Below, one piece after another: positions 1 to 64,000 of a stretch of 64,000 nt of DNA. This stretch comes from Sphingomonas cremea (GTDB taxonomy: Bacteria > Pseudomonadota > Alphaproteobacteria > Sphingomonadales > Sphingomonadaceae). Within the stretch, counting starts at the first letter, position 1. Each line of letters opens with the position of its first letter. Both the position numbers and the translations under genes were made by a program. A model generated the notes under the pieces. That model saw only the letters and a list, made by a program, of their open reading frames with translations. It was not told the DNA's origin and searched no databases. Location: positions 558,501 to 622,500 of the forward strand of contig NZ_JAKFGM010000002.1 of the NCBI RefSeq assembly GCF_021502585.1, read 5' to 3'.

Positions 1-1103
1 CCCGCATCGAAGAGCGCAGCGAATTCGTCGCGCTCAACGTCAGCCGCGCCTACATCGACTATCTGCTGCAACAGCGGCTGGTAGCGATCGCGCAAGACAA
101 TGCGACGTTCCACGAACGGCTCGCCGCCGATCTTCGCGAAGGCGTGGCCAAGGGATCGATTTCGGTTGCCGACCAGCAGCAGGCTGAAGAGCGGCTGCAG
201 GCGGCTCGGACCAAGATCACCGAAGCCCAGGAAGATCTGGATACGGCAGCGATCCAGTTTCAGACGCTGACCGGCGTTCCGATCGATAGCGTCGCCATGC
301 CGCCGGACCTGTCGGCCATGATGCCTGCTTCGCTTCCGGAAGCGGAAGAAATGGCGCGCCAGAACAACCCGCGTGTCCAGGAAGCCCTGGCCGATCTCAA
401 CACTTCGCGTGAAGAGATCAAGTCGGCTCAGGCAGAGTTGGGCCCGCGGTTCAACGCTGAGGCTTCGGCCCGCTATGGCGACGACATCGACGGGTTCCAG
501 GGTCGCACCAGCGATCTGACGGCTCGGGTCGTAATGCGTTGGAAAATCTTCGACGGCTTCGCCAATACGGCGAATGTTCGTGAACAGAAGGCGCGCGCCG
601 ATGAAGTGCATGCCCGGCTGTTCCAACGGACTCGCCAGGCCGAGGAAGACACGCGTTCCGCGTGGAGCCGCCTCACCAACCAGAGCCGGCTTGTTACGGA
701 ACTCGAGACTCAAGGCCGCGTCGCGGACGATCTGCTGCTTTCCTATCGTGAGCAGTTCAATGTCGGCCGCCGCTCGCTGCTCGACGTGCTCGACGCCCAG
801 AACACGCGCTACAATGTCCAGGCCCAGGCCGAGACTGCACGCATGTCCAAGCTTTATGCCCAATATCGGGTGTTGGCAGCGTCCAACCGCCTGATTGAGG
901 CGCTTGGCGTGCAGATGCCAGTCGAAGCAGTGGCCAACCAGCGCGCCAAGTTCGACGTCAATCCAATCCCGCCGGAAGACCGGCAGGAAAATAGCTTCCC
1001 TTATCCGGTCATGGGTCCGCCCGTCCCGGATGCAGGGATGGCACCTGCATCGGCGCCTGCCGCGGAGCCCGCTCCGGAGCCGGCACCGACGGGCGGCCAG
1101 TAA
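1..1103 (+). CDS. TolC-family outer membrane efflux/secretion protein (5' end cut by window edge)
   Basis: The reading frame is open from base 3, so the gene starts left of the window; the ATG at 144 is internal. The sequence shows the long amphipathic helices of TolC proteins, with a repeat hinge (LQAARTKITEAQEDLDTA, then NPRVQEALADLNTSREE), and the end of the second repeat at FNVGRRSLLDVLDAQNTRY, a typical TolC signature. The C-terminus is an Ala/Pro-rich tail. TolC proteins form the outer membrane channel of type I secretion. The ABC transporter and adaptor genes follow on the same strand, so this is probably the LapE-like exit duct. The substrate gene is not in view. Confidence 0.9.
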   Translation, partial: RIEERSEFVALNVSRAYIDYLLQQRLVAIAQDNATFHERLAADLREGVAKGSISVADQQQAEERLQAARTKITEAQEDLDTAAIQFQTLTGVPIDSVAMPPDLSAMMPASLPEAEEMARQNNPRVQEALADLNTSREEIKSAQAELGPRFNAEASARYGDDIDGFQGRTSDLTARVVMRWKIFDGFANTANVREQKARADEVHARLFQRTRQAEEDTRSAWSRLTNQSRLVTELETQGRVADDLLLSYREQFNVGRRSLLDVLDAQNTRYNVQAQAETARMSKLYAQYRVLAASNRLIEALGVQMPVEAVANQRAKFDVNPIPPEDRQENSFPYPVMGPPVPDAGMAPASAPAAEPAPEPAPTGGQ

Positions 1104-1122
1104 TCAGGTATGAAGGGGACGG

Positions 1123-3285
1123 GTGTTGAGTATCATGCACTGGCTGGATTCCACGCCGTCGCGTGAAATTGACCCTGTCCTCGACTGCCTGACCTTCCTC
1201 GCGCGCCGCGCAGACAGGCCGTCTTCCCCGGTCTTGCTGCGTGCGGGGTTGGCGCTTTCGGACACGGGCACGCTGCCATTCCACCAGATCGAGCCAGCGC
1301 TCGAGCAGGTCGGGATGCGTGGCGAGCCCGTGTCTCGCCGCCGCCTTGCGGGCTGGCGGCTGCAACAGCTTCCGGCGATCGTCGAGCTCAGCGAAGATCG
1401 GGCGATCGTCCTCCTCGAAATGAAGGCCGGCGATGCGCTGGTCTATGCGCCCGGCACGGCCGAACCGCTCTGGGTTCCGGTATCCGACCTGGAGGCGGCA
1501 TTCACCGGACACGCGATCGCGGTGGAGCCGGACCCGACGCAGGAGCGCGCCGGGGAACGGCCGTGGGACAAGGCACGCCGTACCCATTGGTTCTGGTCCG
1601 AAGTGTGGAAAGTCCGTCGCGAATTCTGGCCGGTCCTGCTCGCAGCGTTGATCGTCAACCTGCTCGCACTGGCGGTGCCGCTGTTCACGATGAACGTCTA
1701 TGACCGCGTTATTCCGAACAAGGCAGTGCCGACGCTGTGGGTCCTGGCAATAGGCGTGCTGCTTGCGCTCGGTTTCGACTTCCTCCTGCGTGTCGCCCGC
1801 GCCCAACTCGTCGACGAGCTCGGCCGGCGGCTCGATGCCAAATATTCGCAGAAGCTGTTCGAGAAAGTGATGAACCTGCCGATGGCAGAGCGCCAGGGCA
1901 GCACCGGCGCATTCGCCAAGCGGATTAGCGAATATGAAGGCGTCCGCGACTTCTTCGCCTCGACCTCGGTTGTGCTGATCGTCGACATCGGCTTCCTGCT
2001 CGTTTTCCTGGTACTGATTGCAATTCTTGCTGGGCCCTTGGTGCTGGTGCCGATCTTCGGCATCGTGACAATGCTCGGAGTTGGAATGGTGCTGCAGCGG
2101 CGAATGGCTGGCGCGGCGGTAGACGCCCAGGCCGACAGCTCGCTTCAGCATTCGGTTCTGGTCGAATCCATCTCCGGTATTGAAACGCTCAAATCAGCAG
2201 GCGCCGAAGGGCAGATGCTCGGCCGCTGGCGTCGTTATGCCGCCATGTCGGCTGCGACCCAGGAAAAGATGCGTCGGCTGACATCGATCGCGGTCAATCT
2301 GGCTTCCATTTGCCAGCAGGCGATCAGTGTCGGGCTGGTGATCGGCGGCTTCTACCTCTTCAACAACGGCGACATCACCATGGGCGCGATCATCGCCATC
2401 GTGATGCTGGCCGGCCGCGCGATGTCGCCGATCGGTCAGTTCGCCTTCCTGATCACGCGCGCACGCCAGTCGATGACGACCCTGGATTCATTGCAGCGGA
2501 TGATGGAGGCGACGGACGAGCGGCAAGCGGCCTCGCGCAGCATCGTGCCGGAAATCCGAGTTGGCCATCTTGAGCTCAAAAATGCCAGCTTCCGATATCC
2601 GGGCGCAAGCGTTGACAGCCTGAGTGGCATCAACCTCAAAATCGAACCCGGCGAGCGAATTGCAATCATCGGCCGGGTAGCATCGGGCAAATCCACCCTT
2701 GGTCGGTTGATCTGCGGACTTTATGCGCCGACCGACGGGGAAATGCTGGTCGATGGGCTCGACAGCCGCCAGTATCACCCGCACCAGTTGCGCAATAGCT
2801 TCCGCTATGTCGGCCAGGATGCAGACCTGTTCTCGGGTACCGTTCGTGATAATCTGATGCTCGGCGCGGCAAAGGCTGACGACCAGCAGTTGATTGACGC
2901 CGTAGTCCGCTCTGGCGCCGATATTTTCCTGTCGCGCGATGCCGCCGGATTCGATCGTCCGGTCGGCGAACGCGGTGCCCTCCTGTCAGGCGGCCAGCGC
3001 TCGCTGCTGGTCCTAGCGCGCGCCCTGGTTTCGCAATCGAAGCTGCTATTCCTGGACGAGCCGACAGGCGCCATGGATACCCAGACCGAGCTTTATTTCA
3101 TCGAGAAATTGAAGACTGCGCTGGGCAAGGATCAAAGCCTGGTGGTCTCCACCCATCGGCACAATATGCTGTCGATCTGCGACCGGCTGATTGTCATCGA
3201 CGCCGGCAAGATCATTGCCGACGGCCCGCGCGACCAAGTGCTTGGTAAATTGGCGGGTGCTGCAAAGCATGAGGGTGCGCAATGA
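1123..3285 (+). CDS. Type I secretion system permease/ATPase, LapB-like
   Basis: ABC exporter of 720 residues with three regions: an N-terminal C39-like domain (about 1-130) without an obvious catalytic Cys, a membrane domain (about 160-430) and an ATPase domain (about 475-715). The Walker A GRVASGKST lies at 517-525, the signature LSGGQR at 621-626, Walker B LLFLDE ends at D645-E646 and the H-loop His is H678. A non-cleaving C39-like domain fits RTX/LapA-type exporters, which recognise a C-terminal secretion signal. The start is GTG at 1123, 3-4 bases after an AAGGGG stretch; ATG at 1135 is the alternative. The gene lies 19 bases after the TolC gene and overlaps the next gene by ATGA. Confidence 0.93.
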   Translation: MLSIMHWLDSTPSREIDPVLDCLTFLARRADRPSSPVLLRAGLALSDTGTLPFHQIEPALEQVGMRGEPVSRRRLAGWRLQQLPAIVELSEDRAIVLLEMKAGDALVYAPGTAEPLWVPVSDLEAAFTGHAIAVEPDPTQERAGERPWDKARRTHWFWSEVWKVRREFWPVLLAALIVNLLALAVPLFTMNVYDRVIPNKAVPTLWVLAIGVLLALGFDFLLRVARAQLVDELGRRLDAKYSQKLFEKVMNLPMAERQGSTGAFAKRISEYEGVRDFFASTSVVLIVDIGFLLVFLVLIAILAGPLVLVPIFGIVTMLGVGMVLQRRMAGAAVDAQADSSLQHSVLVESISGIETLKSAGAEGQMLGRWRRYAAMSAATQEKMRRLTSIAVNLASICQQAISVGLVIGGFYLFNNGDITMGAIIAIVMLAGRAMSPIGQFAFLITRARQSMTTLDSLQRMMEATDERQAASRSIVPEIRVGHLELKNASFRYPGASVDSLSGINLKIEPGERIAIIGRVASGKSTLGRLICGLYAPTDGEMLVDGLDSRQYHPHQLRNSFRYVGQDADLFSGTVRDNLMLGAAKADDQQLIDAVVRSGADIFLSRDAAGFDRPVGERGALLSGGQRSLLVLARALVSQSKLLFLDEPTGAMDTQTELYFIEKLKTALGKDQSLVVSTHRHNMLSICDRLIVIDAGKIIADGPRDQVLGKLAGAAKHEGAQ

Positions 3286-4286
3286 TCGCCCTACCTCGTC
3301 TTTCGCTTCCGGTTCGCCGCCAACTGTCGTTCGCTGCGACAGCGCTGCTGGGCGTCGTGGTCGGTGGAACGACCCTGCGCATCGATCCGACCGAGGCGTC
3401 GACGGCATCGGTCATGATCGCCCCGGCAATCGCGGCGTCGCTAATTTCCGCGACGTCGGGCGAACATCTTATCGAGAATCGTGCGATCGGAATGGACGCG
3501 AAGCTGATCAACGCAGCGATGCCCTTCAGCAGCTCGCCGGTAATGGCTGCGCGACCTTTCGACCTGTCGGATTCCGACCCGCTCGATCGCCGCCGGGCGC
3601 TGCTGTGCCTGACCCAAGCCGTCTATTATGAAGCGGGGTTTGAACCGCTCGAAGGACGAAGGGCAGTTGCGCAGGTCGTCCTCAACCGGATGCGCCATCC
3701 GGCCTTCCCCAAATCCGTCTGCGGTGTCGTGTATCAGGGAGCGCGCGACCCGGTTTGCCAGTTCAGCTTCGTTTGCGACGGATCGCTATATCGCCGCCCG
3801 GTGCCCGGTGCCTGGAAGGAAGCGGAGCTCGTTGCCCGGGCCGCTCTTGATGGGTTCGTCGAACGGGCGGTTGGAGCGGCGACCCATTATCACGCCGACT
3901 ATGTCGCACCCTATTGGGCGCCTCGGCTTGCGAAAATTTCTCAGATCGGCGCGCATATATTCTACCGCTGGCCCGGCGCCTGGGGCTCAACCGCTGCCTT
4001 CACCGGCCGCTACATCGGCGAGCCGAACGACCCGATGGCGCTACGGCCTCCGCTTCGCCAGGCGATCTTGACCGACGGAAGCGTCGTTCCGGTCGAAGAT
4101 CCGGCATTGGCTGGCCCGCCAATCGCGCGCGCGCCGAACGATGTAGGCGGCCTGTTGGACACGTCGAAAGGCTGGACGCTCAACATCCCGATGCCGTCGG
4201 AAAGTAATTCGGCAAGCAAGTCGATCTCCGACACCCAGGTCAAGCCGCACGAGCCGGCTGCGCCAGTTACGCTGGCTGCTCGATAG
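3282..4286 (+). CDS. SleB-type cell wall hydrolase embedded in a type I secretion operon
   Basis: Protein of 334 residues with a hydrophobic N-terminal segment and the Hydrolase_2/SleB core at about 105-230: LTQAVYYEAGFEPLEGRR with the probable catalytic Glu near 117, then VVLNRMRHPAFPKSVCGVVY and CQFSFVCDG. The family cleaves peptidoglycan, mostly as lytic transglycosylase or amidase-like enzymes. Its ATG overlaps the stop of the transporter gene (ATGA), so translation is probably coupled, and the adaptor gene follows 19 bases later. The position suggests local wall remodelling for assembly of the secretion channel or passage of a large adhesin; that role is inference. The C-terminal 100 residues are low-complexity and not recognised. 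Confidence 0.85.
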   Translation: MIALPRLSLPVRRQLSFAATALLGVVVGGTTLRIDPTEASTASVMIAPAIAASLISATSGEHLIENRAIGMDAKLINAAMPFSSSPVMAARPFDLSDSDPLDRRRALLCLTQAVYYEAGFEPLEGRRAVAQVVLNRMRHPAFPKSVCGVVYQGARDPVCQFSFVCDGSLYRRPVPGAWKEAELVARAALDGFVERAVGAATHYHADYVAPYWAPRLAKISQIGAHIFYRWPGAWGSTAAFTGRYIGEPNDPMALRPPLRQAILTDGSVVPVEDPALAGPPIARAPNDVGGLLDTSKGWTLNIPMPSESNSASKSISDTQVKPHEPAAPVTLAAR

Positions 4287-4305
4287 CGAACGGACAGGCT
4301 TCATC

Positions 4306-5568
4306 ATGGCAACTCTTCCCTTCATTCCTGCCGCGGCCCAGCGCCGGCGAGAACCCCTTACCGGGGCTCGGCTGGTTATCGTCTCCGTGGCGGTTGGCTT
4401 CGCGCTGTTCCTGCTCTGGGCGATGTTGGCGCAGGTCGATGAAGTGACCAAGGGCCAGGGAAAGGTTATTCCATCGAGCAAAATCCAGGTAATCCAGTCG
4501 TCGGTCCCGGCAACAATTGCCGAGCTGCTAGTCCGTTCCGGCCAGCGAGTTTCCAAGGGGCAATTGCTAGCGCGTCTGGACAACCCGGAAAACCGCTCTA
4601 TCCAGGCCGAAACCGAGGCGCTGCAAGAGCGTTCGGCGCGTCTGGAGGCGGAAGGCACCGGCGCAACCACAACGTTGGCCGGCGACGAGGCTACGCTTAG
4701 CGCAGTTCGCCGGCAGGCGCTGTCGAGCCGCGTTGCGGCGCTCGGATCGTCGGCGGAACAACGCCGACGGGAAGCGGCAGAAGCTAACGCGACCATATCC
4801 AGCCTGCAGAACAGCCTCGTGATCGCCCAAAAACAGGTAGAGATGCTCGAACCACTCGCGGCGAAGAACATTGTGCCGCAAACCGACCTTATGAGTGCGC
4901 GGCGCGAAGTGATCGATCTCCAGGGCCGAATTGCTGCCGCGCGCGAGCAAGCGAGCCGAGCGAACGCCGCCGTGCAAGAGGCATTGAGCCAAGCCAATGA
5001 GGCCCGCTTTACCTTCCGCCAGGAAGCGCTCAACGAGCGAAGCCAGGTCAATCAGAAGATAGCCGTCAACGAGCAATCGTTGCGTGGCGCCGGGGGACAG
5101 CCCGGGCGCATGGAATTGCGCTCGCCGGTCGACGGTGTCGTCAACGACGTCCAAGTGACCACCATCGGTGGCTTCGTCCAGGCGGGCGAAAAGGTAATGG
5201 AAGTGGTCCCGATGGGCGACAAGTTGCTGGTCGAGACTCGCGTCAAGCCCAGCGACATTGCGTTCATCAAGGTCGGCGACAAAGCATTGGTCAAAGTCAC
5301 GGCTTATGACTTCTCGACCTATGGAGGACTGGACGGCAAGGTTGTCCAGGTGTCGGCCGATAGCATCTATGACGAGGTCGAGCGCCAAGCTTACTTCATC
5401 GTCATCGTCGAAACGGAGAAGTCGTACCTGATGGCGGCCGGCCGGCGATTGCCGATCACCCCGGGCATGATGACTGACACGCAGATCATCACTGGTCGCA
5501 AGAGCATTCTTACCTATTTGCTGAAGCCGGTTCTCAAGGCGCGTAGCGACGCGCTTCGTGAGCGCTAA
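4306..5568 (+). CDS. HlyD-family type I secretion periplasmic adaptor, LapC-like
   Basis: Membrane fusion protein of 420 residues. There is a single membrane span near 20-45, a lipoyl/biotinyl-like half-motif around ATIAELLVRSGQRVSKGQLL, a long coiled coil (about 100-255), the second half-motif at LRSPVDGVVNDVQVTTIG, and a C-terminal beta-barrel region ending in a typical ITPGMMTDTQIITGRKSILTYLLKP. It should link the inner membrane ABC transporter to the TolC channel. It is the last gene of the secretion operon; its TAA stop is immediately followed, with no base between, by the stop of the convergent protease gene. Confidence 0.93.
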   Translation: MATLPFIPAAAQRRREPLTGARLVIVSVAVGFALFLLWAMLAQVDEVTKGQGKVIPSSKIQVIQSSVPATIAELLVRSGQRVSKGQLLARLDNPENRSIQAETEALQERSARLEAEGTGATTTLAGDEATLSAVRRQALSSRVAALGSSAEQRRREAAEANATISSLQNSLVIAQKQVEMLEPLAAKNIVPQTDLMSARREVIDLQGRIAAAREQASRANAAVQEALSQANEARFTFRQEALNERSQVNQKIAVNEQSLRGAGGQPGRMELRSPVDGVVNDVQVTTIGGFVQAGEKVMEVVPMGDKLLVETRVKPSDIAFIKVGDKALVKVTAYDFSTYGGLDGKVVQVSADSIYDEVERQAYFIVIVETEKSYLMAAGRRLPITPGMMTDTQIITGRKSILTYLLKPVLKARSDALRER

Positions 5569-6510
5569 TTAGAGGTTGATCGTCGCCGGAACGAGGCTGG
5601 CCGTTTCCTGCACCACCTCCGGCAATTCATCTTCGCCTGACGACGGCTCGAACCGGGCCTCGGCAAGCACTACAGGAGCGCGCAGGCTGTTGCTTGCGTA
5701 GGTCACCGGCGCCAGCTCGCGGCGGTAGCCGTGAGTGTAGGCATGTCCAGCCGTAAACGTCAGCACCGGCTTATAGTCCTGGACGTCGCTGGAATCGACG
5801 ATGTGGTCCGTACCATTGTCGAGTACCAGGAAGCGCCCCGCGGCCCGAACGACCAGCACAGCATGATCGGCCCGACGTGAAAGGTCCTTCAGCACGACCA
5901 GGTAGAGATCCTTGTCGGGGACGCCGGCGGCGCGAAGCATGGCTCGCTTTGCCAGCGCGAAATCCTCACAGTCGCCGCGACCGCGGGCAAGCGTTTCGGA
6001 GGCAGGCATCCAGCGATCGGCGACGCCGAACTGCACGCGGTCGTCAACGAAGCGGACTCGCGCGTTGACGTAGCCATTCACCGCCTCGAGCTTGGCAATA
6101 ATGCCGTCGCCACGAAGCGCTGCAGCAAAGCCACCAGCAGCGCCACCCACGCCCGCTCCTGACACCCGGTTCCAGCGCGCATCGAGCGGGCTTCGGCCGA
6201 TCGACAGCGCGACGCTGTTGAATATGTCAGGGCGGTCGTTCGAAACTGGCTGGCGAACAATATTCGCGATGGCCGGGCGGAAATAGGTTCCCCGGCTCAT
6301 CGGTGCCACCACCGAAGTGTAAGCAGGTAGGCCTCCCTGCTGCGACGTGATGGCGGCAAGTGCGCTTGGCGCTCCACCAAGGATCGCCTCGGTCTTCGTC
6401 ATCGACCTGTATGGGGAATTGGCCACCTGTGCCTGCGCGGGCGCGGCGAGCGAGACCATGGCCAGGCCGGGAAGTAGCGAGAGCGCAAAGCGGGCGGCGT
6501 TGTTCTTCAT
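5569..6510 (-). CDS. Transglutaminase-like cysteine protease, BTLCP/LapG type
   Basis: Periplasmic protein of 313 residues with a signal peptide ending near APAQAQ. The Cys-His-Asp triad of the family is visible: C181 in RGDCEDFA, H216 in RRADHAVLV and D231 in FLVLDNG. In Pseudomonas, LapG cleaves the N-terminal retention module of LapA and releases the adhesin from the surface, controlled by LapD and cyclic di-GMP. Here the gene converges on a LapB/LapC-like operon, which supports the same function. No LapD-like GGDEF/EAL inner membrane receptor is in the window. Start is ATG with a weak AGCGGGG ribosome site. Confidence 0.85.
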   Translation of the reverse strand: MKNNAARFALSLLPGLAMVSLAAPAQAQVANSPYRSMTKTEAILGGAPSALAAITSQQGGLPAYTSVVAPMSRGTYFRPAIANIVRQPVSNDRPDIFNSVALSIGRSPLDARWNRVSGAGVGGAAGGFAAALRGDGIIAKLEAVNGYVNARVRFVDDRVQFGVADRWMPASETLARGRGDCEDFALAKRAMLRAAGVPDKDLYLVVLKDLSRRADHAVLVVRAAGRFLVLDNGTDHIVDSSDVQDYKPVLTFTAGHAYTHGYRRELAPVTYASNSLRAPVVLAEARFEPSSGEDELPEVVQETASLVPATINL

Positions 6511-6566
6511 TGCCCCGCTTTTCGCAGGACAAGGGAAAAACTGCCTTAAATCACAAGGTTAACAGA

Positions 6567-7349
6567 TCAGTAAGGTTGTCCGGAGAGAAAGGATTCAATC
6601 GCGTTATTAAATGCTTCCGGCTGCTCCGCATTGGCGAGATGGCCGGCGCGGGCAATCCGCTCCATGCGTGAACCCGTAATCAGATTCCGCAATTCCTCTG
6701 ACAGCGCGGGAGGCGTGATCCCGTCCTCTTCGCCGACCAGAATGAGCGTTGGAACGTCGATCGTGCGCGCCCGGTCACGCTGGTCGGCCAACCAAACCGC
6801 CGCCGCACCGATACGATAGGCGACAGGGTCAATTTGGGCCATCGCGTCGATCACTTGATTTCGCAGCTGTAACGTTGCCACTGATCCAAGCAGCGCACCG
6901 CTGCGCGCCTCGGCGAGTTCGCGCATCGTCATCGATTGGCTGGCCGCCACCGAACGGTCGTGGATTGCTTGGCCGTCGGGATGAACTGCAAAGCTGTCGG
7001 CAATGATTAGCGATGCGCAACGGTCGGGCGCAGCGGCATAAAGCGCGATTGCCATGACGCCACCTAGTGACAGGCCGCAAATATGCGCGCGGAGGATTCC
7101 GAGTGCGTCCATCCCCGCCAGGATGAATGCAGCATAATCGTCCCGCGTCGCATTCGCGACTATTTCGCTTTCGCCATATCCGGGATAGTCGAACGCGATT
7201 GCGCGTCGGGACCTACCGAAATGGGCGAGCTGCGGCGCCCAGACGCTTTTATCCGAACCTACCCCGTGCAGGAACAGGATCGGCAGGGCGTCGCCATTAC
7301 CTGCTTCGTCAAATCCGATGCGCCCCCGCGCTGTCCCAATGCTTGCCAT
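6567..7349 (-). CDS. Alpha/beta hydrolase (enol-lactonase-like fold)
   Basis: About 260 residues with a standard alpha/beta hydrolase layout: oxyanion-region LFLHGVGSDKSVW, nucleophile elbow CGLSLGGVMA, acid in LVGEEDGITPP and the catalytic His in IARAGHLANAEQPE. It resembles the 3-oxoadipate enol-lactonase/BioH-like group but the substrate cannot be read from sequence. The start at ATG 7349 gives the family-like N-terminus ASIGTARGRIGFDEAG; an in-frame extension to 7436 would overlap the divergent gene's leader. No strong Shine-Dalgarno is seen. It is divergent from the [2Fe-2S] gene, with about 67 bases shared as promoter space. Confidence 0.8.
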   Translation of the reverse strand: MASIGTARGRIGFDEAGNGDALPILFLHGVGSDKSVWAPQLAHFGRSRRAIAFDYPGYGESEIVANATRDDYAAFILAGMDALGILRAHICGLSLGGVMAIALYAAAPDRCASLIIADSFAVHPDGQAIHDRSVAASQSMTMRELAEARSGALLGSVATLQLRNQVIDAMAQIDPVAYRIGAAAVWLADQRDRARTIDVPTLILVGEEDGITPPALSEELRNLITGSRMERIARAGHLANAEQPEAFNNAIESFLSGQPY

Positions 7350-7416
7350 GAAGGTCATCATGGCTGTGCAGTTCGACTTTGCAAGTCGCGGCCTCCATCC
7401 TAGGCTCCTCACCGAT

Positions 7417-7956
7417 ATGACCAGCATGACCGTCAACGGCGAAGCGATTCACTACCGGCTCGATCCGGAAACACCGCTTCTGTTTGCGCTTCGCGACGCC
7501 TCAAACCTGACGGGGGCCAAGCATGGCTGTTACAGCGGCGATTGCGGCAGTTGCACCGTGATCGTCGACGGACGCGCGGCCCTGTCCTGTCAGTTGACGA
7601 TTGCGGCGGCCGAAGGCGCGGACATCACAACAATTGAAGGGCTTTCAGCCGACCGCGCTCATCCATTGCAGCAGGCCTGGGCCGCGGAGCAAGTCAGCCA
7701 ATGCGGACGCTGCGATCCTGGCTTCATCATGGCGCTGGCGGCTTTGATGCGGGCAACGCCAAATCCAACGCCGGAACAATTGTCGAGCCTGCCCAATATC
7801 TGTCGCTGCGGTGCCACTCCGCGCATTCTCAAGGCCATTGCAAGGGCAGCTCAGATCGCTGCCCCAGTGAATGCCGCCGATGGGGTTAAGCCATCGGCCG
7901 AGCCCGTCGATGAACGGCTCAATTCATCACGGTTCAGCAACGGCTCATCCACCTAA
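7417..7956 (+). CDS. Xanthine-dehydrogenase-family [2Fe-2S] small subunit, orphan
   Basis: Protein of 179 residues with both iron-sulfur fingerprints of the molybdenum hydroxylase small subunit. The plant-ferredoxin-type cluster is C38-x4-C43-x2-C46-x11-C58; the helical cluster is C96-x2-C99 and C129-x-C131. The usual GFCTPG is CGRCDPG here and the residues after CRC are GATPRI. It is closest to isoquinoline 1-oxidoreductase alpha (IorA-like) and CO dehydrogenase small subunits. These normally work with a molybdopterin-binding large subunit encoded next door, but no such gene is in the window. The C-terminal 40 residues are low-complexity. Start chosen at ATG 7417; ATG 7426 is possible. Confidence 0.85.
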   Translation: MTSMTVNGEAIHYRLDPETPLLFALRDASNLTGAKHGCYSGDCGSCTVIVDGRAALSCQLTIAAAEGADITTIEGLSADRAHPLQQAWAAEQVSQCGRCDPGFIMALAALMRATPNPTPEQLSSLPNICRCGATPRILKAIARAAQIAAPVNAADGVKPSAEPVDERLNSSRFSNGSST

Positions 7957-8004
7957 GCGCAATCGCAACCTAGCGACTCATGAAGTCTAAGCTGGAGTTT
8001 TGTG

Positions 8005-8820
8005 ATGCGTAGATATTTGATCCCATTGCTGGTGGCGGGCGCCCTTGTGCCAGCCACGACTTGGGCCCAGGACAGCGGCCATCGAGGCCCTCGAGCGGAA
8101 GGGGACCGCAGCAAGGACAGCGGCGCCCGGAGCGACCGTTCATCCAATGATCGCCCGCAGCGTGCCGAACGCTCCGGTGCCGATAGGCCCGGGCGCTCGG
8201 TTCAAGCCGAGCCGCCAGCCGGAATCAAAAACAATGAGCCGGGCGCGCACTCCAGGGGCGCCGATCAGCCCGTCCGAATCAGACGCAACGAACACCCCGC
8301 CCAGATCAATCGGGTGGTACGCCCAATTCGGATCCGCCCAGGCGAGACCAGTGTACCTACTACACCGGTACAGCACGTGGATAACGTCCCACCCACTGGC
8401 AATAATGTCGGTGATGGCCTGCACGTTGTGGGCCGCGATGACGAACTTAAGCCCGACACCTATCGCCACGGAGATAGCGGATGGTCAGGTAACCGCGACG
8501 GTGACAGCAACCATCATTGGTCAGGCGATTGGCGACACGACCACCGCTATGACTGGCAAAATCATCGCAAACATCATCGATCGCTCTTTCGGCTTGGCCG
8601 CTATTATGATCCTTATGGCTGGGGCTACCGCCGTTTCTCGATCGGTTTCGACCTTTGGCCAAGCTATTACGGTTCAAGCTTCTGGTTGAACGATCCTTGG
8701 ATGTATCGACTCCCACCGGCTTATGGGCCCTATCGCTGGGTGCGCTATTATAATGACGCATTGCTGGTGAATATCTACACCGGGCAGGTCGTCGACGTGA
8801 TCTACAGCTTCTTCTGGTAG
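8005..8820 (+). CDS. RcnB-family periplasmic protein with Arg-rich disordered N-terminus
   Basis: Secreted protein of 271 residues with a signal peptide (cleavage near TTWAQ), a disordered middle rich in Arg, Asp, Gly and Pro (about 25-165), a His/Asp/Trp-rich stretch (HHWSGDWRHDHRYDW), and a C-terminal domain ending DALLVNIYTGQVVDVIYSFFW-like, the hallmark of RcnB proteins. E. coli RcnB is a periplasmic protein affecting nickel/cobalt homeostasis; most alphaproteobacterial members have unknown roles. ATG 8005 sits 7 bases after GGAG at 7994-7997 and is preferred over the GTG just before it. Confidence 0.75.
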   Translation: MRRYLIPLLVAGALVPATTWAQDSGHRGPRAEGDRSKDSGARSDRSSNDRPQRAERSGADRPGRSVQAEPPAGIKNNEPGAHSRGADQPVRIRRNEHPAQINRVVRPIRIRPGETSVPTTPVQHVDNVPPTGNNVGDGLHVVGRDDELKPDTYRHGDSGWSGNRDGDSNHHWSGDWRHDHRYDWQNHRKHHRSLFRLGRYYDPYGWGYRRFSIGFDLWPSYYGSSFWLNDPWMYRLPPAYGPYRWVRYYNDALLVNIYTGQVVDVIYSFFW

Positions 8821-8927
8821 ACACAGCTTAACTGTTGGTCGAAGGGGCGTTGCGGGCAGTCGCGATGCCCTTTCTGCGTGGACGGTACCGGGAGCGCGCG
8901 TCCAGCGCGACGACGAAGGGGTAAGTG

Positions 8928-10757
8928 ATGAAATTGAAGTTGGTTTTCGCCGCGTCCGCCGCTGTCGTGGCGCTGTCTGGTTTATCGTCCATCCCCGCGG
9001 CGGCGCAGGTGCCGAACCTGGTCGCAGCGGTTCCTGCCGCTTCCGAAACGCCACACGACCGCCTGTTCCGGTTGTTCAAGGAAAGCGACGAGGCGCAGCT
9101 CAAGCGCAACCCGATCTTCGGCATCTTCCGTGGCGATATGCGCTACGCCGACCAGTTTGGCGATTATATTACCGATGCATATTATGCCGGCGAAAAGGCC
9201 GCAGCCGAATCCGATCTTGCCGCCCTCCACGCCATCGATCGCGCGTCGCTCGATGCGACCGACCAGCTTGCCTACGACGTTTTCGAATATACGACGGCGG
9301 ACACGCTGAAGGGGTATCAGCCGGAGATACTCGATTTCACCAAAGTGCGCCCGATCAACCATTTCTCGGGGTTCCATACTTTCTACCCCACATTCTCCAG
9401 CGGCGCCGGCGGCGCGCCGTTCAAGACCGTCCTCGACTATGACAATGCGCTGAAGCGCCACGCTGGATATGTCGTGCTGCTCGACCGGTCGATCGATCGC
9501 TTCAAACAGGGCGAGGCCGCGGGCGTGTTCGAAACCAAGATGACAATCAAGAACGTCATCGAGCAGCTCGCCACGCAACTGAAGCAGCCGGTAGAGGAAT
9601 CGCCCTTCTACGGACCGGTGAAGGATTTCCCCGCCGACTTCAGCGCAGCCGACAAGGCGCGGCTCGCCGCCGCCTACAAAGCGTCAATCGCCAACGACAT
9701 TTATCCGGCGATGCGGCGCCTGCACGACTATCTCGAAACCAGCTACCTGCCCAAGGCCCGCGAAGGTTATGGCCTGATGTACATGAAGGGTGGCGACCGG
9801 CTTTATCGCTACCTGGTCCAGTCGACCACAACCCTGCCGCTGACTCCTGAGGAAATTCACGAAACCGGCCTTCGCGAAGTGGCGAGGATCACCACCGAAA
9901 TGGAGAAAGTGAAGCAGGAAGTCGGCTTCAACGGAACGTTGCCGCAATTCTTCAACTACCTGCGCACCGATCCCAAATTCAAGAAGCCGACGCGCGAAGC
10001 ACTGACGCAGGGCTATTACGATATCGGCAAGGCCGTCGACGCCAAGTTGCCCACCTATTTTTCAACGATCCCCAAGGCGAAGCTGGAGATCCGGCCCTAC
10101 GAGCCGTTCCGCGAGAAATTCCAGGCAGGCGGAAGCTATGAGCAGGGAACGCCCGACGGCTCGCGGCCAGGCGTATTTTACTTCAACGCCTATGACCTGC
10201 CTTCGCGGACAACTCCGGGAATGACGACGCTCTACCTTCACGAGGGATCACCGGGGCATCATTTCCAGATCAGCCTGGCGCAGGAAAATACGGCGCTTCC
10301 GGCTTTCATGCGGTTCGGCGGGAATACCGCTTATGTCGAGGGCTGGGCGCTTTATGCCGAGACGCTTGGCTACGACATGGGCTTCTACAAGGACCCGATC
10401 CAGCGTTTCGGTACGCTGTCGGACGAGATGCTGCGTGCGATGCGCCTCGTCGTTGACACCGGAATCCATAGCAAGGGTTGGACCCGGCAACAGTCGATCG
10501 ACTACATGATGTCGCACTCCGACATCGGAAAGACCGACGCCACGTCGGAGGTTGAGCGCTATATCGCCATCCCCAGTCAGGCATTGGCCTACAAGACCGG
10601 TGCGATGACCATCCAGCGCCTCAGGCGCAAGGCCGAGGCAGAGCTTGGTCCCAAATTCGACATTCGCGAATTTCACGCGCAGGTGTTGATGACCGGCTCC
10701 CTGCCGCTGGCGATCCTCGAGGAGAAGATCGACCGCTGGATCGCCTCGAAGAAGTGA
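8928..10757 (+). CDS. DUF885-family secreted metallohydrolase
   Basis: Protein of 609 residues with a signal peptide (cut near IPAAAQ) and the DUF885 fold throughout. The likely metal-binding motif is HEGSPGHHFQ, with H438 first, followed by a conserved GNTAYVEGWALYAE segment. Members of this family are predicted zinc peptidases or hydrolases with few characterised examples. The ATG at 8928 follows GAAGGGG at 8915-8921; a GTG directly upstream is less likely. It is flanked by the RcnB-like gene and a convergent Lrp/AsnC regulator and looks monocistronic. Confidence 0.85.
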   Translation: MKLKLVFAASAAVVALSGLSSIPAAAQVPNLVAAVPAASETPHDRLFRLFKESDEAQLKRNPIFGIFRGDMRYADQFGDYITDAYYAGEKAAAESDLAALHAIDRASLDATDQLAYDVFEYTTADTLKGYQPEILDFTKVRPINHFSGFHTFYPTFSSGAGGAPFKTVLDYDNALKRHAGYVVLLDRSIDRFKQGEAAGVFETKMTIKNVIEQLATQLKQPVEESPFYGPVKDFPADFSAADKARLAAAYKASIANDIYPAMRRLHDYLETSYLPKAREGYGLMYMKGGDRLYRYLVQSTTTLPLTPEEIHETGLREVARITTEMEKVKQEVGFNGTLPQFFNYLRTDPKFKKPTREALTQGYYDIGKAVDAKLPTYFSTIPKAKLEIRPYEPFREKFQAGGSYEQGTPDGSRPGVFYFNAYDLPSRTTPGMTTLYLHEGSPGHHFQISLAQENTALPAFMRFGGNTAYVEGWALYAETLGYDMGFYKDPIQRFGTLSDEMLRAMRLVVDTGIHSKGWTRQQSIDYMMSHSDIGKTDATSEVERYIAIPSQALAYKTGAMTIQRLRRKAEAELGPKFDIREFHAQVLMTGSLPLAILEEKIDRWIASKK

Positions 10758-10778
10758 CTTCCGCGCGCCGCGGACGGA

Positions 10779-11258
10779 TCAGCCGTTCGCGTCGCGCTCG
10801 TCCAGCCGGATCATCGGCCGGTTCTTGATTTCCTTTTTGACGAAGCTGGTCTCATAGCGCCGGACGACCGGGCATGCGGCCAGTTCATCGTCTGCAAAGG
10901 CGTTGAACTCCGCCATGTCGCGGCAGCTTACGAGAATCAACATGTCGTCGCTGCCGCTCACCTCAAGGCAAAGCTGCACTTCATCGCACGCCTGGAGCTT
11001 TGCTCGGAATTCGTTGAACGCGGCGGCTTGTTCATGCTCGTGAAGCTGCAGTCGAACTACTGCGCGAAGGCGCCTATCGGCAAAGCTCGACGAGGCCAGA
11101 GCTACGGTCCGCGCAATCGCTCCGGTTTCGCGCAGCCTTCTGAGCCGGCGCGCTATGGCCGATGGCGACAGCGCGATCGTTTCGGCAAGCTGTTCGGCAG
11201 TCCGGTCTGCGTCCTCCTGCATGGCATTAAGTAGCTTGATGTCGAAATTGTCGAACAT
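10779..11258 (-). CDS. Lrp/AsnC-family transcriptional regulator
   Basis: About 159 residues. The N-terminal winged helix reads FDIKLLNAMQEDADRTAEQL with a recognition helix at SPSAIARRLRRLRETGAI, followed by an AsnC-type effector/oligomerisation domain (about 65-150). Such proteins sense amino acids or related metabolites. The chosen ATG at 11258 begins exactly at the conserved domain; the frame is open further upstream but that sequence is not family-like. It ends 21 bases from the stop of the convergent DUF885 gene. Its target is not evident. Confidence 0.88.
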   Translation of the reverse strand: MFDNFDIKLLNAMQEDADRTAEQLAETIALSPSAIARRLRRLRETGAIARTVALASSSFADRRLRAVVRLQLHEHEQAAAFNEFRAKLQACDEVQLCLEVSGSDDMLILVSCRDMAEFNAFADDELAACPVVRRYETSFVKKEIKNRPMIRLDERDANG

Positions 11259-11357
11259 AGGCTGAACCTTGCCAATTTTTGGCGCTGTGGCCAGCAACTT
11301 TGCATCCTGCCACCTTGATTCCCGATGTATGATTATTGGTACCAAGGATCCGCAGCC

Positions 11358-11582
11358 ATGCTTTCGAACTTCGCCCAATTGATATCGGCGCTGACGCTGC
11401 TTCTCGCCGCGCATGCCTCACCATCATCATGGACCCGTCCCCTGGCAGGTGAAGTCGAGGCCAAATGCACTGCTGCCTCACACCAGCAGGGAGCCAGCTG
11501 GCAGGGTAAGCCGGCCACCCGCCTTGTGATCGTTCAGCGGTCGACATCCAGCGAGTTGCAGATTTTGTCGTACGGTCCCTGA
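11358..11582 (+). CDS. Possible small secreted protein, unrecognised
   Basis: The region 11259-11670 is the longest apparently gene-free stretch in the window. Inside it an ATG at 11358 follows AAGGA (about 11343-11347) and opens 74 codons beginning MLSNFAQLISALTLLLAAHA, which looks like a signal peptide. The rest, about 50 residues, has one Cys and no recognised domain. The reverse strand also has an open frame of about 60 codons here, so coding status is uncertain. The 88 bases after it (11583-11670) hold only leader sequence for the S41 peptidase gene as far as I can see. Confidence 0.25.
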   Translation: MLSNFAQLISALTLLLAAHASPSSWTRPLAGEVEAKCTAASHQQGASWQGKPATRLVIVQRSTSSELQILSYGP

Positions 11583-11670
11583 TTCGCGCTGAAAAATGAC
11601 CGAAGTACGCGCAAAGTCAGCGAGAAATGCTCTGCGCTCGGCTGTAATATCCCTCCAGATTTGATCATGA

Positions 11671-12813
11671 ATGGAGCTTGCCTTGCTTCGTAACTTTCTA
11701 CTTGCAGCGGCCGCGGTGCCTGCGCTTGCTTTGGCAACTATTGCGGCCGCCCAGACGGTTCCACCTGCGCCGTCCGCGCGCCAGCTTCCGGCCGGCGCGC
11801 AGCTTCCGCTGGCGGCGGGTGAAGGACGTGCGATTGCCGAGAAGCTGGCGGTCAAGCTGACCGACAATTTTGTCTATGCGGACCATGGCCAGCGCTATGC
11901 CGAAATGCTTCGAGCAAATGCTCAGGCCGGCCGCTATGACAAGGGGACGCGCCAGGAGCTTGCTGAGCGCATGACCGACGACCTTCAGGCAGTTCAGAGG
12001 GACGGCCACCTGCATGTAGCGGTAGCGGAAAAGGAGGATGGCGATCACGCCGGCGGCGCGGTGGGCATACCTAAGCATTGGCCGCCGTTGATCCAGTCGG
12101 CGAAGTGGATTGCGCCAGGGATCGCCTACATCCGGTTCACCGCCTTCATGTCGACCGATGAGGAGGTCGCGGCCGTCCGTGCGTTCATGCGCGAACATCG
12201 CGATGCCAAGACCTTCATCTTCGATCTGCGCAACCACCATGGCGGCAGGTTGGGGGAAATGGATGAAATCTTCCCCTATCTTTTTGCGGAGAAGACCGCG
12301 CTTGTGACCATGGAGATGCGCAGGTCGATCTTCGATCGGGAAGGATCACCATTCGGGGAAGCTCCGACGCTAGAGCTGGCCAAGGACGATTCCTATGCCC
12401 GCGTGACCCACTATGCGTTGCCCGGAGAAGCCACCCCTGCGCGCGACGCGAAGGTCTATTTGCTGACATCGAACCGGACCGGTTCGGCCGCCGAGCATTT
12501 TTCTCTGGCGATGAAATCGACCGGCCGGGCAACGCTCATCGGCGAAGCAACCGCGGGCGCCAATCATTTCGGTGACATGACGGAAATTGGTGAGAATTTT
12601 GCCGCCTTCGTCCCGGTCGGGCGCACCTATGACATCAAGACCGGCAGGGACTGGGAAGGCGATGGAATCGCGCCGGACATCGCGGTCGATCCAAGGCAGG
12701 CGCTGGTCGTGGCGCTTGAGAAAGCGGGCCTGTCGCACGAAGAAGCAGTTCGGCTAGACGCGACGGAAGTCCCCGGGGAGCCGGTGCATCGCGACAAGAA
12801 GCGGGCGAGTTAA
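11671..12813 (+). CDS. S41-family (tail-specific-like) peptidase, secreted
   Basis: Protein of 380 residues with a signal peptide (cleavage near IAAAQT). The C-terminal half is the S41 protease core: IAYIRFTAFM, FIFDLRNHHGGRLGEMD and the nucleophile region LLTSNRTGSAAEH with S272, followed by LIGEATAGANH. The N-terminal part matches the helical interphotoreceptor-retinoid-binding-like domain of this group. Start ATG 11671 is taken; a TTG at 11683 preceded by GGAG is possible and would begin nearer the signal peptide. Its stop overlaps the stop of lysK by four bases on the opposite strand. Confidence 0.85.
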   Translation: MELALLRNFLLAAAAVPALALATIAAAQTVPPAPSARQLPAGAQLPLAAGEGRAIAEKLAVKLTDNFVYADHGQRYAEMLRANAQAGRYDKGTRQELAERMTDDLQAVQRDGHLHVAVAEKEDGDHAGGAVGIPKHWPPLIQSAKWIAPGIAYIRFTAFMSTDEEVAAVRAFMREHRDAKTFIFDLRNHHGGRLGEMDEIFPYLFAEKTALVTMEMRRSIFDREGSPFGEAPTLELAKDDSYARVTHYALPGEATPARDAKVYLLTSNRTGSAAEHFSLAMKSTGRATLIGEATAGANHFGDMTEIGENFAAFVPVGRTYDIKTGRDWEGDGIAPDIAVDPRQALVVALEKAGLSHEEAVRLDATEVPGEPVHRDKKRAS

Positions 12814-14387
12814 GCGGGGGCTAGAGCTTCGGCGATCAGGCGCCGGCTGTTGTCGATTCCATAGAGGGCGATGAAGCTGCCCATGCGCGGGCCCTGGCTG
12901 GAGCCAAGCAGCGTCTCATACAGCGCCTGGAACCAGTGGCGCAGGCTTTCGAACGGGTGACGTTTGCCAACTTCGAACACGATATGCTGGATCTCATCGC
13001 CCGATGTTTCGGGCGTCAGCTTGGCCAATTCGGTGTCGAGGTCGGCAAGCGCGGCCCGTTCTTCCTCAGATGGCGATCGCCGACTGAGCGTCGGCGCAAC
13101 GAAATCGCGGGCATAGTTGACCGCGAGCCCGATGAGATTGTCGAGTTCTTTATGGCTCTCCGCAGAGGTATCGGGCGCATAGCGCTGGACGAACTTCCAA
13201 GCGGTTTCCTTGTCGCCCACGCCTGGGAGCGACGCCAAGTTGAGTAGCAATCCGTAGGTCAGCGGCAATGACGCGGTCGGTACCTTGCCGCCGTGGATGT
13301 GATGAACCGGATTGCCAAGCTGCTGCTCAACCGGCTGCGTCGCATAATTGCCCCGGAATTGATAATATTCGTCGACCGCGCGCGGGATGACGCCAATGTG
13401 CAGGCTCTTGGCCTTGCGCGGCTCGCGAAAGGCGAAGAAGGCCAGGCTCTCTTCATTGCCGTAGGTCAGCCATTGCTCGAGGCTAAGGCCGTTGCCCTTC
13501 GACTTGGAAATCTTCTCGCCCTTTTCATCGAGGAACATTTCATAGTTGAAGCCCTCTGGCGGGCGGCCGCCGATGATGCGCGCGATCTTGCCGGACTGGA
13601 TGGTCGAGTCGATCAGGTCTTTGCCGGCCATCTCATAGTCGACGCCAAGGGCGACCCAGCGCATCGCCCAGTCGACCTTCCATTGAAGCTTGCTGAGGCC
13701 GCCGAGCGCGGATTGCTCGATTTCGGCTCCATCCTCATCGGTGAAGGCGACGATGCCGGCTTCGGCGTCGACCACCCGGACCGGCACCTGCAGCACGCGG
13801 CCGGATGTAGGGGAAATGGGCAGCACCGGCGAATAGGTCTGACGGCGTTCCTCGCCCAGCGTCGGCAGCATCACGCCAAGGATCTCATCCCACTTGCGGA
13901 GCACCTGGCGAAGCGCCGTGTCGAATTGGCCGCTCGAATATGCATCGGTCGAGGAGACGAACTCATATTCAAACCCGAAGCGATCCAGGAAGCGCCGCAG
14001 CATCGCATTATTGTGATGGGCGAAGCTTTCATATTCCTCGAACGGGTCGGGGACCTTGGTCAGCGGCTGCCCAAGATGCTTGCCAAGCAGCTCGCGGTTA
14101 GGGACGTTGTCGGGCACCTTGCGCAGCCCGTCCATATCGTCGCTGAAAGCGACCAGCCGTGTAGGCGCACCCGTCAATTCTTCAAACGCATGCCGAACCA
14201 TGGTCGTGCGCAACACTTCGTTGAAGGTGCCGATGTGGGGCAGGCCTGATGGCCCGTAGCCAGTCTCGAACAGCATCGGCTCACCGTCGGGTTTGCCGTC
14301 GGGCCAGCGCTTCAACAGCTTGCGTGCCTCCTCATATGGCCATGCCTTGCTGGTCATGGCAGCATTGCGGATCGCTTCGTCGCTCAA
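12810..14387 (-). CDS. lysK: Lysine--tRNA ligase, class I
   Basis: Class I lysyl-tRNA synthetase of about 525 residues, charging tRNA-Lys. The HIGH-type motif is HIGT at 51-54 and the KMSKS-type motif is KISKSKG at 292-298; the alpha-helical cage anticodon domain follows. Class I LysRS is normal in Alphaproteobacteria instead of the class II enzyme. I place the start at a TTG (14387) because AAAGGG lies six bases upstream and the product then begins SDEAIRNAAMTSKAWPYEEA, like family members; an upstream extension would run into the divergent helicase gene, and the ATG at 14357 would drop conserved residues. Confidence 0.95.
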   Translation of the reverse strand: MSDEAIRNAAMTSKAWPYEEARKLLKRWPDGKPDGEPMLFETGYGPSGLPHIGTFNEVLRTTMVRHAFEELTGAPTRLVAFSDDMDGLRKVPDNVPNRELLGKHLGQPLTKVPDPFEEYESFAHHNNAMLRRFLDRFGFEYEFVSSTDAYSSGQFDTALRQVLRKWDEILGVMLPTLGEERRQTYSPVLPISPTSGRVLQVPVRVVDAEAGIVAFTDEDGAEIEQSALGGLSKLQWKVDWAMRWVALGVDYEMAGKDLIDSTIQSGKIARIIGGRPPEGFNYEMFLDEKGEKISKSKGNGLSLEQWLTYGNEESLAFFAFREPRKAKSLHIGVIPRAVDEYYQFRGNYATQPVEQQLGNPVHHIHGGKVPTASLPLTYGLLLNLASLPGVGDKETAWKFVQRYAPDTSAESHKELDNLIGLAVNYARDFVAPTLSRRSPSEEERAALADLDTELAKLTPETSGDEIQHIVFEVGKRHPFESLRHWFQALYETLLGSSQGPRMGSFIALYGIDNSRRLIAEALAPA

Positions 14388-14429
14388 CTGTTGCCCTTTC
14401 GTTCCGGCGAAGCCATTGGTTAAGGCGCC

Positions 14430-17129
14430 GTGGCCGCTCCTTTGCCTCTTCCCGCCCTCCATGCAACCCATGCCGGCATCTGGATCGCGGCCGGTGGAGA
14501 GGTAAGGGAGGCTTCACGAGGCGAGGCGATCGCCCGGCTGGCGGAGACGCCGCACATTTTGCTCAACGCCCCGTTAGTCGGCCAACGCCTCGGCTACCCC
14601 GACGTGTCCGGTCTCGATCTGTTGGAGCTTTATGCCTTCGTTCATCCGGCGCGCTTCGCGGTGCCCACGGTGCCGGGGTTGGCACGGGCTTGCGGCGTTG
14701 ATCCGCCTGGGTGCGAAACCGGCGCTGTGTCGGTGCTAATCCAGATCGCAGAGGCCCTGCTGGTCCGACTGGGGCAAGACGACTGGTCTGAGCGCGAAGG
14801 CGCCTGGACTGCCAATACCACGCTGTACCGGTTGGGGTGGAACTGGGCACCGTTTGTCGGTCAGCGACTGGCCAAACCCGAACTTGGCGAGCGCATGCTT
14901 TTCTCTCGCCTCCCACAATGGGAGGAACTGGCAGAACGGCCGCAACCCTGGGCGATCGCCATCCCGCCCACCGATGCCGAGGAGAAGCTGTCGGAACTGA
15001 CCGGCGATGGCTCCGAGCCGCGCGAGGGGCAGCGGGCGATGGCTGGGGAAGTCGCGGCAGTTTTCGCCCCACGGATGGCCCAGGGCGAGCCCAACATGCT
15101 TCTCGCCGAGGCCGGCACGGGTATCGGCAAGACGCTGGCTTATCTCGCCCCTGCTTCACTTTGGGCGGAGCGGGCGCAGGGGACGGTGTGGATATCGACG
15201 TTCACCAAGGCGCTTCAGCGGCAACTGGACGCCGAAGGGTGGCGGCTGTTTCCCGGCGATGAGGAGCGAAAACGGAAGATCGTCATCCGCAAAGGACGCG
15301 AGAATTACCTTTGCCTGCTCAACCTCGAGGATGCGATGCAGGGCGCGTTTGTCGGGCGAGCAGCGGTGCTGGCGCAGTTGGTTGGGCGGTGGGCAGCGTA
15401 CACCAAAGACGGTGACATGGTCGGTGGCGACATGCCTGGCTGGCTGCCGAGCCTATTTCGCCGATCGGGTTCTACGGCGCTCACCGATCGCCGGGGCGAA
15501 TGTGTCTATGCCGGCTGCCCACATTATCGGAAATGTTTCATCGAGCGAGCGGAGCGGGCAGGGCGCGAGGCGGATCTTGTCATCGCGAACCACGCCTTGG
15601 TGATGGTCAATGCGGCACGGGGCCGACCAGACGCGCCAACCCGGATTATCTTCGACGAGGGGCATCATCTGTTCGATGCTGCAGATTCTACATTTTCGGC
15701 CGCGCTGACGGGGCAAGAAGCGATCGAGATGCGCCGCTGGATCGTCGGTCCGGAAGGCAAGTCGCGTGGGCGGCGGCGCGGGCTTGCCGCGCGGCTGCTG
15801 GACGTCTGCTCCTATGACGAGCAAGGAGCGCAGGCACTTGACGCTGCGGTTGAGGCGGCGCGAGCGCTGCCTTCGGACGGATGGCTTGGCCGACTGGCGG
15901 AGGACGACCCCTTTGGGCCGGTCGAGACGTTGCTCAGCCAGGTCCGCGGTACGGTTTATGCCCGGGCCAAGGCCCAGGAGGCCGGCTATGGACTCGAAAC
16001 CGAGCTCGCCGAGCCCGACGGAAATCTTGTTTCTGCGGCGGCGGCAGCCCTGGAAGCGCTCGAAGCGCTAGCTCGACCGCTGGCCGCGCTTGGCCGGAGG
16101 CTGGAAGCAATTCTCGAGGATGCGCCCGATTGGCTGGATAGCCAGGCTCGGGCTCGGGTTGAAGGGGCGATCAATGGCCTCTCATGGCGGCGCGAGACGC
16201 TTGGATCGTGGATTGCGCTTCTTGGACGAGTCGGCGGGGTCGCGGATCCCGATTTTGTCGACTGGCTGGCGATAGAGCGGGTCGAGGGGCGCGAATTCGA
16301 TGTTGGCCTTCACCGACACTGGCTGGACCCCACACGTCCGCTTGCCAAGGCGGTGCTCGAACCGGCGCATGGCGTCCTGGTCACCTCCGCAACGTTGCGC
16401 GGAAGCGAGGGCTGGCCGAGCGCCGAGGCACGAACGGGAGCGCTCCACCTGTCCGGCCCCATCGATCACTTCGAGGCCGCCAGCCCGTTCGATTATGCCG
16501 CCCAGGCGGAAGTGCTAATCGTCAATGACATCGGTCGAAATGACATCGCCGCGCTGGCGGGCGCATATGCCCGGCTTATCGAGGCTGCGGAGGGCGGGAC
16601 GCTGGGATTGTTCACCGCTATCCAACGGCTGCGCGGGGTACATGCCCGGATTGCCGATCGCCTGGCGCGAACCGGGCTGCCGCTCCTTGCCCAGCATGTT
16701 GATCCGATCGACACCGGCACCCTGGTCGACATCTTCCGCGACGATCCGCATGCATCGCTGCTTGGTACCGACGCGCTCCGCGACGGAGTCGACGTGCCCG
16801 GTGAGTCGCTTCGACTGGTGGTGATGGAGCGGGTACCATGGCCGCGCCCGACGGTACTTCACGCCGCGCGAAAGCTGGCCAATGGAGGCAGCGCCTATGA
16901 CGACAGGGTGGTGCGCGCGCGCCTTGCGCAGGCGTTTGGCCGGCTGATTAGGAGGCAAGGCGACAAGGGGCTGTTCGTGATCTTGTCGAGCGCACTTCCT
17001 TCGCGATTGCTAAGCGCCTTCCCGCCCGAGGTCGCAGTGTCCCGGCTTCCGCTCGATGCGGCGCTTGAACGCGTTCGGGCGAAGCTTTTCGAGTCCGTCC
17101 CCGTTGAGCAGTCGGAGAAAGTGTCATGA
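14430..17129 (+). CDS. DinG-like ATP-dependent DNA helicase (XPD family, Fe-S)
   Basis: Protein of 899 residues of superfamily 2, 5'-3' type. Walker A AGTGIGKT lies at 228-235 and the DEAH-type box is FDEGHHL. Four cysteines C295, C358, C363 and C369 match the 4Fe-4S cluster of XPD/DinG proteins. C-terminal helicase motifs include SLLGTDALRDGVDVPG and QAFGRLIRRQGDKG. The first 170 residues have the pattern of a degenerate DnaQ-like exonuclease (HILLNAPLVGQRLGYP, GLDLLELYAF) without acidic residues in the usual places. The start is GTG 14430 after TAAGG. It likely acts on R-loops or damaged DNA. It overlaps the next gene by ATGA. Confidence 0.9.
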   Translation: MAAPLPLPALHATHAGIWIAAGGEVREASRGEAIARLAETPHILLNAPLVGQRLGYPDVSGLDLLELYAFVHPARFAVPTVPGLARACGVDPPGCETGAVSVLIQIAEALLVRLGQDDWSEREGAWTANTTLYRLGWNWAPFVGQRLAKPELGERMLFSRLPQWEELAERPQPWAIAIPPTDAEEKLSELTGDGSEPREGQRAMAGEVAAVFAPRMAQGEPNMLLAEAGTGIGKTLAYLAPASLWAERAQGTVWISTFTKALQRQLDAEGWRLFPGDEERKRKIVIRKGRENYLCLLNLEDAMQGAFVGRAAVLAQLVGRWAAYTKDGDMVGGDMPGWLPSLFRRSGSTALTDRRGECVYAGCPHYRKCFIERAERAGREADLVIANHALVMVNAARGRPDAPTRIIFDEGHHLFDAADSTFSAALTGQEAIEMRRWIVGPEGKSRGRRRGLAARLLDVCSYDEQGAQALDAAVEAARALPSDGWLGRLAEDDPFGPVETLLSQVRGTVYARAKAQEAGYGLETELAEPDGNLVSAAAAALEALEALARPLAALGRRLEAILEDAPDWLDSQARARVEGAINGLSWRRETLGSWIALLGRVGGVADPDFVDWLAIERVEGREFDVGLHRHWLDPTRPLAKAVLEPAHGVLVTSATLRGSEGWPSAEARTGALHLSGPIDHFEAASPFDYAAQAEVLIVNDIGRNDIAALAGAYARLIEAAEGGTLGLFTAIQRLRGVHARIADRLARTGLPLLAQHVDPIDTGTLVDIFRDDPHASLLGTDALRDGVDVPGESLRLVVMERVPWPRPTVLHAARKLANGGSAYDDRVVRARLAQAFGRLIRRQGDKGLFVILSSALPSRLLSAFPPEVAVSRLPLDAALERVRAKLFESVPVEQSEKVS

Positions 17130-17602
17130 AAAGTCTCATTCTGCTGCGTCATGCCAAGTCGGAAAGGGATTCGCCCGACGGCAGTGATTTCGCCCGGCCG
17201 CTCAATGACCGCGGACGATCCGATTCAAAGCGGATAGGGAAGGAAATTCGCCGATTGGGACTCGACAGCGACCTGGTTTTGGCGAGCTCTGCGCAGCGCG
17301 TTGTCGAAACGGTCGACGGTGTCGGCGGCCTTTCCCCAACATTCGACCGCCGTATCTATGAAGCCTCGACCGGGCAGCTATTCGAGATCATTCGCGAGGT
17401 GGACGACCGAATCGACCGGCTGATGCTCGTCGGCCATAATCCGGGGTTCGAGCGGGTGGCCGCGCGGCTTACCGACGGAAAAGTCGACACCCTTCCAACG
17501 GGGGCACTGGTCGAAATCGAGCTTCCGGTGGATCATTGGCGGGAAGTTGGGGAAGGCAACGGACATCTCGTCCGCTTCGTCAGGCCGAAGGAACTGGCTT
17601 AG
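17126..17602 (+). CDS. SixA-like histidine phosphatase
   Basis: Phosphohistidine phosphatase family protein of 158 residues. The phosphate-binding motif is LLRHAKSERD with catalytic His at position 9, and a second conserved His lies in LMLVGHNPGFE. SixA proteins remove phosphate from His on phosphorelay or PTS proteins. Its ATG overlaps the helicase stop (ATGA), so the two are probably co-translated, although no functional link is known. The 3' end overlaps the stop of the convergent MerR gene by four bases. Confidence 0.85.
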   Translation: MKSLILLRHAKSERDSPDGSDFARPLNDRGRSDSKRIGKEIRRLGLDSDLVLASSAQRVVETVDGVGGLSPTFDRRIYEASTGQLFEIIREVDDRIDRLMLVGHNPGFERVAARLTDGKVDTLPTGALVEIELPVDHWREVGEGNGHLVRFVRPKELA

Positions 17603-18003
17603 CCCTCGAGCGCCGCGGCCAGCCTGTCGCGCAACACCTTCAGTCGCTCAACATCGAAAGAAGTTTGCGAGGCGGTAATCGCTGAATCGGCCTTGTAGCT
17701 GGGCTGCGGAATGACTGTGGCCGGCGAGCGTGCAAGCAAAGGTTGTTCCGCCTCACCCTTGGTTCGAAGCAGCTTCTGGACGCCCTTTACCGTATAGCCT
17801 TCCTCGTTGAGGAGGCGATGGATCCGCCGCGCCAGCGCAACATCTGCAGGCCGATAATAGCGGCGGTTGCCCGCGCGTTGCAGCGGTCTCAACTGGGGGA
17901 ACTTGGTTTCCCAATAGCGCAGGATGTGCTGCGCCACTCCCAATTCGGCGGAAAGCTCGCCGATGGTTCGGAAGGCGTCCGGAGCCTTTTCGCCGGTCGC
18001 CAT
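17599..18003 (-). CDS. MerR-family transcriptional regulator
   Basis: Protein of 134 residues with an N-terminal MerR helix-turn-helix (FRTIGELSAELGVAQHILRY) and wing with NRRYYRPADVALARRI. The C-terminal half is short and lacks metal-binding Cys clusters. It is the conserved alphaproteobacterial MerR protein found downstream of ihfA; its regulon is not established. It starts eight bases after the ihfA stop and is the last gene of the rpmF-plsX-fabH-ihfA run. Confidence 0.88.
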   Translation of the reverse strand: MATGEKAPDAFRTIGELSAELGVAQHILRYWETKFPQLRPLQRAGNRRYYRPADVALARRIHRLLNEEGYTVKGVQKLLRTKGEAEQPLLARSPATVIPQPSYKADSAITASQTSFDVERLKVLRDRLAAALEG

Positions 18004-18011
18004 TTCAGATG

Positions 18012-18335
18012 CTACCCGGCGATCTCGTCGCGCATGATCTGGCTTGCGCGAAAAGTCATCACGCGCCGGGGTGCAATCGGCACTTCAACGCCGGTCTTGG
18101 GATTGCGACCGACCCGCTCACCCTTGTCACGCAGGATGAAAGTGCCAAAGCCCGAGATCTTGACGTTCTGGCCGACACTAAGCGCATGGCACATGTGATG
18201 AAGCACGCGTTCAACGATGCCTGCGCTTTCAGCGCGCGACACACCCAGCCGGTTGTGAACGATGTCAGACAGGTCCGCGCGGGTCAGCGTACCCGCATGC
18301 AATCCATCCGAACGGGCAACTCCTGCATCAGCCAT
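18012..18335 (-). CDS. ihfA: Integration host factor subunit alpha
   Basis: HU/IHF-fold DNA-bending protein of 107 residues. The motif [20 protein letters not shown] and the arm sequence [20 protein letters not shown] are diagnostic for IHF. The N-terminus is about ten residues longer than in E. coli IhfA. ATG 18335 is chosen because GGAG lies seven bases upstream; an upstream in-frame ATG at 18359 lacks a good site. The partner ihfB is not in the window. Cotranscribed with fabH and merR by position. Confidence 0.93.
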
Positions 18336-18447
18336 TTTGATCTCCGCCCCCTTGAACATCTCGTTCCCAGCTAATCGCCTTTGGTCATAACGCTATCGCA
18401 AAGTCCCTGCGTCGGCAATTCGACTTTCGTCCGTTTTCCTGACCGGT

Positions 18448-19407
18448 TCAATAGCGGAGAGCAGCTGCGCCCCAAGTAAACCCTCCGCCCATCGCTTCGA
18501 GGATCAAAAGGTCGCCACGCTTGATCCTTCCGTCGCGCACCGCGACATCGAGCGCCAGCGGCACGGATGCCGCCGAGGTATTGGCATGACGATCGACGGT
18601 GACCACCACTTTCTCCGCGGGCAGGCCAAGCTTGCGCGCCGTCGCATCGAGAATGCGGGCATTGGCCTGGTGGGGTACGACCCAATCGATATCGGTCGAG
18701 GTCAGCCCCGCATCCGATAGCACTTCGTTGAGCACATCGGCGAGATTGACGACCGCATGGCGAAACACCTCGCGGCCTTTCATGCGAAGCTTGCCGACGG
18801 TGCCGGTCGTCGACGGACCACCGTCGACGAACAGCAGGCCGTTGTGGCGGCCGTCGGCATGGAGTTTGGTCGACAGGATCCCGGACTCACCTTCTTGGGC
18901 CTCGAGCACGACCGCCCCGGCGCCGTCGCCGAACAGGACGCAGGTGGTGCGGTCCTCCCAATCGAGGATGCGGCTGAAGGTTTCCGAGCCAATTACCAGA
19001 GCGCGCTTTGCGTTGCCGCCGCGAAGCATCGAATCGGCGACCGTCAGCGCGTAAAGAAATCCGGTACAAACGGCATGAACGTCGAAGGCGATGCAATCGT
19101 CGATCCCAAGCAGCGCCTGGACCTTGGTGGCGGACGAAGGAAAGGTCTGATCGGGGGTCGCCGTGGCCAGCACGATCAGCCCGATGTCGTTTGGCCCAAG
19201 TCCGGCCGCATCCAGCGCCTTGCGGCATGCTTCGACCGCCAGCGTGGCAGTAGTTTCGCCATCGGCGGCGACGTAGCGACTGCGTATTCCGGTCCGTTCG
19301 ACGATCCATTCGTCGGACGTATCGACCTGCCCCGCCAGCTCCGCATTATCGACACGTCGAGCTGGAAGTGCCGATCCAGTCCCTTTGACAACGGAACGAA
19401 GGGTCAT
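18448..19407 (-). CDS. fabH: Beta-ketoacyl-ACP synthase III
   Basis: Condenses acetyl-CoA with malonyl-ACP to start type II fatty acid synthesis. The 319-residue protein has the complete triad: C114 in VHAVCTGF, H245 in [10 protein letters not shown] and N275 in RHANTSAAS. Length and motifs are ordinary for FabH. Its ATG overlaps the plsX stop (ATGA). The 112 bases between its stop and ihfA may carry an internal promoter, but no clear boxes were seen. Confidence 0.96.
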
Positions 19408-20453
19408 TCGGCAGCCTCACCATTGAATGCATGGGCGCGGAAATTATCCAGATCCTCGCCAATCTTGCGGGTAATATCGTTGCGTACCATCGATGCGGCC
19501 ACGCCAATTGCGTTGGCGACGCCCTTGTAATTGGCTCCCCCGTGGCTCTTCACCACAAGTCCGTTCAAGCCAAGGAAAACCGCGCCGTTATGGTTGTTGG
19601 GGTCAAGGTGGACCTTAAGCAGGTTGAGCGCGGGTTTGGAAAGCGCGAAGCCTGCCTTTGAGCGCAAGGACGATGTGAACGCGCGGCGCAGCAGGTCGGT
19701 AACGAAACGCGCGGTGCCCTCAGCGGTCTTCAGCGCAATATTTCCGGAGAATCCATCGGTAACGACGACATCGATATCACCGCGACTCAGTCGGTCGCCT
19801 TCCGTGAATCCTTCGAAACGCAGAGGTAGATAATCTGCGTCGCGGAGCAGCCCCGCGGCCTCTTTCAGTTCATCGGTGCCCTTCAGTTCCTCGGTGCCGA
19901 TGTTGAGCAGCTTGACCCGGGGCTTGGAGATGCCGAGCACAGTACGCGAATAGGCCGAACCCATCACCGCAAACTGGACGAGGTTCTGTGCATCGCATTC
20001 GGTATTGGCGCCAAGGTCGAGCATCACGCAGTCGGTCGTGCCCAAGGTCGGCAATAGGGCGGCCAGCGCCGGCCGGTCGATGCCCGGCATGGTGCGGAGG
20101 GCCAGCTTGGCCATAGCCATCAGCGCGCCGGTGTTACCGCCCGAAAGTGCTGCGTGGGCCGCACCTTCCTTTACCGCATTGATCGCCAGGCCCATCGATG
20201 TCGTCTTGGCACGCCGAATGGCCTGGCTCGGCTTTTCGGATGCTTCGATCGCATCGGTGCAATGGTGAAGCACTACCGAGTCGAACAAAGGCTGATGCTT
20301 GGCGAGTTCGGGCGCGATCTTTGCCTCGTCGCCGAACACCTCGAATCGAAGGACTCGATCCCGGCGGCGCGCGCGCGCCATCCCGGCGACCATGACCGCC
20401 GGGCCGATATCTCCACCCATGGCGTCAATCGCGATGCGCGGGCTCACGTCCAT
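19404..20453 (-). CDS. plsX: Phosphate acyltransferase
   Basis: PlsX makes acyl-phosphate from acyl-ACP for phospholipid synthesis through PlsY/PlsC. The 349-residue protein begins [18 protein letters not shown] and contains [20 protein letters not shown] and [17 protein letters not shown], all family signatures. It lies between rpmF and fabH, the usual bacterial arrangement, 29 bases after rpmF and overlapping fabH by four bases. Confidence 0.96.
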
Positions 20454-20482
20454 GCGTGTTTCGCCCTCGTCCGCGTTGCCGC

Positions 20483-20662
20483 TCAGGCCTCGGTCGAAAC
20501 GATCTCGCGGCCGTTATAGTGGCCGCAGGCCGAGCAGAGGTTGTGCGGGAGCTTGAGCTCCCCGCAATTCGGGCATTCCTGGAAGCTCGCCGGGCTCAGC
20601 GCATGGTGGCTGCGGCGCATGTTGCGCTTCGAGGGCGAGGTTTTTCTCTTAGGGACGGCCAT
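20483..20662 (-). CDS. rpmF: 50S ribosomal protein L32
   Basis: A 59-residue protein starting [20 protein letters not shown], typical of L32. The zinc ribbon is intact: C30-x2-C33 and C43-x2-C46. AGGAAGAG lies upstream of the ATG. It heads the rpmF-plsX-fabH-ihfA-merR series. The 138 bases upstream (20663-20800) probably contain the operon promoter; I see no tRNA or other gene there. Confidence 0.96.
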
Positions 20663-20800
20663 CTCGGCTCTTCCTTAAATCAGATGCACAAAAAAATTGG
20701 CGACTCTCCTCGCCCAGCTCATCGGGTTAACCCGCGGCGGCGGCCGGATCGTCGCGAACGAAGGGGCCCTATAGCGAAATGGCGGCGAGACGCAAGCGCT

Positions 20801-21463
20801 TCACGCCCGCGCCAGCACCTTATCCGCAACGAAGGGATTGGTCGCCCGTTCATGCCCGAAGGTCGACATCGGCCCGTGGCCGGGAACGAAGTGGGTGTCG
20901 TCGCCCATTGGCCAAAGCCGGAGAGTGATCGAATCGAGTAGCTGCTGATGGTTGCCCCGCGGGAAATCGGTCCGCCCGATCGAGCCCTGAAACAATACGT
21001 CGCCGACCAGCGCCAACTTCGATCCGGGGTGATGGAAAACGATGTGGCCGGGCGTGTGCCCGGGGCAGTGGCGGACATCGAATGTCAGTTTTCCGACCGT
21101 TACGGTCTCGCCATCCTCCAGCCAGCGCTCGGGCTCAAACGGCTTACCTGGAACGCCATACCGCTTGCCGTCATCCTCCAGCCTGGAGATCCAGAAAATG
21201 TCGTCACGATGCGGCCCCTCGATCGGTACACCAAGTTCGGCGGCAAGAATGCCAGCCGACCCGCAATGATCGATATGCCCATGGGTGAGCAGGATCTTCT
21301 CGATCGTTACACCATGCTGGGTAGCCGCAGCCTTTAGCCGTTCAAGGTCGCCGCCCGGGTCGACAAAGGCGCCTAGCATCGTCTCCGTGCACCAAAGCAA
21401 AGTGCAGTTTTGCTGCAACGGCGTCACCGGAACGATCGCGGCCCTGAGTGGCGGGTTCGACAT
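20801..21463 (-). CDS. Metallo-beta-lactamase-fold hydrolase, glyoxalase-II-like
   Basis: About 220 residues with the metal motif LLTHGHIDHCG (HxHxDH), a second His in CPGHTPGHI, the bridging Asp in ALVGDVLFQGSIGRTDFP and a final His in FVPGHGPMSTFG. This matches the GloB2/YcbL group of small glyoxalase-II-like thioesterases, whose physiological substrate is unclear. It starts ten bases after the dipeptidase stop on the same strand, so the two form a likely operon. Confidence 0.88.
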   Translation of the reverse strand: MSNPPLRAAIVPVTPLQQNCTLLWCTETMLGAFVDPGGDLERLKAAATQHGVTIEKILLTHGHIDHCGSAGILAAELGVPIEGPHRDDIFWISRLEDDGKRYGVPGKPFEPERWLEDGETVTVGKLTFDVRHCPGHTPGHIVFHHPGSKLALVGDVLFQGSIGRTDFPRGNHQQLLDSITLRLWPMGDDTHFVPGHGPMSTFGHERATNPFVADKVLARA

Positions 21464-21473
21464 GACGAGGCGC

Positions 21474-22727
21474 CTAGGGAGCGGGCGGCAACTTGTCGAG
21501 CGCCGGCGCGACATCCTTCATCGACGCTGCGACCGTTTCGGTGCGGCGCAACACTCGAAGTACGTTACCGCCAGCCAGCTTGGCGAGGTCCTGGTCACTC
21601 CATCCGCGACGAATCAACTCTGCGAAGACCAGCGGATAGCTCTCAACACCAACCAGTCCGGTCGGCGAAAATGGGATTCCGTCGAAATCACCGCCAAGCC
21701 CGACATGGTCATGACCCGCGATTGCGACGACGTGCTCGATATGATCGGCGACATTTGTGACATCAGTGCGCGGGCGCGGATGTGCGTCTTCCCATGACTT
21801 GAGACCCGCTTCGACCGCCGCTTTGCTTGCTCGGTGGATGGCTTTCAATCGGGCTTCCTCGGCCGACTGAGCAGCGCCCCATTCCCACACATCCTTCGAC
21901 AGGAAGGGCGGAACGAAATTGACCATCACGACCCCTCCGTTCGCGGGCAGCAAGCGGAGGATCTCATCCGGCACGTTGCGGGGGTGACTGTTCAATCCGC
22001 CAGCCGAGCTGTGAGAGAAAATGACCGGCGAACGGCTCGCCTCGATCGCGTCGCGCATGGTCGCAGAGGATACATGGCTCAAATCCACAAGCATGCCGAG
22101 GCGGTTCATCTCGGCGACGACCTTAAGACCGAAGGGCGAGAGGCCGTCATATTTGGCCTCATCCGTAGCGCTGTCGGCCCATTCGGTGGTTTGGTTGTGG
22201 GTCAGCGTCATGTAGCGCGCGCCCAGTCGATAGAACTGGCGAAGTGCGGCAAAACTGCCACCTATCTGGCGTCCCCCTTCGATCCCGATCAGCGAAGCTA
22301 CCTTGCCCTTCTTGTGGATGCGGACGATGTCGTCGGCGGTGAGCGCGCGCTCCAGGTCGCTGGGATAGGCGGCGATCATCCGGTCGACGATGTCGATTTG
22401 CTCAATAGTTCTGCGGATCGCCTCGTCCCCAGTATATGTCCCATCAATATATACTGACCAGAACTGCCCACCCACGCGTCCGGCATGGAGCCGGGCCATG
22501 TCGGTCATCAGCGGATGGTCGGGCCACTTGTCAGTGCCGCTGGCGAGGTTGGCGACGCTATAACCATGGTTTTCCTGCAGCTGTTCGGCGATATCATTAT
22601 GGCCATCAATCAGTGGCGTTTGCTTGAGGATCCGGTCGATGCGAACCTGCACCTTGGGGTCGATCGATTGCTGGGCCATGGCTGAGGTCGAGAAAAGCAG
22701 GGCGGCAAGCAGGACTGCTGAACGCAT
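21474..22727 (-). CDS. Membrane dipeptidase, M19 family (canonical metal site)
   Basis: Secreted renal-dipeptidase-like zinc enzyme of 417 residues. The signal peptide ends near STSAMAQ. All expected ligands are visible: His and Asp in LIDGHNDIAEQ, Glu in LIGIEGGRQIG, His in LVDLSHVSS, His in VIFSHSSAGGL and Asp in GLGGDFDG. It should cleave dipeptides in the periplasm. ATG 22727 follows AAAGG by nine bases. Compare the degenerate M19 relative at 42254-43375. Confidence 0.92.
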   Translation of the reverse strand: MRSAVLLAALLFSTSAMAQQSIDPKVQVRIDRILKQTPLIDGHNDIAEQLQENHGYSVANLASGTDKWPDHPLMTDMARLHAGRVGGQFWSVYIDGTYTGDEAIRRTIEQIDIVDRMIAAYPSDLERALTADDIVRIHKKGKVASLIGIEGGRQIGGSFAALRQFYRLGARYMTLTHNQTTEWADSATDEAKYDGLSPFGLKVVAEMNRLGMLVDLSHVSSATMRDAIEASRSPVIFSHSSAGGLNSHPRNVPDEILRLLPANGGVVMVNFVPPFLSKDVWEWGAAQSAEEARLKAIHRASKAAVEAGLKSWEDAHPRPRTDVTNVADHIEHVVAIAGHDHVGLGGDFDGIPFSPTGLVGVESYPLVFAELIRRGWSDQDLAKLAGGNVLRVLRRTETVAASMKDVAPALDKLPPAP

Positions 22728-22800
22728 CAATTTGGACCTTTGGGACGGTTGTCGGTGACGAGGCTTTACGGGCGGCTGACAATAGGGGCAATGGCGGTCA

Positions 22801-24546
22801 ATGATCGTCCTTTTCGATGATGCACGCAAAGGAGGAGCGCCGCCGCGACTTTATCGCCAGCCGGCCGAGCTCATCATTGCACGGGAATTGGACGATGTGG
22901 GGCCTGCACTCGAAACCGTCCGCAACGGGCTGCGGGCGGGAAAGCATGCCGCAGGCTATCTGGCCTATGAAGCCGGCTATGCCTTTGATCCCAAGTTAAG
23001 GTCGAGTGCCCGCATTGGCGAAGGCCCATTGCTTTGCTTCGGCCTTTATCAAGGCTCAGAAACGCCGCACCCGCCAGAACTTTTTCACTCGCCCGACGGC
23101 GCTTTCATCGGCCCCATCCATCCCCGCATAAGCCAGGGCGCGTATGCCAAAGCGGTGGCGCAGGTCCACGAGCATTTGTTTGCAGGCGATTTCTACCAGG
23201 CCAACCTGACATTCGGCTGTGACGTTGCCGTGGCGGGCAATCCCCTGGCGCTCTACGCGCGCCTCCGGCGCTCTTCTCTGGCGGGTTGGGGCGGAGTGCT
23301 GATTCATGAAGATCGCGCCCTTATCTCCCTTTCGCCCGAGCAATTCTTCACTATCCAACGCGGTATCGTTGAGGCGCGGCCGATGAAAGGCACGGCTCCG
23401 CGTCGAGTCGATCCTGCGGCGGACAGGGCGGAGGCCGAGGCACTTGCGGCCGATGAAAAGCAGCGCGCCGAAAACCTGATGATCGTCGATCTCATGCGGA
23501 ACGACCTCGCCAGGGTATCGATCGCAGGCACAGTGGCAGTGCCGGAACTGTTCAAGGTCGAGGCCTATCCAACTGTTCACCAGATGGTGAGCAGGATTAC
23601 TTCCCGCCTCCGACCCGAATGCGACGCGGTCGACCTGCTCCAGACCATTTTCCCATGTGGGTCCGTTACCGGTGCGCCAAAGGTGGCGGCGATCGAAGCG
23701 CTTGCTCGGCTCGAGCCAGAGCCGCGCGGGGCCTATACGGGATCAATGGGTTGGATCGAGCCCAATAGCCAAGGCGATGCCGGCGACGCTGCCTTCAACG
23801 TCCTCATCCGGACGCTGGAATGGCACGTGGGATCAACAAAAGCGCGGTTGGGACTCGGCTCGGGGCTTGTGGTCGACAGCAACGCGGGCAATGAATGGGC
23901 CGAGTGCCTGCTCAAGGGGGATTTCGTGCGACGGGAAGTCCAGGACTTTGACCTGATCGAAACCATGGGGTTCGACCCATCTGAGGGTATTATCGAACTG
24001 GAGCGGCACCTCGACCGGATGAAGAATTCTGCTGCCGATCTCGATTTCCAATTTGACCGGCATGCGGCCCGCAACGAGCTTCAGGCGGCGACATTCGGTC
24101 GCAAACAGCGAGCGATGGTCCGGCTGCTCCTTTCGCGCAGCGGTTCCATGGCGATCCAGCTGAAATCCTATGACGACCCCGATATGCTGCCGGTCCGCGT
24201 CGCCGTGCGCCCACTACCGGTCGACCCAAGTGATTTCAGGTTACGTTATAAGACGACTGACCGGCGTTTTCTCGACTTGGCTCGCCAGCGCGAGGGTGAA
24301 TATGAGACGGTGTTCGTCGATCCAGATGGGCAGCTGACCGAAGGCAGCCGGACCAGCATCTTCGTCGAGCGCGACGGCAAGCTGCTGACGCCACCGCTGT
24401 CTCGTGGCCTGATGCCGGGGATACTCCGTGCGAAGCTGATCGACGAGGGCAGGGCGCAAGAGGCTGAATTGACGCCCGCCGATCTCGAAGGCGGCTTTTA
24501 CGTCGGCAATATCGTTCGAGGACTGATCCCCGCTAAAATTGCCTAA
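22801..24546 (+). CDS. pabB: Fused aminodeoxychorismate synthase component I and aminodeoxychorismate lyase
   Basis: A 581-residue PabB-PabC fusion for 4-aminobenzoate (folate) synthesis. Residues 1 to about 370 are the chorismate-binding domain with MIVDLMRNDLARVS, FPCGSVTGAPKVAAIEAL and RGAYTGSMGW. From about 385 a class IV aminotransferase fold follows (LIETMGFDPSEGI); the PLP lysine is probably in RYKTTDRR. The glutamine amidotransferase PabA is not in the window. The stop overlaps the stop of pdeM on the other strand by four bases. Confidence 0.92.
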   Translation: MIVLFDDARKGGAPPRLYRQPAELIIARELDDVGPALETVRNGLRAGKHAAGYLAYEAGYAFDPKLRSSARIGEGPLLCFGLYQGSETPHPPELFHSPDGAFIGPIHPRISQGAYAKAVAQVHEHLFAGDFYQANLTFGCDVAVAGNPLALYARLRRSSLAGWGGVLIHEDRALISLSPEQFFTIQRGIVEARPMKGTAPRRVDPAADRAEAEALAADEKQRAENLMIVDLMRNDLARVSIAGTVAVPELFKVEAYPTVHQMVSRITSRLRPECDAVDLLQTIFPCGSVTGAPKVAAIEALARLEPEPRGAYTGSMGWIEPNSQGDAGDAAFNVLIRTLEWHVGSTKARLGLGSGLVVDSNAGNEWAECLLKGDFVRREVQDFDLIETMGFDPSEGIIELERHLDRMKNSAADLDFQFDRHAARNELQAATFGRKQRAMVRLLLSRSGSMAIQLKSYDDPDMLPVRVAVRPLPVDPSDFRLRYKTTDRRFLDLARQREGEYETVFVDPDGQLTEGSRTSIFVERDGKLLTPPLSRGLMPGILRAKLIDEGRAQEAELTPADLEGGFYVGNIVRGLIPAKIA

Positions 24547-25205
24547 GCGGCGATCGGAAAGCGCAGCAGACGGCCGGTTACGGGGATAAGCGCGGAGGCG
24601 CCGGGCCCAACCTTGCGCAGAATTTCGGGATGTCCTGCGTCGAGGCCGCCGGTAAATGCGCCATAGGCCGGCAAGATGAGTTTGCTCTTGCTTTCCACAA
24701 AGCAGCGCCGCGACACGGTCCGGCCTTTCATGTTGAGCCGCAGCTTGGGATGGAAATGGCCGGACATCTCGGGTCGCGGATCATGCTCCACGGCCTCGTG
24801 CCGAAGCATGATTCCGTCGACCTCGCACTCTTCCTCGATCCGGCCACCGCAATGGTCGACGAATCCAGCGTCGTGATTGCCCACGATCCAAAACCAATCG
24901 AGCCGGGTCGTCATGGAATTGAGCAGGGCGCGAGCGGTGGCGGGCAGGCGATCGCAACCATGTTTGTCATGGAAGTTGTCACCCAGGCAGTAGAGTCGAG
25001 TAACCCCAGTCCGGTCAATCTCCCGCTCGAGCGCCCCCAAAGTTGCAATTGAATCGTAAGGCGGAAGCATCTGCCCCAAGCGCGCAAACCAACTCGCCTT
25101 TTCAAGGTGCAGGTCGGCGACCAATAGCGCCTGCTGCGCAGGCCAATGGAGCGCTCCTTCAGGGCTAGCGAAGAATGACTGTCGTGCGAACGAAAGGGGA
25201 ACCAT
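24543..25205 (-). CDS. pdeM: Ligase-associated DNA damage response endonuclease PdeM
   Basis: Calcineurin-like metallophosphoesterase of 220 residues with the motifs LLVADLHLEK, YCLGDNFHD, IVGNHDAGF and MSGHFHPKL. The opening VADLHLEKASWFARLGQMLPPYD is typical of PdeM, which occurs with a DEXH helicase, an exonuclease and an ATP-dependent ligase in a predicted DNA repair system. The helicase and exonuclease lie at 27.6-31.0 kb, separated by three unrelated genes. The exoribonuclease gene lies 29 bases upstream on the same strand. Confidence 0.9.
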   Translation of the reverse strand: MVPLSFARQSFFASPEGALHWPAQQALLVADLHLEKASWFARLGQMLPPYDSIATLGALEREIDRTGVTRLYCLGDNFHDKHGCDRLPATARALLNSMTTRLDWFWIVGNHDAGFVDHCGGRIEEECEVDGIMLRHEAVEHDPRPEMSGHFHPKLRLNMKGRTVSRRCFVESKSKLILPAYGAFTGGLDAGHPEILRKVGPGASALIPVTGRLLRFPIAA

Positions 25206-25234
25206 GGATTCGGGCTGTAGCCCGATTATTGCAG

Positions 25235-25690
25235 CTATTCCAAATGGTTCATGATGTGATCGCGCAATGCGCGGGCATCATGCAAGGCATTGTGGGGAAC
25301 GACGCTGTTGGTAGACGGGGAAAAACCATGAAGCGGGACCAGGTGGAGGCTAAGCGGCGGAACGTGCACCATCATTCCGGGGCTCGTGACCAGCAGCATC
25401 GCGATTTGCGCCAAATCCTCGGGCCAGTCTGCCACGATATCGGGCGCCGAATCATGCTCGATCCACGCGGCCAGCGCCTCAGCAGCAGCCCGGCGTGCAA
25501 GGCGCGGGCCTTTCAGCTGTTCGGGGACCATGTCGAGGAACGGAAGGACGTGCTGCTGAACCCACGGGTCTAGGGGCGCGTCGCATTCAAGCGTGACGTA
25601 GAATTCTTCACTGCCGTCTTCGGGCACAAGGGCAAGGCTGAGCAGCGCGCCGCCAAAGCCATTATATTCCGTGTCGAGAAAATAGCGCAT
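25235..25690 (-). CDS. DEDDh-type 3'-5' exoribonuclease-like protein (Rv2179c-like)
   Basis: About 151 residues with the acidic pattern of RNase T-like exonucleases: MRYFLDTEYNGFG (first D and E), PDIVADWPEDLAQ (third acid) and VVPHNALHDARALRDH (His and last Asp). Rv2179c of mycobacteria, a related small protein, is a 3'-5' exoribonuclease. The natural substrate here is unknown. ATG 25690 starts directly at the domain. It is probably cotranscribed with pdeM. Confidence 0.8.
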   Translation of the reverse strand: MRYFLDTEYNGFGGALLSLALVPEDGSEEFYVTLECDAPLDPWVQQHVLPFLDMVPEQLKGPRLARRAAAEALAAWIEHDSAPDIVADWPEDLAQIAMLLVTSPGMMVHVPPLSLHLVPLHGFSPSTNSVVPHNALHDARALRDHIMNHLE

Positions 25691-25764
25691 GCAAGACCAC
25701 TCTGGACGAGTGGCCGCCAACGTTCCAGTCTCGATCCCGCAAAGACATTCGGAGGGGATCGACC

Positions 25765-27279
25765 ATGAAGAGAATATTGGCTGGAACTGCGCTGGCCCTG
25801 GCTCTCATCGCCACTGGCCCGGCTATGGCAAAGCCCGGCGACCCAGGCAGGGAGAAGGTGGTCGCGGCGATCAAGTCCGATCATGATGCGTCGATCGAAC
25901 GGCTGCGAAAATGGATTGCGCTGCCGACCATCGCCAACATGGGCATCAATCATCGCGAGGGCGCGGAATATATGCGGCAGCTGGCGCTGGATGCCGGGTT
26001 CCAGCAGGCCAAGGTTATCGCCACCGATGGCGTTCCGGGCGTGTTCGCCACACTCGATGCCGGTGCCAAAGATACGCTGGCGATCTACTTCATGTACGAC
26101 GTCAAACATTATGACCCGGCGGAATGGTCCTCGCCGCCGCTGGAAGGCAAGATCGTCGACCGCCCGGGCGAGGGCAAGGCGCTAATCGGCCGCGGCGCAG
26201 TCAATCAGAAAGGACCGGAGACGGCGTTCCTGACAGCGTTGCGTGCGTTCCGAACCGCCGGCGTGAAGCTGCCGGTCAACCTGGTGTTCGTGGCCGAGGG
26301 TGAGGAGGAGATTGCTTCGCCGCACTTCGCTCAGGTCGTCAACCAGCCCGAGGTTCGCGCTGCCCTGGAAAAGGCCGTTGGCATCATCATTCCGTCGGCA
26401 AGCCAATCGGTCGACGGTCAGGTGACGCTGCTCTTGGGAGCCAAAGGCGCGGTCGAACTGCAGCTGATCTCCAGCGGCGAGAAATGGGGCCGAGGCCCGA
26501 ACAAGGACATTCATTCCAGCCTGATGGCCAACGTCGACAGCCCGGCCTGGCACCTGATCAAGGCGCTCAATACGCTCGTTGCGGATGACGGCCATACACC
26601 TGCGATCGACGGGTGGTTCGAAAATGTGAAGCCATTAACCGCGCGACAGAAGGAACTTATTGCTGCCGATGTGGCTGCCGGCAATGAGGCCGACGAGATG
26701 AAAGTGCTTGTTATCAAGCATTGGTACAAGGATGAGGACTATCTGACTGCGTCTTACCGGCTGGCCGAGCAGCCCACGGTCAATATCCAGGGCTTGGTCA
26801 GCGGTTATATGGGGCCGGGCGGCAAGACGGTCTTGCCGGGCAGGGCGGAGGCCAAGATTGACCTTCGGCTGGTGCCGGACATGACCAAGGACGAGGCAGT
26901 ATCGAAATTGAAGTCACACCTCGCAAAGCGAGGATTCGGCGATATCGAGGTCAATGTCAGCGGTGGCTATGGCCCAAATCAGACCGATGAAAATAGCCCG
27001 CTGATCAAGGCAGAGCAGGCGACGCTTGCGGACGCAAAAATCCCTGCGACTTTGTCGGCGCGCTCAGCCGGGAGTTGGCCGGGCGTGGTGTTCACTGGTC
27101 CGCCGCTGCACCTGCCGGCCGGCCAATTCGGAGGCGGGCGGGGCGGCGGCGCTCATGCACCCGACGAATGGTTGCTGATAGACAGCAGCAATCCGAAGGT
27201 GCTCGGCTTCGATGGCCAGGCCATTCTTTACGCCGACTTCCTTTATGAGGTTGCGCGGACGGCAAAAGCGAAGCGCTAG
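25765..27279 (+). CDS. M20-family peptidase homologue with altered metal ligands
   Basis: Secreted protein of 504 residues with a signal peptide ending near PAMAK. It has the M20 architecture: catalytic half, dimerisation domain (about 220-390) and C-terminal catalytic segment. The Glu pair in VAEGEEEIASPH and the last His in GGGAHAPDEW are present. The first metal ligand His of the HxD motif is Met (M110 in YFMYDVKHYD) and the metal-bridging Asp is Asn (N147 in GRGAVNQKGP). It may be a distinct subfamily with shifted ligands (H115 is nearby) rather than a dead enzyme. The stop overlaps the neighbouring lipoprotein stop. Confidence 0.82.
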   Translation: MKRILAGTALALALIATGPAMAKPGDPGREKVVAAIKSDHDASIERLRKWIALPTIANMGINHREGAEYMRQLALDAGFQQAKVIATDGVPGVFATLDAGAKDTLAIYFMYDVKHYDPAEWSSPPLEGKIVDRPGEGKALIGRGAVNQKGPETAFLTALRAFRTAGVKLPVNLVFVAEGEEEIASPHFAQVVNQPEVRAALEKAVGIIIPSASQSVDGQVTLLLGAKGAVELQLISSGEKWGRGPNKDIHSSLMANVDSPAWHLIKALNTLVADDGHTPAIDGWFENVKPLTARQKELIAADVAAGNEADEMKVLVIKHWYKDEDYLTASYRLAEQPTVNIQGLVSGYMGPGGKTVLPGRAEAKIDLRLVPDMTKDEAVSKLKSHLAKRGFGDIEVNVSGGYGPNQTDENSPLIKAEQATLADAKIPATLSARSAGSWPGVVFTGPPLHLPAGQFGGGRGGGAHAPDEWLLIDSSNPKVLGFDGQAILYADFLYEVARTAKAKR

Positions 27280-27566
27280 CTTGCCGGCGGCGATGGAGGC
27301 GCGGGCGGGCAAGCCTCGCCCCGCTCGGCCGCCTTTCTGCAGGTACTTTCGCGCTCGCGAGCTTCCCGGCCGGCCTTTTCTTCGGCCTTTCGGAGCTCGC
27401 GGCCGCGCTTCTCGTCGGCTTCAGATTGGCTGGTGGTTGCCACGTCGACGCCCTTTGAGACGGCCTTGACAGGTAATGTAGCGATGTCGACCGCAGCATC
27501 AGCAACGCTGGCTACAACGCAGCCGGAAAGGGCAAGAGCAAGTACAGGCAGGACTAGAACGCGCAT
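27276..27566 (-). CDS. Small predicted lipoprotein, unrecognised
   Basis: A 96-residue protein with a lipoprotein signal (VLALALSGC, lipid-attached Cys at 15). A short hydrophobic stretch (VASVADAAVDIATLPVKAVSKG) is followed by a highly charged Lys/Glu/Arg helix and a Pro-rich tail. No enzymatic domain is visible. It lies 39 bases after the helicase stop region on the other side and may be cotranscribed with it only if transcription enters from upstream; no evidence either way. Confidence 0.7.
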   Translation of the reverse strand: MRVLVLPVLALALSGCVVASVADAAVDIATLPVKAVSKGVDVATTSQSEADEKRGRELRKAEEKAGREARERESTCRKAAERGEACPPAPPSPPAS

Positions 27567-27605
27567 CGTGCCCTCTTAGCGAACCCGATATTGAAGCAGA
27601 ATGAA

Positions 27606-30026
27606 CTAATCGATCCGCATCGCTACTTCCGCCAACGCCTCGGCTTCGATCAGCAACGCTTCGTCAGCTGAGCCGGCCGGTGCCGCCTCGCGACCGACGA
27701 TGACCATCAACGGGACCGCCATCGGGGTGATTCGATCGGCCTTGACGTGGACCATCGTCGCCGAAGCGCGATCGACGAGGCGAACGAGGCGACCCAATTC
27801 GGTCATTCTCGTCCGCGCATCGTCCCAGGCCGCTCGCAAAAGCAGGTGGTCGGGCTCATATTTGCGAAGCACATCGTAGATGAGGTCAGTCGAGAAACTG
27901 ACCTGTCGTCCGGTTTTACGCTTGCCGGGATGCTGTCGCTCGACCAGGCCACCGATCACCGCAACTTCGCGAAAAGCGCTTTTGAGCAGATAAGAGCGCT
28001 CGACCCACTCGACGAACTCTCGTTCAAGTATATCGGCGGAAAAGAGCGATTGCGGGTCGCTGATGGGCTCAAGGCCATAACAGGCGATGCCATAGTCGTT
28101 GGCGACGAAGCCGAGCGGCTTCAAGCCATCATTCTCCATGCGCTTGGTGAGAAGCATCCCCAGCGACTGGTGGGCATTCCACCCCTCGAAGCTGTACGCG
28201 CACAGGTAATGACGCCCCTCATGCCCGAACGTTTCGACCAGCAGCTGGTGCGGTTCCGGAATTACCGAGCGGCGGTCCTGGACCTCCAGCCATTCTCGAA
28301 CATCATCGGGGAAACGGTGCCAGTCGTTGCGATCGGCGAGCATTTGCCGAACGCGATTGGCGAGGTGCGTCGACATCGACATTCGCTGGCCCCCGTATGT
28401 GACGATGCGCGCCGACTTCTTCGACGCGTGCACGATGATGTCGGTGTCCTTGATCCTCTCGACTTCCAGGCTCAGGCCCGCGAAGAAAAAATGGTCGCCC
28501 GGCGTTAGGGTCGAGGCGAATCCCTCCTCGACCATGCCAAGCCTGCGGCCTCCTTTGAATCGAACATCCATCAGCGGCTGCTCGACGATCACGCCGGCGT
28601 TCATTCGATGCTGCGCTGCGATGGTCGGCCTGGCGAGCCGCCAGCGGCCCGGCGTTTCCTCTACGATCCGCCGGAAGCGGTCATAGGCCTTCAGCGCGTA
28701 GCCACCGGTCGCGACGAAACTGAGGATTTCTCGGAACGTCTCCAGCCTGAGATCCGAATAAGGTGCGGCCGAGCGAACTTCGGTAAGCAGTTCGGACTCG
28801 TCGAAAGGCCCGGCGCAGGCCACGGCAAGGACGTGCTGAGCGAGCACATCGAGCGTGCCCGGTCGGAAGATATCAGGGTCAAGCTCGCGGTCGTCGATGG
28901 CATCGAGCGCCGCTCGGGCTTCGAGATATTCGAACCGGTTGCCGGGAACGATGATGCCCTGGCTCGGCTCGTCGAGCCGATGGTTGGCTCGGCCGATGCG
29001 CTGCAAGAGGCGTGAGCTACCCTTGGGCGCTCCCATCTGTATGACGAGGTCAATGTCGCCCCAGTCGATACCGAGGTCGAGGCTGGCGGTGGCGACCAGC
29101 GCGCGAACTTTGCCAGCCGCCATTGCCGCTTCGATCTTGCGTCGCGCCTCGAGTGCCAGGCTGCCATGATGGATTCCGATCGGCAGCGCCTGGTTGTTGA
29201 CCGACCACAATTTCTGGAAAATCAGCTCGGCAAGGCCGCGCGTGTTGCAGAAGACCAGCGTTGTCTTGTGTCGCTCGATCTCCTTCATCACCTCGCGCGC
29301 GGCGTGAAAGCCGCTGTGGCCGGACCACGGAATGCGATTCTCCGGGATGAGGATCGACAGGTCGGGCTCTGCGCCGGGCTCTCCTTCGACGAAGCGAACC
29401 CGGTCGATGTCGGCATCGGTTGCTAGCCAGCTCCTGTACGCGTCGGGTTCGGCAACGGTAGCGCTTAGGCCGACTCGCCGCATTCCCGGCGAGAGCGCTT
29501 GCAGCCGGGACATTGACAATGACAGCAGGTCGCCACGTTTTTCGCGAGCGAATGCATGAATTTCGTCGACGACGACGGTCTTGAGATTCTCGAACAGCAG
29601 TTTGCTGTCGGGGTAGCTGAGAAGGAGGCTGAGACTTTCCGGAGTGGTCAACAGTATCTGGGGCGGTCGCACCCGCTGTCGTGCCTTACGGTCCGACGGC
29701 GTATCGCCCGTCCTCGTTTCGACCCGGATGTCGAGTCCCATCTCGGCGATCGGCGTTAGCAGGTTGCGCTGAACGTCGACCGCCAAGGCTTTCAGAGGGG
29801 AGACATATAGCGTGTGGAGCCCCTCGGCCGGACTTTCGATCAGGTCGACCAGCGTAGGGAGGAAGCCCGCCAGCGTCTTGCCGGCACCGGTCGCCGCCAC
29901 CAGTAGCACATGATCGCCTTCCTGTACCGCATCCAGCATTTCCAGCTGGTGCCCGCGGGGCTTCCAGCCGCGATCCGCGAACCAGCGCTCGACAATAGGG
30001 GGAAGGGCACTCACATTGGCGATCAT
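27606..30026 (-). CDS. Ligase-associated DNA damage response DEXH-box helicase (Lhr-like)
   Basis: An 806-residue Lhr-type superfamily 2 helicase. Walker A is LLVAATGAGKTLAGF, the DEXH box is VVVDEIHAF, motif III is VGLSATV and the C-terminal motifs include ATASLDLGIDWGDIDLV and QRIGRANHR; Lhr-core winged-helix and C-terminal domains follow. The family co-occurs with PdeM, a beta-CASP-like exonuclease and an ATP-dependent ligase in bacterial DNA repair clusters. ATG 30026 is preceded by GAGG at a six-base distance. Its start codon is interleaved with the start of the divergent exonuclease gene. Confidence 0.92.
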   Translation of the reverse strand: MIANVSALPPIVERWFADRGWKPRGHQLEMLDAVQEGDHVLLVAATGAGKTLAGFLPTLVDLIESPAEGLHTLYVSPLKALAVDVQRNLLTPIAEMGLDIRVETRTGDTPSDRKARQRVRPPQILLTTPESLSLLLSYPDSKLLFENLKTVVVDEIHAFAREKRGDLLSLSMSRLQALSPGMRRVGLSATVAEPDAYRSWLATDADIDRVRFVEGEPGAEPDLSILIPENRIPWSGHSGFHAAREVMKEIERHKTTLVFCNTRGLAELIFQKLWSVNNQALPIGIHHGSLALEARRKIEAAMAAGKVRALVATASLDLGIDWGDIDLVIQMGAPKGSSRLLQRIGRANHRLDEPSQGIIVPGNRFEYLEARAALDAIDDRELDPDIFRPGTLDVLAQHVLAVACAGPFDESELLTEVRSAAPYSDLRLETFREILSFVATGGYALKAYDRFRRIVEETPGRWRLARPTIAAQHRMNAGVIVEQPLMDVRFKGGRRLGMVEEGFASTLTPGDHFFFAGLSLEVERIKDTDIIVHASKKSARIVTYGGQRMSMSTHLANRVRQMLADRNDWHRFPDDVREWLEVQDRRSVIPEPHQLLVETFGHEGRHYLCAYSFEGWNAHQSLGMLLTKRMENDGLKPLGFVANDYGIACYGLEPISDPQSLFSADILEREFVEWVERSYLLKSAFREVAVIGGLVERQHPGKRKTGRQVSFSTDLIYDVLRKYEPDHLLLRAAWDDARTRMTELGRLVRLVDRASATMVHVKADRITPMAVPLMVIVGREAAPAGSADEALLIEAEALAEVAMRID

Positions 30027-31023
30027 GGTTCGCCTCGGTAGCTGGATCGAGCCTTTTCCCGAAGGCATTTACGTAAGGCCGGCCGACGCCTGGATCGATC
30101 CGGCGATGCCCAAGCCGTATGCACTAATCACCCATGGCCATGGCGATCACGCCCGCGGCGGGCACGGTACAGTGTGGGCGACGCCTGAAACCCTGGCAAT
30201 CATGGAGGCTCGGTACGGCGAACAAAATGGGCGGCCGGTGAATTATGGCGATAACGTTCGCTTGGGAATGGTCGACATAAGCTTCGTTCCCGCCGGGCAT
30301 GTGCTGGGCTCTGCACAGATCGTGATGGAATATGGCGGAGAGCGGGTGGTCGTCTCCGGCGACTATAAGCGCCGGGAGGATCCCACTTGTGAGCCTTTCG
30401 TTGTAACGCCTTGCGACATTTTCATCAGCGAGGCGACCTTCGGACTGCCGGTATTCCGCCATCCCGACACCGGCAGCGAAATCGACCGGCTGCTGCATCG
30501 CTTGCGCTCCGAGCCCGAACGCTGCGTGCTGGTCGGCGCCTACGCGCTGGGCAAGGCGCAACGGCTGATCATGGAATTACGTGGACGAGGTTACGAAGAG
30601 CCGGTCTACATCCATGGCGCGCTGGAGCGCCTTTGCCGACTCTATGAGGAGCAGGGCGTCCCGCTTGGTGAACTTCGCCTGGCGACGGGAACGCCGAAGG
30701 CCGAACTGCAAGGGAAGATTATCCTCTGCCCACCGGGAGCGCTAAACGACCGATGGTCGCGACGGTTGCCCGATCCGATTACCGCCATGGCCTCGGGCTG
30801 GATGCGCATTCGGCAGCGGGCGCGCCAGCGCAATGTCGAGCTACCCCTCATCATCTCCGACCATGCCGACTGGGACGAACTTACCCAGACCATTCGTGAG
30901 ATCGCGCCCAAGGAAGTATGGATCACGCACGGCCGCGAGGACGCATTGATGCACTGGTGCCATTTGCACCAGATCAAGGCGCGGGAGCTGAACCTGGTCG
31001 GCTATGAGGATGAGGACGATTGA
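30016..31023 (+). CDS. Ligase-associated DNA damage response exonuclease
   Basis: Metallo-beta-lactamase/beta-CASP-type nuclease of about 335 residues. Metal motif ALITHGHGDHARGGH is near the N-terminus, FVPAGHVLGSAQI and VVSGDYKRREDPTCEPF follow, and the C-terminal His is in WITHGREDAL. The family acts in DNA end processing together with the helicase and PdeM. Two starts are possible: TTG 30016 with GGAAGGG eight bases upstream (used here) or ATG 30025. Either overlaps the divergent helicase start. The usual next gene, an ATP-dependent DNA ligase, is absent; a PAS-GAF gene converges instead. Confidence 0.88.
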   Translation: MAIMVRLGSWIEPFPEGIYVRPADAWIDPAMPKPYALITHGHGDHARGGHGTVWATPETLAIMEARYGEQNGRPVNYGDNVRLGMVDISFVPAGHVLGSAQIVMEYGGERVVVSGDYKRREDPTCEPFVVTPCDIFISEATFGLPVFRHPDTGSEIDRLLHRLRSEPERCVLVGAYALGKAQRLIMELRGRGYEEPVYIHGALERLCRLYEEQGVPLGELRLATGTPKAELQGKIILCPPGALNDRWSRRLPDPITAMASGWMRIRQRARQRNVELPLIISDHADWDELTQTIREIAPKEVWITHGREDALMHWCHLHQIKARELNLVGYEDEDD

Positions 31024-31029
31024 GGCGAA

Positions 31030-31048
31030 GGCAGTCCAGGGGACTGCC
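31030..31048. terminator. Perfect hairpin between convergent genes
   Basis: GGCAGTCC at 31030-31037 pairs perfectly with GGACTGCC at 31041-31048 around a three-base loop. It sits in the 38-base gap between the convergent exonuclease and PAS-GAF genes. There is no U-tract on either strand, so termination efficiency is uncertain; it could serve both directions. Confidence 0.45.
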
Positions 31049-31061
31049 GAACATCAATCGG

Positions 31062-32006
31062 TCAGCCGGTCATCCGGGCGATGGTGCGCAGGGCACTTTG
31101 GGCCCGGTCGCGGTCGATTACCAGCGCCGCCGTTTGCGTGACAAGATCGACGAGGGCGAGGTCACGCACGGTCGGCTCACGCGGCTCCCTATGGTACATG
31201 GCGAAAGTGCCAAGCACTTTCCGGCCCGCTGTCATGATCGGGATCGACCAACAGGCGCGCAGGCCATGGGCATCGGCTAGTTCGCGGAAGTCGGCCCACA
31301 GCGGATCGTTGGCGATATCGGATACGAACACCGGTTCTGCGGTGAAGGCGGCGGTCCCGCAGGAGCCGACGCAGGGGCCGATCTCTGCGCCGTCGATCGC
31401 CTGGCAATAGGCGTCCGGCAGGCTTGGCGCGGCGCCATGGCGGAGGTGCTGGCCATCGGGATCAAGTAGCAGGATTGAGCCTAGGACTTGGGTCCGCGAT
31501 GTGGATTCGACGATCCCGATCAGCTCGCTCAACGTTTGTTCAAGCGGGCTGTCGCCGATTGCCAGTTCGAGCACGCGATTGTGCGCCGCGCGAAGCGCCT
31601 CGTTTCGCTTGTCGCCGGTGACCTCATGCCCCTGGACAAAGATGACGGCCGGACCGCCATCGCTAGCGGGCAGCGGCTGGAACAGTACGTCGACGAAGAT
31701 TTCTTCGGGCAGTTCGCCAGGTCGGGAGACCCGCATCGCCACGCCATGGCCGATCAGCGGCTCAGGGGAGTCGGCGACGCGGTCGAGCAGGTCGACAAAG
31801 GCCTGGCCGGCGAATTCCGGAATTGCTTCCGTTATCGTTTTGCCGGCCAGGTCATTGTGGCCGACCAATTCTGAGAAGGCGTTGTTGGCGAAGGCAAAGC
31901 GATGGTCGGGGCCTTCGAGCAGGGCCATGAATCCGGGCGCTCGCTCGAACATCTGTTGGAGCCGCTCACGCTCGCTGCCGTCCAAAGCAAGCTGGTTCAG
32001 CATCAC
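31062..32006 (-). CDS. PAS-GAF sensory protein without an output domain
   Basis: A 314-residue soluble protein. Residues about 15-130 form a PAS domain (MFERAPGFMALLEGPDHRFA, FANNAFSELVG) and about 145-310 a GAF domain (LGSILLLDPDGQHLRHGAAP, IGPCVGSCGTAAF, CWSIPIMTAGRKVLGTFAMY). This PAS-GAF pair is normally followed by an HWE-type histidine kinase or a cyclic di-GMP domain, but the frame stops right after the GAF helix. No response regulator is adjacent. It may be a stand-alone sensor or a truncated kinase. Confidence 0.85.
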   Translation of the reverse strand: MMLNQLALDGSERERLQQMFERAPGFMALLEGPDHRFAFANNAFSELVGHNDLAGKTITEAIPEFAGQAFVDLLDRVADSPEPLIGHGVAMRVSRPGELPEEIFVDVLFQPLPASDGGPAVIFVQGHEVTGDKRNEALRAAHNRVLELAIGDSPLEQTLSELIGIVESTSRTQVLGSILLLDPDGQHLRHGAAPSLPDAYCQAIDGAEIGPCVGSCGTAAFTAEPVFVSDIANDPLWADFRELADAHGLRACWSIPIMTAGRKVLGTFAMYHREPREPTVRDLALVDLVTQTAALVIDRDRAQSALRTIARMTG

Positions 32007-32068
32007 ATCGCCTTACAGTAACCGCGCGCCCTAGTCACGGCGATCGAGGGAATGGGCGCCGAACCCGG

Positions 32069-33448
32069 CTAGTGATCCGCTAACACCGGTGCGACGCCAC
32101 TTTTCTCCAGCTGGTCGTTCACGGCGGCCATCAGCCGGTCGAGCCCGGCCTTGTCCTTCGCTTCGGCACGGGCGACCAGAACGTCCTGGGTGTTCGATGC
32201 GCGCAGAAGCCACCAGCCGCCTTGAGTGTTGACCCGTACGCCGTCGGTTGAATCGACGTTGGCACCCTCGTTGGCGAGACGCTTGGCAACCTCGTCGATA
32301 ACAGCGAACTTGCGGCTTTCGTCGACCTGGAAGCGAAGCTCGGGCGTCGCCACGGAAACCGGAATCTCGTCCTTCAGCTCGGTCAGGGACTTGCCGCTGT
32401 CCGAAACAGCACGGATCACCCGCACGGCCGCGTAGAGCGCGTCGTCGAACCCGTACCATTGATGTTTGAAGAATATGTGTCCGCTCATTTCGCCCGCGAG
32501 CGGGGAGCCGGTTTCCTTCATCTTCGACTTGATCAGGCTATGCCCGGTCTTCCACATCAATGGCTTGCCACCCATTTCGGCGATGCGATCGAACAGGATT
32601 TGACTTGCCTTCACATCGGCAATGATTGTTGCCCCGGGCTCATCCTTCAACACCGGCGCGGCGAGGATGATCAAAAGCTGGTCGCCCCAGATCACCCGGC
32701 CCTGGCTGTCGACCGCACCAAGCCGGTCCGCGTCGCCGTCCAGGGCGAAACCGAAGTCGAGCTGCTTGTCCGCCACCAGCTTTTTCAAGTCGGCGAGATT
32801 GGCTTCGACAGTCGGATCGGGGTGATGATTGGGAAATCGGCCGTCGACGTCGGTGTAGAGCGTATAATGCTCGCCTGGAAGGCGCTTAACGAGCTTCTCG
32901 AGCACTAGCCCGCCGGCTCCGTTGCCCGCGTCCCAGCCGATCCGATAGGCCTTGCCATCGAAGCCCTTGACCAGCGCATCGACATAGGAGTCGACGATGT
33001 CTACCTCCTCGACGCCGCCTCGGCCTTCGCTCCAATCGCCCGCTGCGGCGCGCCGGCCCAGGTCTTGTATCTCCTGTCCGAAGACAGAGCGGCCGTTCAG
33101 CAGCATTTTGAAACCATTGTAGTCGGCTGGGTTATGGCTGCCAGTGACTTGGACGCCCCCTTGCACGTCTAGCGTTGCCACAGCGAAATAAAGCATCGGC
33201 GAAGGTCCCATGCCGATCTTCACTACAATGAGTCCGCCCTCGGTCAGCCCTTCGATCAACGCGGCTTCAAGCTCGGGCGAATGGGTTCGGCCATCACGGC
33301 CAACGGCGACGCGCTTGGCGCCTTCCGATGTCGCCAAGGCGGCATAGCTGCGGCCGAGCGCGTAGGCGTCCTCGGGATTGAGGGTCTGTCCGACGATCCC
33401 CCGCACGTCATATTCGCGCAGGATGGTCCGATTAAACTGGTGTGACAT
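32069..33448 (-). CDS. Phosphomannomutase/phosphoglucomutase
   Basis: Alpha-D-phosphohexomutase of 459 residues (AlgC/ManB type) interconverting hexose 6- and 1-phosphates for polysaccharide precursors. The phosphoserine loop is QVTGSHNPADYNG, the metal loop FALDGDADRLG and the sugar loop with GEMSGHIFF; the C-terminal phosphate-binding domain contains RASNTQDVLVARAEA. Whether it prefers mannose or glucose cannot be told from sequence. It lies 26 bases after mipZ on the same strand. Confidence 0.93.
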   Translation of the reverse strand: MSHQFNRTILREYDVRGIVGQTLNPEDAYALGRSYAALATSEGAKRVAVGRDGRTHSPELEAALIEGLTEGGLIVVKIGMGPSPMLYFAVATLDVQGGVQVTGSHNPADYNGFKMLLNGRSVFGQEIQDLGRRAAAGDWSEGRGGVEEVDIVDSYVDALVKGFDGKAYRIGWDAGNGAGGLVLEKLVKRLPGEHYTLYTDVDGRFPNHHPDPTVEANLADLKKLVADKQLDFGFALDGDADRLGAVDSQGRVIWGDQLLIILAAPVLKDEPGATIIADVKASQILFDRIAEMGGKPLMWKTGHSLIKSKMKETGSPLAGEMSGHIFFKHQWYGFDDALYAAVRVIRAVSDSGKSLTELKDEIPVSVATPELRFQVDESRKFAVIDEVAKRLANEGANVDSTDGVRVNTQGGWWLLRASNTQDVLVARAEAKDKAGLDRLMAAVNDQLEKSGVAPVLADH

Positions 33449-33474
33449 TGGAATCCTTGTTTGCGGGCCTGGAA

Positions 33475-34275
33475 TCAGCCCGCGGCAGCGGCCTTGGGCT
33501 GCTCGATATCGGCCTCGCCGGGAACGGCAAGCCCTGAAATCATTTCGCGCAACTCCTGACGGGCCGCAATGTGTCCCAGGCTAACGTCGCTTAGCTCCGG
33601 GAGGTCGAGCAAGGTCAGCCCTTTCGGAAACAACTCGCGGTAGATGACTCGCTCACCTAGGCCGGGGATGACGCGATATCCGACGCGCCGGGCCAGCTCG
33701 TCCAGCGCGGCGCCGACACGTTGGAGGTTATGTGAATTAATGTGCTGCAGGCGGTTCCGCAGAACGACCCAGTCGACGCTCTTGCCGGTATCCTTGGCGC
33801 GCTGCGTGCGGCTGTTCCAGATCAACTCCGCATAGAAGCTGGGCTTGGTGACCTTGAAATTTTCGGGATGGACCTGGCCGATGAGGTCAAGGTCGACAAA
33901 GCTGTCGTTCATCGGCGTGACAAGGGTGTCGGCCTTGAGAATCGTAGCCCGGGCTATTGGATCGTCGCGGCCGGGAGTGTCGACCACTAGCACATCGGCC
34001 ACTTCGCCCAGGCGGGCGATGGCAGCCTCAAGCCCCGCATCGGTTTGATCCTCAAGAACCTCAAAGGCTGCGCGAGGCAATTGCTTGTCGAGCCGGCGCA
34101 TGGTTGCATCGCGATTCTCGAGATAGCGGGTCATGGTCCGCTGGCGTTGGTCGAGGTCGAGCGCGCCGACCCGATGGCCTGACGCGGCGAGCGCAATCGC
34201 GGTGTGGACCGCAGTGGTCGATTTGCCGGTGCCGCCCTTTTCATTGGCGAAGACGATGAAGTGCGGCTGGCCCAT
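33475..34275 (-). CDS. mipZ: Division-plane positioning ATPase MipZ
   Basis: ParA/MinD-superfamily ATPase of 266 residues. The deviant Walker A is FANEKGGTGKSTTAVHTA, Walker B region VLVVDTPGRDDPIARA. The motifs SFVDLDLIGQV and LRNRLQHINSHN are specific to MipZ, which forms a gradient from ParB-bound poles and inhibits FtsZ at the wrong places in Alphaproteobacteria. ATG 34275 is chosen as the domain start. Divergent from panC with 83 bases between. Confidence 0.95.
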   Translation of the reverse strand: MGQPHFIVFANEKGGTGKSTTAVHTAIALAASGHRVGALDLDQRQRTMTRYLENRDATMRRLDKQLPRAAFEVLEDQTDAGLEAAIARLGEVADVLVVDTPGRDDPIARATILKADTLVTPMNDSFVDLDLIGQVHPENFKVTKPSFYAELIWNSRTQRAKDTGKSVDWVVLRNRLQHINSHNLQRVGAALDELARRVGYRVIPGLGERVIYRELFPKGLTLLDLPELSDVSLGHIAARQELREMISGLAVPGEADIEQPKAAAAG

Positions 34276-34358
34276 GGCCTGCTTATCCCCTTGTGATTCC
34301 CACAACCGCGCACGTAAGACGCGGCCCCGACACCAGATGTATCTGAGGCCTGAATCGC

Positions 34359-35210
34359 ATGCAAATCATTCGAGAGATGGGCGATTTGGCATTGGCCCTG
34401 CGGGAATGGCGCGACGCGAGGCTAACGATCGCGCTGGTGCCGACCATGGGGGCACTCCACGCCGGTCATATGGCGCTGGTCGATGCGGCCCGGGCCAAGG
34501 CCGATCGGGTTGTTGCGTCCATCTTCGTCAACCCGCTCCAGTTTGGGCCGAGCGAGGATCTCGATCGCTATCCGCGTCAGGAATCGGAGGACGCAAGGCT
34601 GCTTGAGCATCACGGCTGCGACCTTCTTTGGATGCCAAGCGCGGCCCAGCTTTATCCGCCGGGATATGCGACGACGGTCAGCGTATCCGGGGTCAGCGAG
34701 CGTTGGGACGGGGCGGCTCGGCCGGGTCATTTCGCCGGCGTCGCAACAGTGGTGGCCAAGCTGTTCACTTCGGTTCGGCCCGACATGGCTTTCTTCGGGG
34801 AGAAGGATTTCCAGCAGCTTGCGGTCATCCGTCGGATGACGGCCGATCTTGGCTTGGGCGTGACTATTCACGGCGTCGCGACCGTGCGCGACGCCGACGG
34901 TTTGGCCCTATCGTCCCGCAACGCCTACCTGAATGCTGACCAGCGGGTACAAGCCTTGGCCTTGCCGCGCACTCTCGAGGAAGCTGCAGACGCCATCCTT
35001 GCCGGCGAGGCAGTGCAAGCCGTGCTCGACGATGCCAAGGGCAAGCTCAGCGATGCAGGATTTTCGCGGATCGATTATTTCGCATTGGTCGACGCGGCGA
35101 CACTCGAACCGCTGGATGCGCCGTTGGGGGATATGCGACTGATTGCTGCGGCAGTGGTCGGCACCACAAGGCTGATCGACAATATCCGTGTCATTTCGGG
35201 CACAGTTTGA
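34359..35210 (+). CDS. panC: Pantoate--beta-alanine ligase
   Basis: Makes pantothenate from pantoate, beta-alanine and ATP. The 283-residue protein shows VPTMGALHAGHMALVDAA (HIGH-type motif), FVNPLQFGPSEDLDRYPR, GHFAGVATVVAKLF, FGEKDFQQLAVIRRM and ALSSRNAYL, all canonical. No panB or panD is nearby. It is divergent from mipZ. Confidence 0.96.
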   Translation: MQIIREMGDLALALREWRDARLTIALVPTMGALHAGHMALVDAARAKADRVVASIFVNPLQFGPSEDLDRYPRQESEDARLLEHHGCDLLWMPSAAQLYPPGYATTVSVSGVSERWDGAARPGHFAGVATVVAKLFTSVRPDMAFFGEKDFQQLAVIRRMTADLGLGVTIHGVATVRDADGLALSSRNAYLNADQRVQALALPRTLEEAADAILAGEAVQAVLDDAKGKLSDAGFSRIDYFALVDAATLEPLDAPLGDMRLIAAAVVGTTRLIDNIRVISGTV

Positions 35211-35229
35211 AAATAGCGTATCCGCGCCG

Positions 35230-35237
35230 TTAACCAT
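35230..35237 (+). promoter_or_regulatory. CtrA-like half-site upstream of the Sel1 gene
   Basis: The octamer TTAACCAT, a recognised CtrA half-site form in Alphaproteobacteria, lies 58 bases before the Sel1-protein ATG. A full TTAA-N7-TTAA pair is not present, so the call is weak. Confidence 0.25.
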
Positions 35238-35294
35238 TTGTTTGCGCCTTCAACGCGAACCTCTGCTCGATCGAACGAACAGGGGATTATGGTT

Positions 35295-35597
35295 ATGGCG
35301 ATCAGTCAGAAGAGCGCGGAATTCTTCCTCCGCAGTCGCATGGCGGAAGCGGAAGCAGGCAGTGTCGAAGCGCTTTATGAGCTTGGCGTCACTTACTCGA
35401 CGGGACGCGGCGGAATAAACGTCGACCTGATCGAGGCGCACAAATGGTTCAATCTCGCCGCACTGTCGGGCGATACCCGCAGCCAGGCCTGCCGCGCCGA
35501 AATCTCGTTCGAGATGACTGCGCGAGAAATTGCCGAAGCCCAACGTCAGGCCCGCGCATGGCTGGGGCAAAGCGGCCACCAGCGCTACGCGGCCTGA
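35295..35597 (+). CDS. Small Sel1-repeat protein
   Basis: About 100 residues. Residues 25-60 carry a Sel1-like helical repeat (ALYELGVTYSTGRGGINVDL followed by EAHKWFNLAALSGD), flanked by Arg/Glu-rich helices. Sel1 repeats mediate protein contacts; the function of this sphingomonad-type small protein is unknown. ATG 35295 is nine bases after GGGG at 35282-35285; the ATG at 35289 is too close to it. It ends 15 bases from the convergent pal stop. Confidence 0.75.
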   Translation: MAISQKSAEFFLRSRMAEAEAGSVEALYELGVTYSTGRGGINVDLIEAHKWFNLAALSGDTRSQACRAEISFEMTAREIAEAQRQARAWLGQSGHQRYAA

Positions 35598-35612
35598 CGC
35601 GAGGCCTACTGC

Positions 35613-36125
35613 TTATTTGACGACGACCGATACGGCGCGCCGGTTCTGTGCCCAGGCTTCTTCGTTCGAGCCTAGCGCGACCGGCCGTTCCTTGCCCCAG
35701 CTGATCGTGGTCAGCCGTCCTGCCGGAACGCCGTTGGCGATCAGGAAATCCTTCGCGGCGTTTGCCCGCCGCTCGCCCAGCGCCAGATTATATTCACGCG
35801 TGCCGCGCTCGTCGGCATGGCCCTCGATCGAACCCCGAACCGACGGATTGGCAAGGAACCAGCGGGCCTGAGCGGCCAGCGTCGCCTTCGACTGATCGTC
35901 CAGCGAATATTCGTCCGTACTGAAATAGACGGTGTCCGACCCCGCCTTTGCGACCAGATCCGCCTGCATCGCCGGAAGCTCGACCAGGTCGACGCTGTCG
36001 TCCGTGGCGGTGCCCGGCGGATTTGCGGGCTGTTCGGTGGCAGGCGGGACTTCGGCCGGCGGCGTCTTCTTAGCGCAGGCGACAAGCGCCACGGCGGCCA
36101 TGCCGATCAAGACGGTCTTCTTCAT
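35613..36125 (-). CDS. pal: Peptidoglycan-associated lipoprotein Pal
   Basis: Outer membrane lipoprotein of 170 residues. The lipobox is AVALVACAK, followed by a Pro-rich linker and an OmpA-like peptidoglycan-binding domain: TVYFSTDEYSLDDQS and IEGHADERGTREYNLALGER. It anchors the Tol-Pal system to the wall during cell constriction. The ATG at 36125 follows AAGGAG by six bases. Last gene of the tol operon, 27 bases after tolB. Confidence 0.95.
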   Translation of the reverse strand: MKKTVLIGMAAVALVACAKKTPPAEVPPATEQPANPPGTATDDSVDLVELPAMQADLVAKAGSDTVYFSTDEYSLDDQSKATLAAQARWFLANPSVRGSIEGHADERGTREYNLALGERRANAAKDFLIANGVPAGRLTTISWGKERPVALGSNEEAWAQNRRAVSVVVK

Positions 36126-36152
36126 CACTTACTCCTTATTTCCCTGTTCGGC

Positions 36153-37460
36153 TTAATTGTTGAGCGGCGACCAGCTCGGGTCCGATCCGCCTACTGGTGT
36201 CGGCATCCGGCGCGGCTGGCCGCCATTGATGCTGACCGCGTAAAGGGTGGCGTTGCCCGAGCCTTGGGCCGTGCGGTAGAACATGACGAATTGCCCATTG
36301 GGGGCCCAGCTTGGCCCTTCGTCCTGCCAGGCGTTGGTCAGCAACCGCTCGCCTCCGCCGCCAGGGCTCATCACGCCGATACGAAAAGCGCCACCACCGA
36401 TACGGGTGAAGGCAATGAGCTCACCTCGCGGGCTCCACACCGGCGACGCATAGGCGCCTCCGCCGAAGCTGATCCGCTTCTGCTGCGAGCCATCGTAATT
36501 CATCACATATAGCTGCTGGGAGCCCGACCGATCGCTTTCGAACACGATGCGATTGCCGTCCGGCGAGAAGCTGGGCGAAGTGTCGGCGCCTGGCGTCGAG
36601 GTCAGCCGACGCGGTTGGCCGCCATTGGCGCCCACGACATAGATATCGGTGTTGCCGCCTGATGCCATCGAGAAGACTATCTGGCTGCCGTCGGGCGAAA
36701 AGCGCGGGGCGAAGGTGAAAGCGGTGCCCGGCACCAGCAGCCGTTCGGTGCCGGTAACGACATCCATCACATATACGCGTGGGCGGCGGCCCTGGTAGCT
36801 CATGTAGACCAGCTTATCGCCGCGTGGGCTGAAGCGCGGGGTTAGCACCGTTGCCTTGCCGGGTGTCAGATAGCGGTGGTTCGATCCATCGCTATCCATG
36901 ATCGCAATGCGCTTGACGCGGGCATTCTTCGGCCCTGTCTCGGCAACATAAACGACGCGCGTGTCGAGGAATGGCTGCTCGCCTGACAGCCTCGAATAGA
37001 CGAGGTCTGCGCATTTGTGCGCGGCACGGCGCCAGTCATTGGCATTGACCGCAAACCCTTGCCTGGCGAGCTCCCGCCCGGCGCTCACGTCGAACAGATA
37101 GCAAGCGAGAGTGATGCGCCCTCCAGCTCCGGTCTCGACGTAACCGGAAACGAGCGCTGCCGCCCCGGCATTGCGCCAGGTGGCGTAAACCGGGTTCGAC
37201 GCCTGGGCGTAGCTGTAGCTATCGATTCCGCTTGGCCCCAACGGCGTGAAAAGGCCCGTCGAGCGAAGGTCCGACGAAATGACCTCGGCGATCTGGCGAC
37301 CAACCGCAGTGTCGCCGCTGGAGCTTGGCATTGCGGGAACGGCGACTGCCATCGGCGCCTGGATTCCGCCGACTACGTCGACTTCGAGCGGCCCGGTGTC
37401 CTGGGCAAAGCCGGCAGCTGCGATGGGCAACAGGAAAACGGCAGCGATAATCTGCTTCAA
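36153..37460 (-). CDS. tolB: Tol-Pal system protein TolB
   Basis: Periplasmic beta-propeller of about 435 residues with a signal peptide (cut near AAGFAQ), an N-terminal TolB domain and WD-like PD40 repeats such as FSPDGSQIVFSMASGGNTDIY, FSPDGNRIVFES and WSPRGELIAFTR. I place the start at a TTG (37460) with GGAG seven bases upstream, giving MKQIIAAVFLLPIAAAGFA; the longer frame would overlap tolA and prefix the signal peptide. It links TolA and Pal across the periplasm. Confidence 0.94.
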   Translation of the reverse strand: MKQIIAAVFLLPIAAAGFAQDTGPLEVDVVGGIQAPMAVAVPAMPSSSGDTAVGRQIAEVISSDLRSTGLFTPLGPSGIDSYSYAQASNPVYATWRNAGAAALVSGYVETGAGGRITLACYLFDVSAGRELARQGFAVNANDWRRAAHKCADLVYSRLSGEQPFLDTRVVYVAETGPKNARVKRIAIMDSDGSNHRYLTPGKATVLTPRFSPRGDKLVYMSYQGRRPRVYVMDVVTGTERLLVPGTAFTFAPRFSPDGSQIVFSMASGGNTDIYVVGANGGQPRRLTSTPGADTSPSFSPDGNRIVFESDRSGSQQLYVMNYDGSQQKRISFGGGAYASPVWSPRGELIAFTRIGGGAFRIGVMSPGGGGERLLTNAWQDEGPSWAPNGQFVMFYRTAQGSGNATLYAVSINGGQPRRMPTPVGGSDPSWSPLNN

Positions 37461-37471
37461 AGGAACGCTCC

Positions 37472-38218
37472 TCACGGCAGGTTGTAATTCATAATGAAGT
37501 CGGACCACCCCTTGCCGCTGTCGGTCTCATAAAGTTCCGGCGGCAAGCCCGTTAGCGGCGCACAACCAACAAAGGTTGCAACCGCCAAATCCTTCACCCG
37601 TTCCTCATAGCGGGCGTTTTCGTCATCCACTCCGGAGGTACCCAGCACTTGGGGAGGAACCCTGAGGCGGCCGCTGCGCAGCAGCTGGAGCCGGAGCCGA
37701 ACGCGAATCCGGCTCGCGCCTTCGCCCGGGTTCACTTGCCGGTCGGCACAGGGCTGCACTTGGCGACGAATTGCTTGGACAATGCCGGCCATCGCCGAAG
37801 GGCTTACCGTGGCAGCGGAAGCCTGGGCAGGCGCGGCCGACTTGGATGGCGCGTCTTGGCGGATACCTTTTAGGAAATCGTCACCGATCCGCGACATGCG
37901 CGGCGCGGGCTTGGCCGGAGGCTGAGGCCTGGCCGGGGCGGGCGTGATGCTCGGCGTCCGCACCGGCTGAATCGTAGGGACCGGCTCGGTCGGTTCCGCT
38001 TTCCCGATCTCCGGCGCTTGGCTCGGCGGCGGCGGGACGGCTACGGATTGCGGCGCGGCGGGGGTTAGGCCGACATCCTCGACGAACTCGACCTCCATCG
38101 ACGGCGGTTCGGGAACGCTCGCAACCTGGGCGAGGCTCAGCGTCAGCGCACCGATCAGCACGGCATGGAACAGCAGGGCCGCTCCCGTTCCGGCCCATTC
38201 GGCGCGATCCATCTTCAT
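37472..38218 (-). CDS. tolA: TolA-like energy-transducing protein
   Basis: A 248-residue inner membrane protein with one N-terminal span (GAALLFHAVLIGALTLSLA), a Pro/Ala-rich periplasmic linker (about 45-115) and a C-terminal domain with IRRQVQPCADRQVNPGE. The linker is Pro-rich and short rather than the long Ala/Lys helix of enteric TolA, as common in Alphaproteobacteria. It transmits proton-motive force from TolQR to TolB/Pal. It overlaps tolR by ATGA. Confidence 0.88.
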   Translation of the reverse strand: MKMDRAEWAGTGAALLFHAVLIGALTLSLAQVASVPEPPSMEVEFVEDVGLTPAAPQSVAVPPPPSQAPEIGKAEPTEPVPTIQPVRTPSITPAPARPQPPAKPAPRMSRIGDDFLKGIRQDAPSKSAAPAQASAATVSPSAMAGIVQAIRRQVQPCADRQVNPGEGASRIRVRLRLQLLRSGRLRVPPQVLGTSGVDDENARYEERVKDLAVATFVGCAPLTGLPPELYETDSGKGWSDFIMNYNLP

Positions 38219-38655
38219 TGCTGTTCCGGGCCCACGGAAACCAGGGCGACGCGGTTCAGCCCGGCGCGGTTTAACTCACCCATCACCCGCATCACACGGC
38301 CATAATCGAGGGTGCGGTCGGCACGCAGATAGATCCGTCGCCCTTCGGTCGGCGCGGGCTGGGCAGCAATTGCGGCTAGCTTGGCCGGCAAGGCCGCCTC
38401 GGCGACCGGCGCGTCGTCGATGGTAATCGCTCCGTCGCGGTCGATCGCGATCTGGACGGGCTCTGCCTGCTGGTCGAGCGCCCCCGCACGACTTTCGGGG
38501 AGGTCAATCGGAACGCCAGCGACCAGCAGCGGCGCGGTGACCATGAAAATGATCAGCAGCACCAGCATTACGTCGACCAGCGGCGTCACGTTGATTTCCG
38601 ACATCGGCCGGCGGCGGCGGCCGTGGCGGGAGGAGGAGGGAAGATTGGCGCCCAT
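38215..38655 (-). CDS. tolR: ExbD/TolR-family protein
   Basis: A 146-residue biopolymer transport protein. The cytoplasmic start RRRRPMSEINVTPLVDVMLV leads into the single span LVLLIIFMVTAPLLVAG, with the conserved proton-relay Asp in PLVDVML. The periplasmic part ends with YGRVMRVMGELNRAGLNRVAL. It forms the proton channel with TolQ. Start and stop overlap neighbours (TGATG with tolQ, ATGA with tolA). Confidence 0.95.
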   Translation of the reverse strand: MGANLPSSSRHGRRRRPMSEINVTPLVDVMLVLLIIFMVTAPLLVAGVPIDLPESRAGALDQQAEPVQIAIDRDGAITIDDAPVAEAALPAKLAAIAAQPAPTEGRRIYLRADRTLDYGRVMRVMGELNRAGLNRVALVSVGPEQQ

Positions 38656-39356
38656 CAGTGCCCTGTCACCGCCTCGACTTCTAACTCCCGGCTCAAGGTC
38701 GCGTGGAAGCGGTCGGCGAAGCGGCTCAGCTTGGCTTCGAGGCGGTCGAGCCCGTGGGTCAGCCGGTTATAGGCGATCACTGCCGGAATCGCCGCGAACA
38801 GGCCGATGGCGGTGGCAAACAGCGCTTCAGCAATCCCGGGCGCGACTACCGCTAGCGAAGTGTTGTTGGCGCCAGCGATGGCGGTGAAGCTGCGCATGAT
38901 GCCCCACACCGTACCGAAAAGGCCGACGAAAGGAGCGACCGATCCGACCGTTGCGAGGATGTTGAGGCGATCGCTGAGCCGGTCGAGCTCGGCGGCGACG
39001 GCGGCGTTCATCCGGCTTGCCAGTCGCTCCCGGGTACCGGCCCGGTCGACGGTCGCTGTCTTGGTCGAGCGGCGCCATTCGTCGAGGGCGGCGGCCATGA
39101 CCACGGCAATCGGCAGCTTGTCCTCGCTGCGTCGAGCATGAAAGGCATCGATGTCGTCGGTTGCCCAGAAGTCGCGCTCGAACCGGTCGGTCTGGCGGTT
39201 GATCCGCCTCAGCCGCAGCGCATGGGTGAAGATGATCGCCCAGGTCCAGACGCTGGCGAGCAGCAGTCCGATCATGACGGTTTTGACGACGACGTCGGCC
39301 TGCAGGAACAGGTTAAGTGGCGACATGAGGTCGGCGGAGGCTTCGACGGTCGGCAT
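38655..39356 (-). CDS. tolQ: Protein TolQ
   Basis: Inner membrane MotA/TolQ/ExbB protein of 233 residues with three spans: about VVVKTVMIGLLLASVWTWAI, the segment LNILATVGSVAPFVGLFGTV and GIAEALFATAIGLFAAIPAV. The motif GLFGTVWGIMRSF is characteristic. ATG 39356 shares a base with the ybgC stop (TAATG), indicating coupling; the frame extends upstream but without family resemblance. Confidence 0.95.
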   Translation of the reverse strand: MPTVEASADLMSPLNLFLQADVVVKTVMIGLLLASVWTWAIIFTHALRLRRINRQTDRFERDFWATDDIDAFHARRSEDKLPIAVVMAAALDEWRRSTKTATVDRAGTRERLASRMNAAVAAELDRLSDRLNILATVGSVAPFVGLFGTVWGIMRSFTAIAGANNTSLAVVAPGIAEALFATAIGLFAAIPAVIAYNRLTHGLDRLEAKLSRFADRFHATLSRELEVEAVTGH

Positions 39357-39814
39357 TAATTCCCTTTTTGCTCGATGGCGCGGAAGCGGTCGATCCACTC
39401 TGGCGGTTGGCGACGGGGACGTCCCTCTGGGGTCAGGAGGGCTGCTGTCACCGTCGCCTCGGCCAAGATTTGGTTCCCGCGCATGACTCGTTGATGAATG
39501 GAGCAGGATGCATTGCGCACATCCGTGACCCTACTGATGACAATCAGGTCATCGTCCAGCTTGGCCGGGCGGCGCCATTTGATGTCCATTTCGCTCACCG
39601 CATAGGCGCCGATGCCGGCGTCGATCGCGGCGCGTTGGTCGATGCCGGCGGCGCGGAGCATGTCGGACCTCGCCCTCTCGAAGAAGCGGAGGTAGTTGGC
39701 GTGATAGACGATCCCGGCAGTGTCGGTGTCCTCGAAGAAGACCGTCAGCGCGAAGCGATGCTCCTTGCCGACAAAGCCGCCGCGATAAGGGTGGTCGAAG
39801 GGAGATGGCTCCAT
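39356..39814 (-). CDS. ybgC: Acyl-CoA thioesterase YbgC
   Basis: Hotdog thioesterase of about 152 residues with the active-site motif FFEDTDTAGIVYHANYLRFF, whose Asp is catalytic. YbgC heads the tol-pal operon in many Proteobacteria and acts on short acyl-CoA or acyl-ACP. ATG 39814 follows AAGG by eight bases; the in-frame ATG at 39832 is a weaker choice. Confidence 0.94.
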   Translation of the reverse strand: MEPSPFDHPYRGGFVGKEHRFALTVFFEDTDTAGIVYHANYLRFFERARSDMLRAAGIDQRAAIDAGIGAYAVSEMDIKWRRPAKLDDDLIVISRVTDVRNASCSIHQRVMRGNQILAEATVTAALLTPEGRPRRQPPEWIDRFRAIEQKGN

Positions 39815-39874
39815 CACGACCGCCTTAACCATCCGCGGACTCGCCCGGCAACCCTCGATGGATGGAAAGTGTCG

Positions 39875-41023
39875 CTAGCGCGGCTGGCCGCTGGCGGTTT
39901 TCGGCCCTCCAGTGAGCGATTCGACCTGGCTGAGCAGGTCGCCCATCGGAGCGCTCAAGTCGGCGAGGTGCATGCCCCAGCCGGGGATGAAAAAGCCAAG
40001 CGCCCCGACCTCCCCGCCAATGCGATCGGTGCGTTTATCGTTGGGGTCGGCATTGGTGCGGATCGAAAGATAGCCGCGCGGTCCGTCGTTGATGCAGCGC
40101 GCCGAAACCAGGCCGTCGGTGCGAAGGAATGGGGAAGGCGGCGGGCCCTCCGTCGACCATTCGATCGGCCCTCCAGGCACGGGCATCGCCGAGCGGGCGA
40201 ACCAATAGCTGTCGAGGTTGACCGGGCCGGTCGCCCCAGGCCTGCCAGGATTGGTGCAGGCGACGGTCATTCCGGGCTTGTCGGCATAGCCGAACACTGC
40301 CCCCGGCGGCGGCGCGTTCTTTTCGCGGTAGCTCACCCAGGTCATGACGCAGCCGGTCTGGCCGGGCCTTGAGCAGATCGGGGTCGATTTGAACGTGCCG
40401 CCAGTGAGCTTGCCCTGTGGCACCAGCACGTTGAAGCCGGGAATGATGGCAAGCTTCATTCGCTTTGCCTCGGGCTTGCCCTCAATCTCCTTGGCGATAA
40501 GCGTCTGGAGCATCCACGAGCCCTGGCTGTGGCCAATGAGGACGAAGGGTCGACCCTTGTTGTACTTGGCCAGATATTCCTTCCAGGCGGCGCGAACGTC
40601 GCCATAGGCGGTGGCAAACGGGGCCTTGAAGTCGGCGCCGGCAGCGACGGCGGTGATCAGCCCTACGGTCATTGAGCGGTACACGGGCGCAAAGGTTCGA
40701 CAGGTGCCGGCAAAGCGGGCGAACTGGGTGATGACGGCTGCCTTTTCTTCGCCATCGCCAGGAGTGAGGTCGCTATTGACACCGCGATCGCGGCTGATTG
40801 TCGGGTAGACGTAGAAGCAATCGATCGAGGCATCCTTTGCCACCGGTGACTGACCGGTCGATCCGTAGCCGTTGGGATTGAGCGCCGTCGTCGGCAATGG
40901 AGTCGAACATATATCGGCTCGCCCGGGCAGGCAGAGCCAGCTCGAGGGTTTCGAATAGTCGGGCGATGCGGTGGCAGTACCCGCCTGGGCGGCGGCGAGC
41001 AGGGCGGCGGTAAGCAACATCAT
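39875..41023 (-). CDS. DUF3089 protein, predicted secreted lipase/esterase-like hydrolase
   Basis: A 382-residue secreted protein: signal peptide at 1-20, then the DUF3089 pattern with [20 protein letters not shown] and the nucleophile elbow [13 protein letters not shown]. Several Cys are spaced as in exported proteins with disulfides. The family belongs to the alpha/beta hydrolases and has no established substrate. Its ATG overlaps the ruvB stop (ATGA), so it is inserted between ruvB and ybgC in the same transcription direction. Confidence 0.85.
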
Positions 41024-42060
41024 TTGTCTCCGCTATCGAACAGGCCGGTCTGTGCGCCGCTGGGCGGATTGAGACCCAGGTGCGTCCAGCCGCGCCCATT
41101 GAGGCAGCGCCCTCTTGCGGTGCGAGCGATTAGGCCAAGCTGAATAAGATAGGGTTCGACCACTTCCTCAAGCGTGTCGCGCGGCTCGCTAAGCCCCGCG
41201 GCGAGGGTTTCGATCCCGACCGGACCGCCGCCATAGAGATCGGCGATCATCATCAGGTAGCGCCGGTCCATCGCATCGAGGCCGAGCCGATCGATTTCCA
41301 GCCGGGTAAGTGCGCGATCGGCGACCCCCTCGTCGATCGCGTCGGCGCCCGCGGCATGGGCGAAATCGCGCACCCGGCGAAGCAGGCGGCCGGCGATGCG
41401 CGGCGTGCCGCGGCTGCGACGGGCGATCTCATGCTCTCCCTCGCCGGTGGTTGGCGCATTGAGCAGGCGGGCGGCACGGCGCACGACCTGCTCCAGTTCC
41501 TCGACTGTATAGAAATTGAGCCGGACGGGGATTCCGAAGCGGTCGCGCAATGGCGTGGTCAGGAGGCCCTGACGGGTGGTGGCGCCAACTAGGGTGAAGC
41601 GTGGCAGGTCTATCCGGACAGATCGGGCCGAGGGGCCCTCGCCAATCATCAGGTCGAGCGCGCGGTCCTCCATCGCGGGATAGAGAACTTCCTCGACGGC
41701 CGGATTGAGCCGGTGGATCTCGTCTATGAACAGGACGTCGCCATCTTCCAGATTGGTCAGCAGCGCCGCCAGGTCGCCCGACTTGGCGATGACCGGGCCG
41801 GACGTGGCGCGGAAGCCGACGCCCATTTCGCGGGCGAGAATTCCGGCGAGCGTGGTCTTGCCGAGACCGGGTGGGCCAAAGAAGAGGACGTGGTCGAGCG
41901 CCTCGCCGCGCGAGCGGGCAGCGTTGACGAATATGCGGAGGTTTTCGCGCGCACCCTGCTGACCGATGAACTCGTCGAGGCTTTTGGGCCGCAGCGCAGC
42001 ATCCGCATCCTCGGCAGTGCGCTCGGGCGTGGTGATGCGGGCGGGGTCGGTAGCGCTCAT
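41020..42060 (-). CDS. ruvB: Holliday junction branch migration helicase RuvB
   Basis: AAA+ motor of 346 residues. Walker [15 protein letters not shown], Walker [12 protein letters not shown], sensor/arginine-finger segment [20 protein letters not shown], and a C-terminal winged helix with [15 protein letters not shown]. It drives branch migration with RuvA. The usual neighbour ruvA is displaced to 44.6-45.2 kb by inserted genes. Confidence 0.97.
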
Positions 42061-42069
42061 CGTCCTAAA

Positions 42070-42107
42070 TTCACAATTTTCATGGGGAGCGCGACCAATT
42101 TTGTGAA
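42070..42107. promoter_or_regulatory. Inverted repeat upstream of ruvB
   Basis: TTCACAA at 42070-42076 and TTGTGAA at 42101-42107 form seven-base arms separated by 24 bases, just upstream of the ruvB start in the 193-base divergent region. The flanks are AT-rich compared with the surroundings. It does not match the alphaproteobacterial LexA box (GTTC-N7-GTTC). Operator function is a guess. Confidence 0.3.
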
Positions 42108-42253
42108 GTTAAGGCCGCCGATGTCTCCACTCGCCCTCGACTGCTGAAATCGTCGCCCACTCATTTGGTCATGATGCACATTTGCAGTGAGTAGGACAGG
42201 ATTTTCGCGCCAGCCACTTCGGTGCTAGGCGGGGACAAGCGGAGGAGAGGGGA

Positions 42254-43375
42254 ATGAAGCTCGACAGGCGAACGATGATGGCGGGTAGCGCGGCACTGGT
42301 AGCCGCGCCCGCACTGGCGAAGGCACGTGCGGCAAAGTCCGACTGGTATAACCGGGCGATCATCATCGATGCGCTTGGCGGCGTAGGCGATCCCTATTCT
42401 CCGCCCGAGCAACTGAGGCTTGGCGACCGCGCCTGGGCGGAAATGGTCGCTACCGGCGTTACGCTGCTGCGCGACACGGTAATGCCGGTCGGCAATCTTG
42501 CCGATCCATGGGGCGATTATCAGAAGGATGTCGCGACCAAGCAGGACATTCTCAACGCCAATCCCGATCGCCTGGTGCTGGTGAGGACCGCAGCGGATAT
42601 CCTCAAGGCCAAGCGCGAGAAGAAGTTCGCGGTGGTACTAGGCACGCAGGACACATCGATGGTCGGGCCAGAACTCGACCGGCTGGCGCAGATGAAGAAG
42701 GACGGGGTGATGACCGTCCAGCTGACCTACAACAACCGCAATCTCGCCGGCGACGGCGCGCTGGAACCGGCCAATGCCGGCCTGTCGAAGCTCGGCCGGG
42801 CGACGATCGAGCGGATCGAGGCGGAGAAGCTGCTGCTCGACCTTTCGCATGGTGGGGCGCGGACGATGGCCGAAGCGACGGCTTATGCGAAGCGACCCCT
42901 GGTGATCAGCCATACCGGCGCACGCGCCTTAGCCGAACATCCGCGCAATACCGCCGATGAAACGATCAAGGCGGTTGCCGACAAGGGCGGGGTCGTCGGG
43001 GTCTATTTCATGCCTTTCCTGACGCTCGACAGTCACCCGAAGGGCGACGACCTGCTGCGCCATGTCGAGCATGTGGCCAATGTAGCGGGGGAGGATCATG
43101 TCGGCATCGGGACCGACAATGGCGTGCTGCCCACTACTTTGGACGAGGAAACCAAGAAGAAGCTGAAGGAATGGCAGGAACAGCGGATCAAGGCTGGAAT
43201 CGCCGCGCCCGGCGAAGCGGTCGGAGTCTACCCAATGATCGAGGACTATAACAGCTTGGACCGCTACCGCCGCTTCGCCGACGACCTTGCCAAGCGTGGC
43301 TGGAGCGAGGCGCGGCTGGAGAAGCTGATGGGCGGCAACTTCCTGCGCGTCTACAAGGACGCGTGGGGCGGGTAG
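42254..43375 (+). CDS. M19 dipeptidase-family protein with degenerate first metal site
   Basis: A 373-residue protein with a Tat-like or Sec signal (LDRRTMMAGSAALVAAPALA). M19 features remain: His in LLLDLSHGGARTM, His in LVISHTGARALAEHPRN and Asp in GIGTDNGV. The DGHND ligand motif is replaced by IDALGG (D39-A40-L41), the bridging Glu of GIEGG by Gln in LGTQDTS, and the LTHN motif by LTYNN. One metal site is therefore probably lost. Substrate and activity are unknown. A strong GGAGGAGAGGGG ribosome site precedes the ATG. Compare the canonical enzyme at 21474-22727. Confidence 0.82.
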   Translation: MKLDRRTMMAGSAALVAAPALAKARAAKSDWYNRAIIIDALGGVGDPYSPPEQLRLGDRAWAEMVATGVTLLRDTVMPVGNLADPWGDYQKDVATKQDILNANPDRLVLVRTAADILKAKREKKFAVVLGTQDTSMVGPELDRLAQMKKDGVMTVQLTYNNRNLAGDGALEPANAGLSKLGRATIERIEAEKLLLDLSHGGARTMAEATAYAKRPLVISHTGARALAEHPRNTADETIKAVADKGGVVGVYFMPFLTLDSHPKGDDLLRHVEHVANVAGEDHVGIGTDNGVLPTTLDEETKKKLKEWQEQRIKAGIAAPGEAVGVYPMIEDYNSLDRYRRFADDLAKRGWSEARLEKLMGGNFLRVYKDAWGG

Positions 43376-43387
43376 CCGTCAGCCGCT

Positions 43388-43454
43388 CGTCATTGCGAGC
43401 GAAGCGAAGCAATCCAGACTGGATCGCCACGTCGCTGCGCTCCTCGCGATGACG
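43388..43454. repeat. Palindromic intergenic repeat, family A copy 1
   Basis: Imperfect palindrome with outer arms CGTCATTGCGAG and CTCGCGATGACG. It shares most positions with the copy at 45188-45257 (GAAGCAATCCA core, CTGGAT, GCGCTCCTCGC). Read on the minus strand it encodes LLRFARNDE. It fills the gap between the degenerate M19 gene and the GFA gene. Confidence 0.8.
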
Positions 43455-43456
43455 GA

Positions 43457-43858
43457 CTATTGGCTGTGTTCGACCTTGTCGCCCAGAATCTCGACCCAGT
43501 CGTGCTTGCGCTTTTCCCAGACCGAAAAGCGGGGCTTGAGGAAGTATGGATCGTCAAAAGCGCCTAGCGGGATCGCCACCAGTCCGTCGAACTTGCCTTC
43601 GATGCGGAAATGCACCGTCGATCCGCAATCTGCGCAGAAATGATGGGTGATCCTGTTGCCGCTGTCGGCGAAATGAACCCAGGTCTTGGACTGGCCGTCC
43701 GTTGTGACCTGCTCTTCCGGCCAGCGAGCCTGGACGGCAAAGGCGCTGCCGCTTCGCTTCTGGCAATCGAGGCAATGGCATACCGATACGCGCACGGGAT
43801 CTCCGGAGCACGTCGCCGCCAACTGCCCGCAGCGGCAGGAGGCCCGGCGGACGGTCAC
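43457..43858 (-). CDS. GFA-family (CENP-V/GFA domain) protein
   Basis: A 133-residue protein with the zinc-binding Cys pattern of glutathione-dependent formaldehyde-activating enzyme relatives: CRCGQLAATCSG, CHCLDCQKRSGSAF and HHFCADCGSTVHF. Most members have no proven activity. It overlaps the ParA gene by ATGA and starts next to the repeat at its 3' end. A true formaldehyde dehydrogenase gene lies at the right edge, but no link is implied. Confidence 0.87.
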   Translation of the reverse strand: MTVRRASCRCGQLAATCSGDPVRVSVCHCLDCQKRSGSAFAVQARWPEEQVTTDGQSKTWVHFADSGNRITHHFCADCGSTVHFRIEGKFDGLVAIPLGAFDDPYFLKPRFSVWEKRKHDWVEILGDKVEHSQ

Positions 43859-44583
43859 TTACCCGCCAGCTCTTTCTCAATCCGCTGCCACAACTCCGCG
43901 ACCGCCTCGACCGCCGGGGAGGGGCGCGGGAAAAGCTCGCCAATGGGAGCACGGGCTTCGCTCATCTTTTCATAAGCGCTGGCCATTGGGATCGCGGGCC
44001 AGCCGGGCTGGCTTTCCAGCGCAGTGCGATGCAGGAGACGGCGGCGATCGACCATCGAAAAGACCGGGGCCAATATCACCTTGGGCCCCTTTTTTTGCCC
44101 GACATGTTCCTTGATTTCGTCCAGCGCCCGGCGCGACAGGATTGCCGGGATCAACGGCACGACCGCCAGGTCGGCCGCGCGCAGGATCTGGTCCGACGTG
44201 TCGGTCAGGCCAGGCGGACAGTCGATGATGATCCGATCATAATCGCGGCTGAGGTTCGAAGCGATCTTCGCCAGCCGCTTGCGCTTGCCAAGGTCGTGGA
44301 ACGCATAGTCGAGCGTACGAAGCGACTCATCGGCCGGCAGCACGTCGAGGCGGTCGATGCCGGTGTGACGGATCAGCTGCGAAGGGTCGGCATCGCGCGT
44401 GATGCTTTGCCGGGCCTTGGCTCCGCCCGGCTCCTGGCCGAGAATATAGCTTGCCGCGCCCTGCGCATCGAGGTCCCACAGCAGGGTGCGGCGGGACGAT
44501 AGCGCGGCGCTGGCCCAGGCAAGGTTGACCGCCAAGGTCGTTTTCCCGACGCCACCCTTTGCGCTGTAGACGGCGATGATCAT
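43855..44583 (-). CDS. Orphan ParA-family ATPase
   Basis: A 242-residue ATPase with the deviant Walker [19 protein letters not shown] and Walker [16 protein letters not shown]. It differs from MipZ and has no ParB or other partner adjacent. It overlaps ruvA (ATGA) and the GFA gene (ATGA), so it is embedded in a coupled ruvA-parA-GFA unit. ParA-like proteins position chromosomes, plasmids or protein complexes; which cargo this one serves cannot be told. Confidence 0.88.
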
Positions 44584-45176
44584 TTGGCGGCCTTCCTCAG
44601 GGCAAGGCGGACGAGCGCGTCGAGGCTCGCCTCTACTCCTAGCTCATCGGTAGCCGCGGCAACAGCCGCGCTGGCCTCGGCAGGCTTGAACCCGAGGTTG
44701 GCGAGGGCCGATAGGGCGTCCGCCGCCGCGCCGCCACGCTGGGGCGGGGAGCCAAGCGATCCGGCCAGCGCCGGGCTGCCGAGCTTGCCGGCCAGTTCGT
44801 TGACGATTCGCTGGGCGAGCTTGGGGCCGACGCCATTGGCCCGCGACACCATCGCCTTGTCGCCGCGTGACACCGCTGCGGCGAGCTCGGCGGGATCGAG
44901 CACCGACAGGATGGCGAGTGCGACCCGGCCACCGACCCCCTGGACGCTGGTCAACTGGCGAAATGCCTCGCGCTCGCCGGCGGAGCCGAATCCGAACAGG
45001 GTCCAGCCGTCCTCGCGCACCTGAAGCTCGGTCAGGATAACGACATCGCCGCCGACCGGACCCAGGGCATCCAGCGTCCGCGCGCTGGCCTGCACCTGGT
45101 AACCCACCCCCTGCACATCGACGATCGCGCCGTCGGCGCCGGCTTCGACGAGCTTTCCGGCGAGGCGCGCAATCAC
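44580..45176 (-). CDS. ruvA: Holliday junction branch migration protein RuvA
   Basis: A 198-residue protein with [20 protein letters not shown] at the start, helix-hairpin-helix motifs ([35 protein letters not shown]) and a C-terminal RuvB-binding domain ([19 protein letters not shown]). It binds the four-way junction and loads RuvB. The start is GTG 45176; a longer frame runs into the family A repeat, giving LRCARNDGS, and is not genuine. The repeat begins only 11 bases upstream and no clear ribosome site remains. Confidence 0.95.
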
Positions 45177-45187
45177 GCGGAGCGAGC

Positions 45188-45257
45188 CATCATTGCGAGC
45201 GCAGCGAAGCAATCCATTGCGCTGGATTGCCGCGTCGCGGCGCTCCTCGCAATGACG
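45188..45257. repeat. Palindromic intergenic repeat, family A copy 2
   Basis: Imperfect palindrome (CATCATTGCGAG at the left, CTCGCAATGACG at the right) closely similar to 43388-43454. It is directly upstream of ruvA, between ruvA and the divergent alpha/beta hydrolase. The two copies bracket the GFA-ParA-RuvA unit. Confidence 0.8.
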
Positions 45258-45357
45258 AATTGAATCGGTTCGACTCCCCTTGATCCATGTTAAGGCGTAA
45301 CAATCTCATTGTACGGAGTCGCCGGGGGGCGGGAACATAGGCCAAGGAGGCTAACCC

Positions 45358-46233
45358 ATGCCGACGATCACCACGCGCGACGGAACCGATATTTTCTACA
45401 AGGACTGGGGCCCGCGCGACGCGCAGCCGATAGTCTTTCATCATGGCTGGCCGCTCAGTTCCGACGACTGGGACAACCAGATGATGTTCTTCCTCGACAA
45501 GGGCTACCGGGTGATCGCCCATGATCGCCGGGGTCATGGCCGGTCGAGCCAAACGGACGGCGGCAATGAAATGGACACCTATGCGGCCGACGTGAAGGAA
45601 CTGGTTACCGCTCTCGACCTCAAGAATGCCTTCCATGTGGGCCATTCGACGGGCGGCGGGGAAGTCGCCCATTATGTCGCTCGGGCCGATCCGGGACGGG
45701 TGGCCAAGGCCGTGCTGCTCGATGCGGTGCCGCCAGTAATGGTCAAGAAGGATTCAAACCCGGGCGGGACGCCGATCGAGGTGTTCGACGGATTCCGCAA
45801 GGCATTGGCCGATAACCGTTCCCAGCTTTACCTCGATATCCCGACCGGCCCCTTTTACGGCTTCAACCGGCCTGGTGCGAAGGTATCAGAAGGCCTGATC
45901 CGCAACTGGTGGCGGCAGGGCATGATGGGCAGCGCCAAGGCCGGCTACGAGTGCATCAAGGCCTTTTCCGAAACCGACTTCACCGAGGATTTGAAGACGA
46001 TCGAGGTTCCAGTGCTGGTGATCCACAGCGAGGACGACCAGATCGTGCCTTATGCGGACTCGGCGCCGCTCGCGGTCAAGTTGCTGAAGAATGGCAGGCT
46101 CAAGACCTACAAGGACCTGCCGCACGGCTGCGCTTCGACCCATCCGGACCTGATCAACGCAGACTTGCTGGCCTTCTTCGAAGGGCAGGAAGTTGGCGAG
46201 GCAGCGAAGCAGGTGGAGGCAGCGTTGGCCTGA
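45358..46233 (+). CDS. Alpha/beta hydrolase, non-haem chloroperoxidase/arylesterase-like
   Basis: A 291-residue hydrolase with FHHGWPLSSDDWD, the nucleophile elbow VGHSTGGGEV, the acid in VIHSEDDQIVPY and His in LPHGC. It matches the bacterial cofactor-free haloperoxidase/esterase group; the true role is usually esterase or perhydrolase. A strong AAGGAGG lies seven bases upstream of the ATG. It is a plus-strand insertion between ruvC and ruvA and ends three bases before the ruvC stop. Confidence 0.9.
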   Translation: MPTITTRDGTDIFYKDWGPRDAQPIVFHHGWPLSSDDWDNQMMFFLDKGYRVIAHDRRGHGRSSQTDGGNEMDTYAADVKELVTALDLKNAFHVGHSTGGGEVAHYVARADPGRVAKAVLLDAVPPVMVKKDSNPGGTPIEVFDGFRKALADNRSQLYLDIPTGPFYGFNRPGAKVSEGLIRNWWRQGMMGSAKAGYECIKAFSETDFTEDLKTIEVPVLVIHSEDDQIVPYADSAPLAVKLLKNGRLKTYKDLPHGCASTHPDLINADLLAFFEGQEVGEAAKQVEAALA

Positions 46234-46236
46234 GGC

Positions 46237-46725
46237 TCAGCCAAGCCGCCGGGCGCTGGCGAGGTGGTGCGCATGCGTGATTGCCACCGCCAGCGCATCG
46301 GCGGCGTCTGGGCCTGAAATTTCAACACCGGGAAGCAGGTGCTGGATCATGGCGTGGACCTGCACCTTTTCCGCCGAGCCGGTTCCGACGACCGCCTTCT
46401 TGACCAGCCGCGGCGCATATTCGCCGACTTCGATGCCGGCGCGGGCGGCAATCATCAGCGCGACGCCGCGTGCCTGCCCGAGCTTCAGCGTGGACTGGGG
46501 GTTTTTGTTGACGAACACCTCCTCGACCGCCGCGGCCTGAGGCGAGTGATCGGCGATGATCGCCTCCAGCTGGGAGGCGAGGTGAGACAGGCGCTTGGGC
46601 AGGCTTTCGGACGCGTCGGTCTTCAGCTGCCCATTGGCGACATGCGAAAGGCGATTGCCTTCGGCGCGGACCAGTCCCCAGCCGGTCGTCCCCAGGCCGG
46701 GGTCGAGACCGAGGATGAGCGTCAG
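46237..46725 (-). CDS. ruvC: Holliday junction endonuclease RuvC, CTG start
   Basis: Full-length RuvC of 162 residues that cuts Holliday junctions. It has the catalytic Asp in [14 protein letters not shown] near the N-terminus, Glu in [13 protein letters not shown] and the C-terminal Asp pair in [16 protein letters not shown]. In this frame no ATG, GTG or TTG occurs between the upstream stop and GTG 46518, which would remove the first 69 residues and the catalytic acids. The only sensible start is CTG at 46725-46723, overlapping the yebC TGA (CTGA) and preceded by GGAG eight bases upstream. Translation is thus probably coupled to yebC. Confidence 0.88.
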
Positions 46726-47465
46726 CCGAGCTTCTCCAGTTCCTCGTCCGGAACATTGTAATTGCCCGAAACAGTCTGGACGTCGTCATCATCCTCCAGC
46801 GCGTCGAGCAGCTTCATTAAGGTCGCGGCATCGTCGCCAGTGACAGTCACCTCATTCTGCGGGCGCCAGGCCAGCTTTGCCGATTCGGGCTCGCCGAGGG
46901 CGGCTTCGAGCGCCCGGGCGACGGCATGAAGCGCGTCCTGCGCGGTCCAGATTTCGTGACCCGCCTCGTCGCTTTCGACATCGTCGGCGCCGGCCTCGAT
47001 CGCGGCCTCGAGAACGGTTTCTTCGTTGCCCGCGGCGGATGAGTATTCGATCAGGCCCATCCGGTCGAAACCGTGGCTGACGCTGCCGCTGGCGCCCAGA
47101 TTGCCGCCATTCTTGGAGAAGATGGTGCGGACGTTGGTCGCGGTGCGATTGCGGTTGTCGGTGAGCGCCTCGACAATGATCGAAACGCCGCCTGGGCCGA
47201 AGCCTTCGTAGCGGATCTCCTCGTAATTCTCGGCATCGCTGGCCGAGGCCTTGTCGATCGACCGCTGGATATTGTCCTTGGGCATCGACTGGGCCTTGGC
47301 GGCGAGAACGGCGGCGCGCAGCCGCGCGTTCATGTCCGGATCGGGCAGGCCCATCTTTGCCGCGACGGTGATTTCGCGAGAGAGTTTGGAGAACATCGCC
47401 GAGCGCTTTTTGTCCTGCGCGCCCTTGCGATGCATGATGTTCTTGAATTTGGAATGGCCGGCCAT
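46722..47465 (-). CDS. YebC/PmpR-family regulator or translation factor
   Basis: A 247-residue protein beginning [20 protein letters not shown], with the middle [20 protein letters not shown] and C-terminal [19 protein letters not shown], all diagnostic. YebC proteins were described as DNA-binding regulators and more recently as ribosome-associated factors for proline-rich sequences. It precedes ruvC as usual; its TGA stop overlaps the ruvC CTG start. Confidence 0.95.
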
Positions 47466-47563
47466 TCGATCCCCGCATTGAATATGTGCCGCGCTCCCTA
47501 GAGGACCCCGGCGCGCCGCTCAACCACATGCTCGCCGTGAAATCCGTGCGCAGTCCGAAATGT

Positions 47564-47607
47564 TTGACCTGTTCGATTTAGAATGTATATGCATTATGCA
47601 TATGCAT
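47564..47607 (+). promoter_or_regulatory. Putative promoter and ATGCAT-repeat operator of the MarR-MFS pair
   Basis: TTGACC at 47564-47569 and TATATG at 47586-47591 form a good -35/-10 pair with a 16-base spacer. Three ATGCAT hexamers at 47589-47594, 47596-47601 and 47602-47607 overlap the -10 and expected transcription start, arranged as palindromes typical of MarR operators. The predicted start site falls almost at the coding ATG, so the message may be leaderless. Confidence 0.5.
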
Positions 47608-48027
47608 CATACGAATCGACAAGCCTGCGCCTGCATGGCGCTTCGCAAGGCATCTCGCGCCGTGACCCGGCTCTACGACGATCAGCTGTCGCACCGGGGC
47701 ATGACGACTACTCAGTTCGCGATCCTGGGCACGCTTGACCGGCGAGGCGACCTGCCGCTGACCGAGCTTGCGGCGCAACTCGTGATGGACCGAACCTCGC
47801 TTTACCGCACGCTTGCGCCGGTGGAGCGCGCCGGGTGGGTTTCGATCGTCTCGGGCCCCGGGCGTTCGAAGACCGCGCGCCTAACCGATTCGGGCAGGTC
47901 TGTCCTTCAGCGCGGCCGAGAAGATTGGGCAGTCGCGCAAGAAAAAGTGCTCGGTGATCTGCCGGAGGAGGAGTGGGAGGGCCTGCTTCGAACTTTGAAC
48001 CGACTGATCGAGGCAGCCCACGCATGA
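47596..48027 (+). CDS. MarR-family transcriptional regulator with N-terminal CxC motif
   Basis: About 143 residues. The winged helix region reads MTTTQFAILGTLDRRGDLPL and VMDRTSLYRTLAPVERAGWV. The N-terminus carries a Cys pair in QACACMALRKASRAVTRLYD, a pattern seen in a subgroup of MarR proteins; a thiol switch is possible but unproven. The start may be ATG 47596 or 47602; neither has a Shine-Dalgarno. It overlaps the MFS gene by ATGA, so the regulator probably controls its own operon with the transporter. Confidence 0.88.
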   Translation: MHMHHTNRQACACMALRKASRAVTRLYDDQLSHRGMTTTQFAILGTLDRRGDLPLTELAAQLVMDRTSLYRTLAPVERAGWVSIVSGPGRSKTARLTDSGRSVLQRGREDWAVAQEKVLGDLPEEEWEGLLRTLNRLIEAAHA

Positions 48028-49322
48028 ATGGCACAAGCAAGGCCCGGGCGGACTCGCTCCGCTGGGCGTCCATCGTCGCCGCCATCACCTTTGTTGCCCT
48101 GCTGGTCGCGGCCGGCGTCCGAGCGGCGCCGGGCGTCCTTATCATGCCGTTGGAGCATCAATTCGGGTGGGACCGGGCAAGCATCTCATTAACGGCGGCA
48201 GTCGGGATCTTCATTTATGGGCTGGTCGGGCCCTTCGCCGCCGCGTTGATGCAGAGCTTCGGGATTCGCCGGACCATGATCGCCGGCCTCACCTTGATGG
48301 CGGCCGCCACCTTTGCCAGCCAATGGATGCGCGAAAGCTGGCAATATCTCGTCACCTGGGGGGTGCTGTCCGGAATCGGAAGCGGAGCGATCGCGTCGGT
48401 GCTTGGCGCGGCCGTCGTCAATCGCTGGTTTGCGCAGAGGCAGGGGTTGGTCATGGGGATCCTCACCGCCAGCACCGCCACCGGATCGCTCGTCTTCCTT
48501 CCGCTGCTGGCCTGGCTTTCCGAGAATGGCGAGTGGCGGCCGATCATCCAGGTGGTCGGCCTGGCTTGCCTGGCGCTGGTCCCTGTCGTTGCCCTCTTCA
48601 TGCCCGAACGCCCATCAGACGTCGGCACCACACGCTTTGGTGAAGTCGAACATGAAGCCGATTCTGCTCAGGTGAAACGGGCGCCGTCGCCCGCCCTCGC
48701 CATTACCGCGCTGATCGGTGCATCGCGCAGCCCGACATTCTGGCTGCTGTTCGGCACCTTCTTCGTGTGCGGGCTGACGACCAATGGCCTGGTCGGAACG
48801 CACATGATCGCCTTTTGCGGCGACCATGGCATTGCGCCGGTGGCTGCGGCCGGCTTGCTGACGACAATGGGGGTCTTCGACCTGATTGGAACGAGCATGT
48901 CCGGCTGGCTGACCGACCGCTACGATCCGCGGCGCCTGCTGTTTGCCTATTATGGCTTGCGCGGCCTGTCGCTGGCTGCCCTTCCGTTTATCGACTTCGG
49001 GACGCTCAGCCTTGGCACCTTCGCCGTCTTCTATGGGCTGGACTGGATTGCGACGGTGCCGCCGACGGTCGCCCTTGCCAACCGCACATTTGGCGAACGA
49101 GAAGGCCCAATCGTCTTTGGTTGGATCGTCGTCGGTCACCAGATCGGCGCTGCTGTCGCAGCATTCGGCGCGGGTCTCGTCCGCGAGGAGATGGGCAGCT
49201 ATTCGCCTGCTTTCGTGGCGGCCGGCGCCTTTGCAGTGCTTGCCGCCTTCGCGGTTCTCAAGCTGCCGGTTATGCGGCGCGCGGTGGATGGGCCCGGCAT
49301 GGCCGAAATGCAGGCAGCATAG
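48024..49322 (+). CDS. MFS transporter (OFA/monocarboxylate-like)
   Basis: A 432-residue protein with twelve predicted membrane segments and the MFS loop signature between spans 2 and 3. SISLTAAVGIFIYGLVGPFAA and WFAQRQGLVMGILTASTATG match the subgroup related to oxalate:formate antiporters and monocarboxylate carriers. The substrate is unknown. Coupled to the MarR regulator, which suggests an inducible exporter or uptake system for an aromatic or organic acid. Confidence 0.87.
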   Translation: MNGTSKARADSLRWASIVAAITFVALLVAAGVRAAPGVLIMPLEHQFGWDRASISLTAAVGIFIYGLVGPFAAALMQSFGIRRTMIAGLTLMAAATFASQWMRESWQYLVTWGVLSGIGSGAIASVLGAAVVNRWFAQRQGLVMGILTASTATGSLVFLPLLAWLSENGEWRPIIQVVGLACLALVPVVALFMPERPSDVGTTRFGEVEHEADSAQVKRAPSPALAITALIGASRSPTFWLLFGTFFVCGLTTNGLVGTHMIAFCGDHGIAPVAAAGLLTTMGVFDLIGTSMSGWLTDRYDPRRLLFAYYGLRGLSLAALPFIDFGTLSLGTFAVFYGLDWIATVPPTVALANRTFGEREGPIVFGWIVVGHQIGAAVAAFGAGLVREEMGSYSPAFVAAGAFAVLAAFAVLKLPVMRRAVDGPGMAEMQAA

Positions 49323-49347
49323 GCCGGAACGAGTCCGCGCCCCCCTG

Positions 49348-49590
49348 CTAGGCTAGCCCGAGCGCGTTGCGATAGGTTTCAAGCAGGGCGTCGGCTTCCT
49401 GGCGAGCGTGGGTTTCCATTCTCCGCAGGCGGACAATGGCGCGCATCGTCTTGGTGTCGTAACCGTTGGCCTTGGCTTCGGCATAAACGTCCTTGACGTC
49501 GTCGGCGATGCCCTTCTTTTCTTCCTCAAGCCGCTCGATACGCTCGATAAACAGCCGCAGCTGATCGGCCGCGACATTGCCTTCGCTCAT
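49348..49590 (-). CDS. gapR: Nucleoid-associated protein GapR (DUF2312)
   Basis: An 80-residue coiled-coil protein, [20 protein letters not shown] and [20 protein letters not shown], conserved across Alphaproteobacteria. GapR binds overtwisted, AT-rich DNA ahead of polymerases and supports replication and segregation. ATG 49590 is chosen at the conserved start; the longer frame to 49641 is not family-like. Confidence 0.93.
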
Positions 49591-49730
49591 TGGTCCCTGC
49601 CCTTTTCGAATCTCATGAAAATGTAACGTGAGGCGGCTCACTAGGCGACGGACCGGAAAGCCTCAAGCCGGTTGAATGACCGGGCATTGCCGCTATGGCG
49701 GGGGCGGGCAAGACAGGGAGCAATACCAGG

Positions 49731-51191
49731 GTGACCATGCTGAAACCGCGCGCACGCAAGGTGAAGATCCTGGCCACGCTGGGCCCCGCTTCATCGAGCC
49801 CGGAGATGATTCGCGCACTGGTGGAAGCGGGGGCGGACGCCTTCCGGATCAACATGAGCCACGGCAGCCAGGCCGAGAAGGCCAAGCTGGTCGAAACGAT
49901 CCGCGCGCTCGAGAAATCGCTGCACCGGCCAATGACGATCGTCTTCGACCTGCAGGGGCCGAAGCTTCGCGTCGGCAAGTTCAGGGGCGGTTCGGCCAAC
50001 CTGGAGCAGGGCAGGATGTTCGTGCTCGATCGCAACCAGGAGCCGGGCGACGCGACCAGGGTCGAGCTGCCGCATCCCGAATTATTCAAGGCGGTCAGGA
50101 AGGACACTTGGCTGCTGATCGACGACGGCAAGATCCGGCTGCGCGTCGCCGCGGTCGAGGACGACAAGATCGCGGCGGTGGTCGAGGTCGGCGGCAAGGT
50201 CAGCAACAACAAGGGGGTCAATGTCCCCGACGTGCTGATTCCGATCCCGGCGCTGACCGACAAGGATCGCAGCGACCTGGCCTTCGCGCTGGAACAGGGC
50301 GCCGATTATATCGCCTTGTCGTTCGTGCAGCGGCCGGAGGATGTCGCCGAAGCGCGCGAGCTGGTCGACGACAAGGCGGCGCTGCTCGCCAAGATCGAAA
50401 AGCCCCAGGCGATCGACCGGCTGGCCGAGATATTGGAGCTGGCCGACGCGGTTATGGTTGCTCGCGGTGACCTTGGGGTCGAGCTACCGCCCGAAGGCGT
50501 CCCGCCGCTTCAGAACAGGATTGTCGCGGCTGCCCGGAAGGCGGGCAAGCCGGTAGTCGTGGCGACGCAGATGCTGGAATCGATGATCGTCTCGCCGACC
50601 CCGACGCGGGCCGAGGTCAGCGACGTCGCAACCGCCATTTACGAAGGCGCCGATGCGGTGATGCTGTCGGCTGAAAGCGCCGCGGGGGCCTATCCGATCG
50701 AGGCAGTCCAGATGATGGACAGGATCGGCCGCAGCGTGGAAGCCGACCCGGTCTATTCCGCACGCATCCACTTCACCGAGACGCCGGCCGAGGCGACCAC
50801 CGCCGACGCGCTGTCGGAAAGTGCGGCACAGATCGTCCATATCCTCTCGGCCAGCGCAGTGGCTTGCTACACCTCGTCCGGATCCACGGCACGGCGGATC
50901 GCCCGAGAGCGCGCCCAGGTCCCCACCCTGGCGATGACCGCGAGCATGAAAGTCGCGCGGCGGCTGGGCCTGCAATGGGGCGTCCACGCCGTTCACACCC
51001 GCGACGTCAACAATTTCGAGGAAATGGTCGGAAAGGCCAAGCGAATGGTGCTTCGCCATCATCTTGCAGAGGCAGGCGACAAGGTGCTGATCATGGCCGG
51101 CGTGCCGTTCAAGACGGCCGGGTCGACCAACGTGATCCACGTCGTGAAGATCACCGGCGACGAGCTGGAAAATTATTCGAACGAGGTTTGA
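49731..51191 (+). CDS. pyk: Pyruvate kinase
   Basis: A 486-residue enzyme converting phosphoenolpyruvate and ADP to pyruvate and ATP. Motifs: KILATLGPASSSPEMI, FRINMSHGSQ, TIVFDLQGPKLRVG, the active-site LLAKIEKPQAIDRL and VMVARGDLGVELP, TQMLESMIVSPTPTRAEVSD. GTG 49731 gives MTMLKPRARKVKI and has GGGAG about ten bases upstream; ATG 49737 is the alternative. It precedes the propionyl-CoA pathway genes but shares no known pathway step. Confidence 0.95.
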   Translation: MTMLKPRARKVKILATLGPASSSPEMIRALVEAGADAFRINMSHGSQAEKAKLVETIRALEKSLHRPMTIVFDLQGPKLRVGKFRGGSANLEQGRMFVLDRNQEPGDATRVELPHPELFKAVRKDTWLLIDDGKIRLRVAAVEDDKIAAVVEVGGKVSNNKGVNVPDVLIPIPALTDKDRSDLAFALEQGADYIALSFVQRPEDVAEARELVDDKAALLAKIEKPQAIDRLAEILELADAVMVARGDLGVELPPEGVPPLQNRIVAAARKAGKPVVVATQMLESMIVSPTPTRAEVSDVATAIYEGADAVMLSAESAAGAYPIEAVQMMDRIGRSVEADPVYSARIHFTETPAEATTADALSESAAQIVHILSASAVACYTSSGSTARRIARERAQVPTLAMTASMKVARRLGLQWGVHAVHTRDVNNFEEMVGKAKRMVLRHHLAEAGDKVLIMAGVPFKTAGSTNVIHVVKITGDELENYSNEV

Positions 51192-51256
51192 GGAGCTTCA
51201 TCGCCAACAATTGACGCTCCGTCCTCTCCGTGGCAGCGCGAGAGCAGGGAGAAAGT

Positions 51257-52783
51257 ATGGCGACGACCATCGAGGAACTTGAGGCCAAGCGCGCCCAGGC
51301 AAGGCTTGGCGGCGGGGAGAAGCGCATTGCCGCGCAGCACGCCAAGGGGCGGCTGACCGCGCGGGAGCGGCTCAGCGTGTTGCTGGATCCCGGCAGCTTC
51401 GAAGAAGTCGATATGTTCGTCGAGCACAATTGCGCCGACTTCGGGATGGAGACGCAGAAGATTCCCGGCGACGGTGTTGTCACCGGGTCGGGCACGATCA
51501 ACGGCCGGCTGGTTTACGTCTTCGCGCAGGACTTCACCGTGTTCGGCGGGTCGCTGAGCGAGCGGCACGCACAGAAGATCTGCAAGGTGATGGACGCGGC
51601 GATGAAGGTCGGGGCGCCGGTGATCGGCCTCAACGATTCGGGCGGAGCTCGCATCCAGGAAGGCGTCGCGTCATTGGGCGGCTATGCCGAGGTTTTCCAA
51701 AGGAATGTGCTCGCCTCCGGCGTCGTGCCGCAGCTAAGCCTCATCATGGGTCCTTGTGCGGGCGGCGCGGTCTATTCGCCGGCGATGACCGACTTCATCT
51801 TCATGGTGAAGGATTCAAGCTACATGTTCGTCACCGGGCCCGATGTGGTGAAGACGGTGACCAACGAAGTGGTGACGCAGGAGGAACTGGGCGGCGCCGT
51901 CACCCACACCACCAAGTCGGGCGTGGCTGATGTGGCGTTCGAGAATGACATCGACGCGCTGCTCGCTACCCGCGAATTTTTCGATTTCCTCCCCCTTTCG
52001 AACCGCCACGACCTGCCCGAGCGGCCTACCGAGGATCCGTTCGACCGGCTTGAGGACAGCCTCGACACGCTGGTCCCGCCGAGCGCGGCGACGCCCTATG
52101 ACATGCACGAGCTGATCCGGAAGGTCGCCGACGAAGGCGATTTCTTCGAACTTCAGCCGAACCATGCGGCGAACATCATTATCGGCTTCTGCCGCATCGA
52201 GGGGCGCACGGTCGGCGTGGTTGCCAACCAGCCGATGGTGCTGGCCGGCTGTCTCGACATCAACTCATCGAAAAAGGGCGCGCGGTTCGTGCGTTTCTGC
52301 GACGCGTTCGACATCCCGATCGTGACCTTCGTCGACGTGCCGGGCTTCCTGCCGGGCGTCGGCCAGGAGCATCACGGCATCATCAAGCATGGCGCGAAAT
52401 TGCTGTTCGCCTATGCCGAGGCGACGGTGCCGAAGATCACGGTGATCACACGCAAAGCCTATGGCGGGGCATACGACGTCATGGCGTCGAAGCATTTGCG
52501 CGGCGACTTGAACTACGCCTGGCCGACCGCCGAGATCGCCGTGATGGGGGCGAAAGGCGCGGTCGAGATCATCTTCCGCGGCAAGACGCCGGAAGAGATC
52601 GCCGAGCATACGCGCGAATATGAGGAGCGCTTTGCCAATCCGTTCGTGGCGGCGAGCAAGGGCTTCATCGACGAGGTCATCATGCCCCATTCCACGCGGC
52701 GGAGGGTGGCGCTGGGGCTAAGGAAGCTGCGCGACAAGCAGCTCGAGAACCCGTGGAAGAAGCATGACAATATTCCGCTTTGA
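51257..52783 (+). CDS. pccB: Propionyl-CoA carboxylase beta subunit
   Basis: Carboxyltransferase of 508 residues. The acyl-CoA and carboxybiotin oxyanion motifs [16 protein letters not shown] and [19 protein letters not shown] are present, with [20 protein letters not shown]. It transfers CO2 to propionyl-CoA (or acetyl-CoA) with the biotinylated alpha subunit, here encoded at 56.1-58.1 kb. AGGGAGAAAGT precedes ATG 51257. First gene of the methylmalonyl-CoA set. Confidence 0.95.
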
Positions 52784-52807
52784 GTAAGAGCCGTCATAGG
52801 TGATGCA

Positions 52808-53227
52808 ATGAAACTTGGCAGACTCAATCATGTGGGCGTGGCCACCCCGTCGATCGAGGCCTCGGTCGCCCTTTTCCGCGAGCGGATGGGGGCGGAGGTA
52901 GTGCGGGAGCCGTTCGACCTGCCGGCGCAGGGGGTGCGCGTCTGCTTCGTCGACACGCCCAACAGCCAGATCGAGCTGATCGAGCCGCTGGGCGCGGACT
53001 CGCCGATCGTGAAGTTCCTCGAGCGCAATCCCGAAGGCGGGCAGCATCATTTGTGCTTCGAAGTGCCGGACATCGAGGCGGCCCGGGCCTTCTATGACGG
53101 CAAGGGCGTGCGCATTCTTGGACCGACACGAATCGGGGCGCATGGGACGCCGATTTTCTTCCTGCACCCGAAGGATATGGGCGGGGTGCTGACGGAGATT
53201 ATGGAAAGTCCGAAACAGGCGCATTGA
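52808..53227 (+). CDS. mce: Methylmalonyl-CoA epimerase
   Basis: VOC-superfamily protein of 139 residues starting GRLNHVGVATPSIEASVALF, with metal ligands spaced as expected (His in LNHVGVA, Glu/Gln in SQIELIEPL, His in QHHLCFEV, Glu in LTEIME). It interconverts (S)- and (R)-methylmalonyl-CoA between PccAB and the mutase. It follows pccB by 24 bases. Confidence 0.93.
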   Translation: MKLGRLNHVGVATPSIEASVALFRERMGAEVVREPFDLPAQGVRVCFVDTPNSQIELIEPLGADSPIVKFLERNPEGGQHHLCFEVPDIEAARAFYDGKGVRILGPTRIGAHGTPIFFLHPKDMGGVLTEIMESPKQAH

Positions 53228-53232
53228 GGTTG

Positions 53233-53341
53233 TGCCCCGGCGGAGGCCGGGGCCCAGTCATCGCAAATCCGGCTCAATGCCGGGTGCGGCGATTAGGTTT
53301 TGGGCCCTTCGGGCGTCTGGGCCCCTGCCTCCGCAGGGGCA
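53233..53341. repeat. Palindromic intergenic repeat, family B copy 1
   Basis: A 109-base element with long imperfect outer arms: TGCCCCGGCGGAGGCCGGGG at the left pairs with the CCCCTGCCTCCGCAGGGGCA at the right (about 23 of 25 positions). The CCAGTCA inner motif and right-hand core recur at 58115-58219. It fills the mce-osmC gap. Confidence 0.8.
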
Positions 53342-53354
53342 CTGGGAGATAAAA

Positions 53355-53816
53355 ATGGCCAACCACAACGCCACCATCCGCTGGTTCGCTTCACCGGGCG
53401 AGGACTTCGCGCGGGGGAAATATAGCCGGGCGCATAGCTGGAATTTCGATGGTGGAACCATTGTGCCGGCATCGGCCAGCCCACACATCGTCCCCGCACC
53501 CTGGGCCGAAGCCGCGGCGGTCGATCCGGAGGAGGCGTTCGTCGCCTCGCTGGCCAGCTGCCACATGCTTTTCTTCCTGGATTTCGCCCGCCGGTCAGGG
53601 GTGATCATCACCTCATATGAGGATGAGGCGGACGGGGTGATGGAGAAGGGCGCGGACGGCAAGATCCGCATCACCAAGGTGACGCTTCGCCCGAAGATCG
53701 TGTTCGGTGGCGAAAAGCCTGACGCGGCGGCTTTGGATGCGCTTCACCACAAGGCGCATGAGGCCTGCTTCATCGCCAACTCGACGACGGCGGAAGTGGT
53801 GGTTCAGCCGAGGTGA
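53355..53816 (+). CDS. OsmC-family peroxiredoxin-like protein
   Basis: A 153-residue OsmC/Ohr-fold protein. The two catalytic Cys are in LASCHMLFFLDF and HEACFIANS, as in OsmC-type hydroperoxide reductases. It ends 42 bases before the methylmalonyl-CoA mutase gene and begins 13 bases after a palindromic repeat, with GGGAG before ATG 53355. It may be an insertion into the propionate cluster, or protect the radical mutase; neither is shown by the sequence. Confidence 0.88.
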   Translation: MANHNATIRWFASPGEDFARGKYSRAHSWNFDGGTIVPASASPHIVPAPWAEAAAVDPEEAFVASLASCHMLFFLDFARRSGVIITSYEDEADGVMEKGADGKIRITKVTLRPKIVFGGEKPDAAALDALHHKAHEACFIANSTTAEVVVQPR

Positions 53817-53857
53817 GTGTTTGGCAAGGCACTGCGTTGGCGCTAGGTGCGTAGCCG

Positions 53858-55987
<2,130 letters not shown>

Positions 55988-55999
55988 CATTCAACAATT

Positions 56000-56085
56000 C
56001 GTCATGCTGAACTTGTTTCAGCATCCATTTTGGGGAAGGGCTGTGTGGGTGGCGGAATGGACCCTGAATCAAATTCAGGGTGACG
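56000..56085. repeat. Palindromic intergenic repeat, family C
   Basis: An 86-base element with two internal hairpins: ATGCTGAA/TTTCAGCAT at the left and CCCTGAAT/ATTCAGGG at the right. The outer ends (CGTCATGCTGAA, TTCAGGGTGACG) are inverted copies. It occupies nearly the whole scpA-pccA gap and could act as a terminator or mRNA-stabilising structure. Confidence 0.75.
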
Positions 56086-56101
56086 GTTTGGTGGGGCGCT
56101 G

Positions 56102-58111
56102 ATGTTCAAGAAAATTCTCATTGCGAACAGGGGCGAAATTGCCTGCCGCGTTATCCGCACCGCCAAGCGGATGGGGATCAAGACGGTCGCGGTTTATTCC
56201 GATGCTGACGCCCGAAGCCCGCATGTCCGCATGGCCGACGAGAGCGTGCGGCTCGGACCCGCACCGGCGGCGGAGAGCTATCTCAAGGCCGAGCTGATCA
56301 TCGACGCCTGCAAGTCGACTGGGGCCGAGGCGGTTCATCCGGGCTATGGGTTCCTCAGTGAGCGGACCAGCTTTGCCGAGGCGCTGGAGAAGGCCGGCAT
56401 TACCTTCATCGGCCCGCCGCCGAACGCCATCGCCGCGATGGGCGACAAGATCGAATCCAAGAAGCTGGCCAAGGAAGCCGGGGTCAACGTCGTCCCCGGC
56501 CATCTCGACGACATCGCCACCACCGAGGAGGCAGTGAAGATCGCAGGCGACATCGGCTATCCGGTGATGATGAAGGCCTCTGCCGGCGGCGGCGGCAAGG
56601 GCATGCGCCTCGCCTATAGCGAGAAGGATGTCCGCGAGGGGTTCGAAGCGACCAAGCGCGAGGGACTCAACTCCTTTGGCGACGACCGGGTGTTCATCGA
56701 GAAATTCATCGAGGACCCGCGCCACATCGAGATCCAGGTGCTCGGCGACAAGCACGGCAACATTCTCTATCTCGGCGAGCGCGAATGCTCGATCCAGCGC
56801 CGCCACCAGAAGGTGATCGAGGAAGCGCCGTCGCCCTTCGTCAGCCCGAAGATGCGCAAGGCGATGGGCGAGCAGGCGGTCGCGCTGGCACGGGCGGTCG
56901 GATATCATAGCGCGGGGACGGTCGAGCTGATCGTTTCCGGCAAGGACCCGACCGGCAAGAGCTTCTACTTCCTGGAAATGAACACGCGGCTGCAGGTCGA
57001 GCATCCGGTGACCGAGGAAGTGACCGGCCTGGACCTGGTCGAGCAGATGATCCGGGTGGCAGCGGGCGAGAAGCTGGCGTTCCAACAGGACGATGTGAAG
57101 CTGAACGGCTGGGCGATCGAGGCGCGCGTCTATGCCGAGGATCCGTACCGGCACTTCCTGCCGAGCACGGGGCGGCTCACCACTTACCGCCCGCCTGCCG
57201 AGCATCGAGACAAGGACAGCGTGATCCGCGTCGACGACGGCGTTGCCGAGGGCGGCGAGGTCAGCATGTTCTATGACCCGATGATCGCCAAGCTGATCAG
57301 CTGGGCGCCCACACGCGATGCTGCAATCGAGGAAGCCGTCGAGGCGCTGGACGCGTTCCAGATCAACGGCGTTTCGGACAATATCGATTTCCTGTCGGCG
57401 CTACTCCAGCACCCGCGTTTCCAGGCCGGGGAGCTGACGACCGGCTTCATTGCCGAGGAATATCCGGACGGATTCCAGGGCGCGCCGGCGGACGATGAGC
57501 TGCTCGCCGATCTTGCTGCGCTGGGCGCAATTGTACAGCTGACCAGCGACACGCGCGCAGCGCTGATCGATGGGCAGCTGGGCGAGCCGCAGTTCCCCGA
57601 CGCGACCAATGTCGTCCGCATCGGCAAGCAGGAATTCACCGTCACGATTGCGCCCTATGACGGGGGCAATCTCGCCATCGTCGACGACAAGGAAGCGGTC
57701 GACGTGGTCGGCGACTGGTCGCCGGGCGGCAAGCTGCTGGTTGCCGACATGGATGGGCGCCCGCGAATCGTGCAGGTGGCGAAGAAGGGCCGCGGCTGGA
57801 CGCTGACCACGCGCGGCGCGGCACATGCCGTGCAGGTCCTGCCGCGTCACGTTGCGGACCTCGCTCATCACATGATCGAAAAGGTCCCGCTCGACCTGTC
57901 GCGCTTCCTGCTGGCGCCGATGCCGGGGCTGCTGACGCGGCTTGAGGTCAAGGCGGGCGACAAGGTCGAGGCCGGCCAGCCGATCGCGGTGGTCGAGGCA
58001 ATGAAGATGGAAAACATCCTCCGCGCGGCCAAGAGCACGACGGTCAAGGCCACGCCGGCCAAGGCGGGCGACAGCCTGGCGGTCGATCAGGTCATTGTTG
58101 AGTTTGAGTGA
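56102..58111 (+). CDS. pccA: Propionyl/acetyl-CoA carboxylase alpha subunit (biotin-dependent)
   Basis: A 669-residue biotin carboxylase-BCCP protein. The carboxylase part has ILIANRGEIACRVIRTAKRM, the ATP-grasp loop KASAGGGGKGMRL and FLEMNTRLQVEHPVTEEVTG. A middle BT domain follows, and the C-terminus carries the biotinyl motif EAMKMEN with K635. It supplies carboxybiotin to PccB. It starts 16 bases after repeat family C and is separated from pccB by mce, osmC and scpA. Confidence 0.95.
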   Translation: MFKKILIANRGEIACRVIRTAKRMGIKTVAVYSDADARSPHVRMADESVRLGPAPAAESYLKAELIIDACKSTGAEAVHPGYGFLSERTSFAEALEKAGITFIGPPPNAIAAMGDKIESKKLAKEAGVNVVPGHLDDIATTEEAVKIAGDIGYPVMMKASAGGGGKGMRLAYSEKDVREGFEATKREGLNSFGDDRVFIEKFIEDPRHIEIQVLGDKHGNILYLGERECSIQRRHQKVIEEAPSPFVSPKMRKAMGEQAVALARAVGYHSAGTVELIVSGKDPTGKSFYFLEMNTRLQVEHPVTEEVTGLDLVEQMIRVAAGEKLAFQQDDVKLNGWAIEARVYAEDPYRHFLPSTGRLTTYRPPAEHRDKDSVIRVDDGVAEGGEVSMFYDPMIAKLISWAPTRDAAIEEAVEALDAFQINGVSDNIDFLSALLQHPRFQAGELTTGFIAEEYPDGFQGAPADDELLADLAALGAIVQLTSDTRAALIDGQLGEPQFPDATNVVRIGKQEFTVTIAPYDGGNLAIVDDKEAVDVVGDWSPGGKLLVADMDGRPRIVQVAKKGRGWTLTTRGAAHAVQVLPRHVADLAHHMIEKVPLDLSRFLLAPMPGLLTRLEVKAGDKVEAGQPIAVVEAMKMENILRAAKSTTVKATPAKAGDSLAVDQVIVEFE

Positions 58112-58114
58112 GTT

Positions 58115-58219
58115 GTTCCCCTGCTAAGGCAGGCGTCCAGTCACGCGAAGCGCTCACTTGTCTATCATTGCTGGCGCTGCCTGTGGCAGCGGTCTGGGCC
58201 GCTGCCTTCGCAGGGGAAC
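58115..58219. repeat. Palindromic intergenic repeat, family B copy 2
   Basis: A 105-base element with outer arms GTTCCCCTGC and GCAGGGGAAC (perfect inverted copies). It shares CCAGTCA and the CTGCCTTCGCAGGGG-type right arm with the copy at 53233-53341. It fills the whole gap between the convergent pccA and CoA-ligase genes and touches the ligase stop codon. Confidence 0.8.
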
Positions 58220-59793
58220 TAGCGCTGCCGTAACTCCACCCGCCTCAACTTCCCCGTTGCCGTCTTGGGCAGCGCTTCCACAAACTCGATTTCGCGGGGA
58301 TATTTGTATGGCGCAATCGTTGCCTTCACGAAATTCTTGAGTTCCGAAATTAGCGCCTCATCCGGCGTCACATTGGCCGCCGCGACGACGAACGCCTTCA
58401 CTTTCTGGCCGCGTTCCGGGCAGGGCACGCCGATCACCGCGCATTCGGCCACCGCTGGATGGCCCAACAGTGCATGTTCCACTTCCGGCGCGCCGATATT
58501 GTAGCCTGAGCTGACGATCATGTCGTCGCTTCGCGCGACGTACCAGAAGTAACCGTCGGCATCCTTGCGGTAGGTGTCGCCGGTGATGTTCCAGCCACCC
58601 TCGACATAATCGGCCTGACGCGGGTCATCGAGGTAGCGGCAGCCGGTGGGGCCCTTGATCGCGAGGCGTCCTTCGCCCTCATCAAGAGGATTGCCCTGGG
58701 TGTCGAGGACCGTCGCCTCATAGCCGGGAACAGCACGCCCAGTGGAACCGTGGCGGATCGCGTCGCCGCTGGCGGATATGAAGATGTGCATCATTTCGGT
58801 CGAACCGATGCCGTCGACGATGCTGATCCCCGTCCGATCCTTCCACGCCTGCCAGGTCGCACTGGGCAAATGCTCGCCGGCGGACAGGCAGCATTTCAAC
58901 GTCTTCAACGCCTCGTCCAAACCGGGTTGCGACAGCATGGCTTTGTAGGCGGTCGGCGCGGTGGCGAGATGTGTGACTGCGAAGGTAGAGATCGCTTCCA
59001 GCATCGCCGTTGGGTTGGGCTGTTCGATGGTCGCGGTCGCCGCGCCGAAGCGGAGCGGGAACAGCAGGGTCGCGCCGAGTCCGAAAGTGAAGGCGATCGG
59101 TGCCGAGGTCATCACCACGTCCCCCGGCTTCATCGCGAAATGGGCCGAGGCGAACGCATCGCAGGGCGCGAGGATGTCGCGGTGGAAATGTACGCAGCCC
59201 TTGGGAACGCCGGTGGTGCCGCTGGTGAAGGCGATCAGCGCCGGATCGTCGCGGCCGGTATCGACCGGCGGAAGTGGCTTAAGATTGGCGCACCTCGTCT
59301 CGAGCGCGCCCTTGCCATAGTCGCCGTCATATTTGACGAGGTGCTTGATGTGCCGGGTCTGGCTCATCGCATCGCGGAAGTCGCCGATGAAGCGGCTGTC
59401 GACCAGCGCATGGCTGATCTCGGCGCGATCGATCACGGTCGCAATCTCGCCAGGACGGAGCAAGGGCATGGTCGCGACCACCACCCCGCCAGCCTTGAGC
59501 ACCCCGAGCCAGGCGGCGAACAAAGTGTAGCCGTTGGGCCCGCGCAGCAGCACGCGATTGCCGGGGGTCAGCCCTTCCACCTCCACCAGAAGCCGGGCGA
59601 TGCGGCCGGAAAAGTCGTCGAGGTCGCGATAGGTCCAGCGGCCGTGCGCGTTGACCACGGCGAGATCGTCGGGCTTGCCGCCCTTCAGCAGTTCCGCAGC
59701 GGCGTTAAGTTGCTCCGGATAGTCGATCAGCAGGAAATCGGGCAGCTGGTCGGCCGGTGGCAGCCGGTCATTTACAAAGCTGTCGTAATTCAC
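58219..59793 (-). CDS. Benzoate-CoA-ligase-family acyl-CoA synthetase (2-aminobenzoate-CoA ligase-like)
   Basis: AMP-forming ligase of 524 residues. The phosphate loop is IAFTSGTTGVPKGCVHFH, the adenylate motif is DGIGSTEMMHIF, and the C-terminal hinge and lysine motif end with LPKTATGKLRRVEL. The start FVNDRLPPADQLPDFLL and DGIGSTEMMHIF are typical of benzoate/2-aminobenzoate-CoA ligases. Together with RidA, acyl-CoA dehydrogenase, enoyl-CoA hydratase and SDR it suggests CoA-dependent breakdown of an aromatic acid such as anthranilate. Its ATG overlaps the RidA stop (ATGA). Confidence 0.87.
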   Translation of the reverse strand: MNYDSFVNDRLPPADQLPDFLLIDYPEQLNAAAELLKGGKPDDLAVVNAHGRWTYRDLDDFSGRIARLLVEVEGLTPGNRVLLRGPNGYTLFAAWLGVLKAGGVVVATMPLLRPGEIATVIDRAEISHALVDSRFIGDFRDAMSQTRHIKHLVKYDGDYGKGALETRCANLKPLPPVDTGRDDPALIAFTSGTTGVPKGCVHFHRDILAPCDAFASAHFAMKPGDVVMTSAPIAFTFGLGATLLFPLRFGAATATIEQPNPTAMLEAISTFAVTHLATAPTAYKAMLSQPGLDEALKTLKCCLSAGEHLPSATWQAWKDRTGISIVDGIGSTEMMHIFISASGDAIRHGSTGRAVPGYEATVLDTQGNPLDEGEGRLAIKGPTGCRYLDDPRQADYVEGGWNITGDTYRKDADGYFWYVARSDDMIVSSGYNIGAPEVEHALLGHPAVAECAVIGVPCPERGQKVKAFVVAAANVTPDEALISELKNFVKATIAPYKYPREIEFVEALPKTATGKLRRVELRQR

Positions 59794-60182
59794 TCGGGCA
59801 CCACCGCCGTCGCTTCGATTTCGATCTTCGCGGCCGGCTCGACCAGCCGGACGACCTGGACCAGCGCCATTGCGGGATAGTTGTCGCCCATGATCGATTT
59901 CCAGATAGGCCCGAGTTCGTCGCGGGAACTTAGATATTCCTGGAGCTCGGTGACGTAGACGGTGAGGCGAACGATATGCTCTGGCCCAGCGCCGTCCTCC
60001 TTCAGGATCGCAAGGACGTTGCGCAGTGCCTGTGCGAACTGGCCGTCGAGGCGGTGCGAGGGGAAGAATTCGCGCTCGTCCCAGCCAACGACGCCGGCGG
60101 TGAAGATCATTCGGCCGGTCGCGCTGATCCCGTTGGAATAGCCCTTGGGCCGCGGCCAGCCGGGGGGAAGCAATGACTTCAT
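59790..60182 (-). CDS. RidA-family (YjgF/UK114) protein
   Basis: A 130-residue trimeric RidA-type protein with IFTAGVVGWDEREFFPSH, AQALRNVLAILKEDGAGPEHIVRL-type core and the C-terminal ALVQVVRLVEPAAKIEIEA. Canonical RidA deaminates reactive enamines/imines using a conserved Arg; the C-terminal Arg is not in the usual IEAVA context exactly but RLVEPAAKIEIEAT is close. In a 2-aminobenzoyl-CoA pathway it could hydrolyse an imine intermediate. Overlaps both neighbours by ATGA. Confidence 0.9.
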   Translation of the reverse strand: MKSLLPPGWPRPKGYSNGISATGRMIFTAGVVGWDEREFFPSHRLDGQFAQALRNVLAILKEDGAGPEHIVRLTVYVTELQEYLSSRDELGPIWKSIMGDNYPAMALVQVVRLVEPAAKIEIEATAVVPE

Positions 60183-61318
60183 GAGCGATGCTCCTTCAGT
60201 AGATCGCGGGCGATGACCATCCGCTGCACTTCGCTCGCGCCTTCGTAAATGCGGAGCGCGCGGATCTCGCGATAAAGTTCCTCGACCTTGGCACCCTTGG
60301 TGACGCCGAGCCCGCCGTGAAGCTGCACGGCCATGTCGATGACCCGTTGCGCTTCCTCGGTGGCGTGGAGCTTGGCCATGGCCGCGGCGCGGCGATTGTC
60401 GGCTTTGCCCATGTCCTGCTGCCAGGCCGCGCGAGCGATGAGCAAGGCGGACGCATCGACGCTGGTCGCCATTTCACCCAGCCGTTCCTGAGTCACCGCG
60501 TTGTCGGCGAGGGTGAGGTTGCCCAGCTTGCGCGTGGAAGCAAAGGCAAGTGCCTCGTCGAGCGCGCGCTGCGCGAACCCGAGCGCCGCTGCGCCAACCG
60601 TCACTCGAAACAGGTTCAGGGTCTGCATCGCGATCTTGAAGCCGCCGCCCTCGGCACCAAGCAGTTCCGCCCGGACTCCTTCGAATTTGAGGCGGGCCAA
60701 TGGATGCGGCGCAATCACCTCGATCCGTTCCGCGACCGACAGGCCCGGCACGTTCCCATGCACGATGAAGGCGGAAATACCCCTGGCGCCTTCGCCTTCT
60801 CCGGTGCGCGCGAACACGGTCAGCACATCGGCGAGCGTTCCGTTGGAGATGTAGCTTTTCTCGCCGTCGAGGACCCAGTCCTCGCCATCGCGGCGCGCGG
60901 TCATGGCGAGGTTGGCGGCGTCGCTTCCGGTTTCGGGCTCGGTCAGGGCAAAGGCGGCAATCGCCTCTCCCGATGCCACCTTGGGAAGCCATTCGGCCTT
61001 CTGCGCCGCGCTTCCCGACAGGCTTATCGCGCCGGATCCGAGCCCCTGCATGGCGAAGGCGAAATCGGCGAGACCGCTAGCTCGCGCCAGGGTCGAGCGG
61101 GCGATAGCCAGGCTGCGGACGTCCGGCGGAGTCCCGCCATTAGCGACGCACAGATTGAGGAAGCCTGCCCCGCCAAGCGCCGCGACGAGCGAACGGCAGG
61201 CGGCATCAACATCATCGGCATGTCCGCCTGCCAGATTGGCTTCGCACCAGCGCACCAGCCGATCGGCGAGCTCGCGATGGCGCGGCTCGAAGAAGGGCCA
61301 GTCGAGCCAGTCAGTCAC
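60179..61318 (-). CDS. Acyl-CoA dehydrogenase
   Basis: Flavoprotein of about 379 residues. Signature segments: [19 protein letters not shown] (FAD/substrate binding), [33 protein letters not shown], and the C-terminal [24 protein letters not shown] followed by [10 protein letters not shown], where Glu of YEGASE is the expected catalytic base. The start is GTG 61318 with GGAG seven bases upstream, overlapping the enoyl-CoA hydratase stop by eight bases. It probably oxidises a ring-derived or opened acyl-CoA in this operon. Confidence 0.92.
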
Positions 61319-62120
61319 CTTTGAACTCCGGCTTGCGCTTGTCGGCAAAGGCCTCATAGGCGCGGTGAAAGTCCTTGGTCGTCATGCACTCGGCCTGCAC
61401 CTCGGCTTCCATCCCGAGCGCGGTATCGATCGACACGGCCCATTCGGCGTCAAGCTGCTGCTTGGTGATGTAGTGCGCCTGGACCGGGCCGTCGGCGAGG
61501 CTTCGCGCGAGTGCCTGCGCCTCGGCCCGCACATCGTTAGCTATGCGGCTGAAGAATCCCCATCGTTCGCCTTCTTCCGCGCTCATGTTTCGGCCGGTGA
61601 ACAAAAGCTCGGCGGCCCGGCCATGCCCGATGATCCTTGGCAAAATCGCGCAGGCGCCCATGTCGGCGCCCGACAGGCCGACGCGCGTAAAGAGGAAGGC
61701 GGTCTTGGCGTCGGGCGCAGCGAGGCGCAGGTCGCTTGCCATGGCAAGGATCGCGCCTGCGCCGGCACACACCCCTTCAACCGCGGCAACGATCGGTTGC
61801 GGGCAGTCGCGCATCGCCTGTACGAGATCGCCGGTCATGGTCGTGAATTCGCGCAGGCCCAGCACATCCATCCGGGTCAGCGGACCGATAATCTCATGGA
61901 CGTCGCCGCCCGAAGAGAAATTGCCGCCCGCACCGGTCAGCACCACGACCCTGACCTCAGGCGTTTCCTTGAGCGCCCGGAACAGGTCGCGAAGCTCGGC
62001 ATAGCTGTCGAAGGTCAGCGGATTCTTCCGCTCCGGCCGGTTGAGCGTAATTGTGGCGACACCATCGCCGAAGTCCCACAGGAAGTGACTCGGGACCAAA
62101 GTTTCCGGGTGCAAGCTCAA
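61311..62120 (-). CDS. Enoyl-CoA hydratase/isomerase-family protein
   Basis: Crotonase-fold protein of 269 residues. [20 protein letters not shown] and the oxyanion segment [15 protein letters not shown] are present, with [20 protein letters not shown] and the trimerisation helix. The start is TTG 62120, which shares bases with the SDR stop (TTGA) and has GGAGGA eight bases upstream, implying coupled translation. One of five consecutively coupled genes. Confidence 0.91.
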
Positions 62121-62887
62121 GCGGTAGTTCCTCCATCGATGGTGACCGCAGCACCGTTAACGTCACGGCTTTGCGGCAGGCATAGCGTCAAGATCATCGT
62201 CGCCACTGAATCGGGATGGACCAGCCTCCCGCTCCTGTTCATCGCGGCGAGCGACTGGCGTGCTTCGTCTTCGCTGCGCTTCGAAACGCGCGCGATCCGC
62301 GCCGCACTGTCATCGACCATCGGCGTGTCGACGAAGGCCGGGCAGACGGCATTAACGGTCATCCGGGACCTGGCATACTCGCTGGCCAGGCTGCGCATCA
62401 GGCCGATCAGGCCATGCTTCGACGCAGCATAGGGCGCGGCGTAAGCGGCGCCGCGAAGGCCGGCAACGGATGCCACGAAGACCATCCGACCATCATCCTG
62501 GTCGAGAAGATCGGGAAGCGCAGCCTGGGCGCAATCGAATGCGGAAGTGAGGTTGGTAGATATGATTCGGTCCCACGCCTCACGGGGCGTGCGGTCGAAC
62601 GGGGCGCTATCGCCGACACCGGCGTTGACGATCAGGAAGGAGATTGGCCCGTTGGCGGCGCGCGCTTCATCGAAGGCGCTAAAGACTTCGTCGCGATCGG
62701 TGACATCGCATTTGATAGCAGTTCCGGAAACGATCGCAGCCGTCCGCTCAAGCGGTTCAAGACGCCGTCCCAGAACGGAAATTTTCGCGCCCGCCGCATG
62801 GAGATGCGTGGCGGCAGCCGCCCCGATCCCGGTTCCGCCGCCGGTGATCAGCGCATGGCGCCCCTGAAGCCAATCATTTGCCGGCAT
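62117..62887 (-). CDS. SDR-family NAD(P)-dependent oxidoreductase
   Basis: Short-chain dehydrogenase of about 256 residues: cofactor loop [21 protein letters not shown] motif [12 protein letters not shown], and catalytic Ser in [14 protein letters not shown] with YxxxK in [12 protein letters not shown]. The C-terminus [15 protein letters not shown] is typical. Probably a 3-hydroxyacyl-CoA dehydrogenase of the aromatic CoA pathway. First gene of the five-gene operon; AAAGGGG lies before ATG 62887. Divergent from the formaldehyde dehydrogenase with 77 bases between. Confidence 0.91.
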
Positions 62888-62964
62888 GCTTTCCCCTTTC
62901 AATGGAGCATTGGCCGAAGCCGACGAAGGTGGCAAGGCAGCCAAAACAACCAGGGAAACGACTC

Positions 62965-64000
62965 ATGAAGACCCGCGCAGCCGTTGCATTCGAAGCCAAG
63001 AAGCCGCTCGAAATCGTCGAACTCGACCTCGAAGGGCCCAAGGCCGGCGAAGTATTGGTCGAGATCATGGCGACAGGCATCTGCCACACCGATGCCTATA
63101 CGCTCGACGGGTTCGACAGCGAGGGGATTTTTCCGTCCGTTCTCGGCCATGAAGGCGCCGGCGTGGTTCGCGAAGTGGGCCCGGGCGTGACGTCGGTAAA
63201 GCCCGGCGACCATGTCATCCCGCTGTACACCCCCGAATGCCGCCAGTGTAAGTCGTGCCTCAGCGGCAAGACCAACCTGTGCACAGCGATCCGCGCGACC
63301 CAAGGCAAGGGCCTGATGCCCGACGGGACCAGCCGCTTCAGCTACAAGGGGCAGACCATCTATCATTACATGGGCTGCTCGACCTTCTCCAACTTCACTG
63401 TGCTGCCCGAAATCGCGGTGGCCAAGATCCGTGAGGACGCGCCCTTCGAAACAAGCTGCTACATCGGATGCGGCGTGACCACGGGCGTCGGCGCCGTGGT
63501 CAAGACCGCGAAGGTCGAGCCTGGCGCCAATGTCGTCGTCTTCGGGCTCGGCGGCATCGGCCTCAACGTGATCCAGGGCGCCAAGATGGTCGGCGCGAAC
63601 AAGATCATCGGCGTCGACATCAACTCCTCGCGCGAGGAATGGGGCCGGAAATTCGGCATGACCGACTTCGTCGACGGGCGCGGCAAGGATCGCGCGGCAA
63701 TTATCGAGGAAGTGATCGCCCTTACCGATGGCGGAGCGGATTATAGTTTCGACGCCACCGGCAATACCGAAGTGATGCGGACTGCGCTGGAATGCTGCCA
63801 TCGCGGCTGGGGCACGAGCATCATCATCGGCGTTGCGGAGGCAGGGAAAGAGATTTCGACGCGTCCGTTCCAGTTGGTGACGGGCCGCAACTGGCGCGGA
63901 ACTGCCTTTGGCGGGGCCAAGGGCCGCACCGATGTCCCGAAGATCGTCGACTGGTACATGGATGGGAAAATCGCGATCGATCCCATGATCACGCACGTGC
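62965..64000 (+). CDS. frmA: S-(hydroxymethyl)glutathione dehydrogenase / class III alcohol dehydrogenase (cut by right edge)
   Basis: The frame starts at ATG 62965 after AGGGAA and remains open to the window end (345 codons visible). Catalytic zinc ligands are C40 and H62 ([15 protein letters not shown]); the structural zinc site is C92, C95, C98 and C106. The cofactor motif is [12 protein letters not shown] and the C-terminal region [20 protein letters not shown] is specific to class III enzymes. It oxidises the glutathione adduct of formaldehyde. The hydrolase FghA gene, often adjacent, would lie outside. Confidence 0.96.

Follow-up and report, generated by a model that had tools for sequence, protein, structure and literature searches.

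Where does translation of ruvC begin when its reading frame offers no usable ATG, GTG or TTG? The question is raised by positions 46237..46725 (minus strand) of the window, the whole 64,000-nucleotide stretch of Sphingomonas cremea DNA analysed here. Read from a CTG codon at 46723..46725, this frame encodes a Holliday junction resolvase of 162 residues, identified by family models and structure alignment.

The ruvC frame and its product

The ruvC frame is open for 25 codons upstream of the glycine of the GLDPG motif, and the whole interval from the upstream in-frame stop to GLDPG contains no ATG, GTG or TTG. The first canonical codon of the frame is a GTG, at the position (46518) given in an earlier note on this DNA. 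The open reading frame that starts there (46237..46518, minus strand) encodes 93 residues and begins at residue 70 of the full product. The same note had pointed out that such a start forfeits 69 residues together with the catalytic Asp of GLDPG; alignment with E. coli RuvC indicates that E68 is lost as well as D8, two of the four catalytic acids. Because both are missing, the 93-residue product is, judged from the alignment, not a plausible RuvC. It is the only fragment returned in this frame by an ORF lister limited to ATG, GTG and TTG, and to that extent the prediction that gene finders would truncate or miss ruvC holds.

The identity of the full-length product is well supported by profile searches. 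It scores 154.3 bits against TIGR00228 (cut-off 100.65; residues 4–156) and 156.8 bits against PF02075 (4.6e-46), while its score against NF000711, 157.3 bits, lies slightly under the cut-off of 163. The acids D8, E68, D140 and D143 are all present in columns aligned to 1hjr; we take their E. coli equivalents to be D7, E66, D138 and D141. In the solved RuvC chain 6lw3, the methionine of MTLILG is aligned to residue 1 of the CTG-started product. A search of the S. cremea genome returned this one match and no second ruvC.

The gene upstream is yebC (YebC/PmpR family; 46722..47465, minus strand), which ends in GGC TGA (...GAACTGGAGAAGCTCGGCTGA). The ruvC CTG shares its TG with that stop on the minus strand, giving the four-base overlap CTGA. 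A GGAG of Shine-Dalgarno type lies at 46734..46737 (minus strand), within the final yebC codons, and is separated from the CTG by the 8-nt spacer AAGCTCGG. Both the overlap and the GGAG had been described in the earlier note and are confirmed by the sequence. Downstream, ruvA occupies 44580..45176 (minus strand), with a probable GTG start at 45176. An alpha/beta hydrolase gene at window 45358-46233 (plus strand) lies between ruvC and ruvA in the opposite direction, its end 3 nt from the end of ruvC. A palindromic element, TCATTGCGAG...CTCGCAATGA, is found at window 45190-45255, just upstream of ruvA, and is presumably a dispersed repeat.

The start codon of ruvC in related genomes

The genus set comprises 71 genomes by GTDB grouping, its named neighbours including Sphingomonas edaphi, S. 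caseinilyticus, S. alba and S. segetis; the CTG junction is present in S. segetis (L086). We detected ruvC in 69 of them and read all 69 junctions; one match (L035, in genome G034) has a single in-frame TAA inside the aligned range. The ruvC start is CTG in 24 loci, ATG in 17, GTG in 15 and TTG in 13. Nearly all of these codons occupy one place, four or five codons before GLDPG (CTG 24, ATG 17, GTG 14, TTG 13), the remaining locus, L172, having a GTG at -8 instead. Every one of the 24 loci that lack a canonical start between -3 and -10 carries CTG at -4/-5. The comparison of the yebC-ruvC junction among relatives, which the earlier note had proposed beforehand, thus yields CTG or ATG/GTG/TTG at the same place, and the proposed start of ruvC at CTG is strongly supported by these 69 loci.

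No canonical codon occurs anywhere in the open frame of 15 of the 24 congeneric CTG loci. The other nine have one 19 to 53 codons before GLDPG, and 15 of the 37 family CTG loci described below also have one elsewhere in their open frames; taken together, nearly all of these stray codons lie 16 to 74 codons before GLDPG, a GTG at -19 being the commonest. Two loci, L171 (one of the nine) and L175, have a canonical codon two before GLDPG. A long N-terminal extension of RuvC starting from the distant codons is unlikely. As far as the sequences can tell, the ruvC CTG is a conserved start-codon place that interchanges with ATG, GTG and TTG and has no usable canonical start beside it, and in most CTG loci nothing else that is plausible would serve as the start of ruvC.

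Beyond the genus set we read 55 more unique named loci, in which the codon was ATG in 38, TTG in 6, CTG in 5, GTG in 5 and a different one in the last. The exception, L114 (Sphingobium fluviale), shows no canonical start and no CTG at -4/-5; its yebC ends in GGATAA and its ruvC frame reads ATA AGT CTG ATC CTC, so that the start may be the ATA or the later CTG. A pattern scan of 397 genomes of the family Sphingomonadaceae found 73 places, of which 70 were fetched and 39 hold ruvC. We dropped two of these, L219 because a GTG directly precedes its CTG and L209 because of a TTG at -10, and kept 37. CTG starts of ruvC are therefore present in at least 37 further family genomes, from 19 other genera (20 in all), a lower bound since the scan pattern is confined to a single position. 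A second, stricter pattern for the junction, which covers -4 only and would miss the -5 case of the window itself, was found in 0 of 289 genomes of the class, four of which are family members.

Overlap with yebC and the Shine-Dalgarno sequence

The four-base CTGA overlap is present in 22 of the 24 congeneric CTG loci and in 34 of the 37 from the family. Among the 25 congeneric loci with an NTGA overlap, N is C in 22, G in two and T in one, and never A. CTG is thus the start in 22 of the 25 overlaps, vs 2 of the 44 junctions of other kinds (p 9e-13 by Fisher's test, which takes no account of relatedness). A quick tree of 119 loci, in which 35 of the 116 inner branches are starred, requires at least 18 changes between CTG and non-CTG. 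The association was kept in a tree-based test with 11 supported independent pairs: averaged over 200 pairings, CTG went with overlap in 9.4 pairs, against it in 0.0 and made no difference in 1.6 (sign test, median p 0.004). The tree and the pair test therefore suggest that CTG has been gained or lost many times and that it is linked to overlap.

A GGAG precedes the CTG in all 24 congeneric CTG loci; the spacing is 8 nt in 22 of them and 6 nt in the other two. In the two GTG overlaps (L024, L158) no GGAG stands at about 8 nt, and the TTG overlap has one at 5. This pattern fits a weak codon that would be compensated by a good GGAG site and by ribosomes terminating yebC on the spot, and termination-reinitiation at the yebC-ruvC CTGA is plausible. 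Two congeneric CTG starts, in L067 and L077, do not overlap, standing 28 and 104 nt after yebC, and two further CTG-started genes discussed below, for an adenosyltransferase and gluQ, are not NTGA overlaps. Coupling is therefore not a requirement; on this comparative evidence, overlap appears to help a CTG start without being necessary to it.

A further question is whether CUG is selected for at the coupled junction, where it would keep RuvC low, rather than merely tolerated. In its favor, C precedes TGA in 22 of 25 congeneric overlaps vs 56% expected from the GGN and GCN codons of yebC (p 0.0005 by simulation, without regard to relatedness), matches to the family junction pattern have C in 34 of 38, T in two and A in two (the upstream gene of these four being unchecked), and the GTG overlaps, as noted, lack a GGAG at about 8 nt. 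However, C also ends 20 of 28 non-overlapping TGA-ended yebC genes, a proportion that does not differ significantly from 22 of 25 (p 0.18), and the other CTG-started genes have no such junction. Within an overlap, the yebC stop dictates the TG of NTG. C is the habitual last base of yebC, and therefore at ruvC alone it could be drift from codon habit. Selection for CUG is a possibility that we regard as less likely than mere tolerance of the codon; on the present sequences, selection for C at the ruvC junction is not established.

Other genes with a probable CTG start in the same genome

To the window we added ∼373 kb of the same genome, making up about a sixth of it and 369 open reading frames under looser coding-score limits (a stricter pass kept 170). 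There are 57 neighbor pairs in NTGA phase, 12 of them with CTG; a canonical start lies within 18 codons in 11 of these 12, and none does for ruvC. Eight open reading frames have at least 10 coding-like codons ahead of their first canonical start. Two, ruvC and a cobalamin adenosyltransferase gene, were taken as real. The other six were set aside by eye: one is cut by the window edge, some have a canonical start at the expected place and some are probably not genes.

The cobalamin adenosyltransferase gene (TIGR00636; C2:103960-104532 of the genome, or L248:8960-9532) has no ATG, GTG or TTG near its N-terminus, and its start region reads CTG GTA AAG CTC AAT AAA (LVKLNKIYTRTGDD). We read 68 loci, consisting of 30 from the 69 congeneric genomes with a match, 9 more and 29 family loci (one of them congeneric). 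The start codon is NTG in all 68: ATG in 25, CTG in 19, TTG in 19 and GTG in 5. Since a G follows this codon, its TG cannot be part of a TGA stop that overlaps it. In 15 congeneric genomes the adenosyltransferase gene has CTG at its start; ruvC also has CTG in 5 of these and does not in 10, which indicates that the start codons of the two genes switch separately.

A third gene, at C2:102888 of the genome (the upstream part of L263), is gluQ, which from its motif we take to be glutamyl-Q tRNA(Asp) synthetase. It reads GGAG TGA GTC CTG AAG GTC ACA CGT, with the GGAG 6 nt before the CTG start and an in-frame TGA two codons before it; no ATG, GTG or TTG lies between that TGA and the CTG. CTG is found in 6 of the 28 congeneric loci read, and L278 and L283 have TTG and ATG, respectively, in the same TGAGTC context. 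Among family loci, CTG was found in 0 of 24 (24 of 29 found), which have ATG in 5, GTG in one, a canonical codon within 12 codons in 16 and neither in two; CTG at gluQ is therefore local to near relatives of the window. This gene came from a comparison of orthologs with the genome G068 (229 pairs, 203 placed), a noisy procedure that assigned CTG to one or both members of 22 pairs, the adenosyltransferase not among them. Only gluQ was convincing; most of the remaining cases look like leucine codons within the frame or have a canonical start nearby.

In total, three genes carry a CTG start (ruvC, adenosyltransferase and gluQ) in the 369 open reading frames. What the earlier note had treated as an oddity of one gene appears instead to be a habit common to many genera of Sphingomonadaceae.

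Alternative explanations for the missing canonical start

The strongest competitor to initiation at the CTG, and still a very improbable one, is initiation at a near-cognate ATC, ATT or ACG just after it, two to four codons before GLDPG. Of the two codons that follow the CTG, the first is indeed near-cognate in 18 and the second in 16 of the 24 congeneric CTG loci. However, these are the codons of the conserved first-strand Ile/Val, some CTG loci have AGA, GTC or CTC in their stead, and starts there would sit 11–14 nt from the GGAG. Across 13 frame positions scanned, from eight before the CTG to four after it, the CTG is the sole position that is near-cognate in 24 of 24 loci.

Slightly less probable again is that ruvC has no start of its own and that its product is joined to YebC through a -1 frameshift or readthrough of a stop. 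In the overlap loci the frame of ruvC does extend open beyond the CTG on its upstream side, as would be needed, and the 25 open codons before GLDPG in the window are an example. Several observations speak against a fusion: an X XXY YYZ heptamer is absent from the last 20 yebC codons in 22 of 22 overlapping congeneric CTG loci; the CTG lies past the yebC stop altogether in L067 and L077; gluQ has its in-frame TGA two codons before the CTG; and relatives have plain ATG, GTG or TTG starts at the same place in ruvC.

Two explanations can be dismissed almost entirely. A base error or assembly fault that turned ATG, GTG or TTG into CTG, which the earlier note had named as what might undo its reading, is contradicted by the recurrence of CTG at this site: 23 other genomes of the genus have it, several of them assembled into one to five contigs, as do 37 from the family. 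Decay of ruvC, although it would account for the lack of a canonical start, is equally hard to credit for a full-length, single-copy gene with up to 87% identity to its congeners and all four catalytic acids kept, the more so as CTG ruvC genes occur in 20 genera.

Initiator tRNA

The anticodon stem of the initiator tRNA reads TCAGG CTCATAA CCTGA, that is, with A29-U41 instead of G29-C41, in every match of a pattern search, in 37 of the 71 congeneric genomes; in G026 one of the two copies has a further stem change. No initiator tRNA was seen among the 41 tRNA matches of the S. cremea genome itself, perhaps because an rRNA operon is unassembled. Some other Alphaproteobacteria have A29-U41 too, so the pair cannot alone explain the pattern in the family. 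In E. coli, discrimination against CUG becomes weaker when the neighboring anticodon-stem pair of the initiator, 30-40, is swapped (PMC11497404). A29-U41 is a lead for the tolerance of CUG, not an explanation.

Proposed initiation at CUG

We consider it very probable that ruvC is translated from the CTG at 46725, guided by the GGAG and most probably coupled to yebC, and that CUG acts as a weak fourth start codon in Sphingomonadaceae. Ribosomes would reach the codon through the GGAG 8 nt upstream and would most probably be delivered at the yebC stop, by termination-reinitiation on CTGA. Initiation would presumably involve the ordinary fMet initiator tRNA, with Met as the first residue. A weak CUG should result in low RuvC output, and this would be fitting for a resolvase of which little is needed. 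At least three genes, ruvC, the cobalamin adenosyltransferase gene and gluQ, would use this codon in interchange with ATG, GTG and TTG at a given site.

A broader proposal, on which we are evenly divided, is that CUG serves all of Sphingomonadaceae as a regular fourth initiation codon, employed by ∼1% of genes (3 of 369 open reading frames) in free interchange with UUG, GUG and AUG, that many genes are consequently truncated or missing in annotation, and that the tolerance is perhaps partly due to the initiator tRNA. Gene finders that accept only ATG, GTG and TTG cut ruvC to 93 residues here and may damage other genes in many genomes of the family. A bacterial family with frequent CUG starts that trade places with the three usual codons at a given site would also offer a natural system for the study of start-codon fidelity, with respect to initiator tRNA, IF3, Shine-Dalgarno strength and coupling.

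Comparison with known systems

Compared with RuvC resolvases of solved structure (1hjr, 6lw3, 7w8d), the protein belongs to the same family by sequence and has the catalytic acids too; only its start codon is unusual. The closest parallel for that codon is rep of the FIB replicon of F-like plasmids, whose CTG start was confirmed by mutation, a change of CTG to CTC abolishing function (PMC11983097). The two share a CTG with a good ribosome-binding site; low output is thought sufficient for rep and may be so for RuvC, and records of rep have been mis-annotated with a downstream GTG. However, rep is one plasmid gene with mutational and N-terminal evidence, whereas here at least three chromosomal genes of a bacterial family are involved, known from sequence. 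The same paper quotes Hecht et al. for CUG initiation in E. coli at about tenfold below UUG, and cites a count of 20 CTG starts among nearly 85,000 annotated genes.

The yebC-ruvC junction resembles the coupled ATGA/TGATG gene pairs of Huber et al. (PMC6728339) in its four-base stop/start overlap and in a Shine-Dalgarno sequence inside the upstream gene, but its start is CTG, a codon absent from the main text of that paper. In trimming carotenoid genes of Sphingomonadales, CTG was allowed as a last-choice start (PMC5989583). In the open-access literature, as far as it was accessible to us, we found no report of CTG starts of ruvC or of such starts as a habit of Sphingomonadaceae.

Interchange at one site among relatives is also what Belinky et al. 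(PMC5622118) described as start-codon switching among AUG, GUG and UUG. In their data, switches to CUG numbered 2 of 61,358 ancestral AUG, 1 of 5,080 GUG and 1 of 2,468 UUG codons. Against this rarity, CTG in 24 of 69 congeneric loci at ruvC is unusual, as is its presence in three genes within roughly a sixth of a single genome, although annotation habits may hide more CTG starts elsewhere. Judged by its recurrence at the same sites, the CUG start in Sphingomonadaceae seems to be a working start signal that has been overlooked.
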